Source: Methylococcales bacterium
Lineage (GTDB): Bacteria > Pseudomonadota > Gammaproteobacteria > Methylococcales > Methylomonadaceae
DNA: 34,999 nucleotides
Direction: 5' to 3'
NCBI GenBank assembly: GCA_026398935.1
Contig: JAPLRW010000146.1
Span: forward strand, 1 to 34,999
Part shown: piece by piece, positions 1-34,999 of the stretch
How positions within the stretch are numbered: the stretch's first letter is position 1
How the letters are laid out: each line of letters begins with the position of its first letter
Program-made: the position numbers and the translations under genes
The notes under the pieces: model-generated
What the model was told of the DNA's origin: nothing
The model's input: the letters and a program-made list of their open reading frames with translations, nothing else
The model's database searches: none

Positions 1-263
1 CCATCATATCAGGGTCGTTTTTATTAGTCAACCTTTAATGTCTTATGACCGTTTCTTTCTGGTTACTGAGCTACACAATCTTTCTTGCTAATCACTCAGT
101 AAGCCGATCATCTTAACAGATTTTCCATGCTTGTCAAATGCTATTTTAACATGCACATGAAATAAGGAACATAAAAGCCTTTTAAAGGGCAGAGCCGCGC
201 ATTAAAACACTTTAAAAAACATGGTAAAAGGCACTATATTACTGGTTTTTTTCGAGATACCCA

Positions 264-1415
264 GTGAATTGCAATATAGTTGAGCATTTTTCCGGCTTGG
301 CTGACCCAAGGATTGAGCGCAAGAAGCTCCACCAATTGATGAACATCATTGTTTTATCAATTGGCATCACGTTAAGCGGAGCCGCAGGATGATAGGACAT
401 TGAAGATGTTAGTCACAACAAGGCGGATTGGTTGCGGTAATTTATACCCTTAAAGAACGGCATTCCGCCACATGACTGCATTTCTTACGTGCTGTCCCGG
501 CTAGAGCCAAAAGCATTCCAGCGCTGTTTTATGGACTGGACTGGGGCGGTGTCCGAAGCGTTGCCGAATGAGGTGATGCTGCGAATGGTAAGACTGCGCG
601 GCGCTCCCATGACCACAAGCGCAACAAAAAACCGTTGCACATGGTCAGCGCTTGGGGTTATGCCAATGGGTTGGTGCTCGGACAGGAGGCGAGTCCAACG
701 AAGTAACCGCCATCCCAAAGCTATTGGCGTTGTTTGAACTGCACGGCTGCATTGTGACCATTGACGCAATGGGCTGCCAGCGCGCCATTGCGGAACAAGT
801 CATAGACAAAGGCGGCGACTACAGCCTTGGTCTCAAAGAAAACCAGGGCGACCTGGCCTGCACAGGCTGACCGAAGTTTTTTTCACGACTGCACGACAAG
901 CTGATTTCAAGGGAGTTGCGCACAGTTACCTCGAGGCAATCGACATCGAACATGGCCGATTAGAGACCCGCCGCCATGGATCACCGAAACCTTATGCATG
1001 TTGCCGAAAACAGGACTGTGGAAAGGACTAAAAAGCATTAGCATGTTGGAGCGTGAATGCCATGTCGGCAACAAGGCCACCTAGCAACGGCATTTCACTT
1101 GCGCCCTATGGGTATTAATTCATTTGCCGCTGGCGCTAAGTTCTTTGCCCATGCCGTCCACAATCACTGGGGGATAGAAAACAAGCAGCACTGGCGATTG
1201 GACGTGGTTTTCCGTGAAGATGACAATCGAATACGCAAAGGGCATGCGACCATCATCCTGACGACCATCAGTCACATTTACCTAAACCTGCTCCAAAAAG
1301 AGCCACCCAAAATCAGTATCAAGAAAAAATGAACGGGCGGCCTGGAATAATACTTATTAGGGTCAAGTTATTGTTCCGGAATAATTTTAATGCGTTTGCC
1401 CCGCCCTTCCCTCAA
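264..1415 (+). pseudogene. Decayed ISAs1-family transposase (IS remnant)
   Basis: Translating the plus strand in several frames recovers the length of an ISAs1-family DDE transposase in order: an N-terminal HFSGLADPRIERKKLHQL segment, then EPKAFQRCFMDW, HMVSAWGYANGLVLGQ, the central CIVTIDAMGC block, EAIDIEHGRLETRR and the C-terminal HWGIEN and HWRLDVVFREDDNR blocks. The first part (264 to about 570) stays in one frame but has in-frame stops at 390-395 and just after WLR. At least five frameshifts follow, near 570, 683, 870, 975 and 1100. Past the stop at 1330-1332, the tail AAWNNTY then RVKLLF continues in two other frames to about 1415. The IDGKT motif reads A-N-G-K-T, so an expected catalytic Asp is also lost. 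The plus-strand end near 1385-1402 resembles an ISAs1 terminus from memory, but no matching left inverted repeat was found. Nothing else was recognised in 1-263. Confidence 0.85.
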
Positions 1416-1555
1416 CTGATAATAACCATACGCCACGCCGTCACAAATGCGGGAAATATAAGCACCTGAACACTCCTAATGCCAAGGCATTCAGCACATT
1501 AACATCCGCAATCGTGACCGTATTGAATATAACTAATAAGGATACATAACAAAAC

Positions 1556-3412
1556 TTACTTATTAATAGTCACGTCAGCACTTGTTTCCAAGCTTTTCAT
1601 GACCGCAGCAAAAACAGACTGTCCAAATGCTTTGGCAATATTTTTACTCGCCAACAGCTGTTTTTTCTTATCATCATCCGTCATCACACCCGGCTTAACG
1701 CTTGATACACTCATAACTACCTGCTCACCATTATCAAGCTCCATTTTTGCAATAGCTGGCTTACCATCCAATGGCTTTGGCGCTTTAAAAACAGCCTGAC
1801 TTATTTGTGCAGGCAGTTTATTGGTATCACGCGTAATATCAGACAATTTTTGTATCTGTAATTGCTGCTCAGCGGCGACCGTAGCGATACTCTCGCCTGC
1901 TTGCAAGCGTTGCTGAATTTTTTCGGCTACTTGTACCGATTGCTGCTTGGCTTTATCGGCCAAAAGCGCGGCCACTACCTTTGGCTCAACATCTTTTAAT
2001 GCTTGCGTTGCAGCAGGCTTATGCTCCAGTAACCGCAAAACAACCAAGCGATTTAAACCCATCTCCACTGGCTCACTATTGTTTCCATTTAACACTTCTT
2101 CAGAAAATGCTGCTGTACGCACTTTCGCTTCAGAAAAAATATCACTTACGGAATCTTTAGACAATAATGCCGTTTTCTGCGTTTTCAATTTTAACCCTTC
2201 GGCAACGGCTGATAATGAACCACTATTTTCATAGCTCAGTTGTGCCATTTTTTCACCCAATTCATAAAACTGGCTTTCAGATTGTGCTTTTTGATACGCT
2301 TTAGTGACATCATCCTTAACTGCGGTAAAAGGTTTAACTTCACCGGGAACCAACTCAGTCACCTTAATGAGGTGATAACCAAAAGTTGATTTCACCGGCG
2401 CTGAAACTGCACCTAATGCTAAAGAGCTGGCGGCAGCCTCAAAGTCTTTATCCATCACGCCTGGCGTAAATAAGCCCAAATCACCACCTTTCTCAGCCGT
2501 TAATTTATCATCCGATAATTCTTTTGCTAAAACAGCAAAATCTTTAGATTTAAGCTCAGCTTCTGCCTTTACGGCTTTCTGTAACGCCTGTTCTGCTGTG
2601 GTATCTTTAGTCGTCGTAAACAATATATGGCTTATTTTTCGACGTTCCTTAGTCGTATATTGATCTTTTTGTTCCTGATAAAATGCCTGCAACTGCGCAT
2701 CGGTTGCAACGACAGCTTTGGCCAACTCATCCGCCGACAGCTCGACATATTCCACCGCGACTTGCTCAGGCGTTTGATATGACGTCTGATGTTGCTGGTA
2801 ATAAGCTTGCACCTCATCCGCAGTCGGCTGAGTGCTTAGCTTAGAAACAGGGATAGTGACATACTCAACATTACGCTGCTGATTTTGAATTTTAAACACA
2901 TTATCAACATCAGCCTGTGTTGCAAAGCTACTTTCCATAATGGCACGCTGAAATTGCTCCATTTTCAGCGACTGCTTGATACGTTGTGTAAAAGAAGCTG
3001 GCGACATACCCTGCGCACTTAGCACAGCTTTATACTGCTTCTCGTCAAATCTGCCGTCCGTCTGAAAATAAGGCAGCGCCCTAACAAAATTACGCGCTGT
3101 TTCGTCCGTCACTTCCAAACCATCATCTTCAACATGCTGCAACAACACCTCATCACCAATAAGTTTCTTTAAGGCTTGCGCTTTAATTGATTCTTCCGGC
3201 ACATTCATGCCCGCAAGGTTTTGACTGAGCTGAGCGGCGGCTTGTGCCACTTCTTTTTGAAAAAAGTCTTTATGACCAACGGACGCCAACGGACGCTCCC
3301 CGCTGCTACCTGTGTAATTTTGAACACCCCACAATGCAAAAGGCACGCAGATTAACAAAAGAATCACCCATGCAAAAAAACCTTGCGCCTTTTCTCTAAT
3401 TTCTATCAGCAT
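1556..3412 (-). CDS. ppiD: Periplasmic folding chaperone / peptidyl-prolyl isomerase PpiD
   Basis: This 618-residue inner-membrane-anchored chaperone helps newly secreted proteins fold in the periplasm near the Sec translocon. Residues 12-30 form one hydrophobic N-terminal anchor (FFAWVILLLICVPFALWG) after a short cytoplasmic stretch with no signal-peptidase site. A SurA_N-type region follows. A parvulin domain lies at about residues 262-357, recognisable by RKISHILF, the GGDLGLF block and FGYHLIKV. A long helical C-terminal part follows. The length is typical of PpiD (about 620). The ATG at 3412 is preceded by AGGGG. Its place downstream of lon and hupB is the classic enteric order, but here two tRNA genes and a terminator intervene and it has its own promoter-like sequence. 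E. coli PpiD is known to have little or no isomerase activity, so the enzymatic label is by family. Confidence 0.93.
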   Translation of the reverse strand: MLIEIREKAQGFFAWVILLLICVPFALWGVQNYTGSSGERPLASVGHKDFFQKEVAQAAAQLSQNLAGMNVPEESIKAQALKKLIGDEVLLQHVEDDGLEVTDETARNFVRALPYFQTDGRFDEKQYKAVLSAQGMSPASFTQRIKQSLKMEQFQRAIMESSFATQADVDNVFKIQNQQRNVEYVTIPVSKLSTQPTADEVQAYYQQHQTSYQTPEQVAVEYVELSADELAKAVVATDAQLQAFYQEQKDQYTTKERRKISHILFTTTKDTTAEQALQKAVKAEAELKSKDFAVLAKELSDDKLTAEKGGDLGLFTPGVMDKDFEAAASSLALGAVSAPVKSTFGYHLIKVTELVPGEVKPFTAVKDDVTKAYQKAQSESQFYELGEKMAQLSYENSGSLSAVAEGLKLKTQKTALLSKDSVSDIFSEAKVRTAAFSEEVLNGNNSEPVEMGLNRLVVLRLLEHKPAATQALKDVEPKVVAALLADKAKQQSVQVAEKIQQRLQAGESIATVAAEQQLQIQKLSDITRDTNKLPAQISQAVFKAPKPLDGKPAIAKMELDNGEQVVMSVSSVKPGVMTDDDKKKQLLASKNIAKAFGQSVFAAVMKSLETSADVTINK

Positions 3413-3497
3413 AACCCCTGCCTTTAAACAGCTAAATCAATAAGTGGGAACTTTTATATATTTATCAAGGTAGCACTGACAATGACCAGTACTGCTG

Positions 3498-3525
3498 ATT
3501 ATATAAACTTTCTATCCATTTTAAA
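3498..3525 (-). promoter_or_regulatory. Putative sigma-70 promoter of ppiD
   Basis: On the minus strand, TTTAAA (3525-3520; 4 of 6 to consensus) and a perfect TATAAT (3503-3498) are separated by 16 bases. The site lies just past the terminator that ends the hupB-tRNA unit and about 85 bases before the ppiD ATG. This fits independent transcription of ppiD. It was identified by eye only. Confidence 0.5.
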
Positions 3526-3530
3526 CACGC

Positions 3531-3560
3531 AAAAAAAAACCCCGAACCATAAGGTCGGGG
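3531..3560 (-). terminator. Rho-independent terminator after tRNA-Asp
   Basis: On the minus strand a hairpin CCCCGACC-TTAT-GGTTCGGGG (one bulged T) is followed directly by nine T residues (3539-3531). It starts 9 bases past the 3' end of tRNA-Asp and is the strongest terminator seen in the window. It probably ends transcription of hupB, tRNA-Val and tRNA-Asp. The upstream side is A/T-rich as well, so some activity in the other direction is possible. Confidence 0.88.
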
Positions 3561-3569
3561 TTTTATATA

Positions 3570-3646
3570 TGGCGGAGCGGACGGGACTCGAACCCGCGAC
3601 CCCCGGCGTGACAGGCCGGTATTCTAACCAACTGAACTACCACTCC
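3570..3646 (-). tRNA. tRNA-Asp (anticodon GTC)
   Basis: The 77-base minus-strand sequence folds as a cloverleaf. The acceptor GGAGTGG pairs with CCGCTCC (one G-T), and the discriminator G is followed by an encoded CCA. The anticodon stem CCGGC/GCCGG encloses the loop CTGTCAC with anticodon GTC. The T arm contains GTTCGAGTC. It lies 6 bases after tRNA-Val, so the two are probably processed from one transcript. Confidence 0.96.
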
Positions 3647-3652
3647 AAAGTC

Positions 3653-3728
3653 TGGTGGGTGCTGAGGGGTTCGAACCCCCGACCCTCGCCTTGTAAGGGC
3701 GATGCTCTCCCGGCTGAGCTAAGCACCC
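3653..3728 (-). tRNA. tRNA-Val (anticodon TAC)
   Basis: The 76-base minus-strand cloverleaf has acceptor GGGTGCT, a D arm with AGCTCAGC, anticodon stem TCGCC/GGCGA around CTTACAA (anticodon TAC, Val), a T arm with GGTTCGAACCC, and an encoded CCA. It begins only 13 bases after the hupB stop codon, with no terminator between, which suggests co-transcription with hupB. Confidence 0.96.
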
Positions 3729-3741
3729 GACTAAAGAAATA

Positions 3742-4014
3742 CTAGTTTACACCATCTTTTAAAGTTTTACCAGCTTTAAATGAAGGAATTTTTGCAGCTT
3801 TAATCGTAATCTCTGCGCCTGTCTGCGGATTGCGTCCTTTTCGTTCAGCTCTTTCCTTTACAGCAAAGGTGCCGAAGCCTACCAAAGCCACTGACCCACC
3901 TTTACCCAGCTCGTCTGAAACTGCTTTAATAAAGCTATCTAAAGCTCTACCTGTGTCAGCTTTAGTTAATTTAGACGCATCCGCCATCGCATCAATAAGT
4001 TCCGATTTATTCAT
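3742..4014 (-). CDS. hupB: DNA-binding protein HU, beta type
   Basis: HU is a small nucleoid protein that binds and bends DNA as a dimer. The 90-residue product starts [11 protein letters not shown] and contains the HU signature [21 protein letters not shown] and the C-terminal [11 protein letters not shown]. The start is taken as the second of two adjacent ATG codons (4014). It matches the family N-terminus and sits a normal distance from the AGGGGG-like ribosome binding site. The ATG at 4017 is the alternative. The gene lies between lon and ppiD, as hupB does in many gammaproteobacteria. A near-consensus sigma-70 promoter lies about 100 bases upstream. Downstream, two tRNA genes follow before the first terminator. 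Confidence 0.95.
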
Positions 4015-4111
4015 CATTCCCCCTTAGGAAGTCATTTTTATTAAAGTACAAGACCAGCAAAACCCATTAGCTTCTTATGCGCAAACACTTACACAACAAG
4101 AAAGAGGAGTA

Positions 4112-4140
4112 TTTATACAATTGCCCTCAATCAGTGTCAA
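4112..4140 (-). promoter_or_regulatory. Strong sigma-70 promoter of hupB
   Basis: On the minus strand a perfect TTGACA (4140-4135) and TATAAA (4117-4112, 5 of 6) are separated by exactly 17 bases. Transcription should start near 4105, giving a leader of about 90 bases before hupB. The near-consensus match fits the abundance of HU and of the tRNAs that may share the transcript. Confidence 0.75.
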
Positions 4141-4206
4141 GCTTTAAACATCGTGCGCTGCTTGAATGTTAAGATTATCCAAGACCTTTTCCACCCTACT
4201 ACAAAA

Positions 4207-6630
4207 CTAATGCGCCGTGATAATTTGTTTTTTTACCTTTGCTTTAGTCACTGTTTTTTCTATATCAACAATTTTTTCTAAAGGCGTCGGCATGTATTGT
4301 AAGGCGACTTCCAACACCTCATCAATCCAACTTACCGTTCTAATATCCAAGTTTTGTTTAATATTATCAGGTATTTCAACCAAATCCTTTGCATTCTCAG
4401 TCGGTATTAAAACTGTCGTGATCCCGCCTCTATGTGCGGCTAACAGCTTTTCTTTCAACCCCCCAATAGGAAGCACTTCACCACGTAAGGTAATCTCACC
4501 CGTCATAGCCACACAAGCTCTAACCGGTATCTTAGTCAGTGCGGAAATAATGGCTGTACACATACCAATACCCGCACTCGGGCCATCCTTAGGTGTCGCC
4601 CCTTCAGGAACATGAATGTGAATATCATTTTGCTGAAATTGCTCTTTAGGTATACCCAATATCTCAGCTCGACTTCTGACCACAGTCACTGCGGCCTCAA
4701 TCGATTCTTTCATAACATCACCCAGTTTACCGGTCGCCGATTGCTTACCTTTACCTGGCATAACCGCCGTCTCAATGGTCAGTAATTCACCACCCACCTC
4801 CGTCCAAGCCAAGCCGGTTACCTGACCAATACGATCTTGCTCCTCAGCCAAGCCATAACTAAACCGTTTAACACCCAGATAGGTATCTAAATTCTCAGAC
4901 ACAACGACAGTCTTGGCCTGCTCAGATTGCAACAGTAAATCTTTAACCACTTTCCGGCAAATCTTAGATATTTCCCTCTCTAGGCTTCTTACGCCCGCTT
5001 CACGGGTGTAATACCGAACAATATCCTTAATGGCCACTTCTGTAATTTCAATTTCTTTCTCTTTTAAACCATTATTCACGATCTGCTTAGGCACCAAATA
5101 ACGCAAAGCAATATTGATCTTTTCATCTTCGGTATACCCTGCCAGACGAATAACCTCCATTCTATCTAACAATGCAGAAGGAATATTCAAGGTGTTCGCC
5201 GTGGCAACAAACATAACATCCGATAAATCAAAATCAACCTCTAAATAGTGATCCGAAAAAGTATGGTTTTGCTCAGGATCCAATACTTCCAATAAGGCTG
5301 AAGCCGGATCACCCCTAAAGTCGGCAGCCATCTTATCAATTTCGTCCAATAAAAACATAGGATTGCGTGTTTTTACTTTGGCTAGATTTTGTAAAATCTT
5401 TCCAGGCATTGAACCAATATATGTTCGACGATGCCCACGTATTTCAGCCTCATCACGGACGCCGCCCAGCGCCATCCGCACATATTTACGATTCGTCGCG
5501 CGTGCGATAGATTCACCCAACGATGTCTTGCCTACACCCGGAGGCCCGACTAAACACAAAATAGGGCCTTTTAACTGTTTAACCCGCTGTTGCACAGCCA
5601 AATATTCCAGAATACGCTCCTTCACCTTTTCTAAACCGTAATGCTCCGCATCTAAAACTTCTTGCGCCAATTTTAAATCATGTCGAACTTTGGTTTTTTT
5701 CTTCCACGGCACATTGACCATCCAGTCAATATAATTACGAATTACACTGGCCTCTGCAGACATTGGCGACATCTGCTTTAATTTATTCAGCTCCGCATCG
5801 GCTTTGGTTTTAGCTTCTTTAGACATCCCCGCCAATGCAATTTTATTTTCAAGCTCCTCAATCTCATTGGGTACCTCATCCATTTCGCCCAATTCCTTTT
5901 GAATCGCCTTCATTTGCTCGTTTAAATAATATTCGCGCTGATTTTTTTCCATTTGCTGCTTAACCCGTCCACGGATTTTCTTTTCCATTTCCAGCAAATC
6001 AACCTCACCTTCCATTAACGTCATCAACGCTTCCAATCGCGCGGCAATATTGGTCATTTCCAGCAATTTCTGCTTATCTTCCACCTTCAGCGTCATATGC
6101 GCCGCCATGGTGTCAGCTAAACGTCCAGGCTCATCAATGCCGGACAACGTATTTAATACTTCTGGCGGAATTTTATTATTTAATTTCACGTACTGATCAA
6201 AACAACTGATCACCGTACGCTGCAGAACTTCTTGCTCCTGCTCGGAAATGTTAAGTTCGTCCGTTATTTCACTGACGCGTGCCGCAAAATAACCGTCATT
6301 TTCAAAATAGTCATCCACTTTACAGCGCTGATTACCCTCAACCAATACTTTTACCGTTCCATCAGGCAGTTTCAATAATTGAATAATCGTTGCTAACGTA
6401 CCAGCTCTGTAGAGATCTTCAAATTCCGGCTCATCAATTTCAGCGTGCCTTTGCGCCACCAGTAATACTTGCTTATCCTCGAGCATTGCTGCATCCAATG
6501 CAATAATGGACTTTTCCCTACCAACAAACAGTGGTATGACCATATGCGGATAGACAACGACATCGCGCAAGGGTAATACTGGAATAATAAGATCAGTTGT
6601 GGGTATTTCTATCTTGGGGCGCTTTGCCAT
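4207..6630 (-). CDS. lon: ATP-dependent protease La (Lon)
   Basis: Lon is a cytoplasmic hexameric AAA+ serine protease that degrades misfolded and selected regulatory proteins. The 807-residue product has the N-terminal substrate-binding domain (PVLPLRDVVVYPHMVIPLF), a coiled helical region with EKNQREYYLNEQMKAIQKEL, a Walker A at about 362-369 (GPPGVGKT), a Walker B (MFLLDEIDK) and the C-terminal S16 protease domain. The catalytic Ser is about residue 685 (DGPSAG) and the catalytic Lys about 728 (GGLKEK). The ATG at 6630 is chosen because the protein then begins MAKRPKIEIP and GAAGG lies 8 bases upstream. A TTG two codons earlier is also open. A heat-shock-like promoter precedes it. Confidence 0.97.
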   Translation of the reverse strand: MAKRPKIEIPTTDLIIPVLPLRDVVVYPHMVIPLFVGREKSIIALDAAMLEDKQVLLVAQRHAEIDEPEFEDLYRAGTLATIIQLLKLPDGTVKVLVEGNQRCKVDDYFENDGYFAARVSEITDELNISEQEQEVLQRTVISCFDQYVKLNNKIPPEVLNTLSGIDEPGRLADTMAAHMTLKVEDKQKLLEMTNIAARLEALMTLMEGEVDLLEMEKKIRGRVKQQMEKNQREYYLNEQMKAIQKELGEMDEVPNEIEELENKIALAGMSKEAKTKADAELNKLKQMSPMSAEASVIRNYIDWMVNVPWKKKTKVRHDLKLAQEVLDAEHYGLEKVKERILEYLAVQQRVKQLKGPILCLVGPPGVGKTSLGESIARATNRKYVRMALGGVRDEAEIRGHRRTYIGSMPGKILQNLAKVKTRNPMFLLDEIDKMAADFRGDPASALLEVLDPEQNHTFSDHYLEVDFDLSDVMFVATANTLNIPSALLDRMEVIRLAGYTEDEKINIALRYLVPKQIVNNGLKEKEIEITEVAIKDIVRYYTREAGVRSLEREISKICRKVVKDLLLQSEQAKTVVVSENLDTYLGVKRFSYGLAEEQDRIGQVTGLAWTEVGGELLTIETAVMPGKGKQSATGKLGDVMKESIEAAVTVVRSRAEILGIPKEQFQQNDIHIHVPEGATPKDGPSAGIGMCTAIISALTKIPVRACVAMTGEITLRGEVLPIGGLKEKLLAAHRGGITTVLIPTENAKDLVEIPDNIKQNLDIRTVSWIDEVLEVALQYMPTPLEKIVDIEKTVTKAKVKKQIITAH

Positions 6631-6668
6631 AATCAAAACCTTCAGCAGCTATTAAACGAATTATTTAT

Positions 6669-6697
6669 ATATGGGGATGTTTAATAAAAACACAACA
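6669..6697 (-). promoter_or_regulatory. Possible heat-shock (sigma-32) promoter of lon
   Basis: On the minus strand CCCCATAT (6676-6669) matches the sigma-32 -10 consensus CCCCATNT. About 14 bases upstream is GTTGTG (6696-6691), which keeps only the TTG core of the -35 CTTGAAA. lon is a known heat-shock gene in E. coli, so the location makes sense. The weak -35 keeps the confidence moderate. Confidence 0.45.
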
Positions 6698-6767
6698 CCA
6701 CTGGATCAACACTCAACAAACGCAGTAGACTATCGCATTAAAAACGCCTCTTCTACCACTATACGTT

Positions 6768-7532
6768 ATGCTTGATATAATACAACTTCCCGTATTAGAA
6801 AATAATTATATTTACATTATCCACGAACCGGAGAGCGGCGATACTGCCGTCATTGACCCTGCTGTTGCTTCACCGGTCTTAGAGATCCTGCAACAAAAAA
6901 AATGGTCACTGACCTATCTATTAAATACACATCATCACTGGGATCATGTCGGTGCCAATACCGAGCTTAAACAAACAACTGGCTGTCGAGTTGCCGCATC
7001 AATAGTCGACCAATCGCGTATTCCTGCCGTTGATAAATTACTCCAGGATGGCGAGCAATTATTATTGGGGGGATTATCAATTGAGATTATCGCTACACCG
7101 GGACATACATTAGGACACATTGTTTATTACATTTCCGCCGCTCAAGCGTTATTTTGTGGCGACACTTTATTTGCCATGGGTTGTGGACGCTTATTTGAGG
7201 GTTCTGCTGAACAGTTATGGCACTCTTTGCAAAAATTAAAAGCACTGCCTAAAAATACGCGCGTGTATTGTGCGCATGAATATACCCAAAATAATGGCCA
7301 ATTCGCCCTAAGCGTGGAACCTGACAATGTGTATTTGCAGCACCGGATGGAACGGATAAATCAACTGCGACGTAATCATTTAACGACGATACCGTCCAGC
7401 ATAGAGGAGGAGTTAGCCAGCAATCCTTTTTTAAGGGAAGATAGTCCTAATCTGCAGCAACACATCAATATGCAAGGGGAATCAGCACTAGCGATATTTA
7501 CGGAATTACGACGATTAAAAGATATTTTTTAA
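6768..7532 (+). CDS. gloB: Hydroxyacylglutathione hydrolase (glyoxalase II)
   Basis: This cytoplasmic metallo-beta-lactamase-fold enzyme hydrolyses S-D-lactoylglutathione to lactate and glutathione, the last step of glyoxalase detoxification of methylglyoxal. The 254-residue length is usual. The metal-binding motif THHHWDH is at residues 54-60, followed by TPGHTLGH and FCGDTLF. The C-terminal HAGH-type substrate domain shows YCAHEYT (for further metal binding) and the ending RRLKDIF. It is divergent from lon, with about 137 bases between the two starts, and convergent with the next gene. No clear Shine-Dalgarno sequence precedes the ATG. The next in-frame start would cut into the first strand, so the first ATG is kept. 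Confidence 0.95.
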   Translation: MLDIIQLPVLENNYIYIIHEPESGDTAVIDPAVASPVLEILQQKKWSLTYLLNTHHHWDHVGANTELKQTTGCRVAASIVDQSRIPAVDKLLQDGEQLLLGGLSIEIIATPGHTLGHIVYYISAAQALFCGDTLFAMGCGRLFEGSAEQLWHSLQKLKALPKNTRVYCAHEYTQNNGQFALSVEPDNVYLQHRMERINQLRRNHLTTIPSSIEEELASNPFLREDSPNLQQHINMQGESALAIFTELRRLKDIF

Positions 7533-7634
7533 TGCGTATGCTGGAACCCCTGAAACCATTGGGAATATTAAGCACATTTATTGTAAATCAATCAGACAAA
7601 TAAGCGGAAAAACACAGCCTAGTTATACATGCAG

Positions 7635-8021
7635 CTAAGACTGTAAACTGTCTAAATAATGCTCAAAATTGACATCATCTTCAAGCACCGCTTGCGTTGT
7701 CCAGTTAGGAACAAAATAGCCAATTCCTTTTTTCTGCCATTTATCTTTATGCATTCTGTAACTTAATTCTAGCAACTTATCAAATAATAGGCTCTGAACA
7801 TCAACGTACACAGGGTAATGTAAGTAATCATTAGTGTTCATTACATCATCCTCCCCCCAAAAATTATTTCCAACATATTGATACAGCAGTTGGATATTTT
7901 TAACCAGCCCCTCGCTGGTATCCGTATTCATTAGCTGCTCGGCAAGATCCAAAACACAATTATGCTGGATGTCAACAATGTCCATAGCCAATGCGTAAAA
8001 ACCACCACCTCTATATTGCAT
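7635..8021 (-). CDS. Hemerythrin-fold protein with most iron ligands lost
   Basis: No exact family was recognised, but the spacing follows bacteriohemerythrin: VDIQHNCVLDLAEQLM, then NNFWGEDDVM, then YPVY, then NWTTQAVLEDD and FEHYL. In the canonical protein five His and two carboxylates bind two irons. Here H20, E57 and D116 remain. The other four His positions are N53, V75, L79 and A111, so a normal di-iron, oxygen-binding site is unlikely. The start at 8021 gives 128 residues. It overlaps the upstream stop as TGATG and has GGAG 7 bases upstream. An ATG at 8042 (135 residues) is the alternative but lacks a Shine-Dalgarno sequence. The fold is inferred from the memorised motif pattern, and the function is unknown. 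Confidence 0.6.
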   Translation of the reverse strand: MQYRGGGFYALAMDIVDIQHNCVLDLAEQLMNTDTSEGLVKNIQLLYQYVGNNFWGEDDVMNTNDYLHYPVYVDVQSLLFDKLLELSYRMHKDKWQKKGIGYFVPNWTTQAVLEDDVNFEHYLDSLQS

Positions 8022-8266
8022 CAATTGACTCCACACTGACATTTACAAGCAGTCGCATTACTTAATTGATAACCAAACACGTTTTGCCTATCACTATTTA
8101 ATGCCTTACGTAGCACACACTGTCGATTAAGCACATCCAAGCCAATAATATTCGCCACAATAACGAAAGAGATACCCTCTGTGCGCAGAAGAAAATCTCT
8201 CACCCATTTAAGTAAACTAAGTAACACGTAAAACAGCATTTTTCCCTGGGGAGCTAAACTTGACAC
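8021..8266 (-). CDS. Small Cys-rich membrane-like protein coupled to the hemerythrin-like gene
   Basis: This 81-residue product is not recognised. The start is a GTG at 8266, with a perfect AGGAGG five bases upstream, rather than the ATG codons further upstream. Residues 10-27 (MLFYVLLSLLKWVRDFLL) and 32-46 are hydrophobic or amphipathic, suggesting one or two membrane-associated helices. Cys50 and a C-terminal cluster A-C-K-C-Q-C (Cys74, 76, 78) could bind metal or form disulfides. The stop TGA shares its A with the ATG of the next gene, the usual sign of translational coupling. The strong ribosome binding site and the coupling are the main evidence that it is real. It has no functional assignment. 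Confidence 0.6.
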   Translation of the reverse strand: MSSLAPQGKMLFYVLLSLLKWVRDFLLRTEGISFVIVANIIGLDVLNRQCVLRKALNSDRQNVFGYQLSNATACKCQCGVN

Positions 8267-8271
8267 ACTAT

Positions 8272-8277
8272 CCTCCT
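8272..8277 (-). promoter_or_regulatory. Consensus ribosome binding site for the 81-residue gene
   Basis: The minus strand reads AGGAGG, five bases before the GTG at 8266. The match is perfect to the anti-Shine-Dalgarno sequence. It decides the GTG start over the upstream ATG codons at 8302 and 8284. Confidence 0.7.
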
Positions 8278-8371
8278 GGGACATGAAACTCCGGCTAAGC
8301 ATTGTATTTAAGATATTGCTGAAGTGTAGTACGATTTTAAAAAATAGACAGGCTGAGCAGTAGAAGTATTA

Positions 8372-8387
8372 TTTGAAGCAATTCAAA
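8372..8387. repeat. Operator-like palindrome TTTGAA-N4-TTCAAA
   Basis: The sequence TTTGAAGCAATTCAAA is a perfect 6-base inverted repeat with a 4-base centre. It lies about 105 bases upstream of the GTG of the 81-residue gene, a plausible place for a regulator site. No T-run follows, so it is not a terminator. It was found by eye and A/T-rich palindromes are not rare. Confidence 0.35.
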
Positions 8388-8579
8388 GAAATGACTACTA
8401 TCAATGTTTTTAGCTTAAAAAACAATACATTACTAAAAAATCATGCGCAGCAAGTACAGCAGCACTTAAACCTGAGGACGCCCATTAAAGCGCAAAAAAA
8501 ATGAAAACTAACGTAATACGGCGCACACTTTCTTTTACAACAATGCTAGCGGGCGTTATTTCTATAGCGGCAAAAGCGC

Positions 8580-9044
8580 TTACAAAAACACCCACTCTTT
8601 AAAGCAGGCCGCTTGACCACTATATCTGTTATCGCTATCAAATAAATTCCAAACCACCGCATTATTAATTTGAAAACGCCGCCCCGTTTTAGATAATCGA
8701 ATGCCTTGATAATGGCGAATATACCCTTGTTGCCGAACAGTCACTAACAATGACTCACGCGCGTGTCGATTCATTGGCTCTGCGGACAATCGCGAAGGTA
8801 AGCACGTAAAGTCATCCCAACTGTATTCAAATAATTCCAACGCCTTGGCATTGGCATAATTAAACACCGGATCAACCGCTGTATTATGTGACACCAGCGC
8901 AAAAGGCGCGTTAAACAACCCATTAACACTGTCCATGTTTTCTGAAGCCATCACTAACGGCGAAGCCAGTAGCCGCTCGTAGCTCTGCATTAACAGACGC
9001 GTATGCTGTACCAAGAAGTCATGCTGAGTGGAGGGTGGATTCAT
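8580..9044 (-). CDS. MEKHLA domain-containing protein
   Basis: This 154-residue cytoplasmic protein consists almost entirely of a MEKHLA domain, a PAS-related fold also found at the C-terminus of some plant homeodomain proteins. Diagnostic stretches are LFNAPFALVSHNT, then DPVFNYANAKALELFEYSW, then LPSRLSAEP and the ending of the domain VVWNLFDSDNRYSGQAA. The bacterial role is not established. A small-molecule sensing role is inferred from the PAS-like fold. It has no attached output domain. It sits 90 bases past the end of the flagellar/chemotaxis series on the same strand and could be its last, loosely linked gene. The ATG at 9044 follows TTAGGG. Confidence 0.85.
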   Translation of the reverse strand: MNPPSTQHDFLVQHTRLLMQSYERLLASPLVMASENMDSVNGLFNAPFALVSHNTAVDPVFNYANAKALELFEYSWDDFTCLPSRLSAEPMNRHARESLLVTVRQQGYIRHYQGIRLSKTGRRFQINNAVVWNLFDSDNRYSGQAACFKEWVFL

Positions 9045-9134
9045 ACCCTAAGAAGCCTCTCATTAAGTTGTTTGAAAAACGTTTAAAATACGCATTCACC
9101 ACTGTTTTATCCCTTATCACGCGGCAGAATCACA

Positions 9135-9539
9135 CTAATTATACTCAGACTTATGCCCATGCAAACGGATTAACAACGTAGCCTCATCTCTGCTTAAGCC
9201 AAAATTTTGCATTAATTCAGCAACATTGGCTCCACTTTGAACTTTTTGAATGGCATTACGATAAGGCTGCTCAGCAGACTCCGCTGGTTTGATCTCAGCC
9301 GCTTTGGTTTGAAGCTCTTTTAGTATCACCTCGTATGCCGTCAAACGCTCATCTATAGTGATAGCTGCCGAGCATAATCCCGTAATATCCCTGTCATTTC
9401 TACTCGCGTAACCACTAAGTACCTGCAATTCTTTTTTAAACTTAAAATGCTCACGAATAAGCCAAATAAACAAAACGATAACCAGTAATGCAAAAGCACT
9501 ACAGATACCCCAAATAAGAGACTCATTAAACCAATTCAT
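9135..9539 (-). CDS. DUF2802 membrane protein of the chemotaxis cluster
   Basis: This 134-residue protein has one N-terminal transmembrane helix (about residues 6-26, SLIWGICSAFALLVIVLFIW), a basic and helical linker with coiled-coil character, and a C-terminal DUF2802 domain (RNAIQKVQSGANVAELMQNF, then GLSRDEATLLIRLHG) that looks like a small helix-turn-helix. A DUF2802 gene commonly ends the cheW end of the Pseudomonas-type chemotaxis cluster. Its function is unknown. The start is set at MNWFNES (9539), inside the end of the upstream 56-residue gene, with 14 bases of overlap in another frame. A longer in-frame reading to 9626 lies within that gene and is not preferred. Confidence 0.85.
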   Translation of the reverse strand: MNWFNESLIWGICSAFALLVIVLFIWLIREHFKFKKELQVLSGYASRNDRDITGLCSAAITIDERLTAYEVILKELQTKAAEIKPAESAEQPYRNAIQKVQSGANVAELMQNFGLSRDEATLLIRLHGHKSEYN

Positions 9540-9696
9540 CGATGTGTTGTACCGCTTGCTCAGTGGATTGCTCAGACCCTTTAGGGCTAGCGTGTTGTTG
9601 CGGTTGTTTATGCGCGGATTCATCATCAGCTCTCGCCTTCACTTTATCGGGCTTCTTGATGGCAATTAACGGTGTTATAGAATGTATAGAATCCAC
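9526..9696 (-). CDS. 56-residue proline/glutamine-rich protein of the chemotaxis cluster
   Basis: The product begins (GTG start) MDSIHSITPLIAIKKPDKV and ends EQAVQHIDELV. It is hydrophilic, low in complexity and probably unstructured except for a short C-terminal helix. Support is positional and translational: AGGGGG lies at 9706-9701, four bases before the GTG, and its end overlaps the DUF2802 start by 14 bases in another frame. The Pseudomonas-type cluster also carries a short hypothetical gene ending in an H-I-D-E-like motif near this position (from memory). The function is unknown. It is below the length cut-off many gene callers and ORF lists use. Confidence 0.7.
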   Translation of the reverse strand: MDSIHSITPLIAIKKPDKVKARADDESAHKQPQQHASPKGSEQSTEQAVQHIDELV

Positions 9697-9907
9697 TATT
9701 CCCCCTCTTTACCCCTTGGGTATCTTTCGTAAAATAACGGCTTATGCCCAAATACTGAGCAACACCATTTCAAGGTAATTAGCCATCATAAGACGCATCA
9801 CCAACCGAATCCACAATAGTCTATACAGAGCATAGTCACGACATAACCCACCTACTGTAACGATTTTTTACCGAAAATAGCTACCTAATTACTGCACAAA
9901 AACCGTC

Positions 9908-10390
9908 TTAAAACATATCCATTTCAGCTTTTTCATCATCATTTAGAAACTTGTTAAGGTCTACTAAAATTAATAATTCATTGTCTCGACCAGTAACGCC
10001 TTGAATATATTTAGAGGTTTCATCATTCCCAACATTGGGAGCCGTCTCTATTTCAGACGCACGCATCTCGACCACTTCAGCAACACTATCAACCAAAATA
10101 CCAATAATATGCGCTTCTGTTTCAATAATCACAATACGCGAAGCGTCATCCGTTTCTATTGACATTAAACCAAAACGATTACGTGTATCAATAACCGTTA
10201 CGACATTGCCACGTAGGTTAATAATACCTAACACATAGGAAGGAGCACCGGGTACTGGCGCTATTTCCGTTACGCGCAACACTTCCTGAACTTGCATAAC
10301 ATTAATTCCATACTTCTCATCACCGAGACGAAAAGTTACCCATTGCATTATCGGATCACTTTGTTTTATTTCCACGTTATTTATTCCCAC
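9908..10390 (-). CDS. cheW: Chemotaxis coupling protein CheW
   Basis: CheW is a cytoplasmic adaptor that links chemoreceptors to the kinase CheA in arrays. The single CheW-type SH3-like domain fills the 160 residues: MQWVTFRLGDEKYGINVMQV, APVPGAPSYVLGIINLRG, a central VVTVIDTRNRFGL and the late GRDNELLILVDLNKFL. The length is typical. The start shown is a GTG at 10390 with no good ribosome binding site. A GTG at 10375 (starting MEIKQSDP) is preceded by GGGA at a longer distance and is an alternative. It lies 111 bases after the CheW-like ParP-type gene, the largest gap in this part of the cluster. Confidence 0.95.
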   Translation of the reverse strand: MGINNVEIKQSDPIMQWVTFRLGDEKYGINVMQVQEVLRVTEIAPVPGAPSYVLGIINLRGNVVTVIDTRNRFGLMSIETDDASRIVIIETEAHIIGILVDSVAEVVEMRASEIETAPNVGNDETSKYIQGVTGRDNELLILVDLNKFLNDDEKAEMDMF

Positions 10391-10501
10391 ATCAATACTT
10401 GAAAAACAGAAAAACTCACGCCATCAACGACTGCCTACGCAACATACTGACGTAACCACTCCTGAAGTGTAGCCCCAAACCACACAATGTCGACTTTTAG
10501 T

Positions 10502-11200
10502 TCATTTTCTTCCTGGCACTAATTGATTAATATCAATCACTGCCGCTAATTCATTAATCACTGTACCAATTAACCAGGGGCGCAAGGTTCTTAAGGTGCG
10601 CCAACGAATTTTTTCCGGTGATAATTTACCAATAGATAAAATATCATCGCAAGCCAGTCCCCACTTCTCGTCTGCGCTGATTAACAAATAGGCAAAAGGC
10701 CGCTCATTCAAATCACGCAAAGACCCTTTGGCTTTTCCAAAAATCAGCTGCCCACTGTCTAAGATACTAATTTTTTTACCGTGATCGTCTAATAAGCCTA
10801 AAAACCAAGATGGCTGAGCAGGTATTTTAGTTGGCTTGCGATTAAACTTAAGCGTTCGTGATAACGTAATCAGCGGGGTAGCCATTATTAAATGGTCAAC
10901 TTTAAAAAATAAAGCCTGAAACTCAGCACGCGACCAATCTGGCATAAGGGCTAATGGCCGAACAACGCCCGCCTCAGCCAGCTTAATACCTAAAACATCT
11001 GATTCTAACGGTACCTTTTGAAATTCCGAGGATAAAGGTAATAAAGCTAGCGGTGCAGCGGCCGCTTCTGGCGTTATGCCTACTGAAACAGTTTCATCCA
11101 AGGGAGTATCAGGAATTTCTTCCAATAGCGCCCTTAAATAAACATCTAAAGCCAATTCTTGCTGTAATGCCTGCTGTATTGGCTTAAAAGAGCTGTTCAC
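10502..11200 (-). CDS. CheW-like array-positioning protein (ParP type)
   Basis: This 232-residue protein has a variable acidic/Ala-rich N-terminal half and a C-terminal CheW-like domain (LITLSRTLKFNRKPTKIP, SWFLGLLDDHGKKISILD, FAYLLISADEKWGLACDDIL, NELAAVIDINQL). In this position, next to a ParA-like ATPase and cheW, homologues in Vibrio are ParP, which ties chemotaxis arrays to the pole by binding both ParC and CheA. The function is inferred from domain and neighbourhood. It starts with GTG, overlapping the TGA of the ATPase gene by four bases (GTGA), so the two are translationally coupled. The equivalent Pseudomonas gene is usually annotated only as a CheW-domain protein. Confidence 0.85.
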   Translation of the reverse strand: MNSSFKPIQQALQQELALDVYLRALLEEIPDTPLDETVSVGITPEAAAAPLALLPLSSEFQKVPLESDVLGIKLAEAGVVRPLALMPDWSRAEFQALFFKVDHLIMATPLITLSRTLKFNRKPTKIPAQPSWFLGLLDDHGKKISILDSGQLIFGKAKGSLRDLNERPFAYLLISADEKWGLACDDILSIGKLSPEKIRWRTLRTLRPWLIGTVINELAAVIDINQLVPGRK

Positions 11201-12003
11201 GATCCTGATCCAGATTGTTTGCTTTTAACGCGAGGTGCTTGCAATAACACTTCCAATAGTTCCGCATAGGCTTCCGATGCTTTACTGGTTGGTACATACA
11301 AGGGCCCTGGAATCCCTAATCGACTGGCCTCTCTGAACTTAGTGTCTATCGGAATAACCGATCCCCACATATAATCAGGGTATTGCTTATTTAAACTCTG
11401 TAAATTTTCGTGTGCTTCCTTGGTGCGCTTATCAAACATCGTCGGCACAATAATATAATTGGGGGGATGTTTATGCGCGTTAAATACCATTTTCAGCGTA
11501 CGCAACATGCGATCCAAGCCTTGCAAAGCTAAAAACTCAGCTAATACCGGCAAAATTAATCGCTCGCACGCCGCCAGAGCATTGATCATTAAGATACCCA
11601 AAACAGGGGGACTGTCAATAATCACATAATCATATTGATCTTCTATTTTCTTTAAGGCATTGGCGATGACTAGCCCCATGCCATTCATTGAGGCCACCTG
11701 CCTATCCAGTGTCGCTAACGCTGTTGAAGCCGGTAAAATGGACAAATTTTCAATACCTGTTGCAACAATATAAGATTCTAAGGACGCATCTTTACGCTTT
11801 AAGCTGGCATCATGAAATAAATTATAAACACTGCCTTCAATACCATCTGGATTCATCTTAAAGTAACTGGTTAACGCACCATGTGAATCCAAGTCAACCA
11901 ATAACGTACGATAGCCCCACGCAGACAACAACCCCCCTAATGCAACAACAGTAGTGGTTTTACCAACGCCACCTTTTTGATTTGAAACAGCCCAGATTTT
12001 CAT
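11197..12003 (-). CDS. ParA-like ATPase for chemotaxis array positioning (ParC type)
   Basis: This 268-residue deviant-Walker ATPase starts MKIWAVSNQKGGVGKTTTVV, with the signature Lys10 and Lys15, and has the switch region TLLVDLDSHGALTSYF and Walker B YVIIDSPPVLG. There is no N-terminal DNA-binding extension as in plasmid ParA. In this locus, homologues (ParC in Vibrio) form a polar gradient that places and segregates chemotaxis arrays. The role is inferred from gene order. The start is set at ATG 12003, where the ATPase fold begins. The open frame extends upstream to 12051 but would run into motD. It is followed with a 4-base overlap by the CheW-like partner gene. It should not be confused with topoisomerase ParC. 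Confidence 0.88.
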   Translation of the reverse strand: MKIWAVSNQKGGVGKTTTVVALGGLLSAWGYRTLLVDLDSHGALTSYFKMNPDGIEGSVYNLFHDASLKRKDASLESYIVATGIENLSILPASTALATLDRQVASMNGMGLVIANALKKIEDQYDYVIIDSPPVLGILMINALAACERLILPVLAEFLALQGLDRMLRTLKMVFNAHKHPPNYIIVPTMFDKRTKEAHENLQSLNKQYPDYMWGSVIPIDTKFREASRLGIPGPLYVPTSKASEAYAELLEVLLQAPRVKSKQSGSGS

Positions 12004-12010
12004 AACCAGC

Positions 12011-12901
12011 CTACTTAAGTGAAGGGATACTTGCTGTATTAGGTGCGGCAAAAGGTGCCGTTACCCCTGAATTAATCCGGAGCGCACGTTCCTTATCATC
12101 CATACCATACCGCGAAAACGCTTGCGACATGACCAACAACACCACGCGCCTATTTTTAAATCGACCCGCCTCCGTTGCATTATCCGCAATTTGATGAAAT
12201 TCACCATAACCTACTGCCGCCAAGCGCTCTGGGCTGATTTTATCTTTAATCAACTCTCTCACCACGCTTGTCGCCCTAGCAGAGGATAAATCCCAGTTAG
12301 AAGGGAACTTTACCGTATTAATGGGTACATTATCTGAATACCCTTCAACATTAATCATATTAGGAAAACCACTAACGACTTCGGCCACCTTTTTTAACAT
12401 CGGATACGCCTCGTTAGACACTTCCGACTCACCACTAAGGAACAGCAGTTCACTATTCATTTCTAATTCAACCCAAAAATCGTGTTGCTTGACCGCTACC
12501 TGATTTTGATCCATAAAAGGTTTTAACGCTGCTTGAAATTGAATAGATACATTATTCAGTAACTGACGTTCCTTAATAATCTCTTCACTCAAGGCGGCAC
12601 TTGCATCCTTCGGCACAACGGGCATATCCAACTTAATAGGCTGTATCGTTACGCTAGCCAATGTATCTAATCCAATAACAGAAGAGCTGCCCGAAGGTAT
12701 CGCATTTTTATCTGCGACAGGCGCAAAAGCCGCCTCTATTGCCGTCGATAACACGCGGTATTTCCCCTCATTCACGGATGACATGGAATACATAACCACA
12801 AAAAAAGCAAACAATAACGTAATAAAATCCGCGTAAGATACCATCCAGCGCTCGTGCTGCTCCGTTTCTTCATGATGTCGTTGTCTACGCCGTCTAGCCA
12901 T
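12011..12901 (-). CDS. motD: Flagellar stator protein MotD (MotB family)
   Basis: This 296-residue inner-membrane stator subunit anchors the proton channel to peptidoglycan. A basic, charged N-terminus (MARRRRQRHHEETEQHERW) leads into one transmembrane helix, WMVSYADFITLLFAFFVVMY, with the ion-binding Asp at residue 25. A plug/linker region and a C-terminal OmpA-like peptidoglycan-binding domain follow (VEGYSDNVPI, NWDLSSARATSVVREL, GYGEFHQIADN, NRRVVLLVM). Family length and the neighbouring motC identify it as the second Pseudomonas stator type, MotC/MotD, rather than MotA/MotB. It lies 21 bases after motC, with no strong ribosome binding site, suggesting coupled translation. Confidence 0.94.
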   Translation of the reverse strand: MARRRRQRHHEETEQHERWMVSYADFITLLFAFFVVMYSMSSVNEGKYRVLSTAIEAAFAPVADKNAIPSGSSSVIGLDTLASVTIQPIKLDMPVVPKDASAALSEEIIKERQLLNNVSIQFQAALKPFMDQNQVAVKQHDFWVELEMNSELLFLSGESEVSNEAYPMLKKVAEVVSGFPNMINVEGYSDNVPINTVKFPSNWDLSSARATSVVRELIKDKISPERLAAVGYGEFHQIADNATEAGRFKNRRVVLLVMSQAFSRYGMDDKERALRINSGVTAPFAAPNTASIPSLK

Positions 12902-12922
12902 ATCAGTAAATAAAAAGAGTCA

Positions 12923-13675
12923 TTAATGCGGCGGTTCGGTTATAAAGCCGGATAATTTTAATTCGATATTACGGGAATTTTCACCTGCCGCAATAGCAAC
13001 AAGTCCTTCCATCATCATTTCCCGTGCTTGTGTTTGCGCATACACTTGACTCTTTAATTGCTGAGCAATGGGTAAAAATATTAAGTTTGCAGAGGCAACA
13101 CCATAAATAGTTGCCACAAACGCCGTAGCAATGCCTTCACCTAACAATGCAGGCTCAGAAAGGTTTTGCATGACGTGAATCAAACCCATTACTGCACCAA
13201 TAATGCCAATCGTAGGTGCATAGCCGCCCATTGACTCGTACACTTTGGCTATCTGTAAATCGGCATACTCTTTCGCAAATAACTCAACCTCTAACGTGTC
13301 TCGAATAATGGCCGGTTCCGTGCCATCTACCAACAGTTGCAGCCCTTTTTTAACCAAGCTGTCTTCTTCCCGAGCAATCATTTTCTCCAAATCTAAAAAG
13401 CCGTTTTTACGCGCAATACCACTCCAGCGCACAATTTTGTCAATTTCAGCTTTTAGGTGTATTTTATGCGGCAAAAAAACTCGAATTAACACCTTCAAAC
13501 TTTTAAAAAAAACAGCGGGTGGAAATTGCAAACAAACGGCGCCCAATGTTCCCCCAAACACAATGACAAACGCAGAACCGTTAAGCAGTGAACCAATATG
13601 TCCACCATCCAGCTTATTACCGATTAGAACAGCACCAATACCAACGAGCAGTCCAAAGATACTTAACAGATTCAT
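12923..13675 (-). CDS. motC: Flagellar stator protein MotC (MotA family)
   Basis: This 250-residue MotA/TolQ/ExbB-family membrane protein has four transmembrane helices: two at the N-terminus (LLSIFGLLVGIGAVLIG and LNGSAFVIVFGGTLGAVCLQF) and two near residues 150-205 (GGYAPTIGIIGAVMGLIHVM and ATAFVATIYGVASANLIFLP). The cytoplasmic loop between them carries the charged residues that contact FliG. With MotD it forms a stator that turns ion flow into torque. The ATG shares a base with the cheB stop (TGATG), indicating coupling. The ion is not decided by sequence here. MotCD complexes in Pseudomonas use protons. Confidence 0.94.
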   Translation of the reverse strand: MNLLSIFGLLVGIGAVLIGNKLDGGHIGSLLNGSAFVIVFGGTLGAVCLQFPPAVFFKSLKVLIRVFLPHKIHLKAEIDKIVRWSGIARKNGFLDLEKMIAREEDSLVKKGLQLLVDGTEPAIIRDTLEVELFAKEYADLQIAKVYESMGGYAPTIGIIGAVMGLIHVMQNLSEPALLGEGIATAFVATIYGVASANLIFLPIAQQLKSQVYAQTQAREMMMEGLVAIAAGENSRNIELKLSGFITEPPH

Positions 13676-14835
13676 CAGCCTATTTTCGCAAATTCAGTTG
13701 CTATGTCATCCAAAGCCAAGATTTTATCGGCCAATTTCGCCTCTATAATCGCCCTTGGCATACCATAAATAGTGCAACTTTCTTCATTTTGAGCCCACAC
13801 CATGGATCCCGCTTGCTTAAGCTTTACGGCACCCATTTTCCCATCGCTACCCATTCCGGTTAAAATCACACTTAACGATGACTCTCCAAAATGCTGTGCA
13901 ACTGACGTTAATGTAATATCCGCACAAGGCGCATAAATATCGACCGCCGATTTAGCCCGCAACTCAACGCAATGCTGCCCGGCAATGGTTTTAATTTCCA
14001 TTTGCAGTCCGCCCGGTGCCAATAAGGCCACCCCCGCTTCTAATACGTCACCTTGCTGAGCTTCTTTAACCTGAATAGAACACAGGCCATTTAAGCGTTC
14101 CGCAAAGCTATGCGTAAAGTTAGACGGCATATGTTGAATAACAATCACCGGTACAGGACAACTGGCCGGCAATTGCGATAATATTTTTTGCAGTGCAACC
14201 GGCCCTCCCGTTGAAGCAACCACCACTAACAACCGCATGCGCGATAAGGAATAACGCTTACTCGTAATAGCATCACTCGGCTGCAATGCATGCCGCGGAA
14301 TCGCCGCTGATGGATAAGGGCGTATTTTATGCTGCAACGTAGCGGTAGCTGGCACAGCTGACCCATAGGAAGATGAAAAGTGCTGCTGTACCACGGAAGC
14401 CTGCGAGGGAGATGAAAACTGCCGCAAGACAGCCGGAGCAGTCGATGCCACCAAGCGTATCCGCTGCCGCAAACACCGTTTAGCTTTTTCAAGATTACCA
14501 TCAATCTCTCCAAGCTGCTTAGGCAAGAAATCAATAGCCCCCGCATTCAAGGCATCCAATGTTGCTTTCGCGCCGATGTGTGTCATCGCAGAAAACATTA
14601 ATATCGGAATCGGCGTTTTCGCCATAATGCGTTTAACCGCCTCAATACCATCCATAACCGGCATTTCGACATCCATTGTAATAACATCGGGTACAAGGAG
14701 AGCCGCCTTAACAACGGCATCTTGACCATTATGTGCAACGCCGACCACTAGAAAGCCAGGCTCTTCATCTAAAATCCGCTTAATTAATTTGCAAATAAAC
14801 ACCGAGTCATCGACGATTAATACCTTAATGACCAT
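13675..14835 (-). CDS. cheB: Chemotaxis protein-glutamate methylesterase CheB
   Basis: CheB removes methyl esters from (and deamidates) chemoreceptors, giving adaptation. The 386-residue protein has an N-terminal receiver domain (VLIVDDS at 5-11, phospho-Asp 55 in ITMDVEMP, then SAMTH and the Lys of FLPKQ). A low-complexity linker rich in S, Q and P follows. The C-terminal methylesterase domain has the catalytic Ser in ASTGGP (about residue 205), a His in VIQHMP, and the Asp in LTGMGSDG. The start MVIKVLIVDDS at 14835 is chosen to match the family. A frame extends to 14862 and would overlap cheA by 11 bases. No cheR is present in the window, so the opposing methyltransferase must be elsewhere. 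Confidence 0.94.
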   Translation of the reverse strand: MVIKVLIVDDSVFICKLIKRILDEEPGFLVVGVAHNGQDAVVKAALLVPDVITMDVEMPVMDGIEAVKRIMAKTPIPILMFSAMTHIGAKATLDALNAGAIDFLPKQLGEIDGNLEKAKRCLRQRIRLVASTAPAVLRQFSSPSQASVVQQHFSSSYGSAVPATATLQHKIRPYPSAAIPRHALQPSDAITSKRYSLSRMRLLVVVASTGGPVALQKILSQLPASCPVPVIVIQHMPSNFTHSFAERLNGLCSIQVKEAQQGDVLEAGVALLAPGGLQMEIKTIAGQHCVELRAKSAVDIYAPCADITLTSVAQHFGESSLSVILTGMGSDGKMGAVKLKQAGSMVWAQNEESCTIYGMPRAIIEAKLADKILALDDIATEFAKIG

Positions 14836-14851
14836 ACCAGTGCGTACCTCA

Positions 14852-17146
14852 TCAACTGGCATACCGATGCATCAATCCTGGCACATCCAAAATAAGCGCA
14901 ATTTTTCCATCGCCAGTAATAGTCGCACCAGATAGGCCGTCTAATCCATGTAACTTAGCACCTAATGCTTTAATAACCACTTCTTCTTGTCCAATTAACT
15001 GATCCACAACAAAACCCACTTGACGTCCACCAGCATTGACCACCACCACATGCCCCATCCGTTTTTTTTGTGTCACATAGCTACAATCATTAATTAACCA
15101 TTCACTAAGAAAAAATAACGGCAATGCTTTTCGCCTGACCATAACGACTAGCTGCCCATCGACCACATTGGTATTGCTTAAATCTAAATCCAATATTTCT
15201 AAAACACTCGCCAAGGGCAACGCAAACGCTTGCTCACCCAGCTTAACCATCAGTGTTGGCATAATCGCCAGCGTCAGAGGGACTTTAATAATAATCGTAC
15301 TACCAATTCCCTCTTTGGAATCGACTTCCACCGTACCATTCATTTGATTAATACGGGTTTTAACCACATCCATGCCAACGCCACGCCCCGAAACATCTGA
15401 GATTTCAGTTTTGGTGGAAAATCCGGGCATAAAAATTAAGTTAAAGCATTCTTTGTTATCGAGTCTTGCGGCAGAATCCTCATCCATTAAGCCTTTTTCC
15501 ACTACTTTTGCGCGCAAGACACTGGCATTCATCCCTTTGCCGTCATCTTTAATGGACAACTCAATATGATCGCCTTCTTGTGAGGCTTTTAAAATCACCA
15601 CACCTTCTCTAGGCTTACCTGCCGCCTCGCGCTCGGCGGGTGTTTCAATACCGTGATCAACAGCGTTACGCACTAAATGCACCAAGGGATCTGCTAACGC
15701 TTCCACCAGATTTTTATCTAAATCGGTTTCTTCACCGACTAATTCCAAGCGAATTTCTTTATTTAAACTACGGGCTAAGTCCCTGACCACACGCGGAAAA
15801 CGACCAAATACTTTTTTAATCGGTTGCATTCTGGTTTTCATTACGGCCAATTGCAAATCAGCCGTTACAATATCCAGATTGGCCATCGTCTTACCCATCT
15901 GTTCACTGACCTCCATGTTGGCTTTTAAGGTCTGGAATCGGTTACGAACTAACACCAACTCTCCCACCATATTCATGATGTCATCCAGTATTTGCGTGTC
16001 CACACGAACGGTATTTTCAGCTTGATTCCCCGCAGCAGGTTTATTATTATTTTTTTTAGCGGGGCTATCAGTTTCTACTGTTAATTCAGGCGTATGCACT
16101 AGCGCAGGTTCTGCGCGAGGAGATACTTTACTAGGTGATTTTATAACAATTGCTTCCGGTTGCGCAGGTGGTGGCGCACTAATAACCGATTCTTTTTGAC
16201 GAGGAAATATCGTCGATGGCACGATAGCGGGTGATACACTATCCAATACAACTGCCGAAAACTTACCTTTACCGTGTAAATCATCTAACAATGCGTCAAA
16301 TTCATCTTCTGTAATATCATCATTATTACTACTGTTTAGAGCAGTAACAATCGCTGCAGGTACTATTACTACAGGTGCGGGTGTTGGCAACTCTACTGAA
16401 AACTTACCCTTACCGTGTAATTGATCCAATAAATCATCAAACTCTGCTTCACTAATATCATCAGAAGAGTACTCTTCTGTTAACACTTGCGTGTTAGCGG
16501 AAACACTGCCTTTACCATGTAACGCATCCAGCAGCTCATCAAATTCTGCTTCCGAAATGGTATCATCATCCGCACCCACCGTATCGTCATCATCAAAGCT
16601 GGCACTCAGCATCGCTTCAAACTCCCGCTCAACCGCATCGGCTATTTTTGCGGGCGCAAGAATCTCGTGCGAGGCAGGTACAGGAGCGGCCATTGCTGCT
16701 GGTGTAACAATTTCTTGTACGACTGGGGTAGGCAACTGCACAAAACTGTCAGCAGGTTGCGCGGTGGTAAAGGTTTGCAAGCGTTGTAGTAATTCAGCAT
16801 TGGCATGCTCAGGATCTTCCCCAGCGCGTACATTATCAAACATATTATTGACAACATCCAAGACCTCCAAGACGACATCCATGAGATCTTGGGTCACTCT
16901 ACGATCACCTTGCCTTAGGCAATTAAAGACATCTTCTGCTTTATGGCAAATAGCCACCATCGCATCAATGGCTAAAAATCCCGCACCGCCCTTAATGGTG
17001 TGAAAACCACGAAAGATAGCATTCAGTAAATCATAATCTCCCGGCGATTGCTCAAGCTCAACCAGCTGCTCGCCCAGTAACTCAACAATCTCCCCGGCCT
17101 CAACCAGAAAATCTTGCAGGATTTCGTCATCCAAATCAATCGCCAT
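14852..17146 (-). CDS. cheA: Chemotaxis sensor histidine kinase CheA
   Basis: CheA is the kinase of the chemoreceptor array, phosphorylating CheY and CheB. The 764 residues show a P1 Hpt domain (phospho-His49 in FRGFHTIKGGAGF), a long acidic linker, and a P3 dimerisation helix starting VRVDTQILDDIMNMVGEL. The P4 ATPase has an N box with VRNAVDHGIE, DDGKGMN and GRGVGMDVVK. A P5 CheW-like domain follows. No P2 CheY-binding domain is recognisable between P1 and P3. Instead the linker holds three copies of an acidic E-F-D-x-L-L-D-x-L-H-G-K-G motif. GAGGAAAG precedes the ATG. It follows cheZ by 9 bases. Confidence 0.96.
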   Translation of the reverse strand: MAIDLDDEILQDFLVEAGEIVELLGEQLVELEQSPGDYDLLNAIFRGFHTIKGGAGFLAIDAMVAICHKAEDVFNCLRQGDRRVTQDLMDVVLEVLDVVNNMFDNVRAGEDPEHANAELLQRLQTFTTAQPADSFVQLPTPVVQEIVTPAAMAAPVPASHEILAPAKIADAVEREFEAMLSASFDDDDTVGADDDTISEAEFDELLDALHGKGSVSANTQVLTEEYSSDDISEAEFDDLLDQLHGKGKFSVELPTPAPVVIVPAAIVTALNSSNNDDITEDEFDALLDDLHGKGKFSAVVLDSVSPAIVPSTIFPRQKESVISAPPPAQPEAIVIKSPSKVSPRAEPALVHTPELTVETDSPAKKNNNKPAAGNQAENTVRVDTQILDDIMNMVGELVLVRNRFQTLKANMEVSEQMGKTMANLDIVTADLQLAVMKTRMQPIKKVFGRFPRVVRDLARSLNKEIRLELVGEETDLDKNLVEALADPLVHLVRNAVDHGIETPAEREAAGKPREGVVILKASQEGDHIELSIKDDGKGMNASVLRAKVVEKGLMDEDSAARLDNKECFNLIFMPGFSTKTEISDVSGRGVGMDVVKTRINQMNGTVEVDSKEGIGSTIIIKVPLTLAIMPTLMVKLGEQAFALPLASVLEILDLDLSNTNVVDGQLVVMVRRKALPLFFLSEWLINDCSYVTQKKRMGHVVVVNAGGRQVGFVVDQLIGQEEVVIKALGAKLHGLDGLSGATITGDGKIALILDVPGLMHRYAS
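16258..16571 (-). repeat. Three docking-motif-like repeats in the CheA linker
   Basis: Residues about 193-215, 227-249 and 275-296 of CheA repeat the pattern DD-I-(S/T)-E-(A/D)-EFD-(E/D/A)-LLD-x-LHGKG-(K/S)-(F/V)-S, separated by spacers of about 12 and 25 residues rich in P, V and A. Corresponding DNA blocks are at 16500-16571, 16400-16468 and 16258-16325. The repeats are conserved in the motif and diverged in the spacers, which suggests selection on the motif. The core resembles the FliM N-terminus (DEIDALLHG) and the CheZ end (VDDLLSSLGF). Confidence 0.85.
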
Positions 17147-17155
17147 TATCTTTCC

Positions 17156-17878
17156 TCAAAAACCTAAGCTAGATAACAAATCATCAACATCATCCTGACT
17201 GTTTGCCACATCCCCTAATTTATCATCAATACCGGGCACAATTGGCCCCGGCAAATCAATTTTATCAACGGCATGAGCAGGTGATTTCTTAGCGCCCGTT
17301 AGTCGAATTAACCCAACCATACTTTCTTCAAGATCTTGAACAACATCAATAACTTTTCGAATAATTTGCCCAGTAATATCCTGAAAACCTTGCGCCATCA
17401 AAATTTCTGTTAAGCCACTTTGTATAACCGATAAGCCATCGGTTGACGCCTTAAAATGTTGGCTTAACTCACCGCTTAGCGCTTTAAACTCATCATAAGG
17501 CATTTCACGCCCCAAAAAACGCTCCCACTTTTCGGCTAACTGCTTTGCGTGTATGGTTAATTCTTCTGAAATAGGCACTAACGTTTCAACAACCGTTAAG
17601 GTTTGATTAGCGGCTTGCTCCGTCATGGTAATCACGTATTTCAATCGCTCTTTAGCATCAGGAATATCATGCTCAGCAATGGCGGAAATTTTTGAATCTT
17701 CCGCAAAATTAACCATGGTATCGTGCAATTGTCTCGTTAATCGACCAACTTCTTTAAACAGCTGCGACTGATGTAGCTCCGCCAGTTCATCCAGTAATTG
17801 ATCAGAAGCGGCCGCATCGTTTTGCTCTAAAGCCGTAACCAGTTTTTTCGCAATATCCAAATAAATATCATTATTCAT
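17156..17878 (-). CDS. cheZ: Protein phosphatase CheZ
   Basis: CheZ dephosphorylates CheY-P. The 240-residue, mostly helical protein has the central four-helix-bundle segment with the catalytic region ILMAQGFQDITGQIIRKVID (the Gln of QDITGQ is the catalytic type) and the C-terminal CheY-tethering peptide DVDDLLSSLGF after a flexible linker. The length and arrangement match Pseudomonas/Vibrio CheZ. It lies between cheY (18 bases) and cheA (9 bases) in the standard order, so the kinase, target and phosphatase are made from one transcript. Confidence 0.95.
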   Translation of the reverse strand: MNNDIYLDIAKKLVTALEQNDAAASDQLLDELAELHQSQLFKEVGRLTRQLHDTMVNFAEDSKISAIAEHDIPDAKERLKYVITMTEQAANQTLTVVETLVPISEELTIHAKQLAEKWERFLGREMPYDEFKALSGELSQHFKASTDGLSVIQSGLTEILMAQGFQDITGQIIRKVIDVVQDLEESMVGLIRLTGAKKSPAHAVDKIDLPGPIVPGIDDKLGDVANSQDDVDDLLSSLGF

Positions 17879-17896
17879 AACGAATTCGTCGCCTGT

Positions 17897-18283
17897 TTAA
17901 CCGTCAATACGCTCAAAAATTTTATCAATTTTTTCTTTTAACGTTGCCGCCGTAAAAGGCTTAATAATATAGCCGTTGACCCCCGCTTGAGCCGCCATAA
18001 TAATTTGTTCCCGCTTCGCTTCCGCCGTCACCATTAATACTGGCATATTCGCCAACTTAGGATCAGCACGAACGGCTTTTAACAAATCCAGACCCGTCAT
18101 GCCAGGCATATTCCAATCGGTGACTAAAAAATCAATGCCACCTGCTTGTAGCTTAGGCAGCGCTGTTTTTCCGTCATCCGCCTCAATGGTATTTGTAAAC
18201 CCAAGATCGCGTAACAAGTTTTTTACAATTCGTCTCATTGTTGAAAAATCATCAACAACAAGAATTTTCATATTCTTATCCAA
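17897..18283 (-). CDS. cheY: Chemotaxis response regulator CheY
   Basis: This 128-residue stand-alone receiver carries the chemotaxis signal from CheA to FliM/FliN at the flagellar switch. It shows [20 protein letters not shown], phospho-Asp56 in VTDWNMPGM, the conserved Thr of VMVTAEA and the Lys of [10 protein letters not shown]. The start is a TTG at 18283 with GGAG seven bases upstream. It gives the N-terminus (M)[11 protein letters not shown], which aligns with E. coli CheY. The internal ATG four codons later has no better signal. A 28-base inverted repeat separates it from fliA. Confidence 0.95.
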
Positions 18284-18309
18284 AGTTATTCTCCAACCTG
18301 TTAATTTTC

Positions 18310-18337
18310 TGTAGGAGAAAATTTATGTTTCCCTACA
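18310..18337. repeat. Inverted repeat between fliA and cheY
   Basis: On the plus strand TGTAGGAGAAA-ATTTATG-TTTCCCTACA forms a hairpin of about ten base pairs with one bulge. It fills half of the 63-base gap between the fliA stop and the cheY start. There is no T-run on the minus strand after it, so a simple terminator is unlikely. An RNA processing or stability element, or a protein site, is possible. Confidence 0.55.
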
Positions 18338-18346
18338 AATATATAC

Positions 18347-19069
18347 TTACTCATCCAACCAATCTCCAAGCCTGGCACGTAAACGTAACATTGCCTGACT
18401 ATTAATCTGGCTCACCCGTGACTCACTAATGTTTAGTACGTCACCTATTTCACGCAAATTAAGTTCGTCATTATAGTACAGGGACACAACCAAGCGTTCG
18501 CGTTCCGGCAAACTTGCTACCGCATCAGCTAGCGCTTTCTCAAAACCCGACTTAGACAACTGCTCGACCGGGTCATCCGATGCTTCCGTCATTTCGTAGC
18601 CATCGCCATCCTGACTCAGCTCTTCAACGCTAAATAATCGGCAATTTAAAGAGTCCTGTAAAATATGGCCATATTCCTCAACACTCACCCCTAAATTTTT
18701 TGCAATCTCACTGGCCGTGGCATCTCGGCCTACTTTACTTTCAACCTCGCGAATAGCCGCCGAGACTAATCGTGCTTTCTTATGTACGGAACGCGGCGTC
18801 CAGTCTAACCGCCTTACCTCATCTAACATAGCGCCACGAATCCGAATACCGGCATAGGTCTCAAAACTTGCGCCCTGAGCGGCATCATAATGCTTAATCG
18901 CTTCAATCAACCCTAACGCGCCGGACTGTATCAGGTCATCCAGCAAAACAGAATCCGGTAATTTGGTTAATAAATGATAGGCAATACGCTTAACCAGAGG
19001 CATGTGTAGCATGATGTGATCATCTAAGCTCCCTCGTTGCACTGACGCATACATTGCCACACCACTCAT
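18347..19069 (-). CDS. fliA: Flagellar sigma factor FliA (sigma-28)
   Basis: FliA directs RNA polymerase to late flagellar and chemotaxis promoters. The 240-residue protein has sigma region 2 (HMPLVKRIAYHLLTKL, DDLIQSGALGLIEAI, FETYAGIRIRGAMLDE-type core), region 3 (SAAIREVESKVGRDATASEI) and the region 4 helix-turn-helix (LPERERLVVSLYYNDELNLREI, ISESRVSQINSQAMLRL). GGAGGGG near the flhG stop precedes the ATG at 19069 by about nine bases. The ATG at 19054 is an alternative. It follows flhG by 6 bases, so fliA is made from the same transcript as the placement genes. Confidence 0.95.
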   Translation of the reverse strand: MSGVAMYASVQRGSLDDHIMLHMPLVKRIAYHLLTKLPDSVLLDDLIQSGALGLIEAIKHYDAAQGASFETYAGIRIRGAMLDEVRRLDWTPRSVHKKARLVSAAIREVESKVGRDATASEIAKNLGVSVEEYGHILQDSLNCRLFSVEELSQDGDGYEMTEASDDPVEQLSKSGFEKALADAVASLPERERLVVSLYYNDELNLREIGDVLNISESRVSQINSQAMLRLRARLGDWLDE

Positions 19070-19075
19070 GTGCTG

Positions 19076-19939
19076 TTACCCCTCCATTCCAAATTGAATC
19101 ATACGCTCCACAAAAAACTCCAAGTAACCACCTGCCTGTGCTTTAATCGGCCTAGCGTCAATCACGCGGGATAAATTTCTAATCGCTAACGCGGATTTAC
19201 TTTGTGGGAATGCTTTCACCACTGGCGTCTGCTTTTGCACTGACTTACGCAAATATTCATCAAAAGGCACTGCACCAATATAATTTAACGCCACATCCAA
19301 ATAACGATCAGTCACTTTGGTCAACTTAGTAAATAAGCCCTGTCCTTGCTGCGGTGATTGCACCATATTCGCCACGATATTAAAACTGCTGAGTCCATAG
19401 TCTCGATTGAGTAGCTTTATAAAGGCGTAAGCATCGGTTAAGGACGTCGGCTCATCACAAACCACTACAATAATTTCTTGGCAAGCCCTAGCAAAATTCA
19501 CCACATTCGCCGAAATACCCGCAGCCGTATCCACAATCAATACGTCCGTTGCTTGATCAATCTCACTAAAGCCGCGAATAATCGCCGCCTGTTCGCTTAA
19601 CGACATATCCGACATCTGCTGCAATCCAGAAGAAGCGGGAATTATTCTGAGTCCAGAAGGCCCCACCAACATAATCTCGTTCAGCGTTTTTTCACCTTTC
19701 AACACATGCGAAAGATTATACTCAGGGTACATTCCTAACAATATATCGACATTCGCCAAGCCCATATCCGCATCCAACAACGCAACGCGGCGACCCATTT
19801 CAGACAGCGTTATGCCGATATTAACGGATAAATTCGATTTACCTACCGCGCCTTTACCGCTGGTAATCGCTATCACCCGTACTGGTTTCATGTTTCTCAT
19901 TTTCCGTAGTCCAGATGCCTGATCAAATGCGTTATGCAT
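19076..19939 (-). CDS. flhG: Flagellar number regulator FlhG (FleN), MinD-like ATPase
   Basis: FlhG limits polar flagellar number, by antagonising FlhF and (in Pseudomonas) the master regulator FleQ. The 287 residues have the deviant Walker A SGKGAVGKSN with Lys29 and Lys34, the switch LLDADMGLANVDILLG, Walker B VLIVDTAAG, and a C-terminal amphipathic helix near GYLEFFVERMIQFGM that may bind membrane. The N-terminal FDQASGLR is the FlhF-activating motif known from FlhG, which decides the start at ATG 19939. This overlaps flhF by 8 bases. A longer frame to 19993 is less likely. Confidence 0.93.
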   Translation of the reverse strand: MHNAFDQASGLRKMRNMKPVRVIAITSGKGAVGKSNLSVNIGITLSEMGRRVALLDADMGLANVDILLGMYPEYNLSHVLKGEKTLNEIMLVGPSGLRIIPASSGLQQMSDMSLSEQAAIIRGFSEIDQATDVLIVDTAAGISANVVNFARACQEIIVVVCDEPTSLTDAYAFIKLLNRDYGLSSFNIVANMVQSPQQGQGLFTKLTKVTDRYLDVALNYIGAVPFDEYLRKSVQKQTPVVKAFPQSKSALAIRNLSRVIDARPIKAQAGGYLEFFVERMIQFGMEG

Positions 19940-21416
19940 ACCCTGTCGCCACCCAATCCTCATAACCCATAGCGGCATGATCTTCATGCTCACTCTCTAC
20001 CTCAGCCATACACTGCTCTATTAAGCGCTGTGCCCGAGGGACATGAATATCTTCAGGAACTTGCTGCCCATCTGTAATAAAAGACAACGGTAATTGTTGT
20101 TCAATTAACACCGAGATAACCGCACCTTTCGATTCTGCTTCATCCATTTTAGTAATAATACACGCAGTCGGTTCGACAATCTGAAACGCATTAATAATCG
20201 ATTTCATGGCCTTATATTGCGTCGTTGCAGACATTACCAAATACGATTTAACGGGAATATCATTTTTTTGTAACGCTATTAATTGCTCTGCCAAACGCAT
20301 ATCACGTTGTCCCATACCGGCCGTATCAATTAAAATCAATTTTTTATCAAAAAATCCATTAATAAGACTGCGTAACTCTTGGGCATTTGCGGCACTCCGT
20401 ACCGGCACATCCAGAATCCGTCCATAAGTATTTAATTGTTCGTGGGCAGCAATACGATAATTATCAGTCGTAATTAAGGCCACTTGTCTAGCACCATGTT
20501 TTAAAATAAATTTAGCGGCCAGCTTTGCAATCGTTGTGGTTTTGCCTACACCCGTTGGCCCCACCAAGGCAATAACTCCGCCCTCTTCAAGAATATTGTC
20601 ATCGCTAATGGGCAGTGCTTTCGCCATCATACCTAAGGCTTTTTCAAAGGCAAAATCAGCAGAAGTGTGCGCACCTAAGCGATTAGTCAGCTTTAGGCTC
20701 AATCGTTTAGAAATACCCATTGCCGCTAAACGATTTAGTAAGTCTAGCCGTACCGGGTTACTTTGCAAGGTATTTGCAAAATTAGCTTCTGATAATCCCG
20801 CCGCCATTGAAAGCTTTAGTTGCTTAAACTCTTTACGCATTTCCGATAATAAATCTTCCCCTATTGAGCGACGCTGCGCCGCCTCTGATGCAAACTCCGA
20901 TGCTGTTGATGTGGGCTGCATAGTAACGTCATTAGTTCGTGACCTAGACGCAAGGTAATGTGCGTCCGAAAGATTAACATCCTCAATAGGTTCAGGTGCG
21001 GCCTTTCTCACCGCAGGTTTAACGGGTGCGTCAGCGCGGCGAACATCGGGGCGATTTAATATTGCTTTTTCTGCATAACCCAAATAACTGTCAATTTCCC
21101 GACGCACAGGCCTAGGTGCCTCATTATTGGCATCTTGTTTTCTAGGACTGCTCACAATATGCAAGCGATCTTTCTCGGCGGCATAGTCAGGCAAGTCAAA
21201 GGATTTTTTAGCGGCTTTTGGCGCTTCTAAATGGTCATCCAATTCTGCAGACATTTTTCTTTGCAATACCTGCTCATCAAAATCCCGCGCGGCGACGATC
21301 TCAACCCCACCATCGACAGATTTATTCGACATAATGACCGCATCAGGGCCTAATTCATCCTTCACCATACGCATGGCTTGACGAATATCTGCTGCAAAAA
21401 AACGTTTAATTTTCAT
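19932..21416 (-). CDS. flhF: Flagellar biosynthesis GTPase FlhF
   Basis: FlhF is an SRP-family GTPase that marks the cell pole for flagellum assembly. The 494-residue protein begins MKIKRFFAADIRQAMRMVKD, typical of the family B domain. A variable linker of about 170 residues follows, then the NG domain: GPTGVGKTTTIAKLAA at about 286-301, then ITTDNYRIAAHEQL, then LIDTAGMGQRD and ITKMDEAESKG. GGAG lies seven bases before the ATG. It follows flhA by 17 bases and overlaps flhG. With FlhG it sets a single or low number of polar flagella. Confidence 0.95.
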   Translation of the reverse strand: MKIKRFFAADIRQAMRMVKDELGPDAVIMSNKSVDGGVEIVAARDFDEQVLQRKMSAELDDHLEAPKAAKKSFDLPDYAAEKDRLHIVSSPRKQDANNEAPRPVRREIDSYLGYAEKAILNRPDVRRADAPVKPAVRKAAPEPIEDVNLSDAHYLASRSRTNDVTMQPTSTASEFASEAAQRRSIGEDLLSEMRKEFKQLKLSMAAGLSEANFANTLQSNPVRLDLLNRLAAMGISKRLSLKLTNRLGAHTSADFAFEKALGMMAKALPISDDNILEEGGVIALVGPTGVGKTTTIAKLAAKFILKHGARQVALITTDNYRIAAHEQLNTYGRILDVPVRSAANAQELRSLINGFFDKKLILIDTAGMGQRDMRLAEQLIALQKNDIPVKSYLVMSATTQYKAMKSIINAFQIVEPTACIITKMDEAESKGAVISVLIEQQLPLSFITDGQQVPEDIHVPRAQRLIEQCMAEVESEHEDHAAMGYEDWVATGYA

Positions 21417-21433
21417 CAGGTGACTCCACTGTG

Positions 21434-23530
21434 CTATGCACGCTGACCAACGGTCGAAACCACTTTAATTTGACGATCCTCAGGGATTTCGTTATACGCT
21501 AAAACATGCAGTCCAGAAATGGAGTTTCGCACAAATCGAGCCAACCAAGGCCGTAAAAAAGACGACACCAGTAATACCGCGACCTGTCCGTCCATTTCCA
21601 TTTGTTGCGTACTTTCTTCTAATGTTTTATGCATTTGCTCAGCTAATCCAGGTTCAATACCAACGCCATTTTCACCGGCGGCATGTAAAGACTTATGCAA
21701 TAATTGTTCCAAATCAGGAGCCAAGGTAATAACCGGCAACTCAACACCCATGCCATTGATTTCATGAACGATTAACCGACCTAAAGACGCTCTTACCGCA
21801 GAGGTTAAGATGTCAGGATCTTGACTCTTAAGCCCAAATTCCGCCAATGTTTCAGCAATGGTTCGCATATCCCGTATCGGTACATTTTCCTGCAACATAT
21901 TTTGCAATACCTTGACCAACACCCCTAGCGGCAACGTTTTTGGTATCAAATCTTCCACCAACTTGGGCGCTGATTTCGCCAGATTATCCATCAATTGTTG
22001 CGCTTCCTCATAACCCAGTAATTCATGCGAATGGGATTGCAAAATATGGCTCAAATGCGTTGCCACCACCGTACCGGGATCAACCACCGTGTATCCGAGC
22101 GTCTGCGCATGATCACGTTGATTAGGTGCAATCCACACCGCTTCCAAACCAAATGCAGGGTCTTTACACGGCGTACCTTGCAAACTGCCAAAGACACGAC
22201 CGGGATTAATCGCCATTTCCATTTCAGGCATAATTTCTGCCTCCCCTACCGTCACGCCCATTAATGAAATACGGTAAGCAGTAGGCGATAAATCAAGATT
22301 GTCACGAATATGTACCGACGGAATAAGGAAGCCGATCTCTTGTGATAATTTTTTACGTACCCCTTTAATGCGCATCATTAATTGTCCGCCTTGGTTTTTA
22401 TCCACCAATGGAATCAAGCGATAACCAACCTCCAAGCCCACCACATCGACTGGCATGACATCATCCCACCCCAAATCTTTCGTTTCTGGCGGCAGTAAAG
22501 GTGACAATCTATCCATGTCTGCGACCGCATTACGTTCAACATTTTTACGGCGATAATCAATTAAATACGCCAGCCCCGCCAACGCTACCGCCAATAGAAT
22601 AAACACCAGATTGGGCATACCCGGAATAATACCGAGCATGCCAATCACTACCGCTGTGATCAACAATGCCTTAGGATTTTCAAACAGTTGCGAGCCAATT
22701 TGTTCACCGATATTGGTTCCCGTACCACGCGCTTGCGTAACGACAATAGCAGACGCTGTCGATAACAACAGCGATGGAATCTGCGCCACTAATCCGTCAC
22801 CAATGGTGAGCAAAACATACACCTCACCCGCATTAGCAAAGCTCATACCATGTTGCGTCACGCCAATAATTAAGCCACCAATCACGTTCACAAACAGGAT
22901 AATAATCCCCGCAACCGCATCACCCCGTACAAACTTACTGGCACCGTCCATTGAGCCGTAAAAATCCGCTTCCGCAGCAACTTCCGCACGACGTTCTCGC
23001 GCCTGATCCTGATTAATCAACCCGGCATTTAAGTCGGCATCAATCGCCATTTGCTTGCCGGGCATCGCGTCTAAGGTAAAGCGCGCGCCCACTTCCGCAA
23101 CGCGACCCGCACCCTTCGTTACGACCACAAAGTTAATAATAACCAAAATCGCAAACACCACGATACCGACGGCAAAATTACCACCAATAACAAAAGCACC
23201 AAAGGCCTCGATCACCTTGCCAGCCGCCTCACCGCCTTTGTGACCCTCCAATAAAACAATTCGCGTAGAGGCAACATTGAGCGCCAAGCGTAACAGGGTT
23301 GCAATTAAGATAACTGAGGGAAAAGCTGCAAATTCAAGGGGTTTAAGCGAGTAGACCACCACTAATAGAATAATCAGTGAAAAGGCGATATTGAAGGTGA
23401 AAAATAAATCCAACAGAAAGGGCGGCAACGGCAAAATCACCATCGCCAGAATCATAATAATCACCGCTGGCGCGCCTAAACCCGCACCGCCGATCATTTT
23501 GAGTGTTGTTGTAACTTTGTTAAATTCCAT
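21434..23530 (-). CDS. flhA: Flagellar export apparatus protein FlhA
   Basis: FlhA is the large ring component of the flagellar type III export gate and binds chaperone-substrate complexes. The 698-residue protein has about eight transmembrane helices in the first half, the FHIPEP signature region (PSVILIATLLRLALNVASTR and GAGRVAEVGARFTLDAMPGK), and a C-terminal cytoplasmic domain (LSHELLG-like and LPVITLAPDLEQLL segments). The start is set at MEFNKV (23530). The frame remains open upstream to 23620 but that would overlap flhB and exceed the family length. The ribosome binding site is weak. The next gene is flhF. Confidence 0.95.
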   Translation of the reverse strand: MEFNKVTTTLKMIGGAGLGAPAVIIMILAMVILPLPPFLLDLFFTFNIAFSLIILLVVVYSLKPLEFAAFPSVILIATLLRLALNVASTRIVLLEGHKGGEAAGKVIEAFGAFVIGGNFAVGIVVFAILVIINFVVVTKGAGRVAEVGARFTLDAMPGKQMAIDADLNAGLINQDQARERRAEVAAEADFYGSMDGASKFVRGDAVAGIIILFVNVIGGLIIGVTQHGMSFANAGEVYVLLTIGDGLVAQIPSLLLSTASAIVVTQARGTGTNIGEQIGSQLFENPKALLITAVVIGMLGIIPGMPNLVFILLAVALAGLAYLIDYRRKNVERNAVADMDRLSPLLPPETKDLGWDDVMPVDVVGLEVGYRLIPLVDKNQGGQLMMRIKGVRKKLSQEIGFLIPSVHIRDNLDLSPTAYRISLMGVTVGEAEIMPEMEMAINPGRVFGSLQGTPCKDPAFGLEAVWIAPNQRDHAQTLGYTVVDPGTVVATHLSHILQSHSHELLGYEEAQQLMDNLAKSAPKLVEDLIPKTLPLGVLVKVLQNMLQENVPIRDMRTIAETLAEFGLKSQDPDILTSAVRASLGRLIVHEINGMGVELPVITLAPDLEQLLHKSLHAAGENGVGIEPGLAEQMHKTLEESTQQMEMDGQVAVLLVSSFLRPWLARFVRNSISGLHVLAYNEIPEDRQIKVVSTVGQRA

Positions 23531-23588
23531 GATGTACGCTGACAAGAAATTGATTTTTATAGCATGAATGGCATTAAAAATGCCGCGA

Positions 23589-24719
23589 TCACTCTTGCCT
23601 ATATTCCTCTGGGACAACAATATTTCCCGGTAACGAAGGCGATTTTAAGCCCTGCGCTTTGGCGGCTTTTAATGAAAAAACATAGGCCAGCACTTGCGCA
23701 ACCGCTAAAAAAAGCCCTTTGGGGATTTCATGCTCCAACTCTGTAGAATAATACAACGCCCTCGCCAATGGCGGCGAAGCGACTAAAGGTACATCTGCCC
23801 CCGTCGCCAAATGTCGAATTTGTGCAGCGATTAAATCCACCCCTTTTGCAACCACTTTCGGCGCACCAAGCCCATTAGGATCATATTTTAAGGCTACTGC
23901 AAAATGCGTAGGGTTAGTAACAACAACGTCCGCATTAGGTACTTCAGACATCATTCGCCCTTGCGCCATCTCCATTTGTAAGCGCCGAATTCGCCCTTTG
24001 ACTTCAGGATTACCATCCGACTCTTTCGACTCATCCCGTAATTCCTGCTTGCTCATTTTAAGCTCTTTATTGTGTGTCCATAATTGATAAGGCACATCCA
24101 ACATAACCACTAACAGTAACGACGAACTTAAATACAAGAACCCCCACGCCATTATTTTTATAGTATGAATAATTGCGACATGCACAGGCTCGGCATTTAA
24201 ACCCACTAACTCAGGCAAATAACCTTTGAATAACACATAAGCGATGCTAAAGATTAAGATTACTTTTAATAACGCTTTCAGTAATTCGACAAAGCCTTTT
24301 GGCCCAAATAACCGTGGAATACCTTTAATAGGGTCTAATTTACCAAATTTTGGGGAAACGGCATCCATGCTAAAATTCCAGCCGCCTAAAGACATAGGCC
24401 CTATAAAAGCAGCCAAACACATTGCCCCTACCAGCGGGGCGATCAATAACAAGCCATCTAACGCAGAGCGTTTCAAATAGACCAGCAGAGTCAGTGGATC
24501 AAAAATAGCCTCACGTTCCAACGCAAAGCTATAGTGCATAATGTCAAGTAATCCCTCACCTATCTTAGCACCCAGCATCAACAGTAACGTCGCACTAGCC
24601 AGCAACATAATCAGTGTATTTAACTCTCTTGATCGCGCAATCTGACCTTTTTTACGCGCATCTTCGAGGCGCTTACTACTCGGTTCTTCGGTTTTATCTT
24701 CACCAGAATCTTCAGCCAT
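23589..24719 (-). CDS. flhB: Flagellar export apparatus protein FlhB
   Basis: FlhB controls the switch in export from rod-hook to filament proteins. The 376 residues contain four transmembrane helices (within about 30-210) after a polar N-terminus (EDSGEDKTEEPSSKRLEDAR), and a cytoplasmic domain with the self-cleavage site N269-P270-T271-H272 in VVTNPTHFAVAL. All are as expected for an active, autocleaving FlhB. It follows fliR after 66 bases and precedes flhA by 58. Confidence 0.96.
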   Translation of the reverse strand: MAEDSGEDKTEEPSSKRLEDARKKGQIARSRELNTLIMLLASATLLLMLGAKIGEGLLDIMHYSFALEREAIFDPLTLLVYLKRSALDGLLLIAPLVGAMCLAAFIGPMSLGGWNFSMDAVSPKFGKLDPIKGIPRLFGPKGFVELLKALLKVILIFSIAYVLFKGYLPELVGLNAEPVHVAIIHTIKIMAWGFLYLSSSLLLVVMLDVPYQLWTHNKELKMSKQELRDESKESDGNPEVKGRIRRLQMEMAQGRMMSEVPNADVVVTNPTHFAVALKYDPNGLGAPKVVAKGVDLIAAQIRHLATGADVPLVASPPLARALYYSTELEHEIPKGLFLAVAQVLAYVFSLKAAKAQGLKSPSLPGNIVVPEEYRQE

Positions 24720-24785
24720 GGTTATAGCTCATCCACAAAAAACCCATGTACTTATCAGCTTAACCCTATCATCAACCCAACAATC

Positions 24786-25568
24786 CTAACGCTTAACATT
24801 CAGCAACTGTCCAATTAAATCATACGCATCAAGTAACATATTCTCTGAAAAAAACGCCAGCGCATTCGGTAGCGTCATCCAAATTAACAGCAGCCCCAAT
24901 AAAATGGTTATAGGAAAACCGATTGAAAAGACTTGTAATTGCGGTGCGGCACGCGCAGCAACCCCAAAACTAATGTTTACAAATAACAGACTCGCCATCA
25001 CTGGCAATGACAACAATAAGCCCGCCGATAACAACTGTTCGCTCCAGCTAATGATAGACCATATCGCTGTTTTTCCTAATCCATCAGCACTGATCGGCAA
25101 ACTGGTAAAACTATCCACCAACATTTCAATAAGTAACAAATGCGCATTCATACTTAAAAAAACCAAAGTACAACTAATGGTATACAGTTGCGCGACCACG
25201 GGTGATTGCTGACCATCTTGCGGATCAACCATGGCGGCAAACCCTAAACCCATACCATTCGACACACCTTGCCCACCTAAAGCAACGGCAGCAAATACCA
25301 TCTGCAAGACAAAACCACTGACCAAACCGATAAACAATTGTTGTATCGTTACCATTAAACCGGTGTAACTGAACATCTCTAAAGCAGGTATCGGTGGAAT
25401 AAGCGGCATAACAACAACCGTAATCGCCATAGATAAAATCATCCGCACCCTTGCCGGAACGGCGCTGATGCTAAAAATAGGCAGGGTAATAAAAAGGGCA
25501 CTGATTCTAATTAAAGGCCAGAAGAATGACGCGACCATGGTTTGTAATTGCGTGGCAGTAAAGTCCAT
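24786..25568 (-). CDS. fliR: Flagellar export gate protein FliR
   Basis: FliR is a membrane component of the FliP5-Q4-R1 export gate. The 260-residue protein has about six hydrophobic helices: FFWPLIRISALFITLPIF at the start, then VRMILSMAITVVVMPLIP, QLFIGLVSGFVLQMVFAAV, and late segments such as FPITILLGLLLIWMTLPN. The region GQGVSNGMGLGFAAMVDPQ is typical. It begins four bases after the fliQ stop codon. Confidence 0.95.
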   Translation of the reverse strand: MDFTATQLQTMVASFFWPLIRISALFITLPIFSISAVPARVRMILSMAITVVVMPLIPPIPALEMFSYTGLMVTIQQLFIGLVSGFVLQMVFAAVALGGQGVSNGMGLGFAAMVDPQDGQQSPVVAQLYTISCTLVFLSMNAHLLLIEMLVDSFTSLPISADGLGKTAIWSIISWSEQLLSAGLLLSLPVMASLLFVNISFGVAARAAPQLQVFSIGFPITILLGLLLIWMTLPNALAFFSENMLLDAYDLIGQLLNVKR

Positions 25569-25572
25569 GCTT

Positions 25573-25842
25573 TTAGCCGATCAACGTTGGAATATCACGA
25601 ATTAAATCCTGAAAATAGTCCACGAACAACTGTAACATCCATGGCCCTGCGAGTATTAGCACTCCGCCAATAACAATTACCTTCGGAATAAAGGTTAAGG
25701 TTGTTTCATTAATTTGCGTGGCGGCTTGAAACATCGCGACAATCAGACCAACGACCAAAGAAGGCAAAAGAATGGGCGCAGATAATTTTACCGCAATCAA
25801 CATAGCGTCCTGCACGACCATTGCCACCGTTTCGGGCGTCAT
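25573..25842 (-). CDS. fliQ: Flagellar export gate protein FliQ
   Basis: This small gate subunit of 89 residues has two transmembrane helical hairpins (LSAPILLPSLVVGLIVAMFQ and VIVIGGVLILAGPWMLQLFV) and the conserved QINETTLTFIPK between them. AGGAG lies five bases upstream of the ATG. It sits 15 bases after fliP in the universal fliP-Q-R order. Confidence 0.96.
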   Translation of the reverse strand: MTPETVAMVVQDAMLIAVKLSAPILLPSLVVGLIVAMFQAATQINETTLTFIPKVIVIGGVLILAGPWMLQLFVDYFQDLIRDIPTLIG

Positions 25843-25857
25843 GCTGACTCCTGTAGT

Positions 25858-26616
25858 TTATGGCGTGACATAAAAACTCGCCGCCAGCATTTCCATAATG
25901 AGCGACCAGCCATCGGCCAATACAAACAACATCAATTTAAATGGCAAAGAAATAATCATCGGCGATAACATCATCATCCCCATCGACATTAAAACGCTGG
26001 CAACGACTAAATCAATAATAAGAAACGGGAGGAAAATGAGGAACCCAATTTGAAAAGCGGTTTTTAATTCACTGGTAACGTAAGCAGGCAATAAAATCGA
26101 AAACGGCACATCTTCCGGGCCATTCAATTCACCCTTGCCGGAGAGCCTGACAAATAATTCAATATCTGCTTCACGCGTCTGTTTTAACATAAATTGCCGA
26201 AACGGTTGCGAGGCTTTTTCAACCGCATCGGTGAGGCTAATTTTTTCTTCCATATATGGCTGCACAGCGTCAATATTGACCTTATCAAACACTGGCATCA
26301 TAATAAAAATCGTTAAAAACAGCGACAAGCCTAACAACACCTGATTACTGGGCGCTTGCGCCGTACCCAATGCCTGCCGTAACAACCCTAAGACGATCAT
26401 AATGCGTGTAAATGACGTCATGGTCAATAACATGGCAGGCAATAGCGTCAACAAGGTCATTAACGCCAGAATTTGGATGGTAACACTGTAGGTTTGCCCA
26501 CCGCCCGGATTGGTTGTTACCGTCACCGCTTGCAGTCCCGGCGCAGCAAAAACACTCTCATTCGGCAATAGCATCGTCAACACCACGATACCAAACAAAC
26601 ACACTAATTTACTCAC
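25858..26616 (-). CDS. fliP: Flagellar export gate protein FliP
   Basis: FliP is the main pore-forming subunit of the flagellar export gate. The 252-residue product has a cleavable signal peptide ([22 protein letters not shown]), then transmembrane segments including [20 protein letters not shown] and [20 protein letters not shown]. The FliP signatures [16 protein letters not shown] and [20 protein letters not shown] are present. It starts with GTG at 26616, overlapping the end of fliO by eight bases. Confidence 0.96.
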
Positions 26617-27058
26617 CAGATCGGCCTTTTAATGCTTGCATCAGTTGTTGAGCAAAAGGCGTATCCACAAAAGATTGCGGGGCGCGCGTCGTATTAGCCA
26701 AACACTCATCGCCTTCTAAAACAGTCAATGTTTCAATGCGGCCAGGGGTAACGGCTAAAACGAGCTGCTTCGTACCGACTTGCAATAAAACCACTTTCTC
26801 ACGCAATCCCAAGGCAACTCCGCCCACAACGTGCATTTTTCCGGTCGATGCCAGCCCATTGCCACTGTTTAATTTACGCAGCATCCACACGCACGCAAAA
26901 AAAATCCCCAGAACTATCGCCAAAGCAAGCAGCCAATTCAATACATTCATTGATGATAGCTCACGTACCGATTGCCCCACAACCTGCGCAGCGGCTGCAT
27001 CCACTGCATAACTTACACAGCCTAGCGCTATAATCCTACCAGCCAACATACGCCTCAT
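26609..27058 (-). CDS. fliO: Flagellar assembly protein FliO
   Basis: FliO is a membrane scaffold that helps assemble the FliP ring. The 149-residue protein has a signal-like N-terminus, one clear transmembrane helix ([20 protein letters not shown]) and a cytoplasmic FliO domain ([20 protein letters not shown], then [15 protein letters not shown]). Two ATG codons are possible (27058 and 27049), and the first is used. It lies between fliN (25 bases) and fliP (overlapping), in the expected order. Confidence 0.9.
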
Positions 27059-27083
27059 AATGACAACTCACCTTGATAAATCA

Positions 27084-27536
27084 TCACCCTAAATGTCTAA
27101 CGCGCTCAGTGGGGCTAATAACATCCGTGAGTCGAATGCCAAACTTATCATTAACCACCACGACTTCACCATGAGCAATCAACGTGCCATTGACCAATAC
27201 ATCCATCGGCTCACCCGCAAATCGATCCAATTCAACCACGGATCCTTGATTTAATTGCAATAGATTTCTGATACTAATAAGGGTACGCCCTATTTCCATT
27301 GAAATAGTCACGGGGATATCCAAAATAACATCCATTTTGATTTCATCACCCGTCGGCATCGAACGACCCGCAGAACCCTCGCCTAACTCCTGAAATCGTG
27401 CCGACGCAAAGCTTTCAGCATCTTCCTGCTCTTTTAAAGCATCACCCCAATCAGCATCGGCACCTGTGCCTTCCTGCTCTTTTAAAGCATCGCCCCACGC
27501 ATCGTCTAAGGCTTCGTCAGATACATCTTCACTCAT
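27084..27536 (-). CDS. fliN: Flagellar motor switch protein FliN
   Basis: FliN forms the lower C-ring of the switch with FliM. The 150-residue protein ends in the SpoA-type domain, with DVILDIPVTISMEIGRTLIS, LLQLNQGSVVELDRFAGEP and VVVNDKFGIRLTD. The N-terminal 60 residues are acidic and contain a tandem duplication of DxWGDALKEQE (residues about 12-22 and 28-38). Enteric FliN has a single related segment (DDLWAEALSEQ), so this copy number is unusual. It follows fliM after 123 bases containing a run of A/T. Confidence 0.95.
   Translation of the reverse strand: MSEDVSDEALDDAWGDALKEQEGTGADADWGDALKEQEDAESFASARFQELGEGSAGRSMPTGDEIKMDVILDIPVTISMEIGRTLISIRNLLQLNQGSVVELDRFAGEPMDVLVNGTLIAHGEVVVVNDKFGIRLTDVISPTERVRHLG
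27422..27497 (-). repeat. 48-base tandem duplication in fliN
   Basis: The plus-strand sequence CTTCCTGCTCTTTTAAAGC-ATC-(A/G)-CCCCA occurs at 27422-27449 and again at 27470-27497, a period of 48 bases (16 codons), with one substitution in 28 bases. Near identity at third codon positions suggests a fairly recent in-frame duplication. It doubles the W-G-D-A-L-K-E-Q-E segment of FliN. Confidence 0.9.
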
Positions 27537-27659
27537 AGCTTGTGCCTAATTATCATTTATCGTTAACATTACAGCCGATGACGCTTACTCATTACTTAAC
27601 ATCGTGGATTTTTTAGATGACGGGTATTTTGATTTAATAATGTCCAAAAAAAAAATCAA

Positions 27660-28637
27660 CTACGCTGAATCCTGTGTGATTTTTTCAATAATCTGAACCG
27701 CATAATTACCATCAGAAACCCCCACTTTACCCAAAAAAACAGGAACGCCCTCAGCTTTTACCACGACAGTATCCGTCATTTCAATAGGAATAACGTCACC
27801 TTTTTTAAACTGCATAACATCATTAATCAACATAACCTTCTCAACCAACATGCTATTGAGTGTCACTTTAGAGCGCATCACTTCTTTTTTAAGTGACTCC
27901 TGCCAACGCCCATCGACTTCACCCCGATCACTGCCAACCGCATCCAGCAAATCTCGAATCGGCTCAATCATGGCATAAGGCATAGTAATATTAATATCGC
28001 CGCCACCACCTTCCAACTCCACGCGGATAGTGGAAATAACCACAATCTCCGTCGGACTAACAATATTAGCAAACTGCGGATTCACCTCGGAGCTTAAATA
28101 TTCAAACTCCATATCCATGACGGGTCGCCAAGCTTCACCCAAATCTTTAAAGATCATATTCACCATCAGGCTAATCACGCGCATTTCGGTGGGTGTAAAT
28201 TCTCGCCCTTCTACTTTATTGTAAAATTGACCACCTCCCCCAAAAAAATTATCGACTGCAGTGAACACTAATCGTGGCTCCATCACAATCAAGCCCCGTC
28301 CGCGTAACGGTGCGAAACGAACGATATTTAAATTCGTCGGAACATACAAACTTTGTACGTATTCAGAAAATTTTTGAATTTGAATACCGAAGTTAGACAC
28401 ATCCGCTGTACGCCGTAAAAAATTAAATAAACTGATCCGAAAGTAACGAACAAATCGCTCATTAACCATCTCCAACGTGGGCATTCGCCCACGCACAATC
28501 CGTTCCTGACTATTAAAATCATACGGCCGCGCCGAGGTATCCTCAGGAAAATCAGATTCAACTTCAATATCACCATCATCAACGCCGTGTAACAGCGCGT
28601 CAATTTCGTCTTGCGACAGTAAATCAGCAGTAGACAT
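27660..28637 (-). CDS. fliM: Flagellar motor switch protein FliM
   Basis: FliM is the C-ring protein that binds CheY-P and passes the signal to FliG. The 325-residue protein has the N-terminal CheY-binding peptide LLSQDEIDALLHG (residues 6-18), a CheC-like middle domain with the GGxG motif (FFGGGGQFYNK), and a C-terminal SpoA domain (VTLNSMLVEKVMLINDVMQF, then FLGKVGVSDGNYAVQI). The ATG directly follows the fliL stop (TAAATG) and lacks a Shine-Dalgarno sequence, so it probably depends on translation of fliL. Confidence 0.96.
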   Translation of the reverse strand: MSTADLLSQDEIDALLHGVDDGDIEVESDFPEDTSARPYDFNSQERIVRGRMPTLEMVNERFVRYFRISLFNFLRRTADVSNFGIQIQKFSEYVQSLYVPTNLNIVRFAPLRGRGLIVMEPRLVFTAVDNFFGGGGQFYNKVEGREFTPTEMRVISLMVNMIFKDLGEAWRPVMDMEFEYLSSEVNPQFANIVSPTEIVVISTIRVELEGGGGDINITMPYAMIEPIRDLLDAVGSDRGEVDGRWQESLKKEVMRSKVTLNSMLVEKVMLINDVMQFKKGDVIPIEMTDTVVVKAEGVPVFLGKVGVSDGNYAVQIIEKITQDSA

Positions 28638-29222
28638 TTATTGCATCACTAATGAAGTAAAAAACACCTCTTTAACGTGCTTACCTACCGCCATTTTAGA
28701 TAATACTTGGTTAACCTCCTCCAATAAAATGACTCGCAACGCCTCCTTACCCTCTTTGGTTTTTAAGCTTTCAGGGCTTTGAGCGCTAATTTTCATCATC
28801 AAGTTATTCCGTAGCATAGGCTCATGTTTTTTTAATTCTACGGTGGTTTCTTCACTATCGGCTAAAAATGATAACGAAACCTGCACTAATGTGGCACCCG
28901 TACCTTTTGGAAAATTAACAATCATGGGGTGTGCCAAATCAAAATACATTGGCTCTTCTTCCGCACTTTTCTTTGCGTTTGGATCAGCGCTGTCTTCCTC
29001 AGACGCCTGTTCGGTTTTTTTAGCGACATGCTTTTCATCACCCTCGGCACCATCCGCTTTAGCAGGCTCTGCAGCATCGCCCTCCGCAGCATGATCAGCA
29101 CCGCGCATAAAGAAATAATAACCACCACCTGCTCCACCTAATAACAGCAGTACGGCGACAATAATAATGATCAATTTTTTGGAAGATTTTTTCTCTCCCG
29201 GTTCAGCTTTATGTTCAGCCAT
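28638..29222 (-). CDS. fliL: Flagellar basal body-associated protein FliL
   Basis: FliL is an inner-membrane protein that encircles and supports the stator units. The 194 residues comprise a short cytoplasmic tail, one transmembrane helix (KLIIIIVAVLLLLGGAGGGYYF), an unusually long acidic, Ala/Lys/Glu-rich linker of about 50 residues, and the periplasmic FliL domain (MYFDLAHPMIVNFPKGTGAT to FFTSLVM). It is the first gene of the flagellar series. The 252-base region upstream has only a weak candidate promoter on the minus strand (TTGAGT, 17 bases, TATAGC, near 29360-29390). No sigma-54 site of correct spacing was found. Confidence 0.93.
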   Translation of the reverse strand: MAEHKAEPGEKKSSKKLIIIIVAVLLLLGGAGGGYYFFMRGADHAAEGDAAEPAKADGAEGDEKHVAKKTEQASEEDSADPNAKKSAEEEPMYFDLAHPMIVNFPKGTGATLVQVSLSFLADSEETTVELKKHEPMLRNNLMMKISAQSPESLKTKEGKEALRVILLEEVNQVLSKMAVGKHVKEVFFTSLVMQ

Positions 29223-29474
29223 GTCAAGAATGATCCTCTATATCCATCACGTAGAAAAGCGATGTAAAGACTTACTTAGAAATACAATCAATGCCTAATA
29301 TACCCGTGCACTATTGCTATGATTTAGAATGCCGCTAAAAACAACTAAAAAACATGCTATATCCCTTCATCGCATACCACTCAATCAATATTAATATGCC
29401 AGATAAATTGAACCGTATTAGATAAGGAAAGCCTATTACGCTTTTAGTTATGCCATCCTGACTAACGGAATCTC

Positions 29475-32429
29475 TTAACTGATTTTTTCAAGTATTTCAT
29501 GCCCTGCTTTTTTCTGCTCCACCGTACCTTCTAATAAATCATTTGCAATATCTTTGGCAGCCTCTATATCGCCCATGTCCACATAAGCATTTGCAAGATT
29601 TACCTTTGTTTCAAAGGCACTATAACTGTCCGTCAAATCACTCACTTCAACATTGCCCGCAGCTTTATCCATCTTATTTGGCATAGAGGAAGGCGCTGGA
29701 CTAAAATCAAAATTAAAATTAAAATCGTCATCGTCCTGTCCAACAACGGTTGACTCTGTATCTCCACTCGAAAAATCCATCAATGCCGCAGATTCGTCAG
29801 CAGTAGCCATCGATTCAAAAGCATTAAAATCAAAATCTAAACCATTTGCGTCATCTGTACCCATCAAATCAATAGACTCATCATCAGAAAACGCATGTTC
29901 TGTAGCGAAAGAATTTAAATCAAAATCTAAACCATTATCATCCGCACTGATTACATCGACAGACTTATCCTCTAACTTGACTGTATTTTCTGTAGCAAAT
30001 GCATTTAAATCAAAATCCAAGCCGTTATCATCATCTGCATCGATTACATTGACAGACTTATCCTCTAATGCGCCTGTATTTTCTATAGCAAACGCATTTA
30101 AATCAAAATCCAGACCATTATCATCTTCGTCATCGATAAATTCCAAAGATTCGTCCTGTGATAAAAATGTATCCGCCGAAAAAGCACTTAAATCAAAATC
30201 CATATCGTGCGCAGAATTACTTTTCGACGTAACGACATCATACGGCGTATCATCCCCTGAAGAAAAATCACTGCCCCCAAACGTCATACCAGAAGAAAAA
30301 TCATTGTCTTGGTCTAAAACCGTAATAGGCGCAGTTGTTTTCTCCATCGGCACACCTGAGGTGAGTACAGGCATTGCAACAGGCTTATCATCCGACAACG
30401 CATCCAAATCGAAATCATCCGTTGTTGGTTTATACTCACTTTCTGCCTGCGTGGATAAGACGGCTTTAGTTAACAGAGTAGGCGCTGACAAACTGGAATT
30501 AGACGCAACCGAACTTGTCAGCGGATTAGCATCAAATGAAAACTCATCAACCATCTCCTCAACTTTAGCCCAAAAAGCAGTCTCCGTCTGCTTCCCGTCA
30601 GCAACCAATTGTTGAACATACTGATCAAAACCTGGCTTATTATCACTCGCCTGTAAAATTTCTAACAATTTCAGCTTGCATTCATTGCGCTCAGGATGAT
30701 CGACAATAACTTGCCGAATCAACTCTTCCGCTTGCTGGTAACGCCCATAGGCCAAATAAACATCTGCCTCGGACGTTGGATCAATTTCAGTTTGCTCCGT
30801 CTCAAATGCATCAAACTCACTGGGCGTAAATTCGCTTAAAAAGGCACTTTCACCCATCATTCCGACTTCATAGCTGGTCGAGTGATCCGTCGGCATCGAT
30901 ACGTTTTTTTCTGTATCCGGCAAACTAATCTGGCTTGCTGAAGCAAACATACTTTCAGTATCAATGACTTCTTTAACATTACGCTTCCGCGACCACATCA
31001 GTGCTAAGCCACCCAGCAAACTGACCGCCAATCCACCAGCAAGCAAATAATAATCCGCAAAAGGATCGGCTTCCGGCACAGCGGGAACAGGGGCTATTGA
31101 AGGCGCAGGTGTACTATTAATCTGCGCTGGCGCAGCATCAACCATCGGTTCAGGCTCAGCAATCGCTAAGGCTGGATTGGTATCCAAGGAATCAAGCTTA
31201 GTATCCGTTGCAGGCAAAGAAGCCAACGGCGTCACCGGCAGCACCTCAACAGCAGGGGCTAGGCTGGGATTGGTAGATAATTGTTTGTTTTGCAAAGACG
31301 CCAATTGCGCATCTTTTACTTCTAACATTTTTTGCATGACCAGCAATTGCTGCTCTATATGCTCAAAGCGTTGCTTTAAATCCGCATCATCATTTGCTAT
31401 ATTTGTGCCACTCGCGCTTGCCGCAGAGGCTCTTCCAGAAACAATGTCATGTTGCTCACTGCCTGCACTATTATCAACATTCCCCGAAATATCGCCTTCC
31501 AGCGGCGTGACTAATTTTAACTGTTTAATGGTGGCTGGTTTTACAGTCCCCTCATCGGTTTGCACGGGAGGTTTAGCGTGTTTTTGCTTAGGCTCAACAA
31601 CAGCGTGCGCTATTTTTTTATCGGCAATGGAGGGCTGTGCAACATGCTTACGTTCAGGCTCTCCCTGTTGTTTGAATTCGGCTAACGCTTGCGACTGAGA
31701 TAGCCTTAACACATCCCCTCGATCAGGAATCGATAGCATTTCACCCGCTAATAACGCGTTTACATTTGGCCTAGAAAATGCGCGAGGATTCGCTTCATAA
31801 ATAGCCATGACCATTTGTGCGGCCGAAACGTCATCACTTTTGACTTGATTAGCAATACTCCAAATGGTATCACTGCGACGAACAGGCCCATACTCACTGA
31901 CCGATGCAGCAGCATCGTTATTATCCACACGCTCAATAGACTTAGGTTTTGCGTCAACATCAGGTTCTGAAAAATCATCACGCCGAGCAATAGGCGGCTT
32001 TACGCGGGTAACGACTGGCGTAACAGCCTGCTTATACGTGGTTGGTGGATCAACTAATACCGTAAACTCGCGAAATAAACTGCCATTATCACCCGTCACT
32101 TCCAATAAAAAATCCAGAAAAGGTTCTTTTAGCACCTCATCTGAGGTCAGTTTCACGACGATAGAGCCGTCTGCCTTAACCGCTGGGGTAAACCTTATTT
32201 TGGTAAGAAAATAACTCCACGGCACACCCGCTTCATCAAATTTAGCGGGGGACGCGAGTTTAACCTGAATACTGTCAACACTTTCACCACCGGAGGCCAC
32301 CAATGCAATTTCTGCATTTAATTTTTGATTTAAGGCGGAGCGCAACTTAATACCACCTATCCCTAACGAATAAACACTCGTAGATGTCAATAGTGACACC
32401 GCTACTAATGTTTTAGTTAAATTGCGCAT
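29475..32429 (-). CDS. fimV: FimV-type polar hub protein
   Basis: FimV is a polar landmark that binds peptidoglycan and recruits type IV pilus and other polar machines. The 984-residue protein has a signal peptide (NLTKTLVAVSLLTSTSVYSLG), the conserved N-terminal FimV domain (GIKLRSALNQKLNAEI), a LysM-like motif (RRSDTIWSIANQV, AGEMLSIPDRG), a Glu/Gln-rich coiled coil, one transmembrane helix at about 455-478, and a cytoplasmic acidic region. The acidic region contains five imperfect repeats of about 30 residues. It ends in the C-terminal TPR-like FimV domain (VNLANAYVDMGDIEAAKDIA). AAGGAG precedes the ATG. It lies downstream of asd, as in Pseudomonas. Confidence 0.93.
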   Translation of the reverse strand: MRNLTKTLVAVSLLTSTSVYSLGIGGIKLRSALNQKLNAEIALVASGGESVDSIQVKLASPAKFDEAGVPWSYFLTKIRFTPAVKADGSIVVKLTSDEVLKEPFLDFLLEVTGDNGSLFREFTVLVDPPTTYKQAVTPVVTRVKPPIARRDDFSEPDVDAKPKSIERVDNNDAAASVSEYGPVRRSDTIWSIANQVKSDDVSAAQMVMAIYEANPRAFSRPNVNALLAGEMLSIPDRGDVLRLSQSQALAEFKQQGEPERKHVAQPSIADKKIAHAVVEPKQKHAKPPVQTDEGTVKPATIKQLKLVTPLEGDISGNVDNSAGSEQHDIVSGRASAASASGTNIANDDADLKQRFEHIEQQLLVMQKMLEVKDAQLASLQNKQLSTNPSLAPAVEVLPVTPLASLPATDTKLDSLDTNPALAIAEPEPMVDAAPAQINSTPAPSIAPVPAVPEADPFADYYLLAGGLAVSLLGGLALMWSRKRNVKEVIDTESMFASASQISLPDTEKNVSMPTDHSTSYEVGMMGESAFLSEFTPSEFDAFETEQTEIDPTSEADVYLAYGRYQQAEELIRQVIVDHPERNECKLKLLEILQASDNKPGFDQYVQQLVADGKQTETAFWAKVEEMVDEFSFDANPLTSSVASNSSLSAPTLLTKAVLSTQAESEYKPTTDDFDLDALSDDKPVAMPVLTSGVPMEKTTAPITVLDQDNDFSSGMTFGGSDFSSGDDTPYDVVTSKSNSAHDMDFDLSAFSADTFLSQDESLEFIDDEDDNGLDFDLNAFAIENTGALEDKSVNVIDADDDNGLDFDLNAFATENTVKLEDKSVDVISADDNGLDFDLNSFATEHAFSDDESIDLMGTDDANGLDFDFNAFESMATADESAALMDFSSGDTESTVVGQDDDDFNFNFDFSPAPSSMPNKMDKAAGNVEVSDLTDSYSAFETKVNLANAYVDMGDIEAAKDIANDLLEGTVEQKKAGHEILEKIS
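29821..30210 (-). repeat. Five ~90-base tandem repeats in fimV
   Basis: The coding unit NGLDFDLNAFA followed by about 20 acidic residues occurs five times, with unit starts near 29821, 29911, 30001, 30094 and 30184 on the plus strand, a period of 90 to 93 bases. The DFDL-x-A/S-F core is conserved while the rest drifts. The encoded segment is about residues 740-880, in the cytoplasmic part of FimV. Period and phase are in-frame, so copy number could change without breaking the gene. Confidence 0.9.
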
Positions 32430-32496
32430 TTTTTCTCCTTATACTCGTGACCAGGTACTCATGTCGACAGTTGTCAACCAATAGAACAAGCTTAGC

Positions 32497-33519
32497 CTAG
32501 ATGTATTTTTTTACCAATACTTCTGCAATTTGCACACTATTCAGCGCAGCGCCTTTACGTACATTATCGCCAACCACCCATAAATCAATACCCTGCGGAT
32601 GTGAAATATCCTCACGAATACGTCCCACAAATACATTATCATGTCCAGCAGAATCTGATACAGCCGTAGGGTAGCCACCATTTTCACGCGTATCTATAAC
32701 GGTTATACCTGGGGCTTTTTCTAACAACGCCCGCACCGCAGCAGCCGTAATTTTAGAGCGTGTTTCAATATGCACCGCTTCAGAATGTCCATAAAAAACT
32801 GGCACGCGCACCGCTGTGGCATTCACCATCACCGAAGCGTCGCCCAAAATTTTCTGGGTTTCCCATACCATTTTCATTTCTTCTTTGGTATAGCCATTTT
32901 CTAAGAAAACATCAATTTGTGGCAAAACATTAAAGGCAATCTGTTTTGGATAAACATGCGCTTCAATCGGCTTAAAGCTTAACATTTGCGTGGTTTGCTT
33001 AACCACTTCTTCAATACCTTTTCTACCCGTTCCCGACACTGCCTGATAGGTACACACGTTGATACGGGTAATTCCCGCCACATCATAAATGGGCTTTAAC
33101 GCCACTAACATCTGAATCGTTGAGCAATTCGGGTTAGCAATAATGCCTCGGTTAGTATACTCGGCAATTTTTTCAGGATTCACTTCCGGAACGACTAAGG
33201 GAATATCATCCTCATAGCGAAAATGTGAGGTATTATCAATCACCACACAACCCGCAGCCGCTGCTTTTGGCGCATACTCCGCGGACACAGAACCACCCGC
33301 GGAAAACAAACCAATTTGCACGGTAGAAAAATCAAATTCAGCCAAGTCTTTAACCACCAAAGAACCGCCTTTAAATGCAATCCGTTTTCCCACTGAATTC
33401 TTACTGGCTAATGCATACACTTCGCCCACTGGAAAATTTCGCTCTTCCAAAATAGACAACATCGCCTCGCCAACCGCACCAGTCGCGCCTACTACCGCAA
33501 CGTTATACAACTTAGTCAT
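32497..33519 (-). CDS. asd: Aspartate-semialdehyde dehydrogenase
   Basis: Asd makes L-aspartate 4-semialdehyde from aspartyl phosphate with NADPH, the branch point to lysine, diaminopimelate, methionine and threonine. The 340-residue enzyme has the NADP-binding GATGAVGEAML, catalytic Cys132 in NPNCST, and the active-site region YQAVSGTGRKG, with VYPKQIAFNVLPQIDVF and VRVPVFYGHSEAVHIE. AGGAAAAG precedes the ATG. The gene is placed between adk and fimV on the same strand. Confidence 0.97.
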   Translation of the reverse strand: MTKLYNVAVVGATGAVGEAMLSILEERNFPVGEVYALASKNSVGKRIAFKGGSLVVKDLAEFDFSTVQIGLFSAGGSVSAEYAPKAAAAGCVVIDNTSHFRYEDDIPLVVPEVNPEKIAEYTNRGIIANPNCSTIQMLVALKPIYDVAGITRINVCTYQAVSGTGRKGIEEVVKQTTQMLSFKPIEAHVYPKQIAFNVLPQIDVFLENGYTKEEMKMVWETQKILGDASVMVNATAVRVPVFYGHSEAVHIETRSKITAAAVRALLEKAPGITVIDTRENGGYPTAVSDSAGHDNVFVGRIREDISHPQGIDLWVVGDNVRKGAALNSVQIAEVLVKKYI

Positions 33520-33611
33520 TATGCTTTTCCTGTTAAGACTGAAAACGGCTTTATCATTACCGTTATTTTAAATAAACGACTCTCAAACCCCTGATGTCTC
33601 TTCTAGGTTAA

Positions 33612-34577
<966 letters not shown>

Positions 34578-34999
34578 ATGAATACTGCAACCATTATCCA
34601 ACAAACCCGTACTTGGGTAAAAACAGTCATTATTGATCACACAATATGTCCTTTTGCAAAACGTGAATACGACCGCAACACGATTCGTTATTGCGTCATG
34701 GAAACGGCTGAAGTAGAAGAGTGCCTAGCCACATTACTGTCAGAATGCCAACATCTGGACACCAACGCGCACTGTGAAACCACCTTGCTTATTTTAGCGC
34801 AAGGCTTTAAGGACTTTGAAGATTTTTTGGATTTTCTTGATATGGCTGAAACGCTTTTAGTCCAGCAAGACTATGAAGGAACGTATCAACTGGCCAGCTT
34901 TCATCCTGAGTATCGTTTTGCCAATGCCCCCAATGATGATCCGGCTAACTATACCAACCGCTCGCCTTATCCCATGCTGCATTTAATCAGAGAAGCCTC
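34578..34999 (+). CDS. DUF1415 family protein (partial, runs off the window)
   Basis: The ATG at 34578 opens a frame of 140 codons that continues to the window edge without a stop. The sequence MNTATIIQQTRTWVKTVII, DHTICPFAKREY, then LLILAQGFKDFEDFLDFLD, YQLASFHPEYRFAN and DDPANYTNRSPYPMLHLIRE matches DUF1415, a bacterial family of unknown function. The conserved Cys24 and Pro25 in the ICPFA motif and the FHP and NRSPYP motifs stand out. It is divergent from adk. Confidence 0.9.
   Translation, partial: MNTATIIQQTRTWVKTVIIDHTICPFAKREYDRNTIRYCVMETAEVEECLATLLSECQHLDTNAHCETTLLILAQGFKDFEDFLDFLDMAETLLVQQDYEGTYQLASFHPEYRFANAPNDDPANYTNRSPYPMLHLIREA

Follow-up and report, generated by a model that had tools for sequence, protein, structure and literature searches.

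A repeated FliM/CheZ-like peptide in the linker of a P2-less CheA, a candidate docking array for CheY

How a CheA kinase captures CheY when it has lost P2, the CheY-binding domain, is a question raised by a chemotaxis cluster of a Methylococcales bacterium. We analysed a stretch of 34,999 nucleotides (contig JAPLRW010000146.1, positions 1 to 34,999; contig 94 of genome G000), hereafter the window, whose minus strand carries fliM and fliN and, further along, flhA, flhF, flhG, fliA, cheY, cheZ, cheA, cheB, motA, motB, parC, parP and cheW. The closest named relatives of its CheA belong to Methylococcales (e.g. Methylomonas and Methylomicrobium). The CheA has P1, P3, P4 and P5 and lies in the order cheY-cheZ-cheA-cheB-motAB-parC-parP-cheW together with flagellar genes; we therefore call it F6-type, a term that here denotes similarity and gene order, independently of the published F-class models. 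In the excerpted text of Berry, Andrianova and Zhulin 2023 (PMC10782961), more than half of CheAs are described as having lost P2 and as having an unstructured region between P1 and P3. The window CheA shares both features with the P2-less classes described there, and that excerpt does not mention a conserved linker repeat.

Domain layout of CheA and the repeats in its linker

The CheA gene and the repeats discussed below are located as follows:
14852..17146, minus strand: cheA, 764 aa (Pfam and our own P2 profile)
16595..16633, minus strand: weak fourth copy of the repeat, VEREFEAMLSASF, CheA residues 172-184 (sixth among 9389 segments when scanned with the repeat profile)
16508..16561, minus strand: repeat 1, TISEAEFDELLDALHGKG, CheA residues 196-213
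16406..16459, minus strand: repeat 2, DISEAEFDDLLDQLHGKG, CheA residues 230-247
16265..16318, minus strand: repeat 3, DITEDEFDALLDDLHGKG, CheA residues 277-294

Pfam places P1 at residues 8-108, P3 at 378-438, P4 at 486-625 and P5 at 632-761, and AlphaFold2 predicts the 270-residue linker between P1 and P3 to be disordered. Pfam alone was rejected as a basis for calling P2 absent, because it also overlooks P2 in the two other CheAs of the host genome (L001 and L003), both of which have P2-like sequence. We therefore built a P2 profile from the P2-like segments of such CheAs. This profile matched five CheAs, namely L001, L003 and three others, and none of the 122 motif-bearing CheAs (best score 8 bits); the repeats are absent from L001 and L003. 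In the window CheA, P2 was found neither by Pfam nor by this profile, and the AlphaFold2 model of the linker contains no folded domain. The original prediction, that this CheA lacks P2, is thus upheld. The linker model instead shows isolated helices of 11-12 residues at the three repeats and one longer, low-confidence helix ahead of them, the rest being disordered. The repeats share with P2 their place between P1 and P3 and a proposed docking of CheY or CheB, and differ from it in being helices within a disordered chain that has no fold.

The original prediction had also described three copies between P1 and P3, and both their coordinates and their motif proved correct: each copy has 18 residues and follows the pattern I-[ST]-E-x-E-F-D-x-L-L-D-x-L-H-G-K-G. 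The weak fourth copy had escaped it; this copy occupies the same place as the HG-less copy (DITDxEFExLLDAL) of most relatives. Chance likeness among the repeats was rejected, because three non-overlapping 13-mers have at least 11 of 13 identities, compared with a maximum of 6 in 200 shuffles of the linker. A recent tandem duplication at the DNA level was rejected as well, since any two repeats have 13-15 residues in common, of which 5-7 are encoded by different codons. The repeats are therefore old copies held by selection at the protein level.

Distribution of the motif among F6-type CheAs

At least one core copy was found in all 132 F6-type CheAs (mostly three or four, range 1-7, with seven in one protein). 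A strict pattern was present in 88 of the first 89 CheAs compared. Among gammaproteobacterial genomes, the repeat profile (A1) was positive in 137 of the 141 that have an F6-like CheA and in 3 of 228 others. These counts do not represent independent events and are partly circular, because a CheA was called F6-like through its similarity to the window CheA. When a phylum sample of 399 genomes was searched, the motif occurred in 62, all belonging to one listed class, and always in frames that were CheA-sized or represented a CheA cut by a contig end. The carriers include Vibrio-like (L171-L175) and Pseudomonas-like (L177) genomes, so named from genome layout and ParP features only, in whose CheA linkers little is conserved besides the repeats.

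The consensus of 398 copies is [DE]-I-[TS]-[DE]-x-E-F-[ED]-x-L-L-D-x-[LIM]-H-G, in which E6, F7, L10 and L11 are close to invariant. Two kinds of copy can be distinguished: the first copy lacks HG, and the later ones are of the HG type. In family f56 (L106 and L114), only the core T-D-x-E-F-E-x-L-L, the part common to FliM, is kept and L-H-G is lost; these linkers contain TD[DE]EFExLL two or three times, with DxLHG replaced by NQRD or QMRE, and a segment L-P-E-x-x-D-P-D, itself repeated, ahead of each core. A CheA frame of 1073 aa (L117, positions 9050-12268, minus strand) has at least six copies, most of which read EFENLLDELQG, with Gln for His.

A survey of P2 absence against motif presence had been proposed together with the original prediction, and we carried it out on 132 CheAs. 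With the strict pattern, 122 had the motif only, five P2 only, none both and five neither; among these CheAs, the motif and P2 are mutually exclusive. As for the five with neither, L116 begins inside the array, L094 has repeats with Asp at the cap, L132 has degenerate copies, and L130 and L131 are other types of CheA.

Likeness to FliM and CheZ peptides and the CheY face

The N-terminus of FliM in the flagellar motor and the C-terminus of the phosphatase CheZ are peptides that hold CheY. The corresponding features of the window are:
28584..28616, minus strand: FliM N-terminal peptide SQDEIDALLHG, residues 8-18
17159..17200, minus strand: CheZ C-terminal tail SQDDVDDLLSSLGF, residues 227-240
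17897..18283, minus strand: cheY, the proposed ligand, with a conserved peptide-binding face (Pfam, PDB relatives and residue counts)
13675..14862, minus strand: cheB (receiver and methylesterase), a possible second ligand (Pfam)

Over the core, neither peptide needs a gap to align with S/T-E-x-E-F-D-x-L-L-D-x-L-H-G. When the 9389 segments of the window proteins were scanned with a profile made only from the repeats of other species, the repeats took the top three ranks, the FliM N-terminus was 5th and the CheZ tail 12th. The resemblance of the repeat cores to the two peptides, which the original prediction had pointed out, was thus confirmed in register and in rank. In other reading frames, 698,073 residues in total, the core pattern [ST]xx[DE][FILV][DE]xLL had six matches, one of them apparently in a FliM; at this rate (8.6 per million residues), about 0.002 copies would be expected in the linker compared with the three seen. 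The pattern was defined after the sequences had been seen, and these odds are therefore only a rough guide. The repeats and the FliM/CheZ peptides have in common [ST]-x-x-[DE]-hydrophobic-[DE]-x-L-L in the same register and the form of a short acidic amphipathic helix within a flexible chain. They differ in that the CheA repeats lie in a kinase linker, occur in two to four copies, have Phe for Ile/Val and a longer tail (D-x-L-H-G-K-G), and are candidate CheY ligands by their sequence.

Judged at the sequence level, this resemblance is partly generic to N-capped amphipathic helices; the capped-helix pattern also occurs in an unrelated protein, DNA ligase A (ISDAEFDELL). Weak to moderate matches to SHOCT (PF09851) were obtained at the repeats in 26 proteins (best 2e-10). 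A SHOCT identity was rejected as generic helix-cap likeness, the spacing to the LL pair being different, and SHOCT annotation of F6 CheA linkers is likely to be misleading. A PDB search with the linker or the motif returned no relevant relative. Elsewhere in the window, a protein of 135 aa (7635-8042, minus strand; no Pfam match, hemerythrin-like by eye) has a tail, DDVNFEHYLDSLQS, that recalls the CheZ C-terminus.

The CheY of the window is closely related to CheYs whose structures are in the PDB, the E. coli protein among them. Its residues I95, Y106, F111, L116 and K119 are invariant in 107 of 107 F6 relatives, and K91, R/K92 and K/R122 are kept in nearly all of these. Such a hydrophobic and basic face is consistent with the binding of acidic, hydrophobic repeats; its conservation argues no further, because FliM alone would preserve the face. 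We also modelled CheY with the repeats by AlphaFold2, using chains in which stop codons were read as glycine (cheY, cheZ and cheA share a frame in the window). For the window chain, helices were predicted at all three repeats with pLDDT of about 54-67, and the CheZ tail, our positive control, remained below 50. In a second chain (L010, where cheY and cheA share one frame and cheZ does not), two repeats were helical with pLDDT of about 50. Neither the repeats nor the CheZ-tail control were docked confidently on CheY in these models (alignment depth 11-18, pTM 0.29-0.34).

The lack of predicted docking, common to repeats and control, could also be expected if the helices bind another universal component (P1, P4 or P5 of CheA itself, CheB alone, CheW or a receptor) and thereby tune kinase activity or array packing. 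CheB, CheW and CheA are, like CheY, present in all motif-bearing clusters. However, this explanation, which we consider rather unlikely, leaves unexplained both why the repeats match two known CheY ligands in register and why the motif and P2 are mutually exclusive.

ParP, ParC and the proposed docking of CheY

The neighbouring genes suggest a further candidate partner:
10502..11200, minus strand: parP orthologue with a CheW-like AIF domain (Pfam and sequence comparison)
11197..12051, minus strand: parC-like ParA ATPase (Pfam)

CheA of Vibrio binds ParP via its LID, which was reported only alongside ParC/ParP (PMC5706961) and has been placed between P2 and P3 (PMC7534058). The repeats might accordingly be a LID that holds the AIF domain of ParP and ties CheA to the polar ParC anchor, in which case their likeness to FliM and CheZ would be generic. 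The linker region is the same, parP and parC both lie in the window, and the window ParP retains a Trp-Arg pair where Vibrio ParP has its CheA-binding Trp (PMC5706961 for the Trp). Moreover, the motif and ParP occur together in 118 of 127 ParP-positive genomes, and in the Vibrio-like CheAs, where no P2 was seen, the linker holds three repeats and no other recognisable domain. In the same Vibrio-like CheAs, the third repeat is followed by a conserved stretch, G-x-G-P-[ST]-x-E-E-L-x-x-A-T, which may be the part of the LID specific to ParP and as such would weaken the case for the repeats in that role.

The motif also occurs without ParP and ParC. There were 22 motif-positive genomes without a ParP match at 1e-6, including some with diverged ParPs (L099, L102 and L107, probably also L103 and L111) or short contigs. 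In ten near-complete genomes with the motif (G001, G022, G026, G111, G154, G170, G172, G192, G297 and G327), the search for ParP gave only CheW-level scores, and an inventory of CheW domains was made for six of them. Full-length repeats are retained in eight of the ten, and some ParP-less genomes with the motif also lack ParC or CheZ. In G022 and G170, for example, the cluster contains none of parC, parP and cheZ, and SDAEFEALLDRLHGKG is intact. Where the cluster is without these three genes (L095 and L104), the motif persists and the components left are CheY, CheB, CheW, MotAB and CheA. In two other near-complete genomes of this set (G111 and G327; loci L098 and L113), ParC is directly followed by CheW, and no ParP was found. 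The motif thus does not strictly track ParP/ParC, as the original prediction had considered it might, and ParP binding therefore cannot be its only role. We regard the LID as the sole identity of the repeats as unlikely, and where ParP occurs, it may still use the motif.

The array could also be shared, some copies binding CheY or CheB and others (or the HG-K-G tail) binding ParP or CheZ, all within one motif family. Two kinds of copy and a copy number of 1-7 would fit such a division. However, copies of the HG type are retained where ParP or CheZ is missing, and among the loci read neither kind of copy follows the presence of ParP. We regard this division of labour as quite improbable.

The reading we prefer, to which we give about an even chance, is that the array is a multivalent tether of CheY, and perhaps of CheB, in place of P2. 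It takes its start from the observed array, its conservation, the absence of P2, the register match and the independence from ParP; from these we infer binding to CheY and, with it, a strength, a stoichiometry, a preference for CheY or CheY-P and an effect on phosphotransfer. F6-type CheA would have, instead of P2, a disordered P1-P3 linker with two to four short, FliM/CheZ-type amphipathic helices, each of which would probably bind CheY weakly at its alpha4-beta5-alpha5 face, and possibly also the receiver of CheB. Many such sites, counted per chain, over the two chains of a dimer and over the many dimers of an array, would concentrate CheY beside P1 and so replace P2.

Besides the low confidence of the predicted helices and the partly generic pattern, two points count against this tether. 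FliM-type peptides favour CheY-P, whereas P2 releases CheY-P, so that repeats with the preference of FliM would retain the product; this preference may be altered in the repeats by their longer tail and by Phe in place of Ile, or the array may act as a buffer of CheY-P. The second concerns genome G228, where a frame of 99 aa between fliA and motA (L183, positions 9182-9538, minus strand) corresponds to the repeat segment alone of the CheA of relatives. There, cheY-cheZ-cheA-cheB are gone, the genome has no P3 and no chemotaxis CheY, and fliM contains an in-frame stop. This frame may be either a fossil or a retained array; a functional array would have a partner other than CheY in this genome.

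Loss of P2 and the ParP-binding LID are already known; in open-access papers, we found no description of the repeat array. CheY capture by P2-less CheAs, which make up more than half of CheAs according to the same excerpt of PMC10782961, lacks an explanation, to which the array would offer a class-wide and testable answer. We tentatively extend the proposal, with somewhat less confidence than for the window itself, to the gammaproteobacterial F6 class as a whole, Vibrio-like and Pseudomonas-like members included: CheY would be recruited by a peptide array rather than by P2, and P2 and array docking would be mutually exclusive alternatives. Vibrio and Pseudomonas, both well-studied polar swimmers, would then be among the bacteria it covers. 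Ortega et al., arguing from P1-P2 of CheA, found that the P2-facing CheY residues 92, 94 and 103 were altered on the move from F6 to F7 CheA (PMC7184735). Such changes would be expected if F6 CheA contacted this face of CheY in another way. As F6 CheA is without P2, replacement of a peptide array by P2 would fit them and, if the proposal is true, would give a reason for them. Kinase, phosphatase and motor would in that case compete for one face of CheY through a single kind of short motif.
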